A program made the translations under genes and the position numbers. From Candidatus Poribacteria bacterium (lineage in GTDB: Bacteria > Poribacteria > WGA-4E > WGA-3G), in the NCBI GenBank assembly GCA_028820845.1, contig JAPPII010000015.1, forward strand, positions 62,001 through 126,000: a DNA stretch of 64,000 bases, given 5' to 3'. Below, piece by piece: positions 1 to 64,000 of the stretch. The first letter of the stretch is position 1, and the number at the start of each line of letters is the position of its first letter. The notes under the pieces were generated by a model. It worked only from the letters and a program-made list of their open reading frames with translations, made no database searches and was not told the origin of the DNA.

Positions 1-1475
<1,475 letters not shown>

Positions 1476-1501
1476 CCCAAGTGATAATAAAAAAGCGTGT
1501 A

Positions 1502-1522
1502 GCCTGCAACAACGGCGCAGGC
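1502..1522. repeat. Inverted repeat between pyrC and carA
   Basis: GCCTGC (1502-1507) is complementary to GCAGGC (1517-1522), with a 9-nt loop. It lies in the 111-bp spacer between pyrC and carA. There is no U-run after it, so it is not a normal intrinsic terminator. It could stabilise or process the pyr transcript, or be one copy of a dispersed palindrome, since similar GC-rich palindromes occur at 12303-12323 and 28766-28787. Confidence 0.45.
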
Positions 1523-1586
1523 GGATATACGGAGAGGTTGTTCCTCACGCAACCCGCCTGAACGAACCGCAAGGAAAATTAGAAAA

Positions 1587-2675
1587 ATGAAAGCAATTTT
1601 GGCATTAGCCGATGGAACAGTTTTTGAGGGCGAACAGTTTGGCGCGACGGGTGAAACCACTGGCGAGGTCGTCTTTAATACCAGTATGACGGGTTATCAG
1701 GAAGTTTTGACCGATCCTTCTTACAAAGGGCAAATCGTCACAATGACATACCCGTTGATTGGCAATTACGGATGCAACGAAGCAGATGTTGAATCCATCG
1801 GCCCACAAGTAGAGGGATTTGTCGTTCGCGAATACAGTGCTTACCACAGCAATTGGCGTTCAAAATGGAGTTTAGATACCTACCTTGCCGAACACGATAT
1901 CATTGGTATTCAAGGGATAGACACCCGGGCACTCACCCGTCGTCTCCGGGTACACGGGGTCATGAACGGCTGCCTTTCCACAGAAGATATGAACCCTGAG
2001 TCTCTGGTATCAAAAGCCAAAGCGTGGCACGGTTTGGTCGGTTGGGACTTGGTGCAACGCGTGACATGCCCGAATCCCTACGCATGGCAGCATCAAGCGA
2101 ATAACAACGTCGATCCAAAATACCGGGTTGTAGCTCTCGATTTCGGTATTAAATATAATATCTTGCGTCAACTGACAGAACACGGATGCGAAGTCCAAGT
2201 TGTGCCCGCAAAGACAACCGCTGAAGAGATTCTCGCCGCGGCACCAGATGGCGTGTTCTTATCAAACGGTCCGGGTGATCCAATGCCAGTCGACTATGCG
2301 ATTGAGACAATACAAGGGTTGATGGGCAAAAAACCGCTGTTCGGCATCTGTTTGGGGCATCAACTTTTAGGGCTTGCCCTCGGCGGAAAAACGTTCAAAC
2401 TCAAGTTTGGACATCGCGGCGCAAATCAACCCGTTAAGCATCTTGAGACCGATCGGGTTGAAATTACTTCACAAAACCACGGATTCTGCGTTGACATCGA
2501 CTCACTGCCAAACAGCGTTGACATTACACATGTTAACCTAAATGACGACACACTGGAAGGGATACAACATCGGGAGTATCCCATTTTTTCCGTGCAGTAT
2601 CATCCGGAGGCATCCCCCGGTCCGCACGATGCCAGTTATCTCTTCTCGCGTTTTACAAAAATGATGGATTCTTAA
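1587..2675 (+). CDS. carA: Carbamoyl-phosphate synthase small subunit
   Basis: 362 residues, normal for CarA. It hydrolyses glutamine and channels ammonia to CarB. The N-terminal CPSase small-chain domain starts [16 protein letters not shown] and includes [11 protein letters not shown]. The C-terminal class I glutamine amidotransferase domain has the nucleophile Cys in [10 protein letters not shown] near residue 254 and the His/Glu pair in [22 protein letters not shown] upstream is a plausible ribosome site. carB follows after 14 bp, so the subunits are co-transcribed. Confidence 0.97.
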
Positions 2676-2689
2676 CTACAAGTAAAAAA

Positions 2690-5600
2690 ATGCCAAAACG
2701 AACAGATATAAAAAAGATCTTAATTATCGGATCCGGTGCGATTATCATTGGTCAAGCGTGCGAGTTTGACTATTCAGGAACGCAGGCATGCAAGGCACTC
2801 AAAGAGGAAGGGTATGAAATTACCCTTGTCAATAGTAATCCTGCGACTATCATGACCGACCCGGATTTTGCCGATCAGACCTACATTGAGCCGATTACAG
2901 CGGACACCGTGGAACTCGTCATTGCCAAAGAACGTCCACAGGCGTTGCTACCGACGCTTGGTGGACAAACGGCTCTGAACGTGTCTGTCGAACTTGCGGA
3001 AAATGGCGTATTAGATAAGTACGAGGTCGAACTTATCGGTGCCAAATTGCCAGCCATCCAAAAAGCAGAAGACCGCGCCCTCTTCAAAGAGGCAATGATA
3101 AAAATCGGATTGGATGTCCCTGAGAGCGGCATTGCGCATTCCGTGCAGAAAGCCCTTGATCTCGTTAAAAAGATCGGTTTTCCGGCAATCATCCGTCCTG
3201 CATTTACGCTTGGCGGCACAGGGGGCGGGATTGCTTACAATATCGAAGAATACGAAAAAATGGTCGCCGCGGGTCTCGCGCTCAGTCCAATCAGCGAACT
3301 GCTTATCGAAGAATCCGTTATAGGTTGGAAGGAATTCGAGTTGGAGGTCATGCGAGATGGCGCAGACAATGTCGTCATAATCTGTTCGATTGAAAATGTC
3401 GATCCGATGGGAATCCACACCGGTGATAGCATCACCGTTGCACCTATCCAAACCCTAACAGACAAAGAATATCAATTAATGCGAGATGCGGCGATTAAAA
3501 TTATCCGCGAGATTGGTGTTGACACTGGCGGCTCGAATATCCAATTCGCTGTTGATCCGAAAACGGGTAAACAGGTGGTCATTGAGATGAACCCTCGCGT
3601 CTCTCGGAGCTCCGCGCTCGCCTCAAAAGCCACTGGATTTCCGATCGCTAAGATCGCTGCAAAATTGGCTGTCGGTTATAATTTGGACGAAATACCCAAC
3701 GACATTACAGCTGAAACACCAGCCTGCTTTGAACCTACGATTGATTATGTCGTTGTTAAAATTCCGCGGTGGGCGTTTGAAAAATTCCAAGGCACCGATG
3801 AAACCCTCACGACACAAATGAAATCCGTTGGGGAGGCGATGGCGATCGGTGGGACCTTTAAAGAGGCACTACAGAAAGGATTGCGGTCGTTAGAGACCGG
3901 GTGGTCTGGATTGGACAACCATCCACTTGATGAACTTCCACTGTCCGAACTTCCGAGTAAACTCAGCATTCCGAACGTCAAGCGTATTTTTTATATCAAA
4001 GCTGCCCTTGCGCGCGGAATGAGTATTGAGGAAATTCATGCCTACACGCACATTGATCCGTTTTTCCTCTACAATTTGAAGGAAATCGTTGACTTTGAAC
4101 AGACCTTGTCCCAACCGGGGACGCAGCAATACATAAAACAGCATTTACAAGATCCCGTGTTAAATCACACGCCACAAAACGGCGAACCTGATGAGATACA
4201 CATAAAGAAACTCTTGCAGCAAGCAAAACAATTCGGATTTTCGGACCGACAATTAGCGGACATCTACGACGTATCCGAGGGCACCATTCGTGAATGTCGA
4301 GAAGGGCTCGGCATTGAAGCGACTTTCAAAACCGTTGACACCTGCGCCGCAGAATTTGAGGCAGAAACACCCTACTACTATTCTACCTCTTCCAGCGAAG
4401 ACGAGGTACGTCCATCTGATAAACCGAAAATCATGATCCTTGGCGGCGGTCCAAACCGTATCGGACAAGGCATCGAATTCGACTACTGTTGTGTCCATGC
4501 TGCCCTTGCGCTGAAAGATGACGGTTATGAAACCATTATGGTGAACAGCAATCCCGAAACCGTCAGTACAGACTACGATACTTCGGATCGGCTCTACTTT
4601 GAACCGTTAACGCGTGAAGACGTTTTAAACATTTATCACAAAGAGAAACCTTTCGGTGTCATTGTTCAGTTTGGCGGACAAACCCCATTAAACCTTGCTA
4701 TCGCGCTCAAGGATGCAGGCGTTCCGATAATCGGCACCAGCCCTGAAGATATTGCTCGCTCCGAGGACCGGAAACTCTTCAAAGCGGTATTAGATGAAAT
4801 TGGATTGATGCAATCACCCAACGGTACGGCAACATCAAGCGAGGAAGCTGCGCCTATCGCTGCAGCGCTCGGCTATCCTGTTATTGTTCGTCCATCTTAT
4901 GTTTTAGGTGGACGTGCGATGCAAATCGTTTACGACGAAGAACTCTTACATGAATATATGCATTCTGCCGTTCAAGCCTCGCCAGAGCACCCAATCCTTA
5001 TCGACAAATACCTTGAAGAGGCGATCGAAGTAGACGTTGATGCAATCTCCGATGGAGAAAAGACGGTGATTGGTGGTATCATGGAACACATTGAGGAGGC
5101 GGGTATCCATTCTGGAGACAGCGACTGCGTTTTACCACCGTATACACTCGTAGATGAACAGATCGAAAACCTCAAAACTTTCACTTATGCTTTAGCAAAA
5201 GCACTCCGGGTGCGCGGTCTGATGAATGTCCAGTATGCAATAAAGAATGATGAAATCTACGTGCTTGAGGTAAATCCCCGTGCGTCTCGAACCATCCCGT
5301 TTGTTAGCAAAGCGATAGGCGTGCCACTAGCGAAACTTGCAGCGCGCGTAATGGCAGGAAAAACGCTCGCTGAACTTGGATTTACCCGTGAAATCGAACC
5401 TACGTATTTCAGTGTCAAGGCACCGGTTTTTCCGTTTAATCGCTTTCCAGGTTCCAATACTCGACTTGGACCCGAAATGAAATCTACTGGAGAGGTAATG
5501 GGGATTGATACAGATTTCTCTCGCGCCTTTGCGAAAGCACAAAAGGCTTGCGGTTACACGCTACCGTTGGGGGGTAAAGTCTTTATTAGCGTGAAAAACA

Positions 5601-5971
5601 AAGACAAGCGCGCGATTATTTTTATCGCCAAGAAACTCATAGATATGGGCTTTGAACTCATCGCCACGCACGGAACTGCGAAAGTGCTTCTTCGCAATGG
5701 AATGGAATCAGAACTCGTCTTCAGCATCGGAAAAGGCAGACCGACGATTCACGACTATATCAAAAATCACGCCGTTGCCCTGATTATCAATACGCCGACT
5801 GGAGACTTGCACCGTCCGAATGAACTCTTAATTCGGGAGATGGCGATAACACATAATATTCCGATTTTTTCAACTATTCCTGGCGCAGCCGCAGCTGTTA
5901 ATGCTATTGATGCGCTGCAGCGTGGAGATATTACTGTCACGTCCCTCCAAGATTATTTTCGGACGCTTTAA
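2690..5971 (+). CDS. carB: Carbamoyl-phosphate synthase large subunit
   Basis: 1093 residues (family about 1070). It makes carbamoyl phosphate from bicarbonate, ammonia and two ATP. The two homologous halves are visible. Each begins with a nucleotide-binding start ([18 protein letters not shown] near residue 13; [18 protein letters not shown] near residue 585) and carries an ATP-grasp core ([32 protein letters not shown]). The last 150 residues or so form the MGS-like allosteric domain ([22 protein letters not shown]), where UMP or ornithine binds in characterised enzymes. It is the last gene of the pyr operon; a 176-bp gap follows. Confidence 0.98.
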
Positions 5972-6070
5972 TAGTTATCGATTATTGATTAGCAGAGGCA
6001 TCAGTTTTCAATATTCAGTTAAGAATCCATTGGGACCGAAGAAAATGTTTGTAGCAGCCGGACATCTTAA

Positions 6071-6099
6071 TTGACAACTATTAACTGATAATTGATAAC
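6071..6099 (+). promoter_or_regulatory. Putative sigma-70-type promoter
   Basis: TTGACA (6071-6076), a 17-bp spacer and GATAAC (6094-6099) lie 48 bp before the start of the 6148 gene. The same stretch holds imperfect direct repeats built on TTGACAACT and TGATAA (6071-6130). The motif could therefore be a by-product of low-complexity repeat sequence. Confidence 0.4.
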
Positions 6100-6147
6100 G
6101 CTCAAAATTGACAACTGATAACTGGCAACTATGAAAAGGATAGACAA

Positions 6148-6930
6148 ATGGCAACCAACGACTCTATACAAAGAAACACCCGATGGGTTCAAACCTTCGA
6201 CCGGATTCTCGAAATGCTGAATCTTGATATCGATCGTCCCGTGAGTGTCCTGAAAATTGAAGATGGTAGGGAGGTTGTCGTTGTACAGCCAAATGCTTTT
6301 ACTATCTCGCGCATTTACGCGACGGGCCGTCCTGACGGTATGCGTCCACACGGCATGGATTCCTATTACGATTATTTTTTTGCAAAATTACGGACCTATG
6401 AAGAACAGCACGGGACTCGTGAAGGATTCCAATTAGAATCAGAGGAATGGCAAACGCTCTTTGAAGAATCTTTTCATCGCTATACACGCTACCTTTTGTT
6501 TGCGGGCATCAAGCGGTGGAAAGATGTGCAGCGTGATACCGCTACTAATATTGCCGTAACGAATCTGGCACGCCAATGTGCCCCATCAGATGTCGCTTGG
6601 CAGAGCTATCAATATAAGGGTTACATGCTTATGATGCACAGCATCGCCAGCGCAGAATTGAGTTTGCAAGAAGACGATGCAGCGGCAGCATTACAACATA
6701 TAGACGCTGGAATCCGACAGATCGGTGAGTTTTGTGGTGAATGTTTGCGCGAGGCGCACGGGGAAGCAGAAAATATTACACGCGAACGGTACCTGAGCAA
6801 TCTCATAGAATTTCGTTCTGATCTGGAAGCACTTGATACAGAAACCACAGCGGCAGAAAGCGATGAAGAGGACATCTTAGCAGAATTGGAAAGATTACTA
6901 AACGAAGACGAAGACGAAAATGAAGCGTAA
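6148..6930 (+). CDS. Unrecognised 260-residue acidic protein
   Basis: I do not recognise a family. No signal peptide or membrane segment is visible, so it is probably cytoplasmic. The first 90 residues or so contain a short beta-rich segment (VSVLKIEDGREVVVVQPNAF) and an RPDGMRPHGMDSYYDYF block. The rest is helical, with a TPR-like pair around ALQHIDAGIRQIGEFCGE. The tail is strongly acidic and ends ELERLLNEDEDENEA. AAGGATAGACAA precedes the ATG. The RPDGMRPHG block and the helical part look like a real constrained protein, but I infer no function. Confidence 0.75.
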   Translation: MATNDSIQRNTRWVQTFDRILEMLNLDIDRPVSVLKIEDGREVVVVQPNAFTISRIYATGRPDGMRPHGMDSYYDYFFAKLRTYEEQHGTREGFQLESEEWQTLFEESFHRYTRYLLFAGIKRWKDVQRDTATNIAVTNLARQCAPSDVAWQSYQYKGYMLMMHSIASAELSLQEDDAAAALQHIDAGIRQIGEFCGECLREAHGEAENITRERYLSNLIEFRSDLEALDTETTAAESDEEDILAELERLLNEDEDENEA

Positions 6931-6995
6931 TTTCTACTTCTGTTAAATCCTTCGGTCCAAAGGTCGAAGATAGTAAAGTCCCAAGTCTTACTCGG

Positions 6996-7637
6996 CTATA
7001 GTTGTTCTTCCTCCGCGGGGGCTTGTAAGAGGATGCCACCAAGAAACAGAAAGGCAAGGCCTCGGGTGAGTATATGCAACTGTATATCCATGTTCAGGAT
7101 AACACCCACTGGAAAAGCGATTATCGAAATAAAGAACAGATACATGCCAATCGAATTTCCCCAGGCACCAAGTGCCGAACCATAACAGATTGCCAATAGT
7201 GCACACAGAAAGGCACCGGTCATAAAGAGTGCCTCTCCCCATTCTACCCAGAGCGTATAAAGCGATTCTCCAATCGAAGCAGTAGAGGTTTCATTTGCTA
7301 ACTTGGATAGTTCGTTCAACGGAGCAGTTTGCGAGCAGTGGGCTATTAACTCTATAATCAGCCACGATACGGCAAAAGTCGCGCCCAAAATGCTGCGTGT
7401 ACCTGCTTCCGAAGAAAGCAAGCCATAACTGGCTAACAAAGTAGGAATCAGCAAAATAAGCGTTAGAACGCCTATACCGTGAAAAACCCCTATTCTCCCT
7501 ATAAGTTCAAACTGTTTCTCTGATAGAATAGATGATAAACCAAAAATAAACCAAATACTTGACGCGAGCATGAGGAAACCGCTCAAGATACCAGTGAGCC
7601 CACCGAGCCTATACAGTGAACTGAGATTTCTATCCAT
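6996..7637 (-). CDS. Six-TM integral membrane protein
   Basis: 213 residues with about six hydrophobic spans (for example GGLTGILSGFLMLASSIWFI, VLTLILLIPTLLASYGLL, LFMTGAFLCALLAICYG, LFFISIIAFPVGVIL). The arrangement resembles the DUF4386-type small membrane proteins of unknown role; this is a weak resemblance only. A GGAGG ribosome site lies just upstream of the ATG. It converges with the 6148 gene and diverges from the sigma-54 activator at 7810. Location is the inner membrane; substrate and partner are unknown. Confidence 0.72.
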   Translation of the reverse strand: MDRNLSSLYRLGGLTGILSGFLMLASSIWFIFGLSSILSEKQFELIGRIGVFHGIGVLTLILLIPTLLASYGLLSSEAGTRSILGATFAVSWLIIELIAHCSQTAPLNELSKLANETSTASIGESLYTLWVEWGEALFMTGAFLCALLAICYGSALGAWGNSIGMYLFFISIIAFPVGVILNMDIQLHILTRGLAFLFLGGILLQAPAEEEQL

Positions 7638-7809
7638 TCATTCCTCCGAAAATTATGAATAAAATTTCTTATAGTGTTCGTTATTAAGTTTATAGTTTAT
7701 CAAAATTCTCAACTTTAAACAATACTTTTTTGGCGCGATAAGGTATCATAGTCCTATAGATTAAGAAGTGTGATTAGAAATTTGAGATATTGGGAAGGGG
7801 CTTCCGACC

Positions 7810-9246
7810 ATGGACACACAGAAAACCGTGCTTATTGTAGATGCTGATCGGACGGAACGCGAACTTGTCTGTGAAACGTTAGCAGGCAAAGGTCTCCGTC
7901 TCGTTGCTACAGGCAATATGTATCAGGCATTTTATCATATTGAACACCTGAAGGTAGATATCCTTATTGCACAATTGAAAGCAAGACGGATTGACGGATT
8001 AGCACTGTTAGAGGCGGCGATACAGCACCATCCAGATGTCGGCGTAATTTTTATCACAGAACCAAACATCTTAGAAACTGACATCGGTATCAGAGCGATG
8101 CTCGCTTACAAAGATACCTATTTTCTGCCAAAGCCAGCCAACCCAGTTCATCTGGCGGCACTGCTACACAGAACCCTCGAAAATCAACGTCTCGCGTTTG
8201 AAAATCGGCAGCTGCAATCACAAATAGATGAAAACGAAGGTCTACGTCGTTTGACGGGCAAGTCGCCTGAAATCACCAAAATCCGAGAAATGATTGCCCA
8301 AATCGCACCGACCAAAGCGACTGTAATGATTTACGGCGCACGTGGTACAGGAAAGGAATTAGTTGCTCGCGCGATTCACCACCGCAGTTTGCGACACGGT
8401 CCCCTGATCGCATTTAATTGTGCAACGCTGAACGAAAACCTTGCTGAGTCTGAACTCTTTGGACATGAACGCGGTGCGTTCAGTGGCGCCTATCATCAAC
8501 GCAAAGGGAGATTTGAACTCGCGCACGGCGGCACCCTATTTCTCGATGAAATTTCGCAGCTGAGTTTATCCAATCAAGCACGCCTCTTGCGGGTGCTTGA
8601 GGAACGCGAATTTGAGCGCGTCGGTGGAGACAAAACGATACAAGTTGATGTCCGAATTGTATGTGCCACAAATCACGATTTAGAAAAGGCATCAAGGAAA
8701 CGCGAATTTCTACCTGACCTCTACGACCGGCTTAATGTAGTCCCCATTCATCTTCCAACGCTTCAAGAACGCATCGAAGATATCCCACTCCTCGTTAAAG
8801 ACTTTCTCGAAGAATTTTGTCTACAAAACAACAAATCTCTGGTAAGCCTTTCACCAGAGGCCATCAGAACGCTGATGAAATATAAGTGGCCCGGAAATGT
8901 TCGCGAATTGAAAAACTGTATTGAGGGTATCGTTGTGATGTCCACCCAATCCACAATCCAGCAGATTGACTTACCGGAACGAATTCTCAAAGCGACCGGA
9001 ATAGAGTTTTCAAATTTACCCTCAGTTCCGGATGTCTGGGCATCAACTGCCGTGATCGAAGGGAAGCAGCCTTTAAACGTGGAAGTCGGTATGTCGCTTG
9101 ATGAAATCAACCGTGAAGCACTCCGTGCTACCCTCGAATCTGTAGACAATAACAAAGCAAAAGCAGCAGAAATACTCAAGGTGAGTCGTCGTACGATTCA
9201 GCGAAAAGCAAAAGAGTACGGCTTGCGCCAAGAGCAGGACTCGTAA
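7810..9246 (+). CDS. Sigma-54 activator with degenerate receiver
   Basis: 478 residues, NtrC-family layout. Residues 1-125 form a receiver-like domain, about 160-390 the AAA+ sigma-54 interaction domain, and the end a Fis-type helix-turn-helix (ILKVSRRTIQRKAKEYG). The ATPase has Walker A (GARGTGKE), a GAFSGA loop in place of GAFTGA, and Walker B (GGTLFLDEIS), followed by DVRIVCATNHDL and DLYDRLNVVPIHLP. The receiver is abnormal. At the acceptor position (D50-I-L-I-A-Q55) Asp is replaced by Gln, and the acidic pair is D11-A12. T83 and K108 remain. It is therefore unlikely to be switched on by aspartyl phosphorylation. No kinase gene is adjacent. Confidence 0.93.
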   Translation: MDTQKTVLIVDADRTERELVCETLAGKGLRLVATGNMYQAFYHIEHLKVDILIAQLKARRIDGLALLEAAIQHHPDVGVIFITEPNILETDIGIRAMLAYKDTYFLPKPANPVHLAALLHRTLENQRLAFENRQLQSQIDENEGLRRLTGKSPEITKIREMIAQIAPTKATVMIYGARGTGKELVARAIHHRSLRHGPLIAFNCATLNENLAESELFGHERGAFSGAYHQRKGRFELAHGGTLFLDEISQLSLSNQARLLRVLEEREFERVGGDKTIQVDVRIVCATNHDLEKASRKREFLPDLYDRLNVVPIHLPTLQERIEDIPLLVKDFLEEFCLQNNKSLVSLSPEAIRTLMKYKWPGNVRELKNCIEGIVVMSTQSTIQQIDLPERILKATGIEFSNLPSVPDVWASTAVIEGKQPLNVEVGMSLDEINREALRATLESVDNNKAKAAEILKVSRRTIQRKAKEYGLRQEQDS

Positions 9247-9257
9247 GCGAATATCCG

Positions 9258-10046
9258 CTAACTGCTACTCAAGAGTTTCTGCTTATTTGCGTAAACCTGC
9301 TTATAGTAATCTACGCGTTTCAATTGCGAAGCCGCCGTCTCGTCAATGACCACAATTGTTCGCGGATGCATCTGTAGCACCGATGCTGGCACTTCCGCTG
9401 TAATAGGGCCTTCCACAGCGTGTGCGATCGCCTCCGCTTTTGACTCCCCACTTGCCAATAGCAGACACTGTTTTGCTTCCATAATTGTGCCCACTCCCAT
9501 TGTAATCGCCATTTTTGGCACCGCGTCAACAGTGCCACCGAAATGCGGCGCGTTCGCCTCCAAGGTACTCTGCGCAAGCGTTTTGATGCGCGTTCGAGAA
9601 CCTAGGGAAGAACTCGGTTCGTTAAAACCGATATGTCCGTCCTTTCCGATACCGAGCACTTGGATATCAATGCCCCCAGCATTTACGATTGCGGCTTCGT
9701 ATCTTTCGCAGAATTCCTCATGTGCAACCGCAGTGCTCTGTGGGATATGACAATTCTCTGGCGGAACATTAACAACACTAAAAAAGTGGGTTTCCATGAA
9801 AGTGTGGTAACTATACGGATGGCTCGGCGGGATTCCTACGTATTCATCCAAGTTAAAAGTCGTCACCTTCGAGAAATCGAGCCCTTCTGTCTTGTGCATC
9901 CGCGCCAAGGCTTCGTAAAGCCCAATAGGGGTGCTACCCGTAGCGAGTCCCAAAACGAGATTCGGCTTTTTTAAGAGGGCATCCCGAATGATCTCCGCTG
10001 AAACTGCTACAAGTTGGGCATAAGTAGGTTGAATGATAATTTCCAT
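9258..10046 (-). CDS. nagB: Glucosamine-6-phosphate deaminase
   Basis: 262 residues, the NagB length. It converts glucosamine-6-phosphate to fructose-6-phosphate and ammonia. Family blocks are visible: GLATGSTPIGLYEAL (phosphate loop, near residue 34), FNLDEYVG with the catalytic Asp, and GIGKDGHIGFNEPSSSLGSRT with the catalytic His. It ends 11 bp from the convergent sigma-54 activator. With the sulfatases and the SIS protein elsewhere in the window it suggests use of amino sugars, perhaps from sulfated glycans, although these genes are not in one operon. Confidence 0.96.
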   Translation of the reverse strand: MEIIIQPTYAQLVAVSAEIIRDALLKKPNLVLGLATGSTPIGLYEALARMHKTEGLDFSKVTTFNLDEYVGIPPSHPYSYHTFMETHFFSVVNVPPENCHIPQSTAVAHEEFCERYEAAIVNAGGIDIQVLGIGKDGHIGFNEPSSSLGSRTRIKTLAQSTLEANAPHFGGTVDAVPKMAITMGVGTIMEAKQCLLLASGESKAEAIAHAVEGPITAEVPASVLQMHPRTIVVIDETAASQLKRVDYYKQVYANKQKLLSSS

Positions 10047-10090
10047 TGATTCTGTAGATACGCTTTCTAAGGGTGGTAGGCGTTTCTATT

Positions 10091-10879
10091 TTAGACATTC
10101 CCAGCGATAATTCTGTCCATATCATCACTGATGCCATGCACTGTTCCTTCCGGATTGTCTTTATCAACAGGTAGTTCCGCCGTTATATAGTCGTCATAAC
10201 CGATCTCTTCAAGTGCCGCCATGACAGCGTTCCAATTAATTGTGCAGTCCTCAATGAGATAAGTGAATCTGCGTTCATCTGCGTTAAAACCTTTGACATG
10301 TACTTTAGAGATACGATCTCCGAGAGAACGGATCCAGTGTTGCGGATACCCGTATAGGACGATATTGCCGACATCGAAATAGGCAGTTATCGTATCACTC
10401 TCAAATTCATCAAGATACTGACAAAATTCTATTGGACTGAGCAGAAATTTATTCCAAACATTCTCAAGGGCAATCGCGATGCCTTTTTCTGCCGCTTCTG
10501 GAATTAACTTGTGAATTTCCGCCTGCGAACGCCCATACGCCTCTTCATAACTCGTTCCGTCATTTACAACAGCAGGAACAAGCAACACAGTATCTGCCCC
10601 GACAGCCGATGCGGTTGTTATTGAATCAAGCATACCCGCTCGCGATTCGGCGCGAACGCCATCATCTGGATCAGAAAGTGGACACGCCCAATGTTTACTA
10701 TTCATCACACTGAACACTTCCAATTGGCATTGTGCTGCGATCTGTTTTCTTTCGTGTCGGTCGGCATCATTTTCAAGGGTGCCGATTTCAACACCGTCAA
10801 ATCCGGCTTCCTTTGCAAGTCTGAAGCGCGCTTCCGTCGAATCACCCGGCAATGAACCGATACATATTCCTTTCTTCAT
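10091..10879 (-). CDS. Sugar phosphate isomerase/epimerase (TIM barrel)
   Basis: 262 residues of the xylose-isomerase-like TIM-barrel superfamily (AP_endonuc_2 type). It begins MKKGICIGSLPGD. Metal-site strands include GIAIALENVWNKF (Glu), TITAYFDVGNIVLYGYP (Asp), KVHVKGFN (His) and DDYITAELPVD (Glu). Members interconvert keto-sugars or inositol derivatives; the substrate here cannot be read. It lies 44 bp upstream of nagB on the same strand, so the two may be co-transcribed and work on related sugars. Confidence 0.85.
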   Translation of the reverse strand: MKKGICIGSLPGDSTEARFRLAKEAGFDGVEIGTLENDADRHERKQIAAQCQLEVFSVMNSKHWACPLSDPDDGVRAESRAGMLDSITTASAVGADTVLLVPAVVNDGTSYEEAYGRSQAEIHKLIPEAAEKGIAIALENVWNKFLLSPIEFCQYLDEFESDTITAYFDVGNIVLYGYPQHWIRSLGDRISKVHVKGFNADERRFTYLIEDCTINWNAVMAALEEIGYDDYITAELPVDKDNPEGTVHGISDDMDRIIAGNV

Positions 10880-10909
10880 TCCGCTTCCTTTCGATTATGT
10901 TTGTAAACT

Positions 10910-12280
10910 TTATTTTTTCTCATGCTTATTTGCGACTTGTGCTTCCTGAATTTTCAGTAGCAACTTGTTGTATTCATTTGCATCAGGTGCTAACGCGAGT
11001 GCCTGATTAATCACCGTTAAAGCTTTAGCATATTCAGCATTGCGATAATAGGTATACGCGAGTGTGTCGTAATGTTTCGCTGTCGGCATCAAAGTGACTG
11101 CGTGTTCGGCTAAGTCAATTGCTTGCTGCATCTCTTTACCGAGTCCAGCGTAGAGTCGTGCCAAGTTGTTATACGCTTCCGCTGCGGTGTTATCTGCCGC
11201 AATCGCTTGTTTGAATGCCAGAATTGCTGGTTCAAATTGGCGTTGGTTGATATAGATGACCCCCAACTTCCCCCACACTTGTGAATTATTGGGAGCAATT
11301 TTTGTAGCCTTCTGGTAGACCCCAATGGCTTCCTCAAGATTGCGCTGTTGAATAAATACCTCACCAAGGCTGAGATATGCTGGTAAGTAAGACGGGTGTA
11401 CCTGTATTGCAGCTTCGTAGATTTGAGATGCCTCTGTTAAGTTGTCATAAGTTTCATGGAGTTCACCGAGTTTAATGTAGAGCATCGGCAAGTTCGGATT
11501 ACTGTAGAGGGCTTCTCGGTACTGGTGCATCCTATCTTCGTAAGTTTTTAAGCGACGAAACTGCGTCATCGCCGTCTCAGCGTGTTCGCTATTCCCAAGT
11601 CGCCGGTGTGCAAGAGCACGCCGATAGTGCGCCTGGGATAGGTAGCGGTTCCGCGCGAGGGCAGCCTCGTAATACGCAAGAGCCTGTTCCAGTCGATTTT
11701 GCATTTCTGCCACTCTTCCCAATCCGTAATAGGATTCAGTCTGGTTCGGATTCAATCGAATGCCTGCATGATACGCTTTCTCAGCATCATCAAATCTACG
11801 TTGGCGCGCATAAACATCGCCAAGATGAGTGTGCGCTTCGGCAGTCTCAGCCAGGAGTCCAAGGGCTTGTTTGAGATGACTTTCAGCCAGCAATAACTCG
11901 CCTTGCACTTTGTAGACGATGCCTAAATGAAGGTAAGCACTTCCATGAACCTCTGGTTGTCCATCCAGTGCCAATGCAGCCTGATACGCCGTTATCGCCT
12001 CACTGAGACTATTGAGTTCCTGGTAGACAATACCGATATAGCATTGGGCGAAACTGCTAATACGCTCGGAGGTGGCGAATTCTTTTCGGATAGTTTGAAA
12101 TTCAGCGAGTGCCAGATTGTACTGTTCCGTGTCAAGATAACGGATTCCACGTTCAATCCGGCTATTGAGTTCTGCTTCAGTATCGCACCACCCTTGCATC
12201 AATACAGGTGGAACGAGCAGAATAAAGGAGAGAAACAAGATTTTCACTGGAACGGACAGACGGGACTGATACGTAAACAT
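10910..12280 (-). CDS. Secreted TPR-repeat protein
   Basis: 456 residues. The N-terminus (MFTYQSRLSVPVKILFLSFILLVPPVLMQGWCD) is a signal peptide or anchor ending in a Cys. The rest is at least nine tetratricopeptide repeats, for example HLGIVYKVQGELLLAESHL, GLGRVAEMQNRLEQALAYYE and GKLGVIYINQRQFEPAILAF. TPR arrays scaffold protein complexes; the partner is unknown. It is upstream of the isomerase and nagB on the same strand (30-bp gap) and downstream of the LamG gene. A GC palindrome lies just before it. Confidence 0.85.
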   Translation of the reverse strand: MFTYQSRLSVPVKILFLSFILLVPPVLMQGWCDTEAELNSRIERGIRYLDTEQYNLALAEFQTIRKEFATSERISSFAQCYIGIVYQELNSLSEAITAYQAALALDGQPEVHGSAYLHLGIVYKVQGELLLAESHLKQALGLLAETAEAHTHLGDVYARQRRFDDAEKAYHAGIRLNPNQTESYYGLGRVAEMQNRLEQALAYYEAALARNRYLSQAHYRRALAHRRLGNSEHAETAMTQFRRLKTYEDRMHQYREALYSNPNLPMLYIKLGELHETYDNLTEASQIYEAAIQVHPSYLPAYLSLGEVFIQQRNLEEAIGVYQKATKIAPNNSQVWGKLGVIYINQRQFEPAILAFKQAIAADNTAAEAYNNLARLYAGLGKEMQQAIDLAEHAVTLMPTAKHYDTLAYTYYRNAEYAKALTVINQALALAPDANEYNKLLLKIQEAQVANKHEKK

Positions 12281-12302
12281 TCATGGATGAAGAGATAGAT
12301 GT

Positions 12303-12323
12303 GGGACGGAGAAACCCCGTCCC
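12303..12323. repeat. GC-rich palindrome (GGGACGG/CCGTCCC)
   Basis: A perfect 7-bp inverted repeat, GGGACGG (12303-12309) and CCGTCCC (12317-12323), with a 7-nt loop. It sits between the LamG gene and the TPR gene. No run of T follows on either strand, so an intrinsic terminator is unlikely. It has the look of a dispersed intergenic repeat. Confidence 0.6.
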
Positions 12324-12343
12324 TACACTTTGTGGATGCGTTA

Positions 12344-13129
12344 TTAGTCACGACGTGCTTTGAGCTGTCCCCATGTAGTAGAAAGTTTGTCCTCAGGTTC
12401 AACTGGGAGTAGCTTCCCATCCATAACACTGGTGACCTCATCAGCATCAAGTGCTCTATCGTAGACATAGAGGTCATCAATGTAGAATTTCGCAGCATTA
12501 TAATTCGTTCTACCGATGTAAAGTTTCTCTGCCCCTTGCGCGTGATCCTTGGGAACAGTCTGTTCGTCAACCACTTTACCGTCAATGTAAAATAGGAAAT
12601 CAGTACCCTCTTTGATCCCAGCAATGTGGTACCACTTATTTTCGTCAAATGTATCACCTTCTCCATCAGGCCCGACACAATGGCTTCCGGCGTTGCCGGG
12701 ATTGAACCGATAGTGGATGTGCAAGGGGACACGGTTACAGGTCCAGATACCGGGTGAACGATCAGAGCCGGGTGCCTTTTTCGCGATGATTTGATCCCAG
12801 CCACCGGAGTTTGGATCCGTAAAGTTGAGCCAGAAGAGAAAGGAGTTGTCTGTATAATCTTCTAATTCCTTGAAGGAATCGACCGTCACACTGTCTGCAC
12901 CTTTTGCGAATAACATTGAGCCGCCGTAGACACCTTCATTCTTGACGATCTTCGCACCATCAACGATTTCAGCATCATTTCCGCCCCCGGTTTCATCTAC
13001 AAGTGTTCCACCTTTGGCTTCATCAAAACTAAAATAGAGGATTAACCCGTCGTCTTCGACCGCAGCATAAGTGGAGAGTGCGCTGCCTACTATTAGTGCA
13101 GCCGCGAGTACATACATAACTAAACGCAT
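12344..13129 (-). CDS. Secreted LamG/concanavalin A-like protein
   Basis: 261 residues. A clear signal peptide (MRLVMYVLAAALIVGSALSTYAAVEDD) is followed by one LamG/laminin G-like jelly roll. Its motifs are LILYFSFDEAKGGTLVDETG, NKWYHIAGIKEGTDFLFYIDG and FYIDDLYVYDRALDADEV. Such domains bind carbohydrate or protein outside the cytoplasm. The end, LSTTWGQLKARRD, is short and basic and may be a lineage-specific tail. The start is supported by GAGGAGGTTCACTC just before the ATG. The role is probably in glycan or surface recognition; this is inference from the fold. Confidence 0.87.
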   Translation of the reverse strand: MRLVMYVLAAALIVGSALSTYAAVEDDGLILYFSFDEAKGGTLVDETGGGNDAEIVDGAKIVKNEGVYGGSMLFAKGADSVTVDSFKELEDYTDNSFLFWLNFTDPNSGGWDQIIAKKAPGSDRSPGIWTCNRVPLHIHYRFNPGNAGSHCVGPDGEGDTFDENKWYHIAGIKEGTDFLFYIDGKVVDEQTVPKDHAQGAEKLYIGRTNYNAAKFYIDDLYVYDRALDADEVTSVMDGKLLPVEPEDKLSTTWGQLKARRD

Positions 13130-13460
13130 GAGTGAACCTCCTCATGTCTATTTGAAATATAGTTGTTAATGGACAGTGCCAGTCCGTTACACGGGGTTGT
13201 TCAATGTCCATAGTTGAGTTGATAAGGAAACTTGTCTTTTAAACCACAAGCGTATCGTACAAGAAACCCAAAAATATGTCAAGAAAAATCTACCTTCAGC
13301 CTTTAAGTTTCCATAGAAACCGATGATATCTGATTTTCAGATATGAAATAATTAAGATAGGCGCACGACTACCATCGGTGTTTCAAACCAATAAAATCTT
13401 TGACATCCCTTTACGCCTATGCTACGATATGATACAACTTAACAGAAAAGGATACGAAAA
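13130..13460. other. Intergenic region with nested palindromes
   Basis: A 331-bp gap between divergent genes. It contains a perfect 8-bp palindrome with a 3-nt loop (ATATCTGA-TTT-TCAGATAT, 13326-13344). This is enclosed by a longer-range inverted pair ACCGATG (13319-13325) / CATCGGT (13373-13379). ATGGACA (13169-13175) and TGTCCAT (13205-13211) form another inverted pair. A strong promoter for the FMN reductase lies at 13400-13428. No coding region is supported. Confidence 0.6.
13400..13428 (+). promoter_or_regulatory. Sigma-70-type promoter of FMN reductase gene
   Basis: TTGACA (13400-13405, perfect -35), a 17-bp spacer and TACGAT (13423-13428, 4 of 6 matches to -10). The ATG at 13461 follows after a leader of roughly 25 nt with AAGGAT as ribosome site. 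Confidence 0.7.
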
Positions 13461-14051
13461 ATGAAGGATACCGATAACCAGTCCATCTACGTTGTTGCCA
13501 TCTGCGGGAGTCTGCGACAGGGGAGTACGACACACGCTGCACTCCAAATCGCGCTCTCTGCTGCAGAAGCGGCAGGTGCTAAAGTTGAATTGCTCGACCT
13601 GAGTGAATACGAACTCGTTTTTCAAGGCTCTGTTGCGAGCGAGAACGACTACCCACCCGGGGTATTCAAACTTCGGGAAAAGGTCCAACGCGCCGACGGC
13701 ATACTTCTCGGTTCGCCGGAATACCACGGCAGCTTCAGCGGGGTCCTCAAAAGTGCACTCGATCTGATGGGGTTTGACGAATTCGAGAATAAAGTTATCG
13801 GGCTCATCGGTGTGTCCGGTGGACGGATGGGAGCCGTAAACGCTATTTCTATGTTACGAACGGTAGGAACTGCACTGCACGCTTGGGTTGTCCCGAATGA
13901 CGCGTCAATTCCAAACTCGTCCGATGCGTTTGATACGGATGGCAATTTACGTGATGCTGAACTCAGTGAGCGAGTTAAAGCCGTAGGCAAACAAGTTACT
14001 GAATTCGCCGCGTCTCGGCATTTAACGGAAGCGCAGTATCAAGAAAAATAA
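13461..14051 (+). CDS. NADPH-dependent FMN reductase
   Basis: 196 residues with a flavodoxin-like fold. The FMN phosphate loop is visible at the start (CGSLRQGSTTHAALQ), followed by the second flavin-contact loop GILLGSPEYHGSFSGVLKSALD, here cut to its key residues GSPEYHGSFSG, and GLIGVSGGRMGAVNAI. The family reduces FMN, quinones or azo compounds with NAD(P)H in the cytoplasm. It is monocistronic, with its own promoter at 13400. The TnpB element is inserted directly downstream. Confidence 0.93.
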   Translation: MKDTDNQSIYVVAICGSLRQGSTTHAALQIALSAAEAAGAKVELLDLSEYELVFQGSVASENDYPPGVFKLREKVQRADGILLGSPEYHGSFSGVLKSALDLMGFDEFENKVIGLIGVSGGRMGAVNAISMLRTVGTALHAWVVPNDASIPNSSDAFDTDGNLRDAELSERVKAVGKQVTEFAASRHLTEAQYQEK

Positions 14052-14089
14052 GGCGAACAGAAAAAAATAAATTAGCATACATAATCTTC

Positions 14090-14130
14090 GGTGTCAAACC
14101 CCCGTCCTTTAGGGCGCGGATGTAGACACC
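14090..14130. repeat. Left-end hairpin of TnpB element
   Basis: GGTGTC pairs with GACACC (6 bp). Inside, CCCCGTCC pairs with GGGCGCGG around a TTTA loop, with one mismatch. It probably marks the left end of the element, and might also act as a transcription stop after the FMN reductase gene, although no long T-run follows. An older TnpB right end would look similar. Confidence 0.65.
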
Positions 14131-14155
14131 GCCTATAGTTGTGTCAAAAAAACAT

Positions 14156-14184
14156 TTGACTTTGGTGTAAAATTGTGGGATAAT
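14156..14184 (+). promoter_or_regulatory. Sigma-70-type promoter of tnpB
   Basis: TTGACT (14156-14161), a 17-bp spacer and GATAAT (14179-14184). Each hexamer matches consensus at 5 of 6 positions. The expected start, about 6-7 nt after the -10, is near 14190. That is the first base of the closing stem of the structured leader. Confidence 0.7.
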
Positions 14185-14189
14185 TAAGG

Positions 14190-14274
14190 TATCCGTTGGC
14201 AAGCAGAACAAGCGTCATCTCTCGGTGGCGTGCTTGCATCCCACTTGTTCGGGGATAAAGACAGATAACGGATA
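14190..14274 (+). ncRNA. Structured 5' leader of tnpB (possible pseudoknot)
   Basis: Complementary segments seen directly: the closing stem TATCCGTT (14190-14197) with AACGGATA (14267-14274), 8 of 8; GCAAGC (14199-14204) with GCTTGC (14232-14237); GAACAAG (14206-14212) with CTTGTTC (14244-14250), 7 of 7, which crosses the previous stem; and ATCCC (14238-14242) with GGGAT (14252-14256), whose loop holds CTTGTTC. A competing fold is a hairpin of CAAGCGTCAT (14209-14218) with GTGGCG plus CTTG (14225-14236), bulging two bases. The ATG is at 14279. The best SD-like bases (ACGGA) are in the closing stem. I match it to no known riboswitch. It may instead act as single-stranded DNA during transposition. 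Confidence 0.55.
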
Positions 14275-14278
14275 TACT

Positions 14279-15391
14279 ATGAGAATAGCCTACGGGTTCA
14301 AACTTCAGTCGCAAAAGAACGTCATCAAACTCGGCAACATGATTGACGATATGTGGGGCATCCATTTGCATATCATGTTGCTGGCACGCCGGTATCGTCG
14401 TATGTTTGGAAAAGATGTATCTGCATACAAACTCAAAAGACACGTCACCAAACTCAAAAAGCGGACAAAACCGCACTGGGCAGCCTTGCCGAGTCAAGTT
14501 GTTCAAGACGTTGTATTGCGGTATGGCAAATCCCAAGACGCATTTTTTCAGAACAAGAAAGACCGAAAAGCAGGTAAAACGAACCGCAAAGTCGGTAGAC
14601 CAAAAATCAAGTCTCGCCACAAATACAACTCTATGACGTTCACACAAGCCGGCTATACACTCGAAGAAAATCGTATTAAAATCAACTGTATAGGCACATG
14701 GTTCTCTTTCCACAAACACCGTAAAATTGAAGGCATTATCAAGACGATCACCATCAAGCGAGATAGGTGTGGGGACTATTGGATATATTTTTCGTGCAAG
14801 AAAGTTGATGATTCTAAACTCAAATCCAAGACGGGTAAGAGCGCAGGATTTGATTACGGAAACAAAACATTTCTCACAAGCGACGCAGGCGATAAGATAG
14901 CATCTCCGCAATTTCTCAAGCAATCGCTGAAGACGTTGCGAACTCTGAACAAGGCACTTTCGCGTAAAGTCAAAGGTTCGGGTAACTGGTACCGTGCGGC
15001 TCGTGCTTTGGCAAGACTCCATAGAAAGATTACCCGACAAAGAGAAGATTGGCAATGGAAACTTGCGACCGAACTTTGCACCGAGTTTGACGTGCTTTGC
15101 TTTGAGACCCTGAATCTTGACGGCATGAAACGCCTCTGGGGACGTAAGGTCTCTGACCACGCCTTCTACCAGTTTCTGCAGATACTGGAACAGAAGTGTG
15201 CAAAGCACGGCAAAAAACTCAAGAAAATCAGTCAGTGGACAGCGACAACAAAGCCTTGCAGTGATTGCGGATACCATAATAAAGAACTCTCTCTTTCAGA
15301 TAGACAGTGGACGTGTCCTGAATGTGATTCCCATCACGACCGAGACGTAAACGCGGCTATCAATATCAAACGGGCAGGCTTGGCTGCCTAA
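14279..15391 (+). CDS. tnpB: TnpB RNA-guided endonuclease
   Basis: 370 residues from the ATG at 14279; a longer frame opens at 14225 but would run through the structured leader. TnpB proteins are RNA-guided RuvC-type DNA nucleases of IS605-group elements. RuvC residues are visible: D192 in AGFDYGNK, E276 in LCFETLNLDG and an Asp of HDRDVNAAINI (354 or 356). The zinc finger uses C327/C330 (PCSDCG) and C346/C349 (CPECD). The basic N-terminal half includes a KKDRKAGKTNRKVGRPKIK patch. All key residues are intact, so the nuclease is probably active. The 3' end should overlap the omega RNA. Confidence 0.95.
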   Translation: MRIAYGFKLQSQKNVIKLGNMIDDMWGIHLHIMLLARRYRRMFGKDVSAYKLKRHVTKLKKRTKPHWAALPSQVVQDVVLRYGKSQDAFFQNKKDRKAGKTNRKVGRPKIKSRHKYNSMTFTQAGYTLEENRIKINCIGTWFSFHKHRKIEGIIKTITIKRDRCGDYWIYFSCKKVDDSKLKSKTGKSAGFDYGNKTFLTSDAGDKIASPQFLKQSLKTLRTLNKALSRKVKGSGNWYRAARALARLHRKITRQREDWQWKLATELCTEFDVLCFETLNLDGMKRLWGRKVSDHAFYQFLQILEQKCAKHGKKLKKISQWTATTKPCSDCGYHNKELSLSDRQWTCPECDSHHDRDVNAAINIKRAGLAA

Positions 15392-15475
15392 AGTGGAGCA
15401 GACATAAGACGACTTTTCTCTGAGAGAAAAACGCTGACTGCGAGGAAGCACAAGCCCTACGCTTTAGCGTGTGGG
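15373..15475 (+). ncRNA. Putative omega RNA 3' part / right end
   Basis: Three hairpins follow each other across and after the tnpB stop: GGCAG/CTGCC (15373-15388), TTTTCTC-TGA-GAGAAAA (15414-15430) and CCCTACGC/GCGTGTGGG (15455-15475). In studied TnpB systems the guide scaffold overlaps the 3' end of tnpB and ends at the right end, so the guide is the flanking DNA. Here it would read from about 15476 into the first codons of rnhC. The 5' limit of the RNA cannot be seen. Confidence 0.5.
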
Positions 15476-15485
15476 TACCTATGAC

Positions 15486-16166
15486 ATGGACACCATACAC
15501 AATTGGGATGCCTGGATTGGCACAGATGAAGCCGGAAAAGGCGATTATTTTGGTCCGCTTGTTGTCGCAGCCGTTTATGTAGACGCAGCGTGTCGCGAAA
15601 CCCTTTCGACTCTCGGTATCACTGATGGGAAAAAGCTATCGAACCGACGCATCCAACGCCTCGCTGAACTGATGCACAATGACTATGAGGCGTATATCGT
15701 TGTTGTTGAAAAAATGCCGACCGACTACAATACCCTTTATAACGATCTCCGTAGGCGTGGACAAAACTTAAATCACTTACTCGCCTCCCTTCATAGAGAA
15801 GCCATCGAGACATTGGCAACCCGGGTAGGGGCGAAACATGTACTTGTTGACAAATTCTCTAAAAATGACCTTATCAAACAACAAACAGATGATGAACGAC
15901 ACCGAAAAATAAAAATAATCCAGGAGCCAAAAGCGGAACGTGATATCGCTGTTGCTGCAGCCTCTATTATTGCTCGTGACACTTTTCTAAAGCGGATGGA
16001 AGTACTGTCTGAAAAATATGAGATACGTCTACCAAGAGGTGCATATCAAGTTATTGATGCGGGTAGAGAATTTATTCGATTGCATGGAAGCAATGCTCTG
16101 GGAGATGTCGCGAAACTTCATTTTAGTTTGACAGATGCTGTCCTTCGTAAACAAGTTTTCTTTTAA
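15486..16166 (+). CDS. rnhC: Ribonuclease HIII, catalytic domain only
   Basis: 226 residues from the ATG at 15486. A GTG at 15471 is also in frame but lies inside the right-end hairpin of the TnpB element. The enzyme cleaves RNA in RNA-DNA hybrids. WIGTDEAGKGDYFGPLVVAA is the type HIII active-site block; further motifs are DGKKLSN, HVLVDKFSKND and a PKAERDIAVAAASIIARDTF block. Family members are usually near 300 residues because of an N-terminal TBP-like substrate-binding domain. That domain is absent and the gene begins about where the catalytic domain should. No good ribosome site precedes either start. thiI follows after 23 bp. Confidence 0.9.
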   Translation: MDTIHNWDAWIGTDEAGKGDYFGPLVVAAVYVDAACRETLSTLGITDGKKLSNRRIQRLAELMHNDYEAYIVVVEKMPTDYNTLYNDLRRRGQNLNHLLASLHREAIETLATRVGAKHVLVDKFSKNDLIKQQTDDERHRKIKIIQEPKAERDIAVAAASIIARDTFLKRMEVLSEKYEIRLPRGAYQVIDAGREFIRLHGSNALGDVAKLHFSLTDAVLRKQVFF

Positions 16167-16189
16167 ATTTTTTTCGCGCGAGACAAATT

Positions 16190-17377
16190 ATGGAAGAATT
16201 ATTTAGCGTTCACTACGCCGAAGTTGGGCTCAAAGGGAAAAACAGGATATTTTTTGAAAAACGACTGGTAAGTAATATCAAGATTGCCCTGCGCGGCACC
16301 GGCTATGCAAAGGTAGAACGACTTCACGATAGAATTCTCGTACGACTCGAAAAAAACGCCGATGTCGCTCAAATTAAGAAACGTCTACAACAGGTCATGG
16401 GGATCGCCTATTTTGAACTCGCGTGCGCTACGGAGAGAGATATGACGGCTATCAAAGAGACCGCCCTGCAGCAAATTCAGGGAAGAACTTACAAGTCTCT
16501 TAAGGTCGAAACAAGACGAACTGACAAAACTTTTCCGCTAACGTCGCCGCAAATTAGTGCTGAGGTTGGCGGACATCTCATTGAAAAGACCGGTGCGAAA
16601 GCAGATATGCATAACCCGGACCTCATCTGTTGGATTAAAATAACACAGAAAAATGCCTATATCTCTACAGAAAAGATCCAAGGTATTGGTGGACTGCCTG
16701 TTGGTGTGAGCGGTAAGGTGTTGGTAATGTTGTCTGGGGGGATTGATTCTCCTGTTGCTGCATGGCAAATGATAAAGCGCGGTGCGAAAGCCGTTTTTAT
16801 TCACTTTTATAGCTACCCATATACCGATAAAGCGTCTCTGGAGAAAGTGATTGAACTCGCTCAGATTTTGGCAGTTTCAAACTATCGAAGTCTGGTTTAT
16901 CTCGTTCCGTTTGCTGAACTCCAGCAGACTATTGTTACACAGACACCGGCACCGTTCCGCGTTTTGTTGTACCGGCGGATGATGACGCGCATCGCAGAAC
17001 GAGTGGCGACTTTGGTAAACGCCGAGGCACTTGTTACAGGTGAGAGCCTCGCACAGGTCGCTTCGCAGACGCTAACGAATCTTCGGACCATCGAAGCGAT
17101 TGCTGATATCCCGATTCTGCGACCCCTTATTGGCGAGGATAAGGCTGAAATTATTGAAAAGGCACAACAGATTGGTACTTTTGACATATCCACACGTCCA
17201 CACCAAGATTGTTGTTCTCTCTTCGTGCCTAAACATCCAGCAACACGTGCTTCACTCGCTGAGTTAGCAGACGTAGAATCAAACTTAGATATAGACGCAT
17301 TGGTCGAAACAGCATTGAATAATCTCGAAAAAATCGAGGTCTCCAACGAGGAAGCATCGCCCAGACATAATCACTAA
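16190..17377 (+). CDS. thiI: tRNA 4-thiouridine synthase ThiI
   Basis: 395 residues. ThiI adenylates U8 of tRNA for thiolation and may also supply sulfur for thiazole synthesis. The N-terminal ferredoxin-like part (HYAEVGLKGKNRIFFEKRL) and the THUMP domain (about residues 60-165) are followed by the PP-loop (VMLSGGIDSPVAAWQMIKRG, near residue 180). GESLAQVASQTLTNL and RPHQDCCSLFVPKHP, with the conserved Cys, come later. There is no C-terminal rhodanese domain, as in the shorter Bacillus-type enzymes. It shares an operon with rnhC. Confidence 0.95.
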   Translation: MEELFSVHYAEVGLKGKNRIFFEKRLVSNIKIALRGTGYAKVERLHDRILVRLEKNADVAQIKKRLQQVMGIAYFELACATERDMTAIKETALQQIQGRTYKSLKVETRRTDKTFPLTSPQISAEVGGHLIEKTGAKADMHNPDLICWIKITQKNAYISTEKIQGIGGLPVGVSGKVLVMLSGGIDSPVAAWQMIKRGAKAVFIHFYSYPYTDKASLEKVIELAQILAVSNYRSLVYLVPFAELQQTIVTQTPAPFRVLLYRRMMTRIAERVATLVNAEALVTGESLAQVASQTLTNLRTIEAIADIPILRPLIGEDKAEIIEKAQQIGTFDISTRPHQDCCSLFVPKHPATRASLAELADVESNLDIDALVETALNNLEKIEVSNEEASPRHNH

Positions 17378-17425
17378 AAAACTTCATAACCCAAAGGTGG
17401 TCGGACTTAACTGAAAACCCGGGGA

Positions 17426-17485
17426 ATGCCATACGGCATTCATACCGTTGATTTCATGCCACACGGCATGAATACCGTTGATTCT
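17426..17485. repeat. Two imperfect 30-bp tandem repeats
   Basis: The unit beginning ATGCC at 17426 (17426-17455) is repeated at 17456-17485 with few changes. Each copy has a small palindrome (ATGCC/GGCAT) followed by ATACCGTTGATT. It lies between thiI and the heptosyltransferase and overlaps the most upstream TTG start of the latter. That start would translate part of a repeat, so a later start is more likely. Confidence 0.75.
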
Positions 17486-17498
17486 GATTTGTGGAACG

Positions 17499-18524
17499 GT
17501 GACCAGATTTAATAGTTTAAAAACTCCAAAAATATTGCTCATCCGGCTCAGCTCCCTTGGCGACATTGTACTTACAACACCCGCTATCCGGGCTGTACGC
17601 GCCAACTTTCCTACTGCTCACATCGCTATGCTCGTAGCGAAACAATCCGCCGATATCCTTCGTGAAAATCCACATCTCAACGAAATAATTACCTTTGACC
17701 GCCTCGCCAAAGACAAAGATACTGGTGAGATGTGGCGGATTATTCGTCTTCTACGCGAACGTAAGTTCACCCTGGCTATTGATCTCCAACGGAAGTTTCG
17801 GACGGAGATATTCATGTACCTCAGTGGTGCTACCGAACGGGTCGGAAAAGGGAGGTTTTGCACCGTTCGTGTCTCTGAGCAAGGTAACAGACACGCCACA
17901 GAACACTACTTCGACCTGTTGCATGCGGCAGGTATTCCAGCAGCAGATCAGAAGTTAGAACTATTTCTCGCTGAATCTGAACGGAGGGACGCCGTGCAGC
18001 GGCTCAAGACTGCAGGCACCGCCGACGGTAGACTAAAAATAGGTCTCTTTCCGGGGGCTGGGTGGAAACTACGGGAATGGATGCCCGAACGTTTTGCTGC
18101 CATTGGGGATAGATTGGTAGAACATTTCAACGCGGACGTTCTGATTTTTGGCGGCCAGTACGAATCCGAACTTGTGCAGACTGTTGTGAATCTCATGGAG
18201 ACGCGGGCAATTCCATTTGCAGGGAATCTTCAGATTAGGCAGTTAGCCGCTTGCATTGAACAGTGCGATCTTTTTGTCGCCAACGACACTGGTCCGATGC
18301 ACATTGCAGCAGGAGTAGGTACCCGCACTGTATCACTGTTTGGTCCCGGCAATCATATCCGTTTTCAGCCCCTTGGAATCGGACACCAAATCATCCGCCA
18401 TGCCGTGCCGTGCAGCCCTTGTAAGCAGTTCACAGATAAGTGCAAAGATAACATCTGTATGAAGGGCATTGGTGTAGACGAGGTATGGCATTCTATCTCT
18501 CGCGCGCTTATGGAAAATCCGTAA
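17499..18524 (+). CDS. Glycosyltransferase family 9 (heptosyltransferase)
   Basis: 341 residues from the GTG at 17499; a TTG at 17478 overlaps a DNA repeat. GT9 enzymes add heptose to the LPS inner core from ADP-heptose at the inner membrane. Blocks seen: KILLIRLSSLGDIVLTTPAI at the N-terminus, IGLFPGAGWKLREWMPERFA in the centre and LFVANDTGPMHIAAGVGT for the sugar-nucleotide site. The Cys-rich end (PCSPCKQFTDKCKDNICM) is common in WaaF-like proteins. It implies an LPS-bearing outer membrane. No other LPS genes lie nearby. Confidence 0.88.
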   Translation: MTRFNSLKTPKILLIRLSSLGDIVLTTPAIRAVRANFPTAHIAMLVAKQSADILRENPHLNEIITFDRLAKDKDTGEMWRIIRLLRERKFTLAIDLQRKFRTEIFMYLSGATERVGKGRFCTVRVSEQGNRHATEHYFDLLHAAGIPAADQKLELFLAESERRDAVQRLKTAGTADGRLKIGLFPGAGWKLREWMPERFAAIGDRLVEHFNADVLIFGGQYESELVQTVVNLMETRAIPFAGNLQIRQLAACIEQCDLFVANDTGPMHIAAGVGTRTVSLFGPGNHIRFQPLGIGHQIIRHAVPCSPCKQFTDKCKDNICMKGIGVDEVWHSISRALMENP

Positions 18525-18543
18525 GTAGAACTGATTGAGTGTC

Positions 18544-19617
18544 CTATCCACACGCCGCCTCAAAAGCGCGCAGATGATTTTCGCCGAGCACTTTTCGGAT
18601 ATCCGCATCGGAATAGCCCCGCTCACTCAATCCTTCCGCGATTTTAATGAATTCGCCTGCATCTTTGAGTAAATCGCCACCGCCATCAAAATCAGATCCG
18701 ATGCCAACATGGTCTATGCCTGCGATGTCAATTGCGTAGGCAAAATGATTAAGGAGTTGCGCTAACGGCGGCATTCTTGTCCAGCCGTCCAAGGTAATAA
18801 ACCCCGGCACAAAGGTAATACCAATAACACCACCATTAGCTGCCAAGGCTTTTAACTGCTCGTTGGTTAAGTTCCGTGAGTGGCGACATAAGGTCTGACA
18901 ATTGCTATGAGATGCGATGACAGGACGTTCAGAGATTTCCAGAACATCCCAAAACCCGCGTTCACTGATATGGGAAACATCCACAAGCATTCCCAATTCG
19001 TTCATCTCTTTGACCAATGCCATGCCGAATCGGGTCAAGCCGCCGCCGAGATCTTCCTCATCATTTCCTGTTGATGCCCACGTATTGGGATTATGGGTCA
19101 ATCCGATTGAGCGAACTCCCAATAGATACAGGGAACGGAGGACATTTAGGCTTCGTTCTACGGCTTCGCTGTTTTCAATCGCAAGGATTGCGGCGAGTTT
19201 GCCCGCTGCTTTTGCTTTGCGAATATCTTTCGCCTGTCGCGCGATGCAGATATCGGCGGCATTAGCTGTTATCTCTGCATCGAACCACCCGAAAGCATCC
19301 ATAGCATAAGCGAGGTGGTTTTTCCATGCGCGTGTCACGTCAACAGCAAAAAAAGCGGCATCAATCCCGCCCTTTCGCATTTTCGGGATGTTGAGTTGGA
19401 TGCCAATCGCTTCTTCCGCTGGTGGGACTGGACCTCGTAAATAAGCAATAGTCCCTTGGGGTTGTGTGGGATTTTGGCAATGTTCGTCAGCAAGGCTGAT
19501 ATTACCGCGGCGGATATGTGCCACGATCGCATCATTGTGCGAATCAATTACGATGGATTGTTCGTGAAGTACCGAGATAGGGGTATCTGATCGTGTCTGA
19601 CTGTTTTTCTGTTCCAT
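18544..19617 (-). CDS. Membrane dipeptidase, M19 family
   Basis: 357 residues. M19 (renal dipeptidase) enzymes are zinc-dependent and hydrolyse dipeptides, including D-amino-acid types. Metal and catalytic blocks are VIDSHNDAIVAHIRRG near residue 25, LAIENSEAV (bridging Glu), GLTHNPNTWAST, DVSHISERGFWDVL, IASHSNCQTLCRHSRNL and GIGSDFDGG. No signal peptide is seen, so it may act in the cytoplasm. It converges with the heptosyltransferase gene (19-bp gap). The G1P-dehydrogenase-like gene is 11 bp upstream on the same strand, so they are probably co-transcribed. Confidence 0.95.
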   Translation of the reverse strand: MEQKNSQTRSDTPISVLHEQSIVIDSHNDAIVAHIRRGNISLADEHCQNPTQPQGTIAYLRGPVPPAEEAIGIQLNIPKMRKGGIDAAFFAVDVTRAWKNHLAYAMDAFGWFDAEITANAADICIARQAKDIRKAKAAGKLAAILAIENSEAVERSLNVLRSLYLLGVRSIGLTHNPNTWASTGNDEEDLGGGLTRFGMALVKEMNELGMLVDVSHISERGFWDVLEISERPVIASHSNCQTLCRHSRNLTNEQLKALAANGGVIGITFVPGFITLDGWTRMPPLAQLLNHFAYAIDIAGIDHVGIGSDFDGGGDLLKDAGEFIKIAEGLSERGYSDADIRKVLGENHLRAFEAACG

Positions 19618-19628
19618 AGTCCTCAGCT

Positions 19629-20693
19629 TTAATTCAATACAGTTTTTATAGTTCGTTCGGCGATATCAGGCGTAATTCGCAATGTCGTCGCAACGGTGTA
19701 GGGTAGTTGATGTTCACTGACATAGTTGGATAAACCAATAAGGGTCTCAGCAATCGCATCAGTAGAGAGACCAGGGAGTCGGTAGTTAATCTGTAAGCAC
19801 TCCAACGCGTGACGGTACTGCGTCCAAGAGGGTTGAGATTGCAAGGCAGCCATCAACAAGATGCCGAGTCCTACGAGCTCCCCGTGTAAAACAGTCTCTT
19901 CATCTCCATGCGTACTTTCCACACTTATCTGTTTATCAGATGTTAGACGGTTCTCAATTGCATAGACAAAATGGTGTTCGCTTCCCTCTTCAACGCGGCT
20001 ATGTCCGCACAGATAACAGAGTTGAACCTCCATACAAAGTAGGTCAAGCAGAAGTTTCAGACCCGCAGGTGTTCCGCGGCCAATCTCCCGTGCGTTATCC
20101 AGAAGCGTTTGAAGGAGGGTAGCACCTATGTCAATAGTTTGCGGTGTAATTTGCTGACCGGGTAGGTTCTCACCCATTTTTTCGGCTTCTTGCCAATCCC
20201 ACATCGCCGTTGCAATTGAGAGGACATCCGCAGCACCACTCGCACGCATTGACGCAGGCGCGTTGCACAAAAGATCCATGTCTATAATAACAGTATCCGG
20301 TGCCTTTGAAGAGAGATAGCGAACACACCCATTTTCTCTAACACCTGTCGCATCAGTGAGAAAAGCATCCGTTGACAGGATAGTAGGAAGCGCAACTAAA
20401 GGAAGTTCGTTTGTCGATGCAACGTATTTAGCAGCGTCAATTGCCAGACCTCCGCCGATGCCGTAGATCACTTCGCCTTCACACGCTTCGGCGAGCGTAG
20501 CCATATACGCGCTTGTGTTCCCATCAACATAGATAAGTTGTTTCGGGCGTACGGCAATTCCATTGACAACTGCCCATGCGGGTTCCGTTGTCAAAACGAC
20601 AGCATCGCGTTTTTCGTTAATATCAGCAAACGCGCATTTGACAATGCTCGGTAGCCGTCCAATTTTGTCATAAGAACAATCATCTTGCAACAT
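19629..20693 (-). CDS. G1P dehydrogenase-like iron-type alcohol dehydrogenase
   Basis: 354 residues of the iron-containing alcohol dehydrogenase / dehydroquinate-synthase fold, closest in appearance to sn-glycerol-1-phosphate dehydrogenases. The NAD-binding segment is GIGGGLAIDAAKYVA, followed by LVALPTILSTDAFLTDATGV. Metal ligands are D in ASGAADVLSI, H in GSEHHFVYAIE and H in LHGELVGLGILL. In archaea the enzyme makes G1P for ether lipids. Bacterial AraM-type relatives make G1P for other lipids, and some relatives act on other polyols. Substrate not proven. AGAGGATTCTG before the ATG supports the start. Confidence 0.75.
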   Translation of the reverse strand: MLQDDCSYDKIGRLPSIVKCAFADINEKRDAVVLTTEPAWAVVNGIAVRPKQLIYVDGNTSAYMATLAEACEGEVIYGIGGGLAIDAAKYVASTNELPLVALPTILSTDAFLTDATGVRENGCVRYLSSKAPDTVIIDMDLLCNAPASMRASGAADVLSIATAMWDWQEAEKMGENLPGQQITPQTIDIGATLLQTLLDNAREIGRGTPAGLKLLLDLLCMEVQLCYLCGHSRVEEGSEHHFVYAIENRLTSDKQISVESTHGDEETVLHGELVGLGILLMAALQSQPSWTQYRHALECLQINYRLPGLSTDAIAETLIGLSNYVSEHQLPYTVATTLRITPDIAERTIKTVLN

Positions 20694-20721
20694 CAGAATC
20701 CTCTAACGAGATTAGGCACCT

Positions 20722-21879
20722 TCACTCCAGTGACGAGAGATCGACCAGATAGATTTGCCGGGAGCCTTCGTGAACTGAATCAAAAGTAACAGTTGCACCA
20801 TCAGGTGTCCAACGCGGGTGAAGATCACACCGAATATCTCCAACGAACTGTTCTTCATGATGAAACTCACCTAAAACAATCTTCCGATTTTCCGCAATGT
20901 TGTAGACCATTAGTTGTGCCAAACGTTGCGGGCCACTTGGATAACTATCACAAAGCAGCCACTCTCGGTCAGGTGAGTATGAAGCGTGTCCATCGCGTGG
21001 TAGGACCCCGCGCCCCAGTGGTGTGAAGTCCCGCAGCCCATCTGTAAATTCAACGAACCCCATCTCACCAGATATATCTGAAGAAACAAGAATCCGCGTC
21101 GGTGTCCGCCAATCGAAGTGTGAAACCTTATAGCCGAACGGGATTTGCATTTCTAAATCAGAGCCATCGGGGTTCACTGTCCAGAGTGAAGAATAAAACC
21201 GTGTTTCCTGACGGACTCGACAAAAAAACAGAAGTCGCGTGCCATCTGTATTAAACAAAACATGATTGAACCATGTCCGTTTTCCGAGCAAATGTTCGCC
21301 CTGACTTGCCCGGATGACATCGGCTATAGAAAGCACGAGTTTTGCGCTGCCATCTTGAAGGTTAAGCTGATACAAACCGTCATCCTCTGGCTGTGCCTCA
21401 ACATCAGCAGATTTGGTGTGACTTGCATAACCGACAACAGCACGGCAGTGTGCCATTCGTCCATAGTTAAGCCCAATAGCGATTGGAGCCGTAGGGGACA
21501 CAGCAGCAATTGCCCCACGAATTGTGCGAACAATGCCTGTAATTGGGTTCAAGGCACGTGATACCAGCCGGTCATTCTCCCAATCGTTAAACGTGAATTC
21601 CGCAGCGGTCCCATCACCTTCACCCACTTTGCTGCCATTTATCCAATGCATCATACTTCCCTGCTGGAGGTTAAAAGCGGCGGTTTTAGCGTGTGAAATA
21701 AATTTATGGGTGTCGCGGTGGATCAGTCCAACCGTGGCGACATCTTCTGGTATCGGGCGATGGGTATGAAAATCCGTTTCCAGCGCAAGGTGATACCTTC
21801 CACTACTATCCCATGGATTAATACCGTAATAGCCAAAAAAATGATGTTTTGGACCGGCAGACAGTCTCTTAATTTCCAT
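20722..21879 (-). CDS. Oligogalacturonate lyase-like beta-propeller
   Basis: 385 residues from the internal ATG (MEIKRLSAGPKHHFFGYYG), preferred because GAAGAAAG lies just upstream. A frame-open ATG at 21921 would add 14 residues. WD40/TolB-like blades are visible (GTRLLFFCRVRQETRFYSSL, DREWLLCDSYPSG, PRWTPDGATVTFDSVHEGSR). The pattern recalls oligogalacturonide lyase, which acts on unsaturated pectin oligomers, but key metal residues could not be confirmed. No signal peptide is seen. It may process uronate-containing sugars. Confidence 0.65.
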   Translation of the reverse strand: MEIKRLSAGPKHHFFGYYGINPWDSSGRYHLALETDFHTHRPIPEDVATVGLIHRDTHKFISHAKTAAFNLQQGSMMHWINGSKVGEGDGTAAEFTFNDWENDRLVSRALNPITGIVRTIRGAIAAVSPTAPIAIGLNYGRMAHCRAVVGYASHTKSADVEAQPEDDGLYQLNLQDGSAKLVLSIADVIRASQGEHLLGKRTWFNHVLFNTDGTRLLFFCRVRQETRFYSSLWTVNPDGSDLEMQIPFGYKVSHFDWRTPTRILVSSDISGEMGFVEFTDGLRDFTPLGRGVLPRDGHASYSPDREWLLCDSYPSGPQRLAQLMVYNIAENRKIVLGEFHHEEQFVGDIRCDLHPRWTPDGATVTFDSVHEGSRQIYLVDLSSLE

Positions 21880-22108
21880 GTTAACTTTCTTCACCAAACT
21901 CAGGAAACCTATGTATTTCACTGTTTTTACTGAAGCAACGCCACATCCTACTAAAATTTTGAAACCATATTCGTATTCTATCGTTTTTACTATCGACTTA
22001 AAAAAATAAATGGTTCTACTGAATGAATTGGGTACCTTCCTTGAACACGAAGCACGCGCGACAACCTTTTGTATTATCGATCACACTCCACGCGGACGAT
22101 AGGAAAAA

Positions 22109-22843
22109 ATGCAATTTGCAGCAAAAACGGACACAGGTAGACTTCGTGACAGAAACGAAGACCTATACTACTTTGATACGCAGCTCCAGTTGTTTGCTAT
22201 CGCCGACGGTATGAGTGGTCACGAACGAGGTGACCTGGCAAGTAAGCTCGCGCTTGATGTTATCGAACAATGGGGACAAGCACAAGCATCTCCACATAGC
22301 GATTTTGGGCCAATGAAACGGCTTGGTGTCTTGAGCGAACTTGCTGAGGAAGCGAATCAACGCATTTATACTGCCGCCAAAAACGGTGGTACAGCCCGCG
22401 GTATGGGCACAACTCTCATCGCTGGCTTTGTTACCTTTAGTTACCTTGCTTATGTCCACGTCGGTGATAGTCGACTCTACGTTTTGCGCGATGGAAACCT
22501 CACACAGATAACGACAGACGACTCTTTCGTCCAAAAAATGGTCGAACAAGGCGAAATAACGCCCGAAGAGGGCCGCGTCCATGAGAAGCGAAACATTATT
22601 ACACAGGCGATTGGACTCAGGCCAACAGTCACTGTCAACGCGGATGCCTATCCGCTCGTCCCTGGTGACATCGTTGTCGCTTGTACAGATGGTTTGCACG
22701 ATTTAATTGTGGACGACCAAGAAATCGCTGACATTATCGTATCTGCCGCCAATCTCGAAGAAGCGTGCGATAACCTTGTCAATACAGCTCTCGACTACGG
22801 CGGCACCGACAACGTCACAGTACTTCTTGTAAGCATCGATTAA
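22109..22843 (+). CDS. PP2C-family serine/threonine phosphatase
   Basis: 244 residues, single PPM/PP2C domain of the bacterial Stp/PrpC type. It is metal dependent and cytoplasmic and opposes Hanks-type kinases. Motifs are GRLRDRNEDLYYF, FAIADGMSGHERGDLAS (metal Asp), GMGTTLIAGFVTF, AYVHVGDSRLYVLRDG, VVACTDGLHDLI and YGGTDNVTVLLV. The usual DGMGGH is DGMSGH here. No kinase gene is in the window. The ribosome site is weak (ACGATAGGAAAAA). It converges with rsfS. Confidence 0.93.
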   Translation: MQFAAKTDTGRLRDRNEDLYYFDTQLQLFAIADGMSGHERGDLASKLALDVIEQWGQAQASPHSDFGPMKRLGVLSELAEEANQRIYTAAKNGGTARGMGTTLIAGFVTFSYLAYVHVGDSRLYVLRDGNLTQITTDDSFVQKMVEQGEITPEEGRVHEKRNIITQAIGLRPTVTVNADAYPLVPGDIVVACTDGLHDLIVDDQEIADIIVSAANLEEACDNLVNTALDYGGTDNVTVLLVSID

Positions 22844-22875
22844 CTTACGATCTGTTAATTGCTTTAAGAAGCGAA

Positions 22876-23343
22876 CTATTCCTCAGACACCCCTTCCTCA
22901 TGCCCCCCGAAGACCAATGCGCCATCCGGGTCTATACGCCCCTCCGATGCCTCATCTGATAGAGATTCCAAGTGTGCAGGCATCGCTAATTCCGGCAATT
23001 CAATTCGTCCTGCTTCAGCCCATAAGCGCTCAAGGTTATAGTAGGCGCGTCTCTCAGCGAGAAAAACATGGACGACGAAATCAACATAGTCCAATAGAAT
23101 CCAATCCGCTTTACGCTCGCCCTCTTGGTGCCAAGGACGCTGTTCCCAATTCGTTTCAAGTTCTTCAAGAACAGCTTGCGAAATACCTTCGACCTGGATA
23201 TCGGAAACGCCGCTGAAGATTGCAAAAAAGTCTGTGAAACAATCAAGCTCACGCAGGTCAAGGATAACACCATCTTGTGCACGTCGGCTCATCGCGGCAG
23301 AAGCCGCGGCTTTTACTATCTCTAATGTGTTGTGTTCTGCCAT
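22876..23343 (-). CDS. rsfS: Ribosomal silencing factor RsfS
   Basis: 155 residues. RsfS binds L14 on the 50S subunit and blocks subunit joining when nutrients are short. The core reads VILDLRELDCFTDFFAIFSG, VLEELETNWEQRPWHQEG, DWILLDYVDFVVHVFLAE and RAYYNLERLWA. About 40 C-terminal residues extend past the usual end and are acidic (SDEASEGRIDPDGALVFGG). It is the last gene of nadD-yacG-yqeK-rsfS, an arrangement common in bacteria. Confidence 0.94.
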   Translation of the reverse strand: MAEHNTLEIVKAAASAAMSRRAQDGVILDLRELDCFTDFFAIFSGVSDIQVEGISQAVLEELETNWEQRPWHQEGERKADWILLDYVDFVVHVFLAERRAYYNLERLWAEAGRIELPELAMPAHLESLSDEASEGRIDPDGALVFGGHEEGVSEE

Positions 23344-23402
23344 TTAATTTTCCTTACCGTTCTCAGCCGTTGTTGAACGAGACACGCGTATCGTCTTTGC
23401 CT

Positions 23403-24056
23403 CTAACTACTAACATTAGCAAACATTTTGTTATATGTCCGAAGCGTGTTCGGATGAATCATTCCTCCTTTTTGCAGGAGACGTTCAATCTGTGCACGCG
23501 CGACATGATGCACTGCCCGTTCTAAATTTATGTATGCAAATTTTCTAACAACATGCGCTGCCTTGTATGTGCGCATCGGTTCTGCAAAGTCTGCAACGTA
23601 TAGCACTTGCGAAATAAGGCACATTGACGGGTTACCGGTTGTATGATTGCGAATCGCCTCAAGGACTTCACACTCGGTTACCTTAAACCTCTCTCTTGCC
23701 AGTTCCGCGCCAACAAGCGAATGCAAAAGGGATGGATTCAATTTCTCAATCGGATCAAGGCGAATTCCGTAACGTTCTACTTCCCTATATAACCTCTCGG
23801 GGTTCATCCACTTTGCACTGTCGTGTAGCAGTGCAGCAAGGTTGACGTGCCAGACATCCGCTTTGTGCGCCCGTGCTAAGTCAACCGCCATCTCTTGGAC
23901 AGAGAGAACGTGCTGAAGGCGTTCCACACTCAGTTTTGCTGAGAGGTACTCTTGAATTTCAACCGACTTTGGGTGTGCTCGGAGCATTTCTAATGTAGAA
24001 GCTGCCCGATTATTTTGTAGATTTAGAATGTTGTTAGATGTTCCTTGCAAGTCCAT
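23403..24056 (-). CDS. yqeK: YqeK-type HD-domain hydrolase
   Basis: 217 residues. YqeK proteins are HD-fold hydrolases that cleave diadenosine tetraphosphate symmetrically. The metal motif is in VWHVNLAALLHDSAKWMNPE, with later His in LLHSLVGAELA and EAIRNHTTGNP and the Asp of QVLYVADFAEPMRTY. It has about 25 extra N-terminal residues compared with the usual 190. Its place between yacG and rsfS, with nadD two genes upstream, matches the conserved cluster. Confidence 0.92.
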   Translation of the reverse strand: MDLQGTSNNILNLQNNRAASTLEMLRAHPKSVEIQEYLSAKLSVERLQHVLSVQEMAVDLARAHKADVWHVNLAALLHDSAKWMNPERLYREVERYGIRLDPIEKLNPSLLHSLVGAELARERFKVTECEVLEAIRNHTTGNPSMCLISQVLYVADFAEPMRTYKAAHVVRKFAYINLERAVHHVARAQIERLLQKGGMIHPNTLRTYNKMFANVSS

Positions 24057-24077
24057 ATTACATAGACCTTTACCGTT

Positions 24078-24311
24078 TTAGCCGTCATCATCGTCGGGGT
24101 CCATTCCCAATTCGATAAGGAGTTCCCGCTCGGTATTCGACAATATCACACTCGGCAAGGGGGTACGAATGGTGTACTCTTCATTCAGCCATTTAGCCAG
24201 ATCCGCTGCCTTGCACCGTGCGCTACAGAACGGAAAATTTTTCGGTAGAGGTGTCCCTTCTTTCCACACAAAATCGTAAACTGTTCCGCATATACTGCAT
24301 GTGTGTTGCAT
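24078..24311 (-). CDS. yacG: YacG-like zinc-finger protein
   Basis: 77 residues with four Cys in two pairs, CSICGTVYDF and FPFCSARCKAADLAKWLNEE. This is the YacG pattern: C-x2-C near the start, then P-F-C-S-x-R-C-K and a D-L-x-x-W-L segment. E. coli YacG binds GyrB and inhibits gyrase. The C-terminal 30 residues are acidic and not typical. It lies between nadD and yqeK; yacG is more often beside coaE. Confidence 0.85.
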   Translation of the reverse strand: MQHTCSICGTVYDFVWKEGTPLPKNFPFCSARCKAADLAKWLNEEYTIRTPLPSVILSNTERELLIELGMDPDDDDG

Positions 24312-24354
24312 ATTCTTACATCCCTATCATCCAACGGGAAAGCGACGACTTCGG

Positions 24355-24954
24355 TTAATGATACAACTTATGGCGATAAATGTACGATCGAACTGTTTCG
24401 GGCACAAGATACCGAATTGAAAGCCGCTTTCTAATCCGTTCACGAATGACTGTGGCAGATATATCAACGCCAGTTACTGGAAAGGTTGTAACCCGATTGC
24501 GTATCTCAGACGGCACCCGATTCAGATCGTAACTCGGACGCGTTGTTGCAATCATAACGCATCGCGCCAATACTTCATCAAAGTTTTTCCAGATTTTATA
24601 CTCAATAAGCGAATCAGCTCCAATAATCCATCCGAGTTCACGGGTGTTTCCGTAAAGTTTCTCAAGGACTTTCAAGGTTTCAATCGTGTATGACGGACCT
24701 TCCCGATCCAATTCAATGCGTGACACTTCAAAATTAGGGTTTTCTGCGATCGCCAGAAGCACCATCTGGTACCGGTGTTCGGGTGCGATAATATCAGCAT
24801 CAGCCACCTTGTGAGGCGGTCTCGCAGAAGGGATAAACAGGATTTTATCGTAGCCCAGCCCTGTCCGAACCTGTTCAGCACTTAGCAGGTGCGCGTAATG
24901 GATTGGATTGAACGTTCCACCCATCACAGCAATTCTTTCGGTAGTATTCAGCAT
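24355..24954 (-). CDS. nadD: Nicotinate-nucleotide adenylyltransferase
   Basis: 199 residues from the ATG in MLNTTERIAVMGGTFNPIHY. This start has AGGAC 8 nt upstream; an upstream TTG would add nine residues. NadD transfers AMP to nicotinate mononucleotide for NAD synthesis. The nucleotidyltransferase signature is GGTFNPIHYAHLLSAEQ near residue 12. ILFIPSARPPHK, LGWIIGADSLIEYKIW and a C-terminal ISATVIRERIRK follow. It is the first gene of the housekeeping cluster. Confidence 0.95.
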   Translation of the reverse strand: MLNTTERIAVMGGTFNPIHYAHLLSAEQVRTGLGYDKILFIPSARPPHKVADADIIAPEHRYQMVLLAIAENPNFEVSRIELDREGPSYTIETLKVLEKLYGNTRELGWIIGADSLIEYKIWKNFDEVLARCVMIATTRPSYDLNRVPSEIRNRVTTFPVTGVDISATVIRERIRKRLSIRYLVPETVRSYIYRHKLYH

Positions 24955-25062
24955 CAGAATGTCCTGCGGATCCCAACTCAATTCAGTAAACCCAGCATTC
25001 CTTCGTCCTGCTTAAAGTATACAAGTTTGCACGAGAGAAGTCAACGGAAAAATTGTGTAATG

Positions 25063-25830
25063 TCAACTTCTCTGGGCGCGTGCCTTGTAATCGTCATAAG
25101 CCCGTTCAATCTGTTTTGCTGATTCTTCAAGTCCGAGGAAATGCGCACCCGTCAGTACGACCGGTGGTTTCGCACGCGCCGTCAGCAGTTCAGCGACTTG
25201 ACATTTCATAGCATTCACAATGGTCAGTGTACCGATGCTGGAGGTGGGACCGACAGGATACGCTAAATTTGGAATTTCCACGACAGCATCGCCCGGCGGA
25301 TTGCAGTTGTCAATCGTCAGATCGGCAATCTCAAACAGACGTTTGCCAGAAGGGTGTTTCGAGGTCGATGAACGACTGTGCGCGATAGAACTGACTGCTA
25401 TTACGGGCAGATCCTGCGCCTTAGCACCCACCGCCATTTCAATAGGGAGAATATTTGTTCCAGAATTGGAAAACACTATCATACAGTCGTGGGGACCGAA
25501 GGTGAAGTTCCGTAAGATTACTTCTGCGTACCCCGAAATGTTTTCCAAAAAGAGAGCCTGGCGTTGACCGTTGCATCCGACAACTTGATTGTGATATGTG
25601 ACCGCTAATTCGACGATAGGAAAAAATCCGGGAAAACTTCCGTAGCGTGGGAACATCTCTTCAACAGCCATGCGGGAATGCCCAGAACCAAATAGGTAGA
25701 CGAGCCCATCCGCTGCTATTGTCTCGGCGCACATCTCAGATACTTGTGCGATTGCCTCGGTTTGTGTAGCCTCAATCTGTTTCAGAACCTCTTGTGCAGT
25801 GTGTAGATAACGTAGATGAGAATTGCTCAT
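25063..25830 (-). CDS. SIS-domain sugar isomerase-like protein
   Basis: 255 residues with one SIS fold, in the group often named UPF0309 or sugar isomerase domain protein. GLVYLFGSGHSRMAVEEMFP and DCMIVFSNSGTNILPIEMA form the phosphosugar-binding strands and loops. The end EESAKQIERAYDDYKAR is helical. Such proteins may isomerise or sense amino-sugar phosphates. No DNA-binding domain is present. The role may be in N-acetylglucosamine or muramate use; this is inference. Confidence 0.83.
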   Translation of the reverse strand: MSNSHLRYLHTAQEVLKQIEATQTEAIAQVSEMCAETIAADGLVYLFGSGHSRMAVEEMFPRYGSFPGFFPIVELAVTYHNQVVGCNGQRQALFLENISGYAEVILRNFTFGPHDCMIVFSNSGTNILPIEMAVGAKAQDLPVIAVSSIAHSRSSTSKHPSGKRLFEIADLTIDNCNPPGDAVVEIPNLAYPVGPTSSIGTLTIVNAMKCQVAELLTARAKPPVVLTGAHFLGLEESAKQIERAYDDYKARAQRS

Positions 25831-25989
25831 AATATATGTGTTGTAGCCTCAATCGCTTGATTTTGGAATTAAATAAAACGTCATAAGAAATAACTTACAA
25901 ACCTGTGTTACAGCGCGCGACGGCTATTTTACCACACTCTCAACACACTTGCAATGCTTTTCCAATAATCTGAAACTCAGAGAGTTATG

Positions 25990-26018
25990 TTGACTTAAAT
26001 CGCTGCTTGAAGTACAAT
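25990..26018 (+). promoter_or_regulatory. Sigma-70-type promoter of sulfatase gene
   Basis: TTGACT (25990-25995), a 17-bp spacer and TACAAT (26013-26018) match consensus at 5 of 6 positions in each hexamer. AGGAG at 26031-26035 and the ATG at 26041 follow. Confidence 0.7.
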
Positions 26019-26040
26019 CATTCGTAAAAAAGGAGCTACA

Positions 26041-27651
26041 ATGAATACATCAGATCGTCCAAATATCCTCTGGATCTCTATAGAGGACACAACGCCTCGC
26101 TTCGGTTGTTACGGGGACACACTTGCGCGTACGCCGAATATTGATCGACTCGCTGCGGGCGGATGCCGGTTCCCAAATGCGTTTTCGACTGCTGGAGTCT
26201 GCGCTCCGAGCCGTTCTGCAATTATTACGGGTATGTATCAAACCTCAATCGGTACACACCACATGCGAACAGCACATACAAACCAGCACACACCGAACAT
26301 GCCGACTCCATATTCAGCAGTACCACCGCCTTACGTTAAAACCTTTACCGAATATCTCAGAGGGGCCGGTTACTATTGCACGAATAATAGCAAGACCGAC
26401 TATCAGTTTACGCCACCAATCACAGCATGGGATGTGTGTGATAACACAGGTCACTGGCGAAATCGTGAAGCGGGACAACCGTTTTTTTCAGTTTTCAATC
26501 CGACTGTTACACACGAAAGCGGTATGTGGGAACGGGAAGATCGTCCGCTGACTACAACTACGAATCCTGATGATGTAGAGTTACCGCCGTACCTACCGGA
26601 TACACCGAAAGCGCGACAGGCACTGGCGCGTCAATACGACAACCTTGCGACTGCCGATGCTCGCGTCGGTGAACTTTTAGATCAATTGGAAGAGGACGGA
26701 CTTGCGGAGAATACTATCGTTTTCCTCTGGAGTGACCACGGTGAAGGACTCCCACGCGGAAAACGGTGGCCCTATGATGCGGGTATCCGCATACCCTTAA
26801 TTGTGCGGTGGCCCGATACGCTCACTGCTGGCAGTGTCAGCGAACAATTGGTAAGTCTGATTGATCTCGGTCCAACAGTGCTCTCGCTCTGTGGTGTAGA
26901 AGCACCTGAACATCTACAGGGACAGCCCTTCCTTGGAGCAGAAAAGGTTGAACGCGAATACATCTTCGCCACGCGCGACCGGTACGACGAATCTTACGAT
27001 ATGGTGCGCGCTGTGCGTAACAAAGGGTATAAATATATCAGAAATTATTATCCTGAAAAACCGTATCTGCTCTGGATTCCCTATCGCAACCGGCATCCGG
27101 TCATGCAAGAGATGTGGCGGTTGTATGCAGCGGGTGAACTTGAAGGGGATCAGGCGGTTATGTTCCGTTACCCGCGCCCTGCTGAAGAGCTTTACAACGT
27201 TGAAAACGATCGGTATGAGTTGAACAATCTGGCGGCAGATCCTGAACATCATGCTGTGTTGGAACAGATGCGGGGTGCGCTGTCGCAATGGCAGTCTGAT
27301 TTTGGCGATATGGGGGATATATCCGAAGAGCAGATGGTGGCGCAGTGGTATCCTGACGGCACACAACCGCAAACAGCGGCTCCTATTTTTATCCCGATTA
27401 ATGCCGAACAACCCGGGACAACGGTAGCAAACGAGGATGGCGAGTGGTCGGCTCCGCTCGTTTTGCAACTTCACTGCTCTACTCATGGCGCATCAATTGC
27501 TTACACGACTGAGCAAGGTGAGGACGCACAGTGGCGATTGTATACCGAACCGCTACGTATACCGGAAGGCGAAACCACCGTGCGAGCGAAAGCAATCCGC
27601 ATCGGCTACCTTGAAAGCGAAGAAAGAACGATTCATCTTAAAGTTTCATAA
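26041..27651 (+). CDS. Sulfatase (formylglycine-type)
   Basis: 536 residues. The alkaline-phosphatase-fold sulfatase removes sulfate esters. The N-terminal metal site is NILWISIEDTTPRFGCYG. The Cys of VCAPSRSAIITGMY (motif C-x-P-S-R, near residue 59) would be oxidised to formylglycine by FGE. FLWSDHGEG carries later metal ligands. The last 80 residues form a small beta domain (chitobiase/FN3-like, STHGASIAYTTEQGE). No signal peptide is obvious. The lactonase-type gene starts 11 bp downstream, so they form an operon. Confidence 0.93.
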   Translation: MNTSDRPNILWISIEDTTPRFGCYGDTLARTPNIDRLAAGGCRFPNAFSTAGVCAPSRSAIITGMYQTSIGTHHMRTAHTNQHTPNMPTPYSAVPPPYVKTFTEYLRGAGYYCTNNSKTDYQFTPPITAWDVCDNTGHWRNREAGQPFFSVFNPTVTHESGMWEREDRPLTTTTNPDDVELPPYLPDTPKARQALARQYDNLATADARVGELLDQLEEDGLAENTIVFLWSDHGEGLPRGKRWPYDAGIRIPLIVRWPDTLTAGSVSEQLVSLIDLGPTVLSLCGVEAPEHLQGQPFLGAEKVEREYIFATRDRYDESYDMVRAVRNKGYKYIRNYYPEKPYLLWIPYRNRHPVMQEMWRLYAAGELEGDQAVMFRYPRPAEELYNVENDRYELNNLAADPEHHAVLEQMRGALSQWQSDFGDMGDISEEQMVAQWYPDGTQPQTAAPIFIPINAEQPGTTVANEDGEWSAPLVLQLHCSTHGASIAYTTEQGEDAQWRLYTEPLRIPEGETTVRAKAIRIGYLESEERTIHLKVS

Positions 27652-27662
27652 GGAGATTATCA

Positions 27663-28757
27663 ATGGCGCAACAGAACAACCAAGACTATTTCGTTTATGT
27701 CGGCACTTATACGCATGGAGACAGCGAAGGGATTTACGTCTATCGCTTAGACGGTGCGACGGGTGACCTGGAATATAGCAGCAAACTCACAGGCGTTGAA
27801 AATCCGTCATTTTTGGAGATACATCCGAGCGGTCAGTATCTCTTTGCTGTCAATGAAGTCGGTGAGTTTGAGGGTAAGGATAGCGGTGCCGTTACAGCAT
27901 TTTACATCCATCGAGAGACTGGCGAGATTAGTTACCTCAACCAACGCGCGACGGGGGGTGGCGCGCCTTGCCATTTGAGTGTAGATGCGACGGGCAAGTG
28001 TCTACTTGTGGCAAATTATGGCGGCGGAAGCGTCGCTGCTTTTCAGATAGAATCAGATGGACGGCTGAGCGAAGCCTCTGATTTTGTGCAGCACGAAGGG
28101 TCGAGTATCAACCCGCAGCGGCAGATGGAACCGCACGCCCACTCAATTATGATTGATGCCAGCAATCGTTATGCCTTCTCACCTGACCTCGGCATTGATA
28201 AAGTCCTTATTTACCAATTGGACGCAGAAAACGGCAAACTTACGCCTAATACCCAACCGTGGGCACGCGTGCATCCTGGGGCGGGACCGCGACATTTCGA
28301 TTTCCATCCAAACGGAGAGTACGCTTATGTAATCAACGAACTGGATTCAACCTTCACCGCATTCCGATATGACGCGAGTGCTGGAACGCTCACGGAATTC
28401 CAGACGATCTCTACGCTGCCTGATAATTTTGATGGCAGAAGTCACTGCGCTGATGTGCACGTCCATCCTTCCGGGAAATTCCTGTATGGCTCAAACCGTG
28501 GACACGATAGCATAGCCATTTGCGCGATTGACGCAGAAACGGGCACCCTGAGTCCTATTGGTCACGAATCCACACAAGGTGAAACACCACGGAACTTTGG
28601 ACTGAATCCGGAAGGGACATTCCTTTTTGCTGCGAATCAACAAACAGATACGGTTGTGACATTCGCAATCGACCAAGAAACAGGCGAATTAAATGCGACG
28701 GGACACGTAACAGAAGTGCCAACGCCTGTCTGTTTGAAGATGCTTCCCTGTGTTTAG
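27663..28757 (+). CDS. Lactonase-family seven-bladed propeller
   Basis: 364 residues, family of 6-phosphogluconolactonase (Pgl/YbhE type). Repeated blades read YVGTYTHGDSEGIYVYRLDG, PSFLEIHPSGQYLFAVNEVG, HLSVDATGKCLLVANYGGGS, PRHFDFHPNGEYAYVINELD and PRNFGLNPEGTFLFAANQQT. E. coli Pgl hydrolyses 6-phosphogluconolactone; other members act on other lactones or carboxy-muconolactone. No signal peptide is seen. It is coupled to the sulfatase, so it may process a sugar lactone made from the desulfated product. Confidence 0.88.
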   Translation: MAQQNNQDYFVYVGTYTHGDSEGIYVYRLDGATGDLEYSSKLTGVENPSFLEIHPSGQYLFAVNEVGEFEGKDSGAVTAFYIHRETGEISYLNQRATGGGAPCHLSVDATGKCLLVANYGGGSVAAFQIESDGRLSEASDFVQHEGSSINPQRQMEPHAHSIMIDASNRYAFSPDLGIDKVLIYQLDAENGKLTPNTQPWARVHPGAGPRHFDFHPNGEYAYVINELDSTFTAFRYDASAGTLTEFQTISTLPDNFDGRSHCADVHVHPSGKFLYGSNRGHDSIAICAIDAETGTLSPIGHESTQGETPRNFGLNPEGTFLFAANQQTDTVVTFAIDQETGELNATGHVTEVPTPVCLKMLPCV

Positions 28758-28765
28758 TAGAGAAT

Positions 28766-28787
28766 GGGCGGGTATCAGGTCCCGCCC
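28766..28787. terminator. Palindrome between convergent genes
   Basis: GGGCGGG (28766-28772) pairs perfectly with CCCGCCC (28781-28787) around 8 nt. It lies between the convergent lactonase and sulfatase genes. The plus strand then reads AAACAAAA and has no T-run, so it is not a standard intrinsic terminator. It may still stop or protect either transcript. Confidence 0.4.
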
Positions 28788-28799
28788 AAACAAAATACG

Positions 28800-30404
28800 T
28801 TAACGTTGGTCGCGCTCCTGCCTGCGGCGTTCTTGGAGTCTATCCCATGGATAGATAAGACAGCGATCCGCCCAATCTCGGTAAAGTCCGACGAGCTCTT
28901 CCAACTTTTGTGGATGCTTAGCGGCAAGATCGTTAATCTCCGTCCGCTCGGCGGCGAGATCGTAGAGCTCCCAATCGCCGGGAAACTTGCAGACCAGTTT
29001 CCAATTATCTTGACGCACCGCACAATTGCCCTCGTGTTCCCAATAAAGCACATCCTTACCGTTGTCCTTCCCATCGAAAATCGGCACTAAACTCGTTCCC
29101 TCTAACGGCAAAATTGGCTTCCCATCGTGCTCTTCAGGATAGGTCGCACCTGAAACTTCGAGGCATGTCGCCATGATGTCCGGGAGTTGTCCGGGTTGAT
29201 GGCGTAATTCGCCTGAGGATTCTATGGCATCCGGCCAATGTGCAATCAGTGGCGTAGCGATACCGCCTTCATGTACCCAGTGCTTGTATTCACGGAAAGG
29301 GGTATTGGACAGGTTTGCCCACGGAACGCCGTAACTCTGATAGGTGGTTTCGGGACCTGGCATGATGCTTGGGTCGTTGCCGCGATAGACGGGTTGTCCG
29401 TCGGAGGTCGTCCCGGTACTAATCAGTGAATTGCTATCACGTATCGCTGGAGGACCCCCGAGTTCTTCCGCACAGCCGCCGTTATCCGCTAAAAAGAGGA
29501 TGAGCGTGTTGTCGAGTTGTCCTGTCCCCTCCAATGTGTCGATAATTCGCCCGATACCTGCATCCATGCGGGTGATTTGCGCTGCGTAGACTTCCATACG
29601 CCGTTGATTCCATTCTTTATATTCCGCTTCACGCCAAGGTAACTGTGAAGGGTCCCTTGCGGTAAGCTGCCACGCTTCATCTAAAATTTTCATTTCCCGC
29701 ATCCGTGAGAGCCGTTCTTCTCGCAGCTCATCCCATCCGGCGGCGAAACGTCCATTGTAGCGTGCGATGTCTTCTTCGTGTGCGTGCAGGGGCCAGTGTG
29801 GTGCTGTGTAAGCGACATAAGTGAAGAATGGACGTTCCGGTGTCTTTTCAGTATGGTTCTGGATAAATGTCACCGCTTCATCGCTGATGGCATCTGTGAA
29901 AAAGTAGCCCTCAGGGAGTTCATCGTGTTCAATGCGGGTATTATTGCGCGTCAGGGTATTCGGCTTCCAGAAATTAGCGGCACCTGTGATAATCCCGTAG
30001 TATTCGTCAAACCCGCGTTGGCAGGGCCAGCTGTGCTTGGGACCATCTGCACCGGCATGCCGAGAGATATGCCATTTGCCGCTCATATATGTGCCGTAGC
30101 CTTCTGAACGGACTGCGTCGGCGATAGTGATACACCGGTCATTCAGATCACCGCGATACCCCTCAAGTCCGTCGTCGCCCATCATGTGTCCCACGCCGGT
30201 TTGATGCGGATGTAATCCAGTCAGCATGGATGCACGGGATGGACAGCACCGCGCCGTGTTATAGAATTGTGTAAAGCGCAGCCCACCTGTAGCGAGTCGG
30301 TCAAGGTTGGGTGTATGGACTTCGCCGCCGTAGCAGCCCAAGTCGGAAAAACCCATATCATCGTTCAGAATGAGGATAATGTTAGGTTTGTTATTTTGGT
30401 TCAT
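28800..30404 (-). CDS. Arylsulfatase A-type sulfatase
   Basis: 534 residues. It starts NIILILNDDMGFSDLGCYGG (metal Asp pair). The formylglycine site is in NTARCCPSRASMLTGLHPHQ, with motif C-x-P-S-R near residue 53. FLADNGGCAEELGG gives the later Asp/Asn ligands. KWHISR and the C-terminal GNCAVRQDNWKLV and WELYDLAAERTEINDLA blocks are typical of ATS-A type enzymes. No signal peptide is visible. It is read toward the other sulfatase; the two are dissimilar outside the core, so they are not a recent duplication. Confidence 0.94.
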   Translation of the reverse strand: MNQNNKPNIILILNDDMGFSDLGCYGGEVHTPNLDRLATGGLRFTQFYNTARCCPSRASMLTGLHPHQTGVGHMMGDDGLEGYRGDLNDRCITIADAVRSEGYGTYMSGKWHISRHAGADGPKHSWPCQRGFDEYYGIITGAANFWKPNTLTRNNTRIEHDELPEGYFFTDAISDEAVTFIQNHTEKTPERPFFTYVAYTAPHWPLHAHEEDIARYNGRFAAGWDELREERLSRMREMKILDEAWQLTARDPSQLPWREAEYKEWNQRRMEVYAAQITRMDAGIGRIIDTLEGTGQLDNTLILFLADNGGCAEELGGPPAIRDSNSLISTGTTSDGQPVYRGNDPSIMPGPETTYQSYGVPWANLSNTPFREYKHWVHEGGIATPLIAHWPDAIESSGELRHQPGQLPDIMATCLEVSGATYPEEHDGKPILPLEGTSLVPIFDGKDNGKDVLYWEHEGNCAVRQDNWKLVCKFPGDWELYDLAAERTEINDLAAKHPQKLEELVGLYRDWADRCLIYPWDRLQERRRQERDQR

Positions 30405-30550
30405 AGAGTAAATTTCCTTTCATTCTTGAAATTAGCATTGCTTTTAGTAATTAGGTTACGTTACGATTAAAGAAGTAAAAAAAATAAAGAAAAACACTAA
30501 ACCTAAATAGAACTGAGACACAGGGACCTCACCCAACAAAGGAGTAGAAA

Positions 30551-31153
30551 ATGATTGCGAATCTGATTACACTTTTCCGACTAATCCTGGTATTCGTTGT
30601 TATCTCACTTTTCGGGCAGCATCTCTATTTAGACATTTTACTTGTCGCGCTGATTGGACTGATTCTATTTCTTGACGCGGTCGATGGTTACGTTGCGCGG
30701 AAACTCAACCAAACTTCAGACTTCGGGGCACTATTGGATATAGTCGGCGACCGTATTGTTGAATGCATTTTCTGGGTTTACTTCGCTGTTGTTGGACTGA
30801 TTCCCATCTGGATTCCAGTTATTGTGATTGCGCGTGGTTTCTTTACAGATGGCTTGCGGAGTGCTGCTTTCGCACAAGGGAAAACAGCGTTCGGTGAGAA
30901 TACGATGATGTCCTCAAAATGGACGCGCGCGCTAACGAGTTCACGTATGAGTCGAAGCATTTATGGCATTGCGAAAACGATTGCCTTTATCTATCTCGGC
31001 GGTCTCATAGCCTTCAAAAACTCTGGTGTCTACCCGGAACTGACTGTCGGTTTGGAATTAACAGGTGTAATTTTATCAACTATAACCGTTGCGATGTGCT
31101 TAATCCGCGGTCTCCCTGTCTTAATTGATGGCTGGAAATACGTCAAAAACTAA
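30551..31153 (+). CDS. CDP-alcohol phosphatidyltransferase
   Basis: 200 residues, integral membrane. The CDP-OH-P signature is complete in DGYVARKLNQTSDFGALLD plus IVGD (pattern D-G-x2-A-R-x8-G-x3-D-x3-D), near residues 55-77. It starts MIANLITLFRLILVFVVISL, like PgsA. Five to six hydrophobic segments are seen. PgsA makes phosphatidylglycerophosphate; the acceptor here is not determined. AAAGGAG precedes the ATG. Related to the second copy at 38626-39249, but clearly diverged. Confidence 0.88.
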   Translation: MIANLITLFRLILVFVVISLFGQHLYLDILLVALIGLILFLDAVDGYVARKLNQTSDFGALLDIVGDRIVECIFWVYFAVVGLIPIWIPVIVIARGFFTDGLRSAAFAQGKTAFGENTMMSSKWTRALTSSRMSRSIYGIAKTIAFIYLGGLIAFKNSGVYPELTVGLELTGVILSTITVAMCLIRGLPVLIDGWKYVKN

Positions 31154-31176
31154 CCACCAGAGGTTATCGGAAATTT

Positions 31177-33990
31177 TCAGAATTTGGTTGGAAGGTTGTA
31201 AGACTGGAAGCGTGGGTACCCCTCCTCCCATCCGAGCACCGTCCAGTCTTCCGATCTTCCAATCTCTGCTTCTGCTGACTGCTGCCCCTTATTTAGCAAT
31301 AACCGACTCCCATCTTCACTTGCGAGCGACACAAAAAACGATTTCGCTGCCGGATAAGCGTCTGCTGGAAGTATCCGGTTTTTAAGAGTAAATACAAGCC
31401 GATAGGTGATAACATTTTCAACCTGTCTGTACTGCCGACGCAGTTCTGCTATCTCTATCGTGTGATGGATGTCTTCTGGCAAAACAGCCGTCCATCCATC
31501 TGGAATTTGGATGCTAATTATCTTCTCAATTTGCATTGGGTAGCCAAAATCCAGGGAATAGGTGCGATGTTCATTAGCGAAAGTTTCAGCATAAGCAGCG
31601 AATTCATCAATCGGCAAGCGGAGTAGCATGCTATTCCCCAAAGACTCAGCGTAATCCTTGACATGAAAACCGAGATTAATTTCTACTGGTACATCATTGA
31701 GGTCATCAGGGTCAGACATCCGCCACCACTCTATTTGAATTCCCGGAAATTGCTGACTGAGTTCAGTGGCTAAAGTGGGCTTCATAGCACTCGGATGGAT
31801 CTGTTGATAGGTCCACCGCGTATTTAGACTGTATTGTCCAGTTGTCTGAATATGAAGCGTGCCTTGCACGTCGCCTTTACTGTCTAACGCCAATTCCGTC
31901 GTACTCACAAGTTGGTTGGTTTCTGGTGAAAAAATAGGTGTCTCCACAAAGACTCCCTGCGTATCAGAGATGAGGAATCCAGTGCGTCCCTGCGCGTTAT
32001 ACGGCAAGTCTCCATAACTACAAGTCGCCGCCGTTGTATCCAACCAGATATAGGTACCCGTGCCGGTAGGGACTACAGCAATTATATGGTTGAATTGGCT
32101 GAGAAATGGCAGCGTCGTATCAACTCGCGCGTATGGTGCCATGCTAATCAAGCAAGGATAGGCTTTAATGCCTGCGAGATCCAGCATTGAGATTAGGAGG
32201 GTTGTTTTGTCTTTGCAATCCCCGTATTGCACCTGAAAAACCTCGGTGGCATACGACGGTTGGTAAGCACTCTGTCCGAGCTCAATACCAACATACCGAA
32301 TTTTTGAGGCGACGAAATTATAGATAGCGCGGATTTTTGCTTCATTCGTTTCGAGATTCTCGGTTAGAAGTTGGACTTTCCACTCAATGTCAGCATTGGG
32401 GATATATCTCCCTTTTGCGAGTTCCTTATACCACGTGTAGACAGCCTGCCAGTCTGCGATGGAGGAATAGTGCAGGCGTGGCACAATGTCATTAATATGT
32501 GGCATGCCATCCTCCGCTTCCACCGCCGGAGTCTCCCCATATCTCCATAAGTAGATAACCGTATCATTTTCCGTATAAGAGACCTGTGGCACTAAAGGCT
32601 TCGTTTGTGATGTTGTGTTAGCGATCTCCCACTGAAGGTGCCATGCCTTCGGCATCTGAAGGGCGTAACTCGTTTCAAGGGTCGCCTCTGTTGACTGAAA
32701 ATTATACCCACCCGTAATCCAGGTTTCTCCGCCAGCAACTTTATCTTCAAGTGTTACTTTATACTCAATACAGACCCCCGGTGCAAGACCGACCATAGAG
32801 ATAACCTTCCACATCGCGTCTGAGTAGAGATTGTAGGACAATAAACCGGGCGGCGTTACATCGTTGTACGCTTCATCAGGTGGTTGAAGCACTGTGCCAT
32901 CTGCTGTAATTGTTCTTGCTATGTTAACGCCAATATTTTGCGATGCGGGTTGGTAAGGGATGGCGATATCTCCATATTTTTGGATGCCTCTTTCGGTGAG
33001 AATCTTAACGATTTGGTGCGTTGTATAACGAGATCGTCCTGTCGGTAACACATCATGACTGAAGTGATTGAACAAAACGAGCGTATCAGCATTGGGATAA
33101 TCACTGGCATCTGGTGCGTTTGCGATTATCTGCTCAACGTCTGGGTCCAGAAGGGTAACAGGCGGCACATTAACTGCCCGCACTGGGTTGAGATTGAGTT
33201 GGGAAAGTGCTTGAAGGCGTGTAATAGCGAGCAGGTTGTCTGGTGCAATCTCTAAAAGTTGCTGGTATTGCAGCTGCGCCTCAAAATAACGTTGTTGATT
33301 TTCATAAAGTGCTGCGAGCTGCTGCCGTGCCCAGATATCGTTTGGAAACAACCGAATTGACTCCCGAAACTCCGCGATCGCCTCGCCGACTTTACCTTGC
33401 TCCAGATAAATAAGGCCCAAGTAGTTGTGTAAATTCTCGCATTCGGGACGCTCACACCTCGGATCAATCGATAACGCTTTGTGAAGGACGCTTATACCTT
33501 CATCGTAGCGTTGTAGTTGCTTATAAGCCAAACCGAGATGATTTAGCGCATATAGGTTATCAACTGAGATGTCCAAAACTCGTTCATAGTACTTCGCAGC
33601 AGCAACATAGTTGCTCAGCTTTTCAGAAATGTATCCGACATAATTCAAAGCCGTGATATTGTTCGGTTCCAGCCTCAGAAATACCAGAAATGCGTTTCTC
33701 GCGTTTTCATATTCCTCAAGTTGAAGATATATCTCCGCTATTTTGTATTGGACATCCCCGGAATTCGGACGGATTGCGATAGCGGCTTCATAGGCATTAA
33801 GGGCAGCTCGGAGGTTTCCACGCTTCAATTCATAATTGCCGGCTTCAATATGCTCGGTCCACTGGCGATTCCGCTCAACAAGCGGGTCAACTACGGACGG
33901 TGCGGTTGTTTTTTGCGGAAAGAGCGCGCATCCGCTAACGAGAAAAAGCAGACTTAACAGAAAAAGCACGTAGTTTTTAGGGAATGTCAT
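31177..33990 (-). CDS. TPR / DUF3857 / transglutaminase lipoprotein
   Basis: 937 residues. The signal peptide ends in a lipobox (LLFLVSGCALF, Cys near 21), so it is a lipoprotein. Residues about 35-270 hold five to six TPRs (VQYKIAEIYLQLEEYENARN and similar). Then comes a DUF3857-like beta region. A transglutaminase-like core follows, with Cys in VQYGDCKDKTTLLISML, His in FNHIIAVV and Asp in YIWLDTTAA. The last 200 residues are a beta-rich DUF3858-like end. The catalytic triad is intact. The role is probably envelope peptide cleavage or crosslinking; unknown. Confidence 0.88.
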   Translation of the reverse strand: MTFPKNYVLFLLSLLFLVSGCALFPQKTTAPSVVDPLVERNRQWTEHIEAGNYELKRGNLRAALNAYEAAIAIRPNSGDVQYKIAEIYLQLEEYENARNAFLVFLRLEPNNITALNYVGYISEKLSNYVAAAKYYERVLDISVDNLYALNHLGLAYKQLQRYDEGISVLHKALSIDPRCERPECENLHNYLGLIYLEQGKVGEAIAEFRESIRLFPNDIWARQQLAALYENQQRYFEAQLQYQQLLEIAPDNLLAITRLQALSQLNLNPVRAVNVPPVTLLDPDVEQIIANAPDASDYPNADTLVLFNHFSHDVLPTGRSRYTTHQIVKILTERGIQKYGDIAIPYQPASQNIGVNIARTITADGTVLQPPDEAYNDVTPPGLLSYNLYSDAMWKVISMVGLAPGVCIEYKVTLEDKVAGGETWITGGYNFQSTEATLETSYALQMPKAWHLQWEIANTTSQTKPLVPQVSYTENDTVIYLWRYGETPAVEAEDGMPHINDIVPRLHYSSIADWQAVYTWYKELAKGRYIPNADIEWKVQLLTENLETNEAKIRAIYNFVASKIRYVGIELGQSAYQPSYATEVFQVQYGDCKDKTTLLISMLDLAGIKAYPCLISMAPYARVDTTLPFLSQFNHIIAVVPTGTGTYIWLDTTAATCSYGDLPYNAQGRTGFLISDTQGVFVETPIFSPETNQLVSTTELALDSKGDVQGTLHIQTTGQYSLNTRWTYQQIHPSAMKPTLATELSQQFPGIQIEWWRMSDPDDLNDVPVEINLGFHVKDYAESLGNSMLLRLPIDEFAAYAETFANEHRTYSLDFGYPMQIEKIISIQIPDGWTAVLPEDIHHTIEIAELRRQYRQVENVITYRLVFTLKNRILPADAYPAAKSFFVSLASEDGSRLLLNKGQQSAEAEIGRSEDWTVLGWEEGYPRFQSYNLPTKF

Positions 33991-34018
33991 TGTCGGTTTC
34001 CTTGGGGCAGGAGTGAGG

Positions 34019-34363
34019 CTACACTGTTTCTTTTAGAAGTTTTGGGTTACGCTTGTGTCGTTCTTTGTCTCGGTTCGTCTTCTTCTCCATCGACTTTTTG
34101 AATGCATCCTCAAGTTCAACGCCTGTCTGATTCGCAAGACATATAAGCACAAAGAGAATATCTGCCATCTCTTCACCGAGATCAAGATCATGTTCATTCT
34201 TCTTGAAACTCTGTTCGCCATATTGGCGCGCCATAATCCGCGCTAATTCTCCGACCTCCTCCATAAGGATCGCGGTATTGGTTAACTCAGAAAAATAGCG
34301 CACGCCAAAGGTCCGTATCCAGTCATCTACAAGTTTTTGGCAATTTTCGAGCGTATAGTCCAT
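34019..34363 (-). CDS. MazG-like nucleotide pyrophosphohydrolase
   Basis: 114 residues from the ATG at MDYTLENCQKLVDDWI, chosen because GGAG lies upstream. An earlier start at 34438 would add 25 residues. The all-alpha MazG fold is shown by AILMEEVGELARIMARQYGE and LGEEMADILFVLICLANQTG (E-x2-E ... E-x2-D metal motif). The family hydrolyses NTPs or dNTPs to NMPs and keeps nucleotide pools clean. A basic tail (KTNRDKERHKRN) closes it. Cytoplasmic. Confidence 0.88.
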   Translation of the reverse strand: MDYTLENCQKLVDDWIRTFGVRYFSELTNTAILMEEVGELARIMARQYGEQSFKKNEHDLDLGEEMADILFVLICLANQTGVELEDAFKKSMEKKTNRDKERHKRNPKLLKETV

Positions 34364-34546
34364 GTTAATTGCTAACTCCGTTCCGTGGCGTTCTTTACGA
34401 CTGACAAAGCACAGCAAACCAGCATTATGTTTTCTCAACGTTCTGGTGGATAAATCTCAACTCACTTATATTTTAGCAAGGGTCAGCCGGAAAGTAAACA
34501 TTTTTCTAAGGTGATGCGTTTAATGGAACAGTTCCACGAAAATCTT

Positions 34547-34575
34547 TTGATTTTTCCGAAGGTTTGATATATACT
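34547..34575 (+). promoter_or_regulatory. Sigma-70-type promoter of PhyH gene
   Basis: TTGATT (34547-34552), a 17-bp spacer and TATACT (34570-34575), the latter 5 of 6 to consensus. It would give a leader of about 100 nt before the ATG at 34684. Confidence 0.6.
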
Positions 34576-34683
34576 TAATTGTATCATTACTTAGGAGGCA
34601 AAACCGGTACTATTTAGTTTTAGACATCAAGTTCACGACCAGAAACGAGGCTGATTAGGCTAAATAGGCTAAGGAAAAATCAG

Positions 34684-35424
34684 ATGGGACTTACAAATAA
34701 AGAACTGGAATTTTACCAAACAAACGGCTATTTTCTGAAAAAAGGACTTGTTTCTTCAGAAGATATTGCGCGAATCTGTGACGAGATCGAAGATATCCAC
34801 AATCGTATGGCGGCGCAACCAGCAGAGGGTATTGGAATCTCTTGGGAAGTCTACGATTCAGAGGATCATCCACCGCGTATTAAGCAGTTGATGCACAGTG
34901 AGTTGGTGAGTCCGACACTCAATCGTCTGCTTCGTTCTAATGATGTACTGGATATCTTAGAAGCAATGATGGGTGAAAACATTTCACTGTATCACAGTAA
35001 ATTGCTTCCAAAAGCCGGTGGCGACGGAACAGCGATCCCGTGGCATCAGGATTACGCCTATTGGAAAAATGACAACAATAAGCCGGTGATGATTAATTGC
35101 CAATTGGCGATAAGCGCGGCAAATCTTGAGAACGGGTGTATTCAGTTCGTGCCTGGAAGCCATAATTGGGGATTACAGGAGCATGAACGGAAACAGCAAA
35201 CATTTGGTGTATTTTTACCCGGGCACTATCAAGAACGCGAAGATGCTGTTGCCGTAGAAATGGAACCCGGGGACGGTGTATTCTTCAATGCCCTCATTAT
35301 CCATGGCTCTGCTCCGAATAACTCGGAAAATGATCGACTGATGAACACTTTTGCCTACAACGTGACAGGTAACGGCGAGACCCAATGCCGAGAAGTCTTA
35401 CGTGGTATACCCCTTGAGGCATAA
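34684..35424 (+). CDS. Phytanoyl-CoA dioxygenase (PhyH) family protein
   Basis: 246 residues of the Fe(II)/2-oxoglutarate dioxygenase double-stranded beta helix. The metal triad is H-x-D in IPWHQDYAYW and the distal His in ALIIHGSAPNNS, followed by an Arg for 2-oxoglutarate (NDRLMNTFAYN). FVPGSHNWGLQ is typical of PhyH proteins. It hydroxylates an unknown substrate. It is monocistronic with its own promoter, and is one of two PhyH genes in the window. Confidence 0.92.
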   Translation: MGLTNKELEFYQTNGYFLKKGLVSSEDIARICDEIEDIHNRMAAQPAEGIGISWEVYDSEDHPPRIKQLMHSELVSPTLNRLLRSNDVLDILEAMMGENISLYHSKLLPKAGGDGTAIPWHQDYAYWKNDNNKPVMINCQLAISAANLENGCIQFVPGSHNWGLQEHERKQQTFGVFLPGHYQEREDAVAVEMEPGDGVFFNALIIHGSAPNNSENDRLMNTFAYNVTGNGETQCREVLRGIPLEA

Positions 35425-35523
35425 GAAGTAAACGTATTGCTTGACCAAAGGTACTTCCCAACGAACCTGCCACCGAAATTTATGGGTATTGTGTGGAAAA
35501 GGTTGTATGTGGGAGAAAATGTG

Positions 35524-36534
35524 ATGAAAGTGAAAAACATAACTAACGCTTGGAAGATTCTCTATGTTTTGCTTATTGGTGTTGTAATTGGCTGCGGAGA
35601 GGGTGACTTGGATAGCACAAACCTCGCACCGAGCATTCTTATCTTTGAAGCCGAATCAGATATAGTCGCGCCCGGGGCAGCGGTACAGATCCGTTTGAAA
35701 GCCACTGACCTCGAAAACGACGTTTTATCATACACCTGGTCCGCCACGGACGGTGAATTAACAGAAACCGACTCGGGGGCAGTCTGGAACGCACCGGAAA
35801 CTGAACGGAAGTACCAGATTGAGGTTGCAGTCAGCGACGGCGTCCGAATCACAACCAGCACGCTTGACATCCAAGTATGGCGGACCCGACCGGGAGATTA
35901 TTATCCACTGGCAGTCGGGAACACCTGGCACTACCGAGATCCCAATGGGGACGAAATTACATTTGAAATTGTGGATACCATCCAGATTCAACGAGCAGGT
36001 GGAGAAACCATTGAGAGCTTCGTCCTTCAGAAATCCAGTAAGGCTGAAGGCTTGGAAAACATAGTAAACTACTCCTATCTCGGCACAAGCGTTGACGAAG
36101 AAGGCGAAGTTGCAGCCATCCTACAACATGCGCAGAACACAACATCTGGTACAAGCGATACAATTCTGTTTGTACCCTATCTACCTCTATATCAATTCCC
36201 GCTCATTCCCGGTAATAAATGGGAAACTAAGTTTCAGGCACAATTAGTTCCCGAACTTTTTCCGATTGGTGAAGGGCTTGATGAATTTGAAGTGCTTTCG
36301 GAAGAGACTGTGACCGTACCTGCTGGGACTTTTAAACATGTCTTTCAGGTTCAGGAATCATTTCGGTGGGGATTCGACATAGAGAACCAGAATTTTCCAC
36401 TCGATATTACTGTCGTGAAAAAATGGGTCGCTCCAGATGTTGGCATCATCAAATTCACACAGGCGCAAACCCGCGGGAACGTCACAGTTGAAACCGTTTT
36501 TGAACTCGAATCCTTTGAATTGGTACAAAATTGA
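35524..36534 (+). CDS. Lipoprotein with Ig/PKD-like domain
   Basis: 336 residues from the ATG in MKVKNITNAWKILYVLLIGV. An earlier in-frame start is open, but GGGAGA and the signal peptide decide for this one. The lipobox is GVVIGC (Cys near 21). A PKD/cadherin-like domain follows (SDIVAPGAAVQIRLKATDLE, LSYTWSATDGE). A second beta-rich domain starts PGDYYPLAVGNTWHYRDPNG and ends near FELESFELVQN. It lies in the outer envelope. Function unknown; it is followed by the MetE-like gene after 9 bp. Confidence 0.85.
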   Translation: MKVKNITNAWKILYVLLIGVVIGCGEGDLDSTNLAPSILIFEAESDIVAPGAAVQIRLKATDLENDVLSYTWSATDGELTETDSGAVWNAPETERKYQIEVAVSDGVRITTSTLDIQVWRTRPGDYYPLAVGNTWHYRDPNGDEITFEIVDTIQIQRAGGETIESFVLQKSSKAEGLENIVNYSYLGTSVDEEGEVAAILQHAQNTTSGTSDTILFVPYLPLYQFPLIPGNKWETKFQAQLVPELFPIGEGLDEFEVLSEETVTVPAGTFKHVFQVQESFRWGFDIENQNFPLDITVVKKWVAPDVGIIKFTQAQTRGNVTVETVFELESFELVQN

Positions 36535-36543
36535 GTTAAATCC

Positions 36544-37563
36544 GTGAAAGATATATCTAAAAAACCAGAAATTTTGACCACAACTGTTGGCTCTTACCCC
36601 GTACCGACGTGGCTGCTCTCGATACCAACCGAGCAGAGCCTTCTCGATGCAACACGCGTTGTTGTCGATATCCAACGGCAACGCGGCATCGACTTACCAA
36701 CAGATGGTGAACTCTACCGCTTTGATCCCAACCACCCAGACACCAATGGAATGATCGACTATTTCATCCGTCCACTTTCAGGTATAAGGGCAGAGGTGGG
36801 ACGGCAGGAATGGCACGAATTCCGGCAGATGCAAACGATGTCGTTTCGAGCAAAACCTGCTGGTGTTGTCGAGAACGCATTAGGCGAAGGCACGCTAAAC
36901 CTCGTTTCTGACTGTGAACGTGCCGTGAGCGTCGCTGGTAAAGACATCAAATTTACAGTGACAAGTCCTTATATGCTCGCACGGACGCTATTGGATAAAC
37001 ATTATGGAGACTTTGATGCCTTGCTCACTGCTTTGGCAGAGGCATTAGCAGCACAAGTGCGGGAACTCGATTGCGCCTGCCTTCAAATTGACGAAGCGAA
37101 TATACCGGGCAACCCAGAAGACGGACCCCGCGCTGCTGAGGCGATTAATATTGTACTCGATGCGTTTGACGGAGAGAAGGCAGTCCACTTCTGTTTTGGA
37201 AATTATGGAGGGCAGGTTATCCAGAAAGGGAACTGGGCGGCTCTCATTGACTTCCTAAACATGCTCCGATGCGACCATCTTGTGTTGGAACTGGCACATC
37301 GTCCTGAAGCAGACTTAGAAGCACTCAAGGCGGTTTCGTCAGATATCGTCCTCGGTATCGGGGTGATTGACGTAAAAGTTAACCCGATTGAGACCGCTGA
37401 CGACGTAGCAGCCAGTATAGAAAAAGCAGAAAAGATAATGGGTGGAGGACGGATTGGTTGGGTACATCCAGACTGTGGTTTTTGGATGCTCCAACGCTCC
37501 GTGGTGGACAGAAAAATAGAGGCTTTAGTGCAAGGACGGGATCGGTACCTCGGTACTGCATAG
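36544..37563 (+). CDS. MetE C-terminal-like methyltransferase
   Basis: 339 residues, GTG start. It has only the catalytic half of cobalamin-independent methionine synthase. TTTVGSYPVPTWLL is the start block. The zinc ligands are H and C in VHFCFGNYGG, probably a Glu near LVLELAHR, and C in HPDCGFWML. CLQIDEANIPGN is the substrate strand. Full MetE has about 750 residues and a folate-binding N-half, which is missing here. Such core proteins use other methyl donors or degrade methylated sulfur compounds. The substrate is not readable. Confidence 0.86.
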   Translation: MKDISKKPEILTTTVGSYPVPTWLLSIPTEQSLLDATRVVVDIQRQRGIDLPTDGELYRFDPNHPDTNGMIDYFIRPLSGIRAEVGRQEWHEFRQMQTMSFRAKPAGVVENALGEGTLNLVSDCERAVSVAGKDIKFTVTSPYMLARTLLDKHYGDFDALLTALAEALAAQVRELDCACLQIDEANIPGNPEDGPRAAEAINIVLDAFDGEKAVHFCFGNYGGQVIQKGNWAALIDFLNMLRCDHLVLELAHRPEADLEALKAVSSDIVLGIGVIDVKVNPIETADDVAASIEKAEKIMGGGRIGWVHPDCGFWMLQRSVVDRKIEALVQGRDRYLGTA

Positions 37564-37582
37564 GCAGATAAAGGAATTCCTA

Positions 37583-37846
37583 ATGTTTGAAATGCAGCTT
37601 CCTGGTTTTAGAAAATTCCAGACGATTTCTGCTGTGGCTGCCGGCATCGGTTTTATCATCGGCGTGCTAATTCCCGCCCGTGCCATCTTCATGAATAACT
37701 GGGAATGTCCATTCGGAAACGGACTGATTCAGATTTGTGGTTTCTTAGGTATTGTAGGACTGGGAAGCGGAATTGTTGTTGGAAACCTTGTTGCCCTCAT
37801 TTTGATTGGAATTGCAAAATGGCGGTCAGAAGACAAACGGAGGTAA
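37583..37846 (+). CDS. Small two-TM protein
   Basis: 87 residues. Two hydrophobic spans (AVAAGIGFIIGVLIPARAI and ICGFLGIVGLGSGIVVGNLV with ALILIGI) join around NNWECPFGN. I do not recognise it. It lies 19 bp after the MetE-like gene and 12 bp before TauE, all on one strand, so it is likely a real operon member of unknown role in the inner membrane. Confidence 0.65.
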   Translation: MFEMQLPGFRKFQTISAVAAGIGFIIGVLIPARAIFMNNWECPFGNGLIQICGFLGIVGLGSGIVVGNLVALILIGIAKWRSEDKRR

Positions 37847-37858
37847 TAAAAACTTAAA

Positions 37859-38629
37859 GTGGATTTTAACTTTCTTCACGTTGTACTGCTCTTTGGTACA
37901 GGTATCGCTGCGGGTTTCTTAAACACGGTTGCCTTCGGCGGTTCGTTGTTAGCCCTACCTATGCTGATTTTTCTTGGACTCCCCACCGCAGTAGCAAACG
38001 GGACAAACAGAGTTGCTATTTTCTTCCAAAATTTCAGTGCTATTATGGGATTTCGCCGTAAAGGTGTCTCTGATTTTAAGTATAGCATCTTACTCGCCGT
38101 GCCAGCGGTCATCGGTGCCGCGATAGGCGCGCTAATCGCCATCGATATTAGAGATGCGCTATTCAACCTAATTCTCGCAGTTGTGATGATCACCATGCTG
38201 ATTCTAACACTACTTAATCCAACAGAGCGGTTGAAGGACAGGATTGAAAGTGGGGGCAAGGATTCCAAAATTGTCGCAATGATCGTTTTCTTCTTTATTG
38301 GAATCTACGGAGGATTCATCCAAGCCGGTGTGGGTTTGCTCGTTATCACTGCTTTGCGTCTTCTCACTGGTATGGATTTAGTTCGGACGAATGCGATTAA
38401 AGTTTTTGTTATCTTCTTTTATACCGTGATCGCACTTGGTATTTTTATTTCCCAAGGCAAAGTCAACTGGTACTTAGGACCAACACTGGCAGTTGGTAAC
38501 GCCTGTGGCGCATGGCTTGGAAGCCATTGGGCAGTCGAAAAAGGGGACAAATGGATTAAAGTGATGCTAATTGTCGCCGTAATTGCTTTTGCTATCCGTC
38601 TGGTTTGGCTGAGTGTGACAGGCAGTTAG
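37859..38629 (+). CDS. TauE/SafE sulfite exporter family protein
   Basis: 256 residues, GTG start, about eight hydrophobic spans. The first repeat GFLNTVAFGGSLLALPMLIF and the second GGFIQAGVGLLVITALRLLT show the duplicated DUF81 motif with G-x-G-x-G. The family exports sulfite, sulfoacetate or other small anions. Its placement near a MetE-like enzyme suggests organosulfur handling; this is an inference. It overlaps the CDP-alcohol transferase gene tail to tail (38626-38629). Confidence 0.92.
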   Translation: MDFNFLHVVLLFGTGIAAGFLNTVAFGGSLLALPMLIFLGLPTAVANGTNRVAIFFQNFSAIMGFRRKGVSDFKYSILLAVPAVIGAAIGALIAIDIRDALFNLILAVVMITMLILTLLNPTERLKDRIESGGKDSKIVAMIVFFFIGIYGGFIQAGVGLLVITALRLLTGMDLVRTNAIKVFVIFFYTVIALGIFISQGKVNWYLGPTLAVGNACGAWLGSHWAVEKGDKWIKVMLIVAVIAFAIRLVWLSVTGS

Positions 38630-39249
38630 CGATTCAATTCTTGATAGGAGAAGATGAGTCGATGGAGCGCAGTAATATGGGTTGTGAGGGTGAGGATCCC
38701 AAGTACACAGAGTAGAATCACGGCATTGGTCTGAACGATGGGAAATCTATGCCATAGTACCCCTTGAAGGAGTGTGCCAGCACCGAGCAAGACAATGCGT
38801 TCTGGACGCTGCATGAGTCCAACCTTACATGTAACCTGCAGTCCCTCAGCTCTCGCCCTTACATAACTCACTAAGATTGAACCGAACCAAGCACCAAAGG
38901 CGAGAATTATTCCAATCAAACTTTCTAAATTATAAAAATAGATGAGGGCACCAAGAAAGAGAAAACCTTCCGAGTAACGATCAATCACAGAATCCAAGAG
39001 CGCGCCTGATGCACGTAGATTTGTTTGAGCTCGGGCAACTGCTCCATCTATCATATCAAAACTCCCACCAAACAAAATGAGAATTCCCCCCACAACAAGC
39101 CGTCCGGTTGCCAGATAAAAGGTGGCGACGAGGTTAACGAGGAATCCAAAGAGGGTTACCATATCCGCCGTAATGCCGAGCGCGACCATTTTATTTGCCA
39201 CAGCAGATAGAATAACCTCAAGACGGGGTTTTAATTTTGCTTCAAACAT
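38626..39249 (-). CDS. CDP-alcohol phosphatidyltransferase
   Basis: 207 residues from MFEAKLKPRLE; GAGAGG upstream chooses this ATG over two earlier in-frame ones. The signature is complete: D-G-x2-A-R in MIDGAVARAQTN, then G-x3-D-x3-D in ASGALLDSVIDRYSEG. Several hydrophobic segments follow. Similar proteins make archaetidylinositol-phosphate-like or phosphatidylglycerophosphate-like lipids. It starts 11 bp after the crotonase-like gene and is probably co-transcribed with it. Confidence 0.87.
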   Translation of the reverse strand: MFEAKLKPRLEVILSAVANKMVALGITADMVTLFGFLVNLVATFYLATGRLVVGGILILFGGSFDMIDGAVARAQTNLRASGALLDSVIDRYSEGFLFLGALIYFYNLESLIGIILAFGAWFGSILVSYVRARAEGLQVTCKVGLMQRPERIVLLGAGTLLQGVLWHRFPIVQTNAVILLCVLGILTLTTHITALHRLIFSYQELNR

Positions 39250-39260
39250 TGGCATACCTC

Positions 39261-39908
39261 TCACTGAGACGGTAATTTTGCCGAAACCTCAGCTCTGTCC
39301 TCAGCAAACATCTGCCGCAAAGAAGCACTCCGATTCTCAATTAATTCTATGGTCGGAACAGCTTCCGCTTGAGAGAGAAGTTCCAAAATTGCAGATGCGA
39401 TTTCTGTTGGACGCCGCGCTATTTTAACTTTCTCAGATTCAGAAGATTGGATATCCGGAGATCCGATACATACAACACCATCACTCCAGATGAGCTCCCA
39501 AGGTGGATAAGCCCTGTCGTAAGTTTCGTCAAAAACCGTAATAATAGGATGAGGTAGTTTCAGGAGTGCCAATTCAACGTTCTGAATCGCCTGCGTATTG
39601 GCTAACGACGTTTTCCGCTGCTTTGTAGCAATGTGGATGATAGGCAGGTTCCACAAAACAATGGGCTTTTTAAGGCGACGCGCAAGGCTAATGAGGCGTA
39701 GGAGCTGCCGCCAGCCTTGCGGTGTCTTTAGACTTTGCGTGCCACCTTGGACAAAAGTAACTTTCGTGTCATATATCCAAGCGAACCCGGCGAATTGGAA
39801 AGCCCCTTTACTCCCGGCTCTATCACCAGAGAGTGCGATCGTTTGAGTGAAGGGGGGTGTTTTTGCTTGCGTGTTTCCCCTAGGATATTCAGAGGTATTT
39901 ACTGACAT
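39261..39908 (-). CDS. Possible crotonase/AccA-fold protein
   Basis: 215 residues from the ATG in MSVNTSEYPRG; a TTG nine codons earlier is open, but AAGGTG fits the ATG. Not firmly recognised. The segment SLKTPQGWRQLLRLISLARR, then KPIVLWNLPI and LPHPIITVFDETYDRAYPPW, recalls the carboxyltransferase alpha subunit AccA (PEGYRKALRLMKLAEKF pattern), but the Gly-Gly oxyanion segment is not seen. It may be a degenerate crotonase-fold protein. It lies upstream of a CDP-alcohol transferase, which suggests a lipid role; this is inference. Confidence 0.5.
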   Translation of the reverse strand: MSVNTSEYPRGNTQAKTPPFTQTIALSGDRAGSKGAFQFAGFAWIYDTKVTFVQGGTQSLKTPQGWRQLLRLISLARRLKKPIVLWNLPIIHIATKQRKTSLANTQAIQNVELALLKLPHPIITVFDETYDRAYPPWELIWSDGVVCIGSPDIQSSESEKVKIARRPTEIASAILELLSQAEAVPTIELIENRSASLRQMFAEDRAEVSAKLPSQ

Positions 39909-39942
39909 ATACGCAGCACCTTTACCCGATAGCAAACCGTAT

Positions 39943-39980
39943 AAAAAAAGCAGGGAGGTGGTTTAGACACCTTCCCTGCC
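39943..39980 (-). terminator. Intrinsic terminator after LysM gene
   Basis: On the minus strand GGCAGGGAAGGTG pairs with CACCTCCCTGC around TCTAAAC, followed by seven T (39949-39943). It lies 25 bp after the LysM stop and ends the surface operon that begins with the giant protein gene. Confidence 0.9.
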
Positions 39981-40004
39981 TAAAAGGTGATGAGTTAGTT
40001 TGAT

Positions 40005-40868
40005 TTATTCGCCGCTACGTCCACCGATGCTACCGATAACAAACAATCCAACACCGGCTGCGACGGTTGTCAGGAACACCAAAGCACGTTTGGATGTGGA
40101 AAGTTCCTCGTGGACACCCTTGGCATTTTCGAGTATCATCTTGACTTCACTGATTGCCTTTTGATTCGCTTCAATATGGGTCAAAATTCCCTTCACTTCG
40201 GCTTGGGTAGCTTCAATGAGTTCGTGTGTCGCTTTAGCGTTCATTTCACGCTCCTCGAGCATTGAAGCGACCGCTTCAAGATGTTCATCAAGGTGGGCGA
40301 TTTCGTGAAGGATAGCATCTTTATTGGCTGCAAGGGCTTCTTTGAGGCTCGAAGCGATGGCTTCACCGGACTGACCGACAGCATCCATCAACTTCTCTTG
40401 AGATTTCAGGCTATCCTCAAGGGCTTTAAGTTGTCCTTTGAGTTCCGCCATACTCTCGTTGAGTCCGCCAATTTCTGCTTCCAATTTATCCCGCGTCGCT
40501 TCGGATTCGGCTAATTCCACTTTCAGCCGTTCCAGTTCCTCTTGGTATCCAGCAAGCTCCTCCTCAGCAACTTCAACGACCTCTTTTGCCATAGCAACTG
40601 GAATCCGTAACTGTTCGCCCGGATAGATGAGATGTGGATTCGTGAAGTCGTTGTACTTGCTCAGTTCGCGCCAGCGGAGTGGGTCTGTGAGATGCTCTTG
40701 GCAGAGATCCCAGAGCGTATCGCCTTTTTCAATAGTAATGAGCATAGTATCCTCATCACCTTCATGCGGCGTGATCCTCGCCGAGGCGGATAACACATAA
40801 ACGCCACTGAGTGCTGCGCAGATGTACAGAATCAGTGCTAACTTTAGCGTGCCTCTTATCATTTTCAT
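40005..40868 (-). CDS. LysM coiled-coil protein with terminal TM segment
   Basis: 287 residues from the ATG at 40868 (GGAG 7 nt upstream). A signal peptide (MKMIRGTLKLALILYICAAL) is followed by one LysM domain at about residues 45-90 (LITIEKGDTLWDLCQEHLTD, NPHLIYPGEQLRIPV). LysM binds peptidoglycan or chitin-like glycans. Residues about 95-250 are a long coiled coil (EELERLKVELAESEATRDKL and so on). A hydrophobic segment (LVFLTTVAAGVGLFVIGSIG) and GGRSGE end it. Probably it anchors in the envelope across the periplasm. Last gene of the operon, 9 bp after the PorV-like gene. Confidence 0.88.
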   Translation of the reverse strand: MKMIRGTLKLALILYICAALSGVYVLSASARITPHEGDEDTMLITIEKGDTLWDLCQEHLTDPLRWRELSKYNDFTNPHLIYPGEQLRIPVAMAKEVVEVAEEELAGYQEELERLKVELAESEATRDKLEAEIGGLNESMAELKGQLKALEDSLKSQEKLMDAVGQSGEAIASSLKEALAANKDAILHEIAHLDEHLEAVASMLEEREMNAKATHELIEATQAEVKGILTHIEANQKAISEVKMILENAKGVHEELSTSKRALVFLTTVAAGVGLFVIGSIGGRSGE

Positions 40869-40880
40869 CAATTTTCTCCT

Positions 40881-41909
40881 TTAGTAGCTATAAGAGAGGG
40901 AAGCAAAGTGAGTTGATCCGACTCCGTTGATTTCACCAGCCATACCGTCTTGAATGGCATAATCAATCTGCAGCCCACCGATGTTCACCCCAAACCCACC
41001 GAAGAGGTTCTGGACATCACGTGAGGCTCTAACACCACCGCGGATAGCAAGAGCAGTTGATTTGTAAGTGAGAATCGTATATTCAGCACCGAGTTTCAAA
41101 CTCGTGGCACTTTGGTCAAGATTTACGAGTTCTTGCTCAATATCTGCGGCGAATGTGACGACATTACCCATATAAAGATTGTAGGCTAAGCCGAGGTTAA
41201 TAACCATCGGTACGGTGTCTTCACCAAGGGACGCACCGAGGTATTTCGCAACGAGGCCATAGTGAAAAGTTGGGACTTTTTCCTCACCGACATCTATGTG
41301 CAGGGCATGTCCCATGATTCCGACATCAACACCACCAAAACCGCTCTGGCTTTCAACGCCTTCTGCCCCGAAGTTATCTGCCAGCATGCGGCCCGTTAGA
41401 CCGATACCGAAGCTTCCGAGACCAATACCGTAAGAGAGAGAATAGGCGTTGGCACTATAACTGAATTCCCCACCATAGCGTTCATTAGCATCATATTGCT
41501 GGATGCCACTGACACCGGCGTTCGTGACAGCAAGTCCAATGGATCCCGCCGAACCGAGAGCTTTTGTCAACGCGATGAAGTTATGGCTTCTATCGAGATC
41601 AAGCTGCTGTGTCGAAAAGTTGAGGCTTAAATCCGCTGCGGAGCCGAGTCCTGCTGGGTTCCAAACGGTCGCGGTGGCATCATCAGCGATTGCTGTGAAG
41701 GCACCACCTAAGCCGATTGAGCGTGCACCGGCACCAAGCCGCAGATGTGGCATGGCATCCACTCCGGCAAAACTGACCGGCGACACCGCTAGGATAAGAA
41801 AGAAAAGGGGTATTAAACCGCATAACAATTTCGGGACCTGTTTGGAAGCCCATTTAGCCTTAGGGCGTAGCTTGCAAGCCCGTCTAAAATTGTGTTCTGT
41901 CATTAACAT
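40881..41909 (-). CDS. PorV/PorQ-like outer-membrane barrel protein
   Basis: 342 residues from the ATG at 41909, 5 nt after GGAGG; an ATG at 41903 is also possible. A signal peptide region (LLCGLIPLFFLILAVSPVSFA) precedes the family start MPHLRLGAGARSIGLGGAFT. AIADDATATVWNPAGLG is the PorV/UPF0164 hallmark. Alternating beta strands continue to the aromatic end (HFASLSYSY), as in outer-membrane barrels. PorV is the shuttle/attachment factor of type IX secretion; PorQ is similar. It lies 74 bp after a giant secreted protein gene. Confidence 0.87.
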   Translation of the reverse strand: MLMTEHNFRRACKLRPKAKWASKQVPKLLCGLIPLFFLILAVSPVSFAGVDAMPHLRLGAGARSIGLGGAFTAIADDATATVWNPAGLGSAADLSLNFSTQQLDLDRSHNFIALTKALGSAGSIGLAVTNAGVSGIQQYDANERYGGEFSYSANAYSLSYGIGLGSFGIGLTGRMLADNFGAEGVESQSGFGGVDVGIMGHALHIDVGEEKVPTFHYGLVAKYLGASLGEDTVPMVINLGLAYNLYMGNVVTFAADIEQELVNLDQSATSLKLGAEYTILTYKSTALAIRGGVRASRDVQNLFGGFGVNIGGLQIDYAIQDGMAGEINGVGSTHFASLSYSY

Positions 41910-41933
41910 TATATCCTCCAAAAGACTGTCCAC

Positions 41934-41965
41934 ATCGGGAACTGGACAGGTGTCCAATTCCCGAT
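41934..41965. repeat. Long intercistronic hairpin
   Basis: ATCGGGAA (41934-41941) pairs with TTCCCGAT (41958-41965), and TGGACA (41943-41948) with TGTCCA (41951-41956), with one C-A mismatch and a 2-nt loop. It lies between the giant gene stop and the PorV-like start. No U-run follows, so read-through with mRNA processing or partial termination is likely. Confidence 0.85.
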
Positions 41966-41983
41966 ATGCAGACTGCCATTTAC

Positions 41984-44900
41984 TTAGCGCGTCAGTGCAA
42001 GTTTGAGAATGGCATACTCGGGTTCAAAACCATCTGCCACTATAATTTGACAGAAATAGACACCTCGAGCCAAATCTTCGCCAGAAGAACTGGTGCCGTC
42101 CCAACCAATCGCGCCTTTACCAACGTACTCGCCTGCGTCCCATACCTCGTTATCAACCAAGACTCGGACGGGTCGGAGCGTCATGTCGTAAATGACAATG
42201 CTCACTGTCGACTGTCGAGTCAATGTGAAGGAAATACGCGTATTATCCTTGAACGGGTTGGGGGCATTAATCGGACGCGATGCCAATACTGGACCAGCCT
42301 CACTCTCAACAAAGAACGTAAACTCGTGGACTGCCATGTTCGCCTCACGGGCACCACTGCTATCTTCAGAGACGTTGCCCTCTTTATGCGCCATGTCAGA
42401 CACCTCAAGTTTGACCGTATGTTGCCCAAAAGCGAGATCGAGATCCGGGGTGTATATCACCTGGGATGCCGATTTCTGGTTCGGTTTGAGGTTAATCAGT
42501 TGGTCATCCAAAACGAAACGGATAGAATCCATATCTACACCGGATTCCGCATCAGCGTAACTTATCGAAATTTGCGGACGACGTTCAGTCAGGCGTGCCT
42601 CATTTTGTGGCGACGACATCGTGATCACCGGAGCAGCAGTATCGAAGTCGATTGAGAAGGAGCCTTGTGCTGTGGCAGAATTGCCGATTGTATCAGTGGC
42701 TCGCACCTGAATCGTGTAAGTCCCTTCATCAAGGGGAGCTTCAGGAATGAAGTCCAAACGCGTGATACCTTCGACATCGTCTTCACCATCATCTTCGGTA
42801 CCGCCTTCCACCTCTTCACCATCGCTATCCAAGACGACGATATCTATTTCATCAACGCCAGACGCATCGTTGGCACTCGCCGAGATCGTCGGGAGTCCAC
42901 CGCGGATAGTTCCTGTTGGTGAGATTGAAGTGATAGTCGGTGCGACATTGTCAACTTCCAATGTGAAAGTCCACGAATGTTGCGTCGTACCACCTTCACT
43001 GATTGCGACGAGGGTTACCGTATGCGTACCAGATGTGAAACTTTCAGCCGTCTCAATGCGACCTTGAGCAATCTGCGCGAGTGGAATAGACCGGAACGGT
43101 TTATCGTCAATAGCGAACTTCGCACTCACAACACTCGACTGTTCATCCGTGACAACCGCTGAGATTGTTACCCAACTATCACCCTTGATGACACCAGAAG
43201 GAGCGGCTGCAGAAATAACAGGTGGTGTTGTGTCTTTCGGCACTTGCACCGTGAAAGCCACAGATGTCTGCGCCCTATTGCCATCACCGTCAGTGACTGC
43301 AACAACAACGGTATAATCGCCATCAGCCAATGCTGCCTCAGGGGTATAGGAGAATCGATTGCCATCTACCTCTGGTGTAGCATCAACATCGTTGACAGTA
43401 AAGGTCGTTACATCAACAGTCCCTGCACCGGAAAATTCACCACTGATTAGCGGTTTTCCGTGATCGAAGGTCTGTCCCGAAGCTGGAGACTGAATCGCAA
43501 CGGTAGGTAGTGTGCCACCGATAGCGAATTCAACAGAAGCCTCACCAATGTTACCGAGTACATCAGCAGCATGAACGGTTACGCGATATGCTCCACCCGA
43601 AAGCTGTTCGGTGCGCATGTAAATCAATGTCGTTTCATCGGTTTCAATCGCGCCCTGGTCAACCATAACATCTTGGTCGCCTTGTTCAGGCAATATCCGC
43701 GTCACCATAACAGTGGGTCCATTAGCAAGGTCCGTTGTCGCCCAAGCCAAGACTCCAGTGCCATCAGCGTCAACACCACTGCCCGCACCATCTTCGTATG
43801 TTGCGTGAACAGTTGGTAAACTATCCACCGTATGGTCCTCGGAGGGCGTTTCAATCTTAATCATTGGACCGGTGTTATCAAGGTTAACCATCGCCAATGC
43901 GAAGGATACCGAACCGTTCCACTGCTTGACCACACCCTCTGGTGTATAAATACCATCAGGCAGTGCTGAAATTTCCATGACCGATAGTGAGAAAGTCATC
44001 TCTGGATCTTCGGTACTTTCACTGGCTACTGCAGCACCGTTAATGCTGGCAGTTAGTTCATCATCGTCAGCGGCTAACGAACCGTTGGCAACCACGAAAC
44101 CTACTCTCAGTGAATCCCGAAGCGAAATCGGTTCAGCGGGAGGTTCCGCTACGTCTACACCATCAACGGCTGTGACCGCCAAGTCGGTGATATCCGAAAG
44201 TTGGAAGTTGAGCACATGTACTGTGACTCTTGAACCATCGATTTCAGAGTCATCGGCTTGCTCATTGCCGAAGGCATCAACAATGAGGGCATGGAACATA
44301 TAGGTTCCATTTTTAAGCATGCCGACATCAACCGTTGCTGCATCCACAACCCCGGGTTCACCATCAGTGATGGTTTGGGTGCCATCTGCATCCGTTCGCA
44401 CCAACTTCACTGAACCATCTGTGAAGGTTTCTGGAGCGGCTGTGGGTTCAATAGTGAGCATAGCCATCGGGGATGCGACTGTTTCATCAACGATACCACC
44501 GACCGTCCAGCTTCCATCTTCATTGGGATCAACCATCTCAACAACTTCGCCGCTTTCATTCACATGGGCGACAGCCGTAATGTTTGTGGGGCCAAGGGGT
44601 GCGACATCGTCCACATTGTCGAGTGAAAATTGCGATTTAATACCATCCGCTGCTGCAGATTCGCTTTCGTTTGCTGCGGAAATCGCGATTGCTCGTACAA
44701 CATACGGATTCGCATCCAAGGACGCATCCCGTGCCGCAGGACTATTGGCATCAATGGTGTCCTCAAGTCCTAATGCTACCGTATCAATCTCAATCGACCA
44801 TTTTTGATAGGAGGCGTGTTGATAAATCAACGAACTTGCCGCGCCACCTACAACTGTATCAGCTGCGATGTGAACAATGTCAGCAACGAAGTCAGCGTTA

Positions 44901-47900
44901 TTCTGCAATACTTGGACTTCTTCGGCAGTAACAGCAGCACTCTCACTGCCCACACCTACCTCTTGCCATTCAGAATCGTCAGCGTCTTGACGTTTGACTT
45001 CAAAGCGCATCGAAGTGATAGGCGGAGAGGTTCTCTCACCAAGAGAGTAACTGTTAAGCGTAACAACTCCCTGTGGTGCACCGCTATCTGGGTTCGTCAC
45101 TGCTGCAGGATCGGTGGTTACCGCCAATACTTCTGGAGCCGGTCGGTAAGTATTTTCAACAGTTACCGATATTTTCGACCCATCGGTTTCAGAGTCATCG
45201 GCTTGCTCATTGCCTGCTGCATCATACACAAGAGCATGGAACATATAAATTCCATTTTCCAAGTATGTTTCACCGTCAGCAAGCGTACCGACATCAACCG
45301 TTACCGTGAAAACGCCACTGCCTTCGGCACTTTCAGCAACCTCGCCGATAAGAAGACCTTCAGCATCGGTTACCAACCTGACCGACATGTAAGTATTCCG
45401 ATCTGCTGTCGGTTCAACAGTAAGCGTCGCAACAGGAGATAGCACTTCCTCGTCATACTTATCAACGAGTCCACCAACAGTGTAACTACCATCATCAGCG
45501 GTTTCAAAGACGCTATCAGTCGCTTCAACACTTGTCACATTGATGTTTGTAGGACCAAGCGGGGCAACATCGTCAACGTTATCAACTGAGAATCGTGCCT
45601 CAACACCCGGAATAGGTGGCACTTCAGTTTCACTGGTCTTTGCATACCCGGTTACCACATATTGATTTTCATCCTTAGAGGCATCTCGTGCCGCAGGACT
45701 CCCCGCAGTGATAGTATCTTCCAGAATTCTGGTATCTATAGAAACCACCCATTTCTGGTAGGTACTATTAATATGAACAATAGGTTTGTCAGGTCCTACA
45801 GTGTTGATGAGGTCTCCGAGGAAATCAGCAAGCTCTTGACCACTAATATGCTCAGCAGCTTCACTGCTTTCAATCGTCCACTCTGCCTCTTGAGGTCCCT
45901 TAGCAACCAAGCGAACGGCACTCGTAGGTGGAGAAGTCAAAATTGGTGTATAGGCGTTAAGCGTAAGCATTCCCTGAGGTGCACCACTATCCGGGTTCGT
46001 CATTGCCGGGGGACCGGTAGTTATTGCCAAAATCTCAGGTGCTGGTCGGAAACTGTATTGAACAGTTACCGAGATTTTCGATCCGTCAGTGCTAGAACTA
46101 TCAACCTGCTGATTGTTGTGGTCATCAACAGCGAGCGCATGGAACATATAGGTTCCCTCAGCAAGTGGACCGATATCAACGGCCACAGTGAAAACACCAC
46201 TGTTTCCAATTTCTTCGGTTGGATTTTCGATAGTAAGACCTTGAGCATCGGTTAGTAATCTCACTGAACTGTAGGTACTCCGAGCAGCTGTCGGTTTAAT
46301 AGCAAAGGTAACTACCGGTGAACTGACAGTATCATCATACTCATCAATGAGACCGCCAACAGTATATTTACCATTTCCATGATCTTCAAGGACACTATCG
46401 GTCGCGTCAACCTTCGTTACAGTGACGTATGTGGGACCGAGTGGTGGGGTAGTATCTCGGCGGACAAAGTCTCGAATATCATCAATGTTGTCAACTGAGA
46501 ATCGTGCCTCAACGCCTGGGATCGGTGGAATTTCGGTTTCACCAACATTTACATATCCCTGTACCACATATTGATTTGTATCTTTAGAAGCATCATGTGC
46601 TGCAGGACTACTCGCTGTGATAGTATCCTTTAAATTCGTGGTATTTACGTCAATCGACCACTGCAAGTAGGATCTATCAGTATAAATGGGAACAACAGGA
46701 TCTGTAAGACTATCAGCCAGCACCTGACCATCAATTAAAACAACATCAGTGGCTTCAATTATCCAATCAGCATCTTGGGGACCTGTGGCAGCCAAGCGAA
46801 CCGAATCAATAGGCTCATAAGTCCGACCGGGTGTATAGGCATGAAGGGTGAGTATACCTCTTGGTCCACCACTATCCGGACTGGTAGCCCTGGGAGAATC
46901 TACCGTAATCGCAACAACTTCAGGACCAATCGGACAGACATCAGGATCTAAATTGATAGTACCTTCCATCGGATCAGGGTCAGCAAGCTGAAGCGCATTA
47001 CTTGCCACAGCACGAACCGTTACGGTATCGCCTGCCTCTATCAAGGCATCAAAGTCAGCAACATCCCAATCAATTTCAAGTGTTGAACCCATTTCGGTTC
47101 CAGCGAGATCAAGTTCGCCGATATTTTGCCAAGCACCATCGGCATCCATGTATTGTACCATAACGGTAGCGGGGTGTGCTGTGCGGTGGTCAACCGTGAC
47201 AGTTAGAACAACATTTTCTGTCGTATTACTGAAGATCGTCACATCACCGATAGGACCACTTTCAAAGAGGTCATCCATATCGCCATCTAAGTTACAATCG
47301 CCAATCACAGCAGCTGTAACGCTTGCTACGTCATGTTCTGGCGCGACAATTCTGAGACGGGTCGGTTCAGTGTAGGATCCAACATTGAAAAGCGTATCAA
47401 TCCCCATTGCACGGATGCCGTAGTCACCAAGCAGGAGAGACATCTGATCGCCCTGAATCGGCATTGTCAGATGACCAGACGCATCAAAAGTCACTGGAAC
47501 AAGGTGATCAACAATATCTAAGGACCCACCAAGCGCATCAATTATTAATTGCGCCTGCGGTTCAGTCAACTGAAAGCGACCTATAAAAGGCTCCAAACTC
47601 TTCAGGAATGGGTTTGCGAAATCTTGGATGAGACCTGGTGATAGCAATGCCAAGGCTGCCTCAGGCGTTGTCGTGCTTAAGAGTGCAACGATAGACGCAT
47701 CATCGAGTCCACCAACGAGCTGCGGGACATTCTGCCGCAAGAACGAAGCAAGTTGATTCTCTGGAACCTGGGCAAGGACTGCCGACCAAATCCTGGATGC
47801 TAACATCGTCGATTCAATGTTCAGCGGCATCCAAGTACTTATCGGATTGCCATCTGCATCGAGTGCGATCTCTTGGTAAAATAGGTAACCTTCACCTGCG

Positions 47901-49924
47901 CCGACACCACCGCCTTTGGGCACACCCATTATATTCAGAGCTGCAGCACCCGCGTGAGGGGCAGTAACAACATGAACGCCTTCCGCATTCGTATATCCTG
48001 TGGTGTTCCCACCATCCATAATGCGAATATCGGCTTCCGGGGCGGTCGTATCAACAATAATCTCCGTACCCTCAGCACGCTCTAGGAGTATTTGATCAAG
48101 AGGTTCCCCATCAGGACCGAGAACAATGGCTTGTAAATCATAACGGCCATCAGGGATATCCGAAATCTCCGCAACCCAGAGGGATTCGGTCTCCATATTC
48201 ACACGTGGCACCGTGAAAACAGAAGCCAACATCGGATCCTGAGTTGCCTCAAAACGACTCGTAAGTCTGTTCGCATTACGTGTGAGTATACTCGTAAGTC
48301 TGTTTTGTTGGCGTGATGTTGCAACACTCAGCAATTCGCCTATGCCAACTTGTTGACCCGCTAAGGCTTTTTGAATGATATTAGTAGCCCGAGGCGATGT
48401 CAATATATCAGTAAATACACCTGCTAAATCAGGCGTAAAGAGTTCGCTAACGATACCGCGATCTACTATCTGAAGGTTCTTTGGATCCGGCATCGACCAC
48501 CCTTGAATCTCAATTGTATGTATGTTGTCAGGATGGAAGACATCGGCAAGGCTCACAGTGGTTGGATCCATAGCAGCGATCGCTTCACGATCCACCGTTG
48601 TGAATCCCACAGGTTCAGTGAGGACCACGTCAAAATAGTAATAGGTGCTGCCACTACGTGGAAGACCTATCTCTGCTTCCCAAACGACACCATCTTGTCC
48701 AGATGTCGCCACCATTACGTGCTTAGAATAGCCTTCCTCAGGCATCGGATCTTTATGTGAATACCGTAGTGTAACACTCGAGAACAATTGGGTATCTAAA
48801 CTCGGCCAAGCAGGTAAGTTCGTAGCAGCAAGCGTTTCCTCTAACCGGAAGGTATAGGGAATGGTATCGGCTTGAAATTCATCTGTTGTAACTTCCGTAC
48901 CTGAAACGGGTTGTCCACCTGAGAGGGCAAACGTAACACCATCAACCTTCGCTGGCACCCGCAGATAGACTTGTAAACTGTCCCGCGTTATATGTTTGTT
49001 GCTCGCCTCTAAATAGGCAAAATCAGCAAAGTTCGGTGTTATCGCATTTCCGAAATTCTCGAAATCTAATTGCCTCGCTTCCTGCTCAAAAATCGAGAGA
49101 CGGTTTGCCAACAAAATCTGGCGAACCTGCTTTTTCGGGAGAAAGCCTCGAGGCACAGCATCAAGGACTGCGTCCACCAAGGTTTCTGCTTCAAGCGGCA
49201 GACCAGACGCTCGGATAATCTGCTCTACAAAAAGCCTTCCGGAAGAAGCGTTTAGCGAGAGTCCACCCAGCCGCGACCTACCAATAAGAGACTCATTTGT
49301 AGGCATAATGGGATCAAAAGGATCTACCGTTGGAACTTCGACTACGGGCGGCGGCTCCACTACGGGTGGTGGCTCCACTACGGGTGGTGGCTCCACTACG
49401 GGTGGTGGCTCCACTACGGGCGGCGGCTCCACTACGGGCGGCGGCTCCACTACGGGCGGCGGCTCCACTACAGGGGGTGGCTCTACCACAGGCGGTTCAG
49501 CACCGACATTCAATAGTCCTGCAAGCTCGTCAATCGCCGCTGCATCCTTCAGTAACGTCCGCACATCTGCATCCTCAAAGATTGCTCGGACATCCTGATC
49601 CGTTTTAAGAAGATCTACGAATTGCGGGTCGGCCCCTGGTAAAGCCACAAGAAGAAGATCCGGATTCAAAAGAACCAAATCCAAGGCTCCATCCAACCCC
49701 CCAAGAGCTATAACTTGAGGATTCTGTTGAAATGCTGGATCCTTGAGGGCATTAAGAACATCCGGTAAAACTGCCAGAATGTCTTCACGTAGAAGCGTCT
49801 CGCTGTGCTCCTCAAACACCTGTTGGGCGAGAGAAGCCTCCTGCCCTAAAACAGTGTTCGGAATTGAACTGTAAAAAACACACAAAGTAAAAATCAAAAA
49901 ACAAACGAGTGTTCGTTTTTTCAT
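41984..49924 (-). CDS. Giant secreted repeat protein, FlgD-Ig-like C-terminus
   Basis: 2646 residues from MKKRTLVCFL, supported by GGAGG 8 nt upstream and a signal peptide ending near VLGQ. Residues about 147-195 are eight PPPVVE-type repeats. Then come a helical/beta region with a possible CBM48-like segment (VMVATSGQDGVVWEAEIG) and an EF-hand-like loop DCNLDGDMDDLFE. Three long repeats of about 300 residues each contain TNPDSGAPQG-like starts and FSVDNVDDVAPLGPTNI. Several Ig-like domains follow (TPPVISAAAPSG). The last 95 residues (APNPFKDNTRISFTLTRQST to VYFCQIIVADG) are an FlgD-Ig/type IX-like C-terminal domain. Probably a surface or secreted adhesin-like protein. Confidence 0.9.
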   Translation of the reverse strand: MKKRTLVCFLIFTLCVFYSSIPNTVLGQEASLAQQVFEEHSETLLREDILAVLPDVLNALKDPAFQQNPQVIALGGLDGALDLVLLNPDLLLVALPGADPQFVDLLKTDQDVRAIFEDADVRTLLKDAAAIDELAGLLNVGAEPPVVEPPPVVEPPPVVEPPPVVEPPPVVEPPPVVEPPPVVEPPPVVEPPPVVEVPTVDPFDPIMPTNESLIGRSRLGGLSLNASSGRLFVEQIIRASGLPLEAETLVDAVLDAVPRGFLPKKQVRQILLANRLSIFEQEARQLDFENFGNAITPNFADFAYLEASNKHITRDSLQVYLRVPAKVDGVTFALSGGQPVSGTEVTTDEFQADTIPYTFRLEETLAATNLPAWPSLDTQLFSSVTLRYSHKDPMPEEGYSKHVMVATSGQDGVVWEAEIGLPRSGSTYYYFDVVLTEPVGFTTVDREAIAAMDPTTVSLADVFHPDNIHTIEIQGWSMPDPKNLQIVDRGIVSELFTPDLAGVFTDILTSPRATNIIQKALAGQQVGIGELLSVATSRQQNRLTSILTRNANRLTSRFEATQDPMLASVFTVPRVNMETESLWVAEISDIPDGRYDLQAIVLGPDGEPLDQILLERAEGTEIIVDTTAPEADIRIMDGGNTTGYTNAEGVHVVTAPHAGAAALNIMGVPKGGGVGAGEGYLFYQEIALDADGNPISTWMPLNIESTMLASRIWSAVLAQVPENQLASFLRQNVPQLVGGLDDASIVALLSTTTPEAALALLSPGLIQDFANPFLKSLEPFIGRFQLTEPQAQLIIDALGGSLDIVDHLVPVTFDASGHLTMPIQGDQMSLLLGDYGIRAMGIDTLFNVGSYTEPTRLRIVAPEHDVASVTAAVIGDCNLDGDMDDLFESGPIGDVTIFSNTTENVVLTVTVDHRTAHPATVMVQYMDADGAWQNIGELDLAGTEMGSTLEIDWDVADFDALIEAGDTVTVRAVASNALQLADPDPMEGTINLDPDVCPIGPEVVAITVDSPRATSPDSGGPRGILTLHAYTPGRTYEPIDSVRLAATGPQDADWIIEATDVVLIDGQVLADSLTDPVVPIYTDRSYLQWSIDVNTTNLKDTITASSPAAHDASKDTNQYVVQGYVNVGETEIPPIPGVEARFSVDNIDDIRDFVRRDTTPPLGPTYVTVTKVDATDSVLEDHGNGKYTVGGLIDEYDDTVSSPVVTFAIKPTAARSTYSSVRLLTDAQGLTIENPTEEIGNSGVFTVAVDIGPLAEGTYMFHALAVDDHNNQQVDSSSTDGSKISVTVQYSFRPAPEILAITTGPPAMTNPDSGAPQGMLTLNAYTPILTSPPTSAVRLVAKGPQEAEWTIESSEAAEHISGQELADFLGDLINTVGPDKPIVHINSTYQKWVVSIDTRILEDTITAGSPAARDASKDENQYVVTGYAKTSETEVPPIPGVEARFSVDNVDDVAPLGPTNINVTSVEATDSVFETADDGSYTVGGLVDKYDEEVLSPVATLTVEPTADRNTYMSVRLVTDAEGLLIGEVAESAEGSGVFTVTVDVGTLADGETYLENGIYMFHALVYDAAGNEQADDSETDGSKISVTVENTYRPAPEVLAVTTDPAAVTNPDSGAPQGVVTLNSYSLGERTSPPITSMRFEVKRQDADDSEWQEVGVGSESAAVTAEEVQVLQNNADFVADIVHIAADTVVGGAASSLIYQHASYQKWSIEIDTVALGLEDTIDANSPAARDASLDANPYVVRAIAISAANESESAAADGIKSQFSLDNVDDVAPLGPTNITAVAHVNESGEVVEMVDPNEDGSWTVGGIVDETVASPMAMLTIEPTAAPETFTDGSVKLVRTDADGTQTITDGEPGVVDAATVDVGMLKNGTYMFHALIVDAFGNEQADDSEIDGSRVTVHVLNFQLSDITDLAVTAVDGVDVAEPPAEPISLRDSLRVGFVVANGSLAADDDELTASINGAAVASESTEDPEMTFSLSVMEISALPDGIYTPEGVVKQWNGSVSFALAMVNLDNTGPMIKIETPSEDHTVDSLPTVHATYEDGAGSGVDADGTGVLAWATTDLANGPTVMVTRILPEQGDQDVMVDQGAIETDETTLIYMRTEQLSGGAYRVTVHAADVLGNIGEASVEFAIGGTLPTVAIQSPASGQTFDHGKPLISGEFSGAGTVDVTTFTVNDVDATPEVDGNRFSYTPEAALADGDYTVVVAVTDGDGNRAQTSVAFTVQVPKDTTPPVISAAAPSGVIKGDSWVTISAVVTDEQSSVVSAKFAIDDKPFRSIPLAQIAQGRIETAESFTSGTHTVTLVAISEGGTTQHSWTFTLEVDNVAPTITSISPTGTIRGGLPTISASANDASGVDEIDIVVLDSDGEEVEGGTEDDGEDDVEGITRLDFIPEAPLDEGTYTIQVRATDTIGNSATAQGSFSIDFDTAAPVITMSSPQNEARLTERRPQISISYADAESGVDMDSIRFVLDDQLINLKPNQKSASQVIYTPDLDLAFGQHTVKLEVSDMAHKEGNVSEDSSGAREANMAVHEFTFFVESEAGPVLASRPINAPNPFKDNTRISFTLTRQSTVSIVIYDMTLRPVRVLVDNEVWDAGEYVGKGAIGWDGTSSSGEDLARGVYFCQIIVADGFEPEYAILKLALTR
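49341..49499. repeat. 18-bp coding tandem repeat, 8 full copies
   Basis: Units of 18 bp begin at 49341, 49359, 49377, 49395, 49413, 49431, 49449 and 49467, with a partial ninth to 49499. They differ at third codon positions (GGC/GGT pairs) and encode PPPVVE units in the minus-strand giant gene. Copy changes would keep the frame, so stalk length may vary. On the plus strand the repeat opens Gly/Thr-rich frames that are shadows. Confidence 0.95.
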
Positions 49925-50213
49925 TAACTCATCCTCCTCATTAAGTCTACGCGCAAGCGAGACTAAGTACTGAGTTTTTAGATGGGCACGCGCGAATACA
50001 ACAAAAACGACTGGGGTAGATGTCTGCCCATCCAAATAACATCCTACCAACGAACCCAAAATTTCCCGATACCGATGTAGCCTTAGGATAGCGTTTGTAT
50101 CACATAAGGCACAGGCCAAAAGCAAGTGGAAAACGACACCTCAACTTCTATATTTGACCTGGCGGGAATTTTTCTATTATTTTAACACAAAGTGGCGAAA
50201 TTAAGCAAACATT

Positions 50214-50249
50214 TAATCGTTACGTGGCAGATAATCGTTACGTGATAGA
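50214..50249. repeat. Two 18-bp direct repeats
   Basis: TAATCGTTACGTGGCAGA (50214-50231) and TAATCGTTACGTGATAGA (50232-50249) adjoin and differ at two bases. They lie in the leader of the giant gene. A regulator site is possible. Confidence 0.75.
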
Positions 50250-50382
50250 GAGATTTAGTCATTCGGACAAAAACGCTCTGAACGAAATCAACCTACAGTT
50301 ACGTGATGTTTTTATGCAATCGGTGAATATTTGTTCCCGCCGCATCGGTATATCTATCGATTAAATTGCAGTCTGCTTATAT

Positions 50383-50411
50383 ATGATACCACAACCTTTA
50401 AAACATGTCAA
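50383..50411 (-). promoter_or_regulatory. Sigma-70-type promoter of giant surface operon
   Basis: On the minus strand TTGACA (50411-50406, perfect), a 17-bp spacer and TATCAT (50388-50383, 5 of 6). The start would be near 50375, about 450 nt upstream of the giant-gene ATG at 49924. Confidence 0.6.
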
Positions 50412-50473
50412 ATCAAAATTTCAATATTGCTCTGAAAATTTCCGAGTGTTTACATAAGAAATCAACAATCTAA

Positions 50474-50502
50474 TTGACATATTATTATAAAACGCTTAAA
50501 CT
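50474..50502 (+). promoter_or_regulatory. Sigma-70-type promoter of second PhyH gene
   Basis: TTGACA (50474-50479), a 17-bp spacer and TAAACT (50497-50502). The expected start near 50509 leaves almost no leader for an ATG at 50514, which favours the ATG at 50532. Confidence 0.65.
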
Positions 50503-50531
50503 GTCAAGAAAAAATGTATCGAGGCAATCTT

Positions 50532-51272
50532 ATGTTGACGCAATCCGAAAAAAACCAACTCGACACCGACGGTCTTTTGCTTCTGGAAAGCCTAATACCC
50601 TCTGATACAACTGACCAACTCCGAGAATCTGCTTTATCATTAGCTGCAGCTGAGCAGAAAGCCGGTAAAAGCCATACATATCTTGCTAACGACAGCGCAC
50701 AACGCGTCTGGAACCTTATTGACAAAGGCGAGATCTTTGAAGAAGCTATCCAACAACCAAAGATGCTCGCAGCAATGGAATATCTACTCGGTCCCGATTG
50801 CACCTTGAGCTCATTTACAGTAAATGTGCTTTATCCCGGCGCGCCCGATGCAGGACTCCACATCGACTACCCGTTATCTGCATTACCCACACCGCGTCCG
50901 AGTTTTCCCATGGTTGCTAACAGTGTATGGTTTCTGGACGACTGGACACTCGAAAATGGGGCAACCAGTTGTGTGCCGAGAAGTCATCGACGGCTTGAGA
51001 CATTGCCTGAATCCGGGGTTGAATACGCCGATGAGTTGCAAATTTGTGGACCGCGAGGATCCGTCTTGATTGTCAATGGTGCGATATGGCACGGTTCTTC
51101 AGAAAATAAAACGAATGTACCGCGTGTTGGGTTACTCGGTTTCTTCTGTCGTTCTATTTTAAAACCACAACAAGCACACCTGAAATTGGTATCGGACGAC
51201 GTTATCTCACGTGCAACACCGACACTAAAGCGATTGCTCGGTTTTGACTCCTTACCGAACATGAACACTTAA
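50532..51272 (+). CDS. Phytanoyl-CoA dioxygenase (PhyH) family protein
   Basis: 246 residues from the ATG at 50532, which follows GAGG at a usual distance; an ATG at 50514 is also open. Iron-binding H-x-D lies in GLHIDYPLSALP and the distal His in NGAIWHGSSENKT, with R in RVGLLGFFCR. FLDDWTLENGATSCVPRSHR is a PhyH block. The substrate is unknown. It diverges from the giant gene and converges with the cytochrome gene. Low similarity to the copy at 34684 makes recent duplication unlikely. Confidence 0.92.
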   Translation: MLTQSEKNQLDTDGLLLLESLIPSDTTDQLRESALSLAAAEQKAGKSHTYLANDSAQRVWNLIDKGEIFEEAIQQPKMLAAMEYLLGPDCTLSSFTVNVLYPGAPDAGLHIDYPLSALPTPRPSFPMVANSVWFLDDWTLENGATSCVPRSHRRLETLPESGVEYADELQICGPRGSVLIVNGAIWHGSSENKTNVPRVGLLGFFCRSILKPQQAHLKLVSDDVISRATPTLKRLLGFDSLPNMNT

Positions 51273-51274
51273 TC

Positions 51275-51290
51275 GGGATTGGGAAATCCC
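51275..51290. terminator. Short palindrome between convergent genes
   Basis: GGGATT (51275-51280) pairs with AATCCC (51285-51290) around GGGA. It lies between the convergent PhyH and cytochrome genes. There is only a weak following T-run (CTTCT), so terminator function is uncertain. Confidence 0.35.
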
Positions 51291-51312
51291 TTCTACAAAA
51301 ATTCCCACTGTA

Positions 51313-52332
51313 TCAACGCACAACATGAATCGCCTCTGCCATTAATATCCATTCAGACACCAATGTCTTCGGTGTCAATTGATACATCAACCGGGCTTTG
51401 ATTGTATCACCGGGGGCAGCAGGTACATTATTAAAAGTATAAGTCCTATTCTCGTCTGGGAGGAGACGGTTACCATTCTCGGCAGCAATTAAGATGCGTT
51501 GCTTCTGACTCTCAGTGTCGTCTGAGGCGAAAAGAGCCACCTCAAGTATGATCGTGCGCAAAGTTCCTCCCGGTAAGACGTGTCCGGTCTTACTCAGAAG
51601 TTTGACCTCTACCTTTCCAGTTGTGTATTCGAGTTGAAGATTCGCTGCGCGTCTGAGTTGTGCAACACTCCGACTGCCACGCCAAGTATGCTTCCTACCT
51701 TTGATACTCTCATAACTCGCCGTGCTTTGTAATCGGGTTACAACCGGCATGTGACATGTGGCACAACCTTGGTTTTTCTCAGCGAATCCACTACCAAGAA
51801 AACTGGAAACTTGATCGTGTTCCGGGACAGTCGGTTGACCGTGACAGGTGCTACAGAGAGCAGTTGGATCGGTGTAAACAGGATTGGTTACGTTGGCATG
51901 AAAATAGGTTTCCGCGCTTGCTGGAGGTCCATGCATCGCACCTTGTGCATCAAGATGGCAAACAAGACATGAAACCCCAGCTTCCCGGTCCGTATTTCTC
52001 AGTTTCGGCATTTTCCCGACACCTGTGACGAGCACCGGCTGCGGGGCATGGCACTGATCGCATTTCGTTTCTCTGTCAGGGACTTGACTTGCAGCGGTTT
52101 GATAGATTTCATCGACCCACGCCTTGGCGTGCATGGAATTTTCCCACTCCCTCCAGATTGCCGGATGGCAGCTTTGGCACTTTCCATCTCGAAATCCTTG
52201 ATACGCCGCTGCCACACCCTCCGTATGGTTGTCAGCACGCAGCGTAAGGACACCAATTAGCGTGACGAAAACACATCCGAAAAGCCCAAAACCGACACTG
52301 ATCATACCTCGGCGTGTTAGTGTGAAATCCAT
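51313..52332 (-). CDS. Pentaheme c-type cytochrome
   Basis: 339 residues. An N-terminal hydrophobic segment (ISVGFGLFGCVFVTLIGVLT) anchors or exports it to the periplasm. Five C-x-x-C-H motifs bind heme c: CQSCH (52-56), CDQCH (91-95), CLVCH (122-126), CSTCH (160-164) and CATCH (190-194). The spacing and the WREWENSMHAKAW segment resemble cytochrome c554-type proteins. The last 130 residues are beta-rich. It probably moves electrons in the periplasm. It starts 9 bp after the protoporphyrinogen oxidase gene, so heme synthesis and heme use may be co-expressed. Confidence 0.92.
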   Translation of the reverse strand: MDFTLTRRGMISVGFGLFGCVFVTLIGVLTLRADNHTEGVAAAYQGFRDGKCQSCHPAIWREWENSMHAKAWVDEIYQTAASQVPDRETKCDQCHAPQPVLVTGVGKMPKLRNTDREAGVSCLVCHLDAQGAMHGPPASAETYFHANVTNPVYTDPTALCSTCHGQPTVPEHDQVSSFLGSGFAEKNQGCATCHMPVVTRLQSTASYESIKGRKHTWRGSRSVAQLRRAANLQLEYTTGKVEVKLLSKTGHVLPGGTLRTIILEVALFASDDTESQKQRILIAAENGNRLLPDENRTYTFNNVPAAPGDTIKARLMYQLTPKTLVSEWILMAEAIHVVR

Positions 52333-52341
52333 CGTCTTTTC

Positions 52342-53757
52342 TCACAACCTATCTAAGAGCGAGATCGCTGCTGTCTCCCCACTGCGAATACAATCTGGGA
52401 TTCCCACACCGTGATAACCGTTTCCCGCAACGGCAAACCCCGGCAAGCCGCTGGAAAGTCGCTCCACAGTGTTAACGACCTCTTGGTGTCCTACTTGATA
52501 CTGCGCCATTGCCTGCGGATGCTTACTAACGACAGTAAACTGTGGCGCACTTTTGATCCCGAGGATCGGCGTTAGATCCGCTTGGCACAATCCAATCAGT
52601 TCACTTTCAGACTGTTTAGACTTCGGTTCACCAACGAAGGCACGTAACAGGACCTGTTCGGTTGGGGCACGCCCTTCAAATTTAACACTGCTGAACGAAC
52701 AACCAATGATAGAAAGGTTTTCTGTAGCCGGAACGACAAACCCCATACCATCCAATGGATGTGTAACATCAGCACGACGGAACGCCAAATTAACAGTCGC
52801 AGAAGAAGCGTATGGAATCGCATTAATCTGAGTGGCGAGTGGTATGGACACATTTTCGATAAGCGCGCCCGTTTGTAGTGCTGGTAGAGCAATGCAGAGG
52901 AGTTCCGAATTAAGCACATTTCCGTTAGCCAGCGAAACGCGCCATCCAGTATCATCGGTATGCTGGATATGTTCCACTCTGGCACCTAACTTAATACAGT
53001 CAGATACAGCTTCAGTGAGCGTGTCAACCAAGGTCTGCATGCCAGATTTGAATGAGAGAAACAGACTATAGCGAGGACCACTTGTCCCTTGACTTGTTTC
53101 GACTGCCTGCTTTTTTTGTGCGCGGAGTGCCTTGATAATACTGCCGTGTGTATTTTCCATTTCCAAAAATCTTGGAAAGGTCGCCTTTAGACTGAGGTTT
53201 TCAGCATCCGAGGTATAGATACCACCTATCATAGGTTGCGCTATCCGTGTGAAAGCCTCGGTCCCAAGCCGCCGTCTGACGAAGTGTGCTACGGCTTCAT
53301 CCGTATCCCTGCCCCGGCGTGGAATAAAGAGCTCCATTGCCATTCGCAGCTTACCGTGCCAACTGAAGAGTGGGCTCTTTAAAAATGGCTTGAAAGACCC
53401 GGGGGCCATCAAGTAAAAGCCCTCAGGGACGGGGTGCAATTCACCATTTCGGACGACAAAACTCCGACGGACTTTTGGATTAGTTCCAATGAATTGATCC
53501 GCAATCCCAAGTTCTTCACAGAGTGCTTTCGCCGCCGGTTTTGTTGAGAGAAAAGCATCGGGACCGTGCTCAAGGAGGAATCCATCGCGATGCTCGGTAC
53601 GAATCACACCACCGACGCTCGCAGCCGCTTCAAGAAGCGTGACATCAAGCGGAATATTGCGCTGTGCTGCTTCGCGTTGCAAGCGGTAGCACGCCGCTAA
53701 CCCTGTAATACCGCCTCCGACAACAATGGCACGCTTCCTACCCAAGTTTTCCGACAT
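52342..53757 (-). CDS. hemY: Protoporphyrinogen/coproporphyrinogen oxidase (HemY type)
   Basis: 471 residues. The FAD-binding start is RAIVVGGGITGLAACYRLQR, followed by GGVIRTEHRDGFLLEHGPDAF. RIAQPMIGGIYTSDAENLSL is a family block and the C-terminal FAD motif is GLPGFAVAGNGYHGVGIPDC. The oxygen-dependent HemY/CgoX family oxidises protoporphyrinogen IX, or coproporphyrinogen III in Gram-positive routes. Which one it uses here cannot be told from the sequence. The gene is in the hem operon between the protease-like gene and the cytochrome. Confidence 0.93.
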   Translation of the reverse strand: MSENLGRKRAIVVGGGITGLAACYRLQREAAQRNIPLDVTLLEAAASVGGVIRTEHRDGFLLEHGPDAFLSTKPAAKALCEELGIADQFIGTNPKVRRSFVVRNGELHPVPEGFYLMAPGSFKPFLKSPLFSWHGKLRMAMELFIPRRGRDTDEAVAHFVRRRLGTEAFTRIAQPMIGGIYTSDAENLSLKATFPRFLEMENTHGSIIKALRAQKKQAVETSQGTSGPRYSLFLSFKSGMQTLVDTLTEAVSDCIKLGARVEHIQHTDDTGWRVSLANGNVLNSELLCIALPALQTGALIENVSIPLATQINAIPYASSATVNLAFRRADVTHPLDGMGFVVPATENLSIIGCSFSSVKFEGRAPTEQVLLRAFVGEPKSKQSESELIGLCQADLTPILGIKSAPQFTVVSKHPQAMAQYQVGHQEVVNTVERLSSGLPGFAVAGNGYHGVGIPDCIRSGETAAISLLDRL

Positions 53758-53796
53758 AAAGAATTCTCAATCTAAATTTCCATGTTGTTTGATCGC

Positions 53797-54210
53797 TTAG
53801 AGCTGCTCCTCAATCCATTCATTGTCGTGTGCTGGATTATAGATGAGCCCTTTTCTGATGTCAACACAGAGGTCCAGCATTTCCAAGATGATATGTCCTA
53901 CAAGAACAGGTGCGTTCGCAGGCAAGTCTGTTACCTGTATATTCCCCTTTCGTTCCATCACAGTAAATTCGACTGCCGAATAGATAGTCCGGGATGCGAT
54001 ACCGTTCGCGGTCATTGTCCTCGCATTCCCGACAGGTGCCAAACCCAGTTGGTCAATAAGCGGTTTGGGCAGCGACAACCGAGTCGCTCCAGTATCAACA
54101 AGCGCATCCTCAACTGTTAACTGCCGAACGTCTTCTTGGGGAATAATACCTGCTTCTGCCAGAAACATATCTTTTAGATTGGCAATCTCTATTTTTGTTG
54201 TGTGTCTCAT
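53797..54210 (-). CDS. Clan AA (retropepsin-like) aspartic protease
   Basis: 137 residues. The active-site motif D-T-G-A is in VEDALVDTGATRLSLPKPLI near residue 37; the flanking hydrophobic DALVDTGA pattern is typical. The second half shows VLVGHIILEMLDLCVDIRKG, the usual hydrophobic-hydrophobic-G element. Single-domain proteins of this type dimerise. The role is unknown; it lies between hemH and the oxidase, co-directional with 14 and 39 bp gaps. No signal peptide, so cytoplasmic. Confidence 0.85.
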   Translation of the reverse strand: MRHTTKIEIANLKDMFLAEAGIIPQEDVRQLTVEDALVDTGATRLSLPKPLIDQLGLAPVGNARTMTANGIASRTIYSAVEFTVMERKGNIQVTDLPANAPVLVGHIILEMLDLCVDIRKGLIYNPAHDNEWIEEQL

Positions 54211-54224
54211 TTTTTACACGCCTC

Positions 54225-55172
54225 CTAACCGTTTACAGATTTCTCACAGACGAAGTCCGCTAACATGCTGATAAATTTAGGGTGGTCACCAACAGTGCCT
54301 GCCCGAATAAAATCAACGTCGCACGACGCAGCGGTTTCCGTCGCTTCTATGTCCAGATCATAGAGAACTTCAACATGGTCACAAAGAAAACCGATTGGAG
54401 ATGCGACAATAGTACCAACGCCTTTCGCTTTTTGGGCTTTAATCCAATCGTTGATATCCGGTTGCGTCCACGGTATCGGGCTGTTCTCTACAGCACTTTG
54501 GTATGCCAAACCAAACCGAGATTTTCCAATCGCTTGAGCAACGGCTTTGCCAGTTTTTTCAAATTGTTGGGTGTAAGGTGAGGTATCCGCTGATGATAGC
54601 GGAATCGCGTGTGCTGTGAAAACAAGTTCGGCACGTTCTAATTTGTCGCCAGATGCGGTTTTGATAATTTCAGCGATAGCACCGACATAACCGTTATGTG
54701 TGTACCATGGATCGAGATAATCGACAGTCGGTTTCTCACCATCAATTGCCTCAATCCCTTTTTTCACAGTTTGTTGATACCATTCCCAACTGACTTTGGA
54801 CTGGTGCGGTGCCATGATGATACCGAGGGTTTTGCGGTGTCCTTTTTGTGCCATCTCCGCGATGACCTCTTTTAAATACGGGTTCCAATGTCTGAATCCG
54901 GCATAAACAGGGAGTGGCAAACCTCGTTTTTTCAGTATGTTTTCTAATGCGGTGGCTTGCCCGAAAGTCAATTCGTTAAACGGCGAAAATCCACCTAATT
55001 TTATATAATGTGCAGAGATGTCTTTTATGCGTTCTATTTGAGATTTAGCTGGCCCGACAATGCCTTTGACAAAGCAGTAGGCTTCGCCAGGACATGCGTC
55101 GCTATCGTATTGTTGGCAGCATCCCGGTGTTGGTCCACCGAATGCGACTAACAGAACACTATCATACTTCAT
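54225..55172 (-). CDS. hemH: Ferrochelatase with N-terminal Cys cluster
   Basis: 315 residues. It inserts iron into the porphyrin at the end of heme synthesis. LLVAFGGPTPG starts it; GGFSPFNELT, IIMAPHQSKVS, the catalytic His of FTAHAIPLS and PIGFLCDHVEVLYDLDIE with the conserved Glu follow. Close to the N-terminus there are four Cys in PGCCQQYDSDACPGEAYCF, where family members usually have a P-rich loop without Cys. It may bind a metal or an iron-sulfur cluster, but this is inference. It sits next to the MBL gene (11 bp). Confidence 0.93.
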   Translation of the reverse strand: MKYDSVLLVAFGGPTPGCCQQYDSDACPGEAYCFVKGIVGPAKSQIERIKDISAHYIKLGGFSPFNELTFGQATALENILKKRGLPLPVYAGFRHWNPYLKEVIAEMAQKGHRKTLGIIMAPHQSKVSWEWYQQTVKKGIEAIDGEKPTVDYLDPWYTHNGYVGAIAEIIKTASGDKLERAELVFTAHAIPLSSADTSPYTQQFEKTGKAVAQAIGKSRFGLAYQSAVENSPIPWTQPDINDWIKAQKAKGVGTIVASPIGFLCDHVEVLYDLDIEATETAASCDVDFIRAGTVGDHPKFISMLADFVCEKSVNG

Positions 55173-55183
55173 TTTGCCTCCTT

Positions 55184-56641
55184 TTATGCCATATTGGCGA
55201 ATTGTGCCGGCATAAACGTTGCATCAGCGGCAATTGCGCTTGCAAAAGCCTCGCGTGCAAGTGTCTCGTTTCCATTTGCCCGATGTGCAAGTCCAATAGA
55301 AAAATACGCCTGTGCGAGCTGCGTGCCGTGAAGTCCACCGACCAAGGCTCTATAGATCGACTTGAGTCCAGATTCTGTTTCATCACCGTTACGATAAGCA
55401 GAAAGAATACGGTTATAACCCCGTTGGAGATGGGCGGGTGCATAATCGGGGTTTAGTTCAAGTGCAATATCCAAAGCCCTTTCTACCTCAGCGAAGAAAT
55501 CACCCTTTTCAAGCACACTCGACACTGTTCGGGATGCCTGTGTGAGCATATCTGCATAAGCGGTCCAGGCATCGGGTAGGTTTGAATGTTTTTCAGTTGC
55601 AGTCTTCAAAATAGCAATAGCTAAGCCGAAGTCGTTGCCCTCTGCGACTTCTTCAGCAGTTTCGCAATAGGCTTCCAAGTCCTCAAGCTCGCGTGTCCGC
55701 TGATGTAGCTTCTCCGGGTTCGCTTCTGGAATCGCTGAGGGTTTGAAATGCTGCCAACCCGGTTCTGGATCATCGATTAACCCGCGGTACACCCTCAAAA
55801 TCGCGTAACGCGGTGTTCCCCAGACCTCAGCAATATCCCGAATCCAACTCGGAAAATTGACTTCCATGTCAGCCAACAAGGTCGGCAAAGGCATATCCTG
55901 CTCAAAACGTTTGCGAACTTCTGTTAGAAAATAGGTCTCAATCTGAAGCAACAAATCGATTTCGGCATCGTGTGCTAAGGGGCCGTGTCCAGGAAGTACG
56001 TGTTCTGGTGTATAAGTGCGAAGTTCACGAATTGTGTCAATCCAATCGTGATTTGCCATGAGTCCTTCATTCATAACGGGTTGTCCAAAGATAGGAAAAC
56101 TCCCTGTCATGACGGTATCACCAGAGACAATACACCCTTCCGCTGGCACTCGAATGGCAGTCGCATCATCAGTCTCCGCCTTCCCCAAATGAACAAGGTG
56201 CAGCGGTTGATTGCCTAAATCGATTTCGGTTTCATGTTCAAACGTCTGCTGCGGGAGAAATGGCGCATCGCCAAGCGTGAAACCACGAGAACGCAGGAAC
56301 GCCTCCTGTCGCGGTGATCTGTTCACCATAAAGTCTTTTGTCATTTCACGTGCAACAACGGTTGCGCCTGCACCGTGAAAAACAGTATTTCCATTTGTAT
56401 GATCCCAGTGATAGTGTGTGTTAATTGCGTACAGAATGGGTTTATCTGTGAGGGTGCGAATCGCTTTAAGGAGGCGCTGCCCCATCGTTTGATTTACCTG
56501 TGTATCAATTACTGCGATCCCCTTATCCCCAATGATGATTGAGGAATTAACGATATTACGAAACAGATACACGCGTTCCGTTACTTTAACGAGTTCTCCA
56601 TATTGCCGTGGGGCAAAAGGATTTTCCAACATGTTTCTCAT
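55184..56641 (-). CDS. MBL-fold metallohydrolase with TPR tail
   Basis: 485 residues from the ATG at 56641, which overlaps the hemE stop (TGATG) with AGGAA upstream. The metallo-beta-lactamase fold is shown by H-x-H-x-D-H in INTHYHWDHTNGN, GCIVSGDTVMTG and LPGHGPLAHDAE, together binding two metals. Residues about 350-480 are TPR-like (ALELNPDYAPAHLQRGYNRI, YFSIGLAHRANGNETLARE). No signal peptide is seen. The substrate is unknown. Its place between hemE and hemH is not a common arrangement. Confidence 0.88.
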   Translation of the reverse strand: MRNMLENPFAPRQYGELVKVTERVYLFRNIVNSSIIIGDKGIAVIDTQVNQTMGQRLLKAIRTLTDKPILYAINTHYHWDHTNGNTVFHGAGATVVAREMTKDFMVNRSPRQEAFLRSRGFTLGDAPFLPQQTFEHETEIDLGNQPLHLVHLGKAETDDATAIRVPAEGCIVSGDTVMTGSFPIFGQPVMNEGLMANHDWIDTIRELRTYTPEHVLPGHGPLAHDAEIDLLLQIETYFLTEVRKRFEQDMPLPTLLADMEVNFPSWIRDIAEVWGTPRYAILRVYRGLIDDPEPGWQHFKPSAIPEANPEKLHQRTRELEDLEAYCETAEEVAEGNDFGLAIAILKTATEKHSNLPDAWTAYADMLTQASRTVSSVLEKGDFFAEVERALDIALELNPDYAPAHLQRGYNRILSAYRNGDETESGLKSIYRALVGGLHGTQLAQAYFSIGLAHRANGNETLAREAFASAIAADATFMPAQFANMA

Positions 56642-57729
56642 CAACTTTCCTGTAGCGTTTTCGCGATATTTACAAAATGTTTAACGTTTTCAAAAGGCGT
56701 ATCTCTATGGAGTCCATGGCTCAGGTTCAAGATATGCCCTGTTTTTTCGCCCTGTTCTAAGCAAGCCTTGACAGCTGCCGTGATGTCGGCGGGTGTCCCG
56801 TCTCGAAGGATATCGTTATCAACGTTCCCCTGAAAAGCGACAGTCCGGTTTGTCAAGTCTCTAACTTTACCGAGATCAACACATTTTCCGACACTGAGTA
56901 CATCCGCGCCACTCTGGTGCATTAAATCGAGATACGAACACTCTTTTGCGAAGAGTATCCGGGGTGTTTCCGAGTTCACCTCAGCAAAAATGCGTTGGTG
57001 ATAAGGGAAAGCGAAGTTTTCATAGATCTGGCGCGGCAAGACATCCGCAATCGACTCGAAGAGTTGTACCACTTGAACGCCTTGGCTAATCTGGTAGTTT
57101 AAGTAATGGATTGTCATATCCGTCAACTTGTCCAAAAGACAATGTAGGAGTTCAGGAGTTTCCTCTATCATTTGGAAAATCGGGGTCGCCTTCTCGGATA
57201 CACCAGCACCTCGCTTGATGGGACTTTCGCCCGCGATAAGGAAGAACGCAAGCGTCAAAGGTGCACCGGCAAAACCGATGAGCGGTAGTGCTTCATTCAA
57301 AGTCTGGCGTAGATCGTGAATGATCCGTCCAGTAAATGCTAATTGCGTTGAGGGATCATGGAGTGGCTGAAGCGCATCGACTTGTGCTTGCGTCCGAATC
57401 GGCGAGTCTAAAATGGGACCGGGGGCAAATCGGAAGTGTGCCCCCATTGGTGCGAGAGGTGTGAGAATATCTTTGTAGACGATGATGGCATCGACACCGA
57501 TGCGCTTCGGCAGAAGTGAGATTTTGACCGCCCACTCTACATCGGTCTCCGACATCGGGGTAGGGCAGGTTCGGAAAAGACGTTCCAAAGGGAGGTTAAT
57601 CTCTTGCCGAATCTGCCGATAAAGGGGATCTGATCTTCCAGCCTGCCGCATCATCCACACAGGCACGCGCGCCACCGGCAGGCATCGCGATGCGCGAAGA
57701 AGTAAGTCGTTCTTTATTTGTTGTTCCAT
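56641..57729 (-). CDS. hemE: Uroporphyrinogen decarboxylase
   Basis: 362 residues. It converts uroporphyrinogen III to coproporphyrinogen III. RVPVWMMRQAGRSDPLYRQI is the conserved start, with Arg residues that bind carboxylates. DAIIVYKDILTPLAPMGAHF carries the essential Asp equivalent, and FAGAPLTLAFFLIAGE and NLSHGLHRDTPFENVKHFV follow. It is the first gene of the hem operon; the membrane protein gene is 29 bp upstream. Confidence 0.96.
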   Translation of the reverse strand: MEQQIKNDLLLRASRCLPVARVPVWMMRQAGRSDPLYRQIRQEINLPLERLFRTCPTPMSETDVEWAVKISLLPKRIGVDAIIVYKDILTPLAPMGAHFRFAPGPILDSPIRTQAQVDALQPLHDPSTQLAFTGRIIHDLRQTLNEALPLIGFAGAPLTLAFFLIAGESPIKRGAGVSEKATPIFQMIEETPELLHCLLDKLTDMTIHYLNYQISQGVQVVQLFESIADVLPRQIYENFAFPYHQRIFAEVNSETPRILFAKECSYLDLMHQSGADVLSVGKCVDLGKVRDLTNRTVAFQGNVDNDILRDGTPADITAAVKACLEQGEKTGHILNLSHGLHRDTPFENVKHFVNIAKTLQES

Positions 57730-57758
57730 ACTAACAGGCTCTATCCTTCAACGCGCCT

Positions 57759-58103
57759 TCATCGCGAGAGGCCTCCTTTTTGGTGTCGTTCAAGAAACTG
57801 CCGTAGTTTGGCAAAACTCTTAACGTTCTTCATAATCCTGCCACTTTCTCGTTCTTCAAGATAGAGAAAGAACCCCATAAAATAAAGGCTCACCAAAAAC
57901 AGCAGAAACCCTATAAAGCACCGCGCGATTGCCCAATAATCGGATTGAAAACTAAGATAAGGGGTGACAGCTGCAGGATCGCTGGTTGCATCGGATGAAT
58001 TTTGCTTATCCCACTCCACCGAAACGAAGTCACCCCACCCAGTTATCCCAAGCGACAGAAAAGCGATTGAAAGGACAAAAACAACGAAAAATGGGATACC
58101 CAT
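57759..58103 (-). CDS. Small two-TM membrane protein
   Basis: 114 residues. Two hydrophobic segments (IPFFVVFVLSIAFLSLGITG and FIGFLLFLVSLYFMGFFLYL) lie around a polar middle (VSVEWDKQNSSDATSDPAAV). The C-terminus is basic. I do not recognise it. It is 12 bp after the alcohol dehydrogenase gene and 29 bp before hemE, co-directional, so probably co-transcribed. Confidence 0.65.
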   Translation of the reverse strand: MGIPFFVVFVLSIAFLSLGITGWGDFVSVEWDKQNSSDATSDPAAVTPYLSFQSDYWAIARCFIGFLLFLVSLYFMGFFLYLEERESGRIMKNVKSFAKLRQFLERHQKGGLSR

Positions 58104-58115
58104 GTTCTATATCGC

Positions 58116-59186
58116 TTACGCGGAGACTTTTATTATTCCTTTTGTGCAACTGTCTTCACGATTGCGTACCTTCGTTATTCCCTCAACCAGTGATTCAAGT
58201 GGGAATTCGTGGCTGATAATTTTGTCCATATCGACATCGCCACTCGAAATGAGCTGCACCGCTTCCTCCCAAGTATCGGGGGCAAGCCAAGAGAATCTGA
58301 TAGTTTTATCCATGAGGATGGTATCAAGAATTGGGACTTGCATCACATCCGTGTCGCCGGGAAGCCCGAAGATAACGACGGTTGCATGCCGACCGGTGAC
58401 GTCTAAGGCGGTGTGAATTGCGTCAAGGGAACTGGTTGCCGTAATTGCGCGGTCTGCCAATTCTCCATTATTGAGTTCCTGAATTGCGGCACCTAAGTCT
58501 TCAACGTAATGTGGAGAGCTGGTATCGCTGACGTTAATGACTACATCTGCGCCGAGTTCCTTACCGCAATCTAAGCGATAATCGCGAGTGCCAACGAGTA
58601 GGACGTTTTCTAAGCCGCGGCTTTTCAGGATTTGCACCATCATCAAACCGATAGGTCCAGGTCCAAAAACGACAGCGGTCTGTCCGGCTTCAGCGTTGAG
58701 ATTGTTAACTGCATAGAGTCCACATGCCAAAGGCTCCGTTAAGGCACCCTGGTCATACGTGACGTTGTCCGGTAGTTTGACCGTCCAGCGATAGTCAGAA
58801 ACCGCGTATTCCGCGAAACCACCATCAACGCCTACACCCAGAACACGTTTCTCCGGACACAAGTTGGACAACCCCTTCTGACTCCAGAAAGAATTTGGGT
58901 TCGATTGAACGGGGTTAACAACAACTCGGTCACCGACTTTAAACCCACCTGCTGTCCTTGCTTCACTGCCAACTTCAACGACTTCACCCGTGAATTCATG
59001 CCCCAGAATCAGCGGACCTTTGCCATCATCGGTTTCAAGTGAACTATTACCGAAATAATATGCGACATCCGAACCACAGATACCTACTGAACGCACTTGA
59101 ACTAACAAGTCGTCGTCCCCCGGTGCTGGAACGGGTCTATCTTCAAGGCTCATTGATTCGGGTTCATAAAAAATTTGAGATTTCAC
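58116..59186 (-). CDS. Zinc-type alcohol/sorbitol dehydrogenase
   Basis: 356 residues, GTG start preceded by GGAGG. Medium-chain dehydrogenase fold. Catalytic zinc site: GICGSDVAYYFG and LILGHEFTGEVVEVG. The NAD(P)-binding part has VVFGPGPIGLMMVQILKSRG. The expected structural-zinc lobe is atypical: a single Cys appears in LSNLCPEKRVLG. It resembles sorbitol or threonine dehydrogenase-like enzymes; the substrate is unknown. Catalysis is probably polyol oxidation. Confidence 0.9.
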   Translation of the reverse strand: MKSQIFYEPESMSLEDRPVPAPGDDDLLVQVRSVGICGSDVAYYFGNSSLETDDGKGPLILGHEFTGEVVEVGSEARTAGGFKVGDRVVVNPVQSNPNSFWSQKGLSNLCPEKRVLGVGVDGGFAEYAVSDYRWTVKLPDNVTYDQGALTEPLACGLYAVNNLNAEAGQTAVVFGPGPIGLMMVQILKSRGLENVLLVGTRDYRLDCGKELGADVVINVSDTSSPHYVEDLGAAIQELNNGELADRAITATSSLDAIHTALDVTGRHATVVIFGLPGDTDVMQVPILDTILMDKTIRFSWLAPDTWEEAVQLISSGDVDMDKIISHEFPLESLVEGITKVRNREDSCTKGIIKVSA

Positions 59187-59281
59187 TACGATATGCCTCC
59201 TTAAACTTCTAATGCATGGTGTTATTTTAGCATATCTGATTTTAAATTACAACGAAATTCGATATAGACCATCAGAATTAA

Positions 59282-60124
59282 TTAGAGGATAAATCGCATC
59301 TCCAAAAGCAGCAATCGGCTGCAAAATTCACCAATGAAGACCGTAATAATGGCAATGAAAAGGAAGCCAGTTGCAGCGCGTGTCGCGCCAAGTTCGTCGC
59401 GGGCGACGGACTTAGGACGTAAGCAGTCCCATGTAATGAAATAGAGTAACAGCGTGCCAGCAATACCTATAAGCACTCGCATCCCGAAAATGATATGATA
59501 AAAGAGGTTAAAAGAAACAACATTTGTCGATTGTTGTCTGAAAAAGAAATTCAGGCAGAGCAATAGTGCCATCACCAAAAGCGTATAGAGGAGCCCACTG
59601 TTAAACCGTTTCAGATAGCGCACCGGTAAATCGGGGACTACGAGGTACCAGTGACCAAACCACATACCCGTGTGGACAGCACCCAGTAACACCGCAGCAG
59701 CCAAGAATTGGATGGGTAACAGAAACATTTCGCCGGGGATCTGGATAATTTGCAAGTAACGCTGGGCACTTAAAATGATCCATACCACGCCAGAAATTAC
59801 GCCGCCCCAGAAAGTGATTCGCGTGAGCAGTGATGCTTTGAACCACCACGTCAATGTCCAAACAAGTACAATGAGGAAAAAACTAATGACGGAAATAGAT
59901 TCTGGATGCTGCCAGTATCCGAAAAAGTTGAGAAACGTAACGGGTTGCTGATAAAGGGCAAGGTTCGCACAGCGCGACAAACCACCTACGAGTAGATAAA
60001 TCACTCCCATCAAACGATAGAAGTTTGATCCTACCAATCCTTTCGGAACCAAGAAAAGGAGAACAAACCCACCAACTGCAAGTTGGCTGAAAACGAGATA
60101 AAAAACATCAACGATACTGAACAT
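59282..60124 (-). CDS. Multi-pass membrane protein (seven to eight TM)
   Basis: 280 residues, mostly hydrophobic. Segments include VFSQLAVGGFVLLFLVPKGL, ISVISFFLIVLVWTLTWWFK, LAAAVLLGAVHTGMWFGHWY and RVLIGIAGTLLLYFITWD. The histidine in HTGMWFGHWYLVVPDLP and the general order suggest a cytochrome-like or NrfD-like quinol-binding membrane protein; not proven. It is downstream of the ribosomal-protein cluster, separated by a MITE-like element. Confidence 0.7.
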   Translation of the reverse strand: MFSIVDVFYLVFSQLAVGGFVLLFLVPKGLVGSNFYRLMGVIYLLVGGLSRCANLALYQQPVTFLNFFGYWQHPESISVISFFLIVLVWTLTWWFKASLLTRITFWGGVISGVVWIILSAQRYLQIIQIPGEMFLLPIQFLAAAVLLGAVHTGMWFGHWYLVVPDLPVRYLKRFNSGLLYTLLVMALLLCLNFFFRQQSTNVVSFNLFYHIIFGMRVLIGIAGTLLLYFITWDCLRPKSVARDELGATRAATGFLFIAIITVFIGEFCSRLLLLEMRFIL

Positions 60125-60134
60125 TTATAAAGAA

Positions 60135-60259
60135 TTAGGACTTATGCAGGCTGCTTTTTTGTAGCATAACCTGTTAGGTTGTGCCACAAAAACGTCCATG
60201 TTCGTCCAAGTATCTCCATCTAATAGAACGCCTCACAATCAAAATTGCGTAAGTCCTAA
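60135..60259. mobile_element. MITE-like element with 14-bp inverted ends
   Basis: TTAGGACTTATGCA (60135-60148) and, in reverse complement of 60246-60259, TTAGGACTTACGCA match at 13 of 14 positions. The element is 125 bp with no ORF. The interior contains a GCATAACC/GGTTGTGC stem (near 60163-60183). No clear target duplication is visible. Such short non-coding elements are mobilised by a full transposase elsewhere. Confidence 0.8.
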
Positions 60260-60260
60260 C

Positions 60261-60335
60261 AAAAAACGAAAACCCATTACAGTCCGCTGTAGCGCGATGG
60301 ATTCGTGCATCGCTATGCTCAAGAACCATAATGGG
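60261..60335 (-). terminator. Terminator-like structure after rplL
   Basis: On the minus strand CCCATTA (60335-60329) pairs with TAATGGG (60279-60273), enclosing GCGATG/CATCGC (60313-60294). A T-rich run TTTTCGTTTTTT follows. The long arms make it less regular than a classical terminator, but the position directly after rplL fits. Confidence 0.55.
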
Positions 60336-60396
60336 CTTACCTATCATGTGCGGCTTTAGCACGCACGGTCTATTACGTAAAACAGTGTGTCTACAC

Positions 60397-60798
60397 TTAG
60401 AGAATCTCAACTTCAGCACCGAGTGCTTCAAGTTGCTCTTTTGTTTTCTCGGCATCCTCTTTGGAGACAGCTTCCTGAATGACGACGGGTGCGGATTCGA
60501 CTTTCTCTTTCGCTTCTTTTAAGCCGAGTCCAGTAATCGCGCGGACCTCTTTAATAACAGGAATTTTCTTTCCGCCAAAACTTTTGAGTTGAACGTCAAA
60601 TTCCGTTTTCTCTTCCGGTTCGGCAGCTTCCTCTGCGCCTGGCGCAGCGGCAGCGGGCATCATCCCTGGCATAGCGACTGCCGGAGCCGCTGAGGCACTG
60701 ACACCAAACTTATCTTCCAACGCTTTGACCAGTTCAGACAGTTCTAAAACGGTCATATTACTGATTTCGTCAATCATTTTATCCATATCTGCAGCCAT
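60397..60798 (-). CDS. rplL: 50S ribosomal protein L7/L12
   Basis: 133 residues. It forms the ribosomal stalk that recruits translation GTPases. The N-terminal dimerisation part ([20 protein letters not shown]) is followed by an Ala/Pro hinge ([17 protein letters not shown]) and the C-terminal domain ([40 protein letters not shown]). AAGGAATAG precedes the ATG. It is 52 bp after rplJ and last in the ribosomal cluster; rpoB does not follow. Confidence 0.97.
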
Positions 60799-60849
60799 TT
60801 TTCTATTCCTTTCTGTGATAGCACCACAGTCTAAAGACTGGCGCTTGTG

Positions 60850-61419
60850 TTAGGCGTCTTCCGCCTCTTTCTTTTGATCAGCAACCTGCGTGAGCACGGA
60901 GGCTACCTGACGTATTGTTCCACTGAGTACATTCACCATACCTGTGATAGGTGAACCTTGATGTAAGGTATTGACGAGCCCGGTGAGCGGCGCACCGATA
61001 GTCCCCACAGCGCGGGCGAGCATAACCTCTCGTGACGGCATATCTTGGAGGGCTTCAACGCCTGCAGCGTCAACCACTTGCGTTCCAAGAATCCCACCTT
61101 TAACCTTAAAATTTTCGTGTGCTTCGCCAAATTGAAATAAAATTTTTGACGATGCCGCCGGATCCGTGCTGGTAGCAAGAGCCGTATTGCCTTTGAGATA
61201 AGGCTCCAGCCCTTCAATACCCCTTTCCTGGGCAACGACATTTACCAATGTGTTCTTACAGACTTTATACTGGACTTCTGCCGCTCGAAGTTGATTCCGC
61301 AGTTCATTCACCTCTGGGACAGTAAGACCCTGAAAATCTGCCAAAAGCACAACATCCGCGCCCTCAAAAAGTTCACGAATTTGTTCTACCTGCTGAACGT
61401 TTGCCTGATTCGGCATCAT
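60850..61419 (-). CDS. rplJ: 50S ribosomal protein L10
   Basis: 189 residues. L10 holds the L7/L12 stalk. LFEGADVVLLADFQGLTVPE, LRAAEVQYKVCKNTLVNVVA and LEPYLKGNTALATS are family blocks. AGGAGCTGAC lies before two adjacent ATG codons (61419 and 61416); either may be used. Preceded by the L10 leader, which in other bacteria binds L10-L7/L12 and controls expression. Confidence 0.97.
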   Translation of the reverse strand: MMPNQANVQQVEQIRELFEGADVVLLADFQGLTVPEVNELRNQLRAAEVQYKVCKNTLVNVVAQERGIEGLEPYLKGNTALATSTDPAASSKILFQFGEAHENFKVKGGILGTQVVDAAGVEALQDMPSREVMLARAVGTIGAPLTGLVNTLHQGSPITGMVNVLSGTIRQVASVLTQVADQKKEAEDA

Positions 61420-61504
61420 GTCAGCTCCTTTCTACTCGCGTTATATGGAGTCGAGGTGCGGCACCCCGACACCCAACAAACTGTTTAATTCAACACAAGA
61501 TTAC

Positions 61505-61672
61505 ATGCAAAAAGCCCCCATTGGCTGCTGGAGGCTCATATCAAAAGGCAAGAAAGAGACGAATGAAGAACGGTTACGTTCTACCCGAAAAACTTCTGCT
61601 GCTTTTATTCCATCTAAGCCTCGGTAGGCAATTAAGCCAACGGCACCTACGGTCTACGACTTTATTTAATTG
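61505..61672 (-). promoter_or_regulatory. L10 leader (autoregulatory RNA)
   Basis: On the minus strand the leader contains GACCGTAGGTGCCG, GGCTTAATTGCCTACCGAGG and, about 100 nt later, a terminator hairpin (GCCTCCA/TGGGGGC, 61536-61513) followed by five T. This is the typical L10-leader arrangement: the first part binds L10-L7/L12 and the hairpin acts as attenuator. It lies between rplA and rplJ. Confidence 0.9.
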
Positions 61673-61710
61673 TAAGGGCTATTCCATAGAATCTTAGCAT
61701 TTCACGGAAC

Positions 61711-62409
61711 TTACACAAATTGTTGTGGGTCTATTCGGATGCCCGCTCCCATTGTTGATGAAATTGCCACGCTCCGAATATATCTGCCTTTAATGGCTGA
61801 CGGCCGAGCAGCAACGAGTGCACCCATCACCGCGTTAAGATTCCCTTTAATGCTTTCTTCTTCAAAAGAGACTTTCCCAATTGGGACATGAACAACACCA
61901 GAGGATCGTTCTATTCTATATTCAATCTGTCCGGCTTTGACACTTTGAATAGCCTCGGCAACATCCATTGTGACAGTGCCAGCCTTCGCATTAGGCATCA
62001 GCCCTCGGGGTCCAAGGATACGTCCGAGTTTTGGCATAATACTCCGCATCAAGTCTGGTGTAGCAATTGCTGTATCAAACTCAAGCCATCCATCAGCAAT
62101 TTTATCTACCAATTCGTCTGTTCCGACAAAATCCGCCCCAGATTCTTCGGCTTGTCGTGCCGGGTCGCCTTGGGCAAAAACGACAACCCGGACAGATTTA
62201 CCCGTCCCGTATGGGAGGGCAACGGTGCCGCGGATATTCTGATCGGCTTGTCGAGCATCTACACCGAGACGCGATGCCAAATCTACCGTCTCATCAAACT
62301 TTGCCTTGCTGGTTTTTTTCAGGAGCGAGACAGCCTCATCAACCGTGTGAAGTTTGAACCTGTCCACCTGTTCTTTAATTTCGCGGTATCGCTTCCCTTT
62401 TTTCGCCAT
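61711..62409 (-). CDS. rplA: 50S ribosomal protein L1
   Basis: 232 residues. L1 binds 23S rRNA at the L1 stalk and often its own mRNA. KFDETVDLASRLGVDARQAD, VRGTVALPYGTGK-like RGTVALPYGTGKSVRVVVF and LGRILGPRGLMPNAKAGTV are family blocks. GGAGAATAAC precedes the ATG. A hairpin lies in the rplK-rplA spacer. Confidence 0.98.
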   Translation of the reverse strand: MAKKGKRYREIKEQVDRFKLHTVDEAVSLLKKTSKAKFDETVDLASRLGVDARQADQNIRGTVALPYGTGKSVRVVVFAQGDPARQAEESGADFVGTDELVDKIADGWLEFDTAIATPDLMRSIMPKLGRILGPRGLMPNAKAGTVTMDVAEAIQSVKAGQIEYRIERSSGVVHVPIGKVSFEEESIKGNLNAVMGALVAARPSAIKGRYIRSVAISSTMGAGIRIDPQQFV

Positions 62410-62427
62410 GTTATTCTCCGATACTTA

Positions 62428-62449
62428 CAGGGCATCTCTATCTGCCCTG
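62428..62449. repeat. Hairpin in rplK-rplA spacer
   Basis: CAGGGC (62428-62433) pairs perfectly with GCCCTG (62444-62449) around 10 nt. It lies upstream of the rplA ribosome site. It could be a translational control site, but L1 usually binds before rplK. No T-run follows. Confidence 0.55.
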
Positions 62450-62508
62450 TTTCAAAGCGAATTTCCTCGTATGCGGACGATACTACGGTTCATCCACACC
62501 CAAAGACT

Positions 62509-62931
62509 TCATTCAATTGTAAGCCCCATACTGCGGGCGGTGCCTTCCACCATCCGCATCGCAGCCTCTAAGTCTGTGGTATTCAAATCAGGCAACTTTG
62601 TCTGTGCGATCTCGCGAATCTGCTCCATTTTGACGGAAGCGACCTTATTTCGGTTCGGTTCCCCTGAACCTTTAGCGATCTTCGCTGCGGATTTCAACAA
62701 GACCGCGGCGGGTGGGGATTTCACGACGAACGCAAACGATCTATCGCTATAACACGTGATGATTGTCGTGACCACCATACCGGTTTGATGCTGCGTCTGG
62801 GCGTTAAAGGATTTGATAAACTCCTGCAGATTAATCATATAAGGTGCAAGACTCGGCCCAACGGGCGGTTGCGGTGTTGCCTGTCCGGATACCAATTGGA
62901 GCTTAACTTCACCTGCCACTTTTTTTGCCAT
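62509..62931 (-). CDS. rplK: 50S ribosomal protein L11
   Basis: 140 residues from [11 protein letters not shown]; a frame-open start at 62985 would add 18 residues, but AGGAAGAAC is placed for the later ATG and L11 is normally about 141 residues. L11 is in the GTPase centre. [20 protein letters not shown] is the N-terminal block; [20 protein letters not shown] and the C-terminal [17 protein letters not shown] follow. Confidence 0.97.
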
Positions 62932-62994
62932 TGTTCTTCCTGTCCTGAATTTTGTGAATTCTACAGTGCGTTTAGAAAACAACACTATTGCGTT

Positions 62995-63573
62995 TTAGTT
63001 TAATTGCTCAACTTCAAGCATTCCGAGATCAACAGATGTTGAGCGTCCGAAAAGCGAAATACTCAAACGCAAACGGTGGTGCACCATATCAACTTCTTCA
63101 ATCTCACCCGGAAATCCACTGAAGGGACCATTTATCACTTTCACCTTATCACCAACCTCATATTCGATGAGTGGTGTTGGCGGAACTTCCTCTTCCTCCG
63201 TCGACATCTGTAACATCGCTTCAACATCTTCAGGACTTAGAGGCGATGGATGAGCAGGCGGACCCAAGAAATTCATAACACCAGGGGTCTCTTGTATGAG
63301 TGCCCAACTTCTCTGCCCAATCTGACTATCGACATGTGGACCCAGCTCATGGGTGGTATTAATGAGAACATACCCTGGATAAGAAGGACGGATACTGACT
63401 TTGCGCTGACTGTCTTTTACCTCCACCACTTCGGTTTCGGGGACGTTCACCTGCAAAATTTCATCCTGTAACTCTTCCCTTGCAATCATATTATCAAGGC
63501 TGAGTTTAACCTTCTTTTCATGTCCGGTATATATCTGAACAACGTACCAGTATCCATCCATATTCTGATTCAC
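62995..63573 (-). CDS. nusG: Transcription antitermination protein NusG
   Basis: 192 residues. The NGN domain (YWYVVQIYTGHEKKVKLSLD, PGYVLINTTHELGP, VIQETPGVMNFLG-like LIQETPGVMNFLG) is followed by a KOW domain (VGDKVKVINGPFSGFPGEIE). It couples RNA polymerase to elongation control. GTG at 63573 or ATG at 63561 (MDGYWYVVQ) may be the start; no clear ribosome site decides. It is next to secE, as in most bacteria. Confidence 0.96.
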   Translation of the reverse strand: MNQNMDGYWYVVQIYTGHEKKVKLSLDNMIAREELQDEILQVNVPETEVVEVKDSQRKVSIRPSYPGYVLINTTHELGPHVDSQIGQRSWALIQETPGVMNFLGPPAHPSPLSPEDVEAMLQMSTEEEEVPPTPLIEYEVGDKVKVINGPFSGFPGEIEEVDMVHHRLRLSISLFGRSTSVDLGMLEVEQLN

Positions 63574-63610
63574 GATTAAGTCAATTGTGCTATTAAAAAA
63601 CCCAAAGCCA

Positions 63611-64000
63611 TTAGCGAATAAAGAGTGTTCTAAGAAAAGCCATACCGAAGCCTTCGAGTGAAGTGTTCAAAAGGTATCGACTCACAACAACGGCGATTAA
63701 AGGAACACACGCTATTGCTGTCGCCACCAACTTCCGGTTTTGCTCGCTTCCGAAGAGCGAGTCATCGTCGGATGCCCTCGCTTCTCTGCTACTCCGAGGT
63801 TGGTTTTCCCAACTTTTAACAAAAAAGAAAACGAGGATCGGAAGGGCTATCAAAACAACCCAACTTAAGGGGCTACTCCATGCAGGGAAAGCAGAGTTAC
63901 CGTCCACCAAACCGATAAATAATCCTAACAGCGCAGACGCAACAATGACTGTAATCGTACTACCCTGAACCTCTTTTATGTCGGGTTTGGTGACCTTCTG
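63611..64000 (-). CDS. secE: SecE-like translocase subunit, C-terminally extended (partial)
   Basis: The frame is open to the window edge; a TTG at 63910 is not needed as a start. The visible 129 residues begin QKVTKPDIKEVQGSTITVIV, the SecE hallmark (V-T-x-P-x-x-x-E-V then T-x-x-V), in which the usual Trp before Pro is Lys. Then GLFIGLVD ends the core. SecE normally stops soon after, but here about 95 residues continue with two more hydrophobic segments (LSWVVLIALPILVFFFVKSW and VATAIACVPLIAVVVSRYLL) and an acidic linker. Position before nusG supports SecE. Confidence 0.75.
   Translation of the reverse strand, partial: QKVTKPDIKEVQGSTITVIVASALLGLFIGLVDGNSAFPAWSSPLSWVVLIALPILVFFFVKSWENQPRSSREARASDDDSLFGSEQNRKLVATAIACVPLIAVVVSRYLLNTSLEGFGMAFLRTLFIR

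What the first reader, a model, noticed from the sequence alone, without database searches (positions are those of the whole stretch)
14156..14281. Promoter-aligned pseudoknot-like leader directly before tnpB
Seen: a promoter with -35 TTGACT and -10 GATAAT predicts a start near 14190, where an 8-bp closing stem (14190-14197 with 14267-14274) begins. Inside are a 6-bp stem and a 7-bp crossing pairing (GAACAAG with CTTGTTC), plus a 5-bp hairpin whose loop contains CTTGTTC. A competing 10-bp hairpin (14209-14236) would exclude the first two. The SD-like ACGGA lies in the closing stem, 4 nt before the ATG. Known TnpB guide RNAs sit at the 3' end of the gene, so a structured 5' leader of this kind is not expected. 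It may be a translation switch, a second RNA bound by TnpB, or a single-stranded DNA fold used in transposition.
Basis: partly seen in the sequence, partly recalled or inferred. Interest (0 to 1): 0.72.

Follow-up and report, generated by a model that had tools for sequence, protein, structure and literature searches.

The report
Poribacterial 5'-end pseudoknot leader RNA
The short stretch before this transposon gene makes a real, previously uncatalogued folded RNA that sits at the very start of hundreds of transcripts in sponge-dwelling Poribacteria, from transposon genes to gene-less elements and anti-phage genes, and its first bases can pair with either of two neighbouring matching copies, which suggests a switch or protective cap whose job is still unproven.

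Summary
The ~90 nt between the -10 box and tnpB belong to an RNA family with no Rfam match, found here only in Candidatus Poribacteria. In this genome 22 of 24 tnpB homologs (83 down to 29% identical to the window protein) carry it; the other two lack their 5' ends. Every stem and the 7-bp crossing pairing covary. About 670 copies lie in 50 of 85 phylum genomes. Seven TnpB relatives from other phyla lack it.

Two features were missed. First, the closing-stem 5' strand, which starts at the predicted +1, is complementary to two tandem 3' copies 7 nt apart, and both covary. Second, the domain is not tnpB-specific: it opens ~375-nt insertion elements with no ORF, and host transcripts for coiled-coil proteins, DNA methylases and ApeA.

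Chance, an ssDNA transposition fold and a TnpB-only RNA are therefore disfavoured. A purely translational switch cannot explain the gene-less elements. Best-supported reading: a 5'-terminal RNA domain that seals the transcript start and can exchange between two near-equal registers, controlling stability and, at tnpB, access to an SD-less start codon. Existence is near certain; mechanism is inferred (about 0.45).

The parts
14156..14184 (+). Promoter: -35 TTGACT (14156-14161), 17-nt spacer, -10 GATAAT (14179-14184)
   Evidence: Sequence. Across 118 leaders the -10 hexamer ends 5-7 nt before P1 in 102, so P1 starts at or next to +1.
14190..14197 (+). P1 5' strand (TATCCGTT), predicted first transcribed bases
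   Evidence: covaries with both 3' copies
14198..14238 (+). P2 (14199-14205 with 14231-14237, 7 bp here, 8 in most), pseudoknot strand as bulge 14206-14212, P3 (14213-14219 with 14224-14230), loop 14220-14223
   Evidence: P2 98.5% and P3 99.2% paired with changes on both sides
14206..14212 (+). Pseudoknot 5' strand GAACAAG
   Evidence: 100% paired in 17 sequences; 94.9% in 51, covariation score 0.740 against 0.130 or less when slid
14239..14255 (+). P4 hairpin (14239-14242 with 14252-14255, flanked by A14243 and G14251); its loop is the pseudoknot 3' strand CTTGTTC 14244-14250
14256..14259 (+). J4/1 UAAA, A-rich joiner conserved in tnpB and host-gene leaders
   Evidence: Alignments
14260..14267 (+). 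Copy A, first tandem 3' partner of P1 (GACAGATA, 7 of 8 pairs here)
   Evidence: Conserved and covarying across the family; duplex -2.7 kcal/mol in this copy
14267..14274 (+). Copy B, second tandem 3' partner of P1 (AACGGATA, 8 of 8 pairs), ends 4 nt before the ATG
   Evidence: duplex -8.5 kcal/mol in this copy
14279..15391 (+). tnpB (370 aa), RuvC residues D192, E276, D354 and two CxxC present
   Evidence: Pfam PF07282 and PF01385; residues
14099..14119 (+). Left-end hairpin of the IS200/IS605-type element (CCCCCGTCCTTTAGGGCGCGG)
   Evidence: Sequence, same left end repeated elsewhere in the genome
15455..15485 (+). Right-end hairpin (15455-15475) and element end ...TATGAC; the expected 3' guide-RNA scaffold lies just upstream
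   Evidence: Sequence; shared up to TATGAC with the 83%-identical copy L016

Best explanation
SHOWN by comparative evidence: nt 14190 to 14274 are the window copy of a conserved structured RNA. It is a three-way junction (P1, P2/P3, P4) whose P4 loop forms a 7-bp pseudoknot with a bulge between P2 and P3. The 5' strand of P1 has two tandem 3' partners, A and B, 7 nt apart. INFERRED: transcription starts at P1, so the first nucleotides of the mRNA are paired. The domain acts at the RNA level as a 5'-terminal module: it seals the transcript start, and P1 can exchange between registers A and B, which have similar energy in most copies. In tnpB mRNAs register B pairs the bases just before an SD-less start codon and register A leaves them free, so the exchange could gate translation. 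In gene-less elements and host genes the common effect would be protection of the 5' end from 5'-dependent decay. What biases the registers (a protein, a ligand, or only co-transcriptional folding) is unknown.
For: Covariation of all helices. Both P1 partners covary: 89.7% and 91.4% paired, scores 0.310 and 0.289, slid controls 0.077 or less. 114 of 123 leaders have two or more complementary copies, against 5-6% of letter-shuffled tails. Copy spacing 7 nt in 110 of 118, P1 at 5-7 nt from -10 in 102 of 118. Duplex energies of A and B within 2 kcal/mol in 98 of 118. No SD. The same domain without an ORF in 24 elements and before varied host genes. The genome encodes RNase J and RNase E/G.
Against: No transcript, 5' end, half-life or protein level has been measured. 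The +1 position is only predicted from promoter spacing. Nothing shows that both registers form, or that exchange matters. In the window copy register B is much stronger than A, so this copy may be locked. P1 swapped between leaders still gives two copies in about 59% of cases because many share similar cores, so the tandem feature rests on covariation rather than on raw counts. Plain structural stabilisers rarely need so elaborate a fold.
Confidence: 0.45

Rival explanations
1. A ligand- or protein-responsive regulatory RNA (riboswitch-like): one cellular factor binds the pseudoknotted core and selects register A or B, so that mobile and defence genes form one regulon.
For: Same fold before tnpB, DNA methylases, ApeA, a nucleotidyltransferase and coiled-coil proteins; two mutually exclusive near-isoenergetic P1 partners are what a switch needs.
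Against: Few conserved unpaired bases outside J4/1, so no obvious small-molecule pocket; occurs on gene-less RNAs; no partner protein identified.
Confidence: 0.27
2. An RNA that acts on RNA polymerase as it emerges (put-like antitermination or pausing), ensuring that poorly translated or untranslated transcripts reach their 3' guide RNA.
For: Position at +1, and use on untranslated elements that carry a 3' guide-RNA scaffold.
Confidence: 0.12
3. TnpB-specific autoregulation: TnpB binds its own leader and represses translation.
For: 97 of 123 leaders are followed by a TnpB match, and ORFs start about 4 nt after copy B.
Against: Same fold on non-tnpB host genes; associated TnpBs fall to 29% identity; absent upstream of 7 TnpB relatives of other phyla.
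Confidence: 0.07
4. Single-stranded DNA structure for transposition.
For: Lies inside an IS200/IS605-type element, whose ends work as ssDNA hairpins (established knowledge).
Against: The element has separate end hairpins; host-gene copies without an element end; G-U favoured over A-C on the transcribed-sense strand.
Confidence: 0.02

Closest known systems
TnpB guide RNA (reRNA / omegaRNA) of IS200/IS605
   Same: Structured, pseudoknot-containing RNA encoded by the same element; this element also keeps a normal right end
   Different: Guide RNA is at the 3' end and carries a guide; this domain is at the 5' end, has no guide, and occurs on host genes. That known guide RNAs contain a pseudoknot is from general knowledge.
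HEARO / IscB omegaRNA (RF02033)
   Same: Structured RNA upstream of an IS200/IS605-type nuclease gene
   Different: No Rfam match even at E up to 5; no guide upstream, since the promoter abuts P1
Cis-regulatory 5' leaders (riboswitches, protein-bound leaders)
   Same: 5' UTR position, three-way junction with loop contact, mutually exclusive pairings
   Different: Begins at +1, two tandem interchangeable P1 partners, also on RNAs without any ORF; no ligand known
5'-terminal stabilising stem-loops (such as the ompA leader)
   Same: First nucleotides paired, which is known to hinder 5'-dependent decay (general knowledge)
   Different: Elaborate pseudoknot and double P1 partner
HK022 put antiterminator RNAs
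   Same: Promoter-proximal structured RNA on mobile-element transcripts
   Different: Different fold as recalled; antitermination untested here

Membership tests
IS200/IS605-type element with TnpB | TnpB domains with RuvC acidic residues, and end hairpins | tested here: met
   PF07282, PF01385; D192, E276, D354; hairpins at 14099-14119 and 15455-15475
TnpB guide RNA (reRNA) | 3' position and guide running out of the element end | tested here: not met
   Leader is 5' of the ORF and opens the transcript
HEARO / IscB omegaRNA | Match to RF02033 | tested here: not met
   No such match in Rfam scans at E up to 5 for the window and E up to 1 for relatives
Any Rfam family | Score above noise for a curated family | tested here: not met
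Riboswitch | Ligand-binding aptamer | not testable with these tools
   Needs binding assays
Riboswitch | Mutually exclusive pairings that could form an expression platform | tested here: met
   P1:A and P1:B share one strand and both covary
Self-cleaving ribozyme | Match to a known class | tested here: not met
   No Rfam match; cleavage itself not testable here
5'-terminal stabiliser | First transcribed nucleotides in a helix | tested here: inconclusive
   Predicted from promoter spacing only; RNases J and E/G present

The most novel reading that the evidence does not exclude
A new class of 5'-end RNA switch: one transcript-initial strand exchanges between two tandem, co-evolving partners under control of a pseudoknotted junction, shared by transposon mRNAs, gene-less guide-RNA elements and defence genes, and so linking mobile elements and host defence in one RNA-controlled regulon.
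Probability: 0.3. Interest if true: 0.88.

Novelty: new variant of a known kind. Interest (0 to 1): 0.75.

Why it matters
It adds an apparently undescribed, abundant RNA family (up to 49 copies in a genome) to the 5' end of tnpB transcripts, where no structured element is known to us. It raises a testable question: how RNA-guided transposon nucleases are kept in check at the RNA level. Its reuse before ApeA and DNA methylase genes suggests a shared control of mobile and defence genes in uncultured sponge symbionts, and the double partner of P1 gives a simple natural system for studying helix exchange.

Tried and rejected
The competing 10-bp hairpin was dropped: not conserved. A purely translational switch was dropped after finding elements with the domain but no ORF. 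A loose structure scan without sequence gave as many hits on reversed sequence as on real sequence, so its hits were used only when they had homologs. One weak reverse-strand hit in A4 (L104:7635-7729) is probably spurious and slightly contaminates model R2. A 91%-identical TnpB in a viral-labelled contig (L270) has lost the promoter and half of the leader and says nothing. Energies on the raw A3 columns were unreliable for shifted rows and were recomputed as duplexes. Eight literature searches (one further attempt failed on a bad search term) found no paper on this RNA; no paper holds both TnpB and Poribacteria. Only open-access PMC text was searched.

Full report
What was checked. The promoter, closing stem, crossing pairing and hairpin are at the stated coordinates. 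The strand folds better than all but 1 of 200 shuffles. Rfam gives nothing meaningful for the region even at E up to 5. The gene is a TnpB (PF07282, PF01385) with RuvC residues D192, E276 and D354 present.

Conservation inside the genome. The window lies in a 5.7-Mb genome with 24 tnpB homologs, the best of the others 83% and the weakest 29% identical to the window protein. Reading the DNA before each shows the same ~95-nt leader before 22 of 24. The two without it (L027, L035) lack the normal 5' end of the gene (read). A model using only P2, P3 and P4 was built from 17 of them. In these 17, the four helices including the pseudoknot are 98.9% paired, with 73 double-sided changes against 21.8 expected from shuffles and no more than 9 in any slid control. 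The pseudoknot is 100% paired; each of its middle four positions takes three or four pair types.

Spread. The model finds 21 copies in this genome and, by my sum of the per-genome counts, about 670 matches at E up to 0.01 in 50 of 85 genomes of the phylum: all 38 of the genus, fewer in the family and order, none in the more distant classes tested. The same pattern occurs in one viral-labelled contig. Seven TnpB relatives from Cyanobacteria, Thermodesulfobacteriota, Bacteroidota, Rhodothermota and Bacillota, 40-45% identical, have no such leader. No plasmid DNA matches the leader.

Two partners for one strand. Between P4 and the start codon lie two tandem copies complementary to the 5' strand of P1, for example TATCACGTT with GGCGTGATACGTGA, or TATCACACT with GGTGTGATGTGTGATA. 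In 51 sequences whose alignment was not fitted to P1 or the pseudoknot, copy A is 89.7% paired with covariation score 0.310, copy B 91.4% with 0.289 and the pseudoknot 94.9% with 0.740; the slid controls reach at most 0.073, 0.077 and 0.130. The copies are 7 nt apart in 110 of 118 leaders, and P1 starts 5-7 nt after the -10 box in 102 of 118. Their duplex energies differ by 2 kcal/mol or less in 98 of 118, while P1 strands from leaders with a different core give about -2.8 instead of -7 kcal/mol. In the window copy A has one mismatch and is weak (-2.7), B is strong (-8.5).

Beyond tnpB. Of 123 distinct leaders from the first collection 97 are followed by a TnpB match; most of the rest run out of sequence or are decayed. 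The same fold with different letters opens elements that have a left end, promoter, leader, a second conserved stretch, the guide-RNA scaffold and a right end, but no conserved ORF; the right-end hairpin lies about 345-377 nt from the leader start in nearly all. In 24 of these the helices are 99.1% paired and 22 of 32 pairs change on both sides. The fold also precedes host genes. The first seen were coiled-coil membrane-type proteins with no left end upstream. A second model that includes these found more: three DNA methylases (PF01555), an ApeA-domain protein (PF18862, 128.8 bits), a nucleotidyltransferase (PF01909) and several unknown small proteins. In 22 host-gene leaders, 12 keep a perfect pseudoknot in eight sequence versions and most keep two P1 partners. 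The copy before ApeA lacks P3 and the pseudoknot and counts only as a degenerate member. In this genome the methylase and ApeA copies lie in one island.

RNA rather than DNA. In the helices G-U pairs outnumber A-C mismatches by about 93 to 10. G-T wobbles could also sit in top-strand ssDNA, so this alone is not proof; the host-gene copies and the fixed promoter distance carry the argument.

Mechanism. tnpB leaders lack a Shine-Dalgarno sequence (1 of 110), although 17 of 28 window genes have at least a 4-nt match and the genome carries the usual anti-SD sequence. In register B the bases just before the ATG are paired; in register A they are free. That would make a translational gate at tnpB. 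It cannot be the shared function, because the gene-less elements have no start codon and in some host genes the ORF begins about 80-110 nt downstream. What all share is position: the fold begins at the predicted +1. A paired 5' end is known to slow 5'-dependent decay (general knowledge), and this genome encodes RNase J and RNase E/G. I therefore rank a 5'-terminal sealing domain with exchangeable registers first, a factor-controlled switch second, antitermination third. Existence and fold I hold at about 0.95, the mechanism at about 0.45.

Limits. No expression data were available. Counts treat related sequences as independent; the slid controls and the very different TnpBs reduce but do not remove that concern. 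Association with defence genes rests on a handful of cases and was not tested for enrichment.

Noticed in passing
L007:1580-2080, L013, L002, L240-L267: About 375-nt insertion elements without an ORF in 23 of 38 genomes of the genus: leader fold, a second conserved domain, guide-RNA scaffold and right end; possibly trans-acting guide-RNA elements.
   Followed up: partly
L007 about 1700-1790 and the same stretch in L240-L267: The second domain of the gene-less elements (TTCGGAGCAGAGGTGAAAGTCTGCACGTTGTAT) looks by eye like part of the FMN riboswitch core; Rfam gives no match at E up to 1.
   Followed up: no
L323 (G000:C114:234000-243500): Island in the window's own genome with an ApeA-domain gene and a DNA methylase gene, each preceded by a version of the leader (the ApeA one degenerate).
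   Followed up: partly
L209, L212, L215, L216, L304, L311, L313, L315: Large family of 115-160 aa coiled-coil proteins with a signal-like start (ELTDADLDKIRLIVKEEV), several copies in most genomes, no Pfam family; some with the leader, some with an ordinary SD instead.
   Followed up: partly
window 15471-15488: The element's right end (...TATGAC, 15485) abuts the likely rnhB (RNase HII) start codon at 15486, so the guide of this element would be the rnhB start.
   Followed up: no
L283, L289, L296, L319, L321: More distant versions of the fold (P2 GGTAGAGA, P4 such as CCAA/TTGG, 7-bp pseudoknot kept in several), one of them before a TnpB.
   Followed up: no
L206 and L207 (IMGVR_UViG_3300033059_000057): A viral-labelled contig carries two copies of the leader and a third related fold; it may be a Poribacterial phage or a mislabelled host contig.
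   Followed up: no
family alignment A3, columns 23-26 and 66-69: The four middle pseudoknot pairs are far more variable than the rest of the leader, nearly like a bar code between copies of otherwise similar elements.
   Followed up: no
window 61499-61675 (-): L10 ribosomal protein leader (RF00557), ordinary.
   Followed up: no
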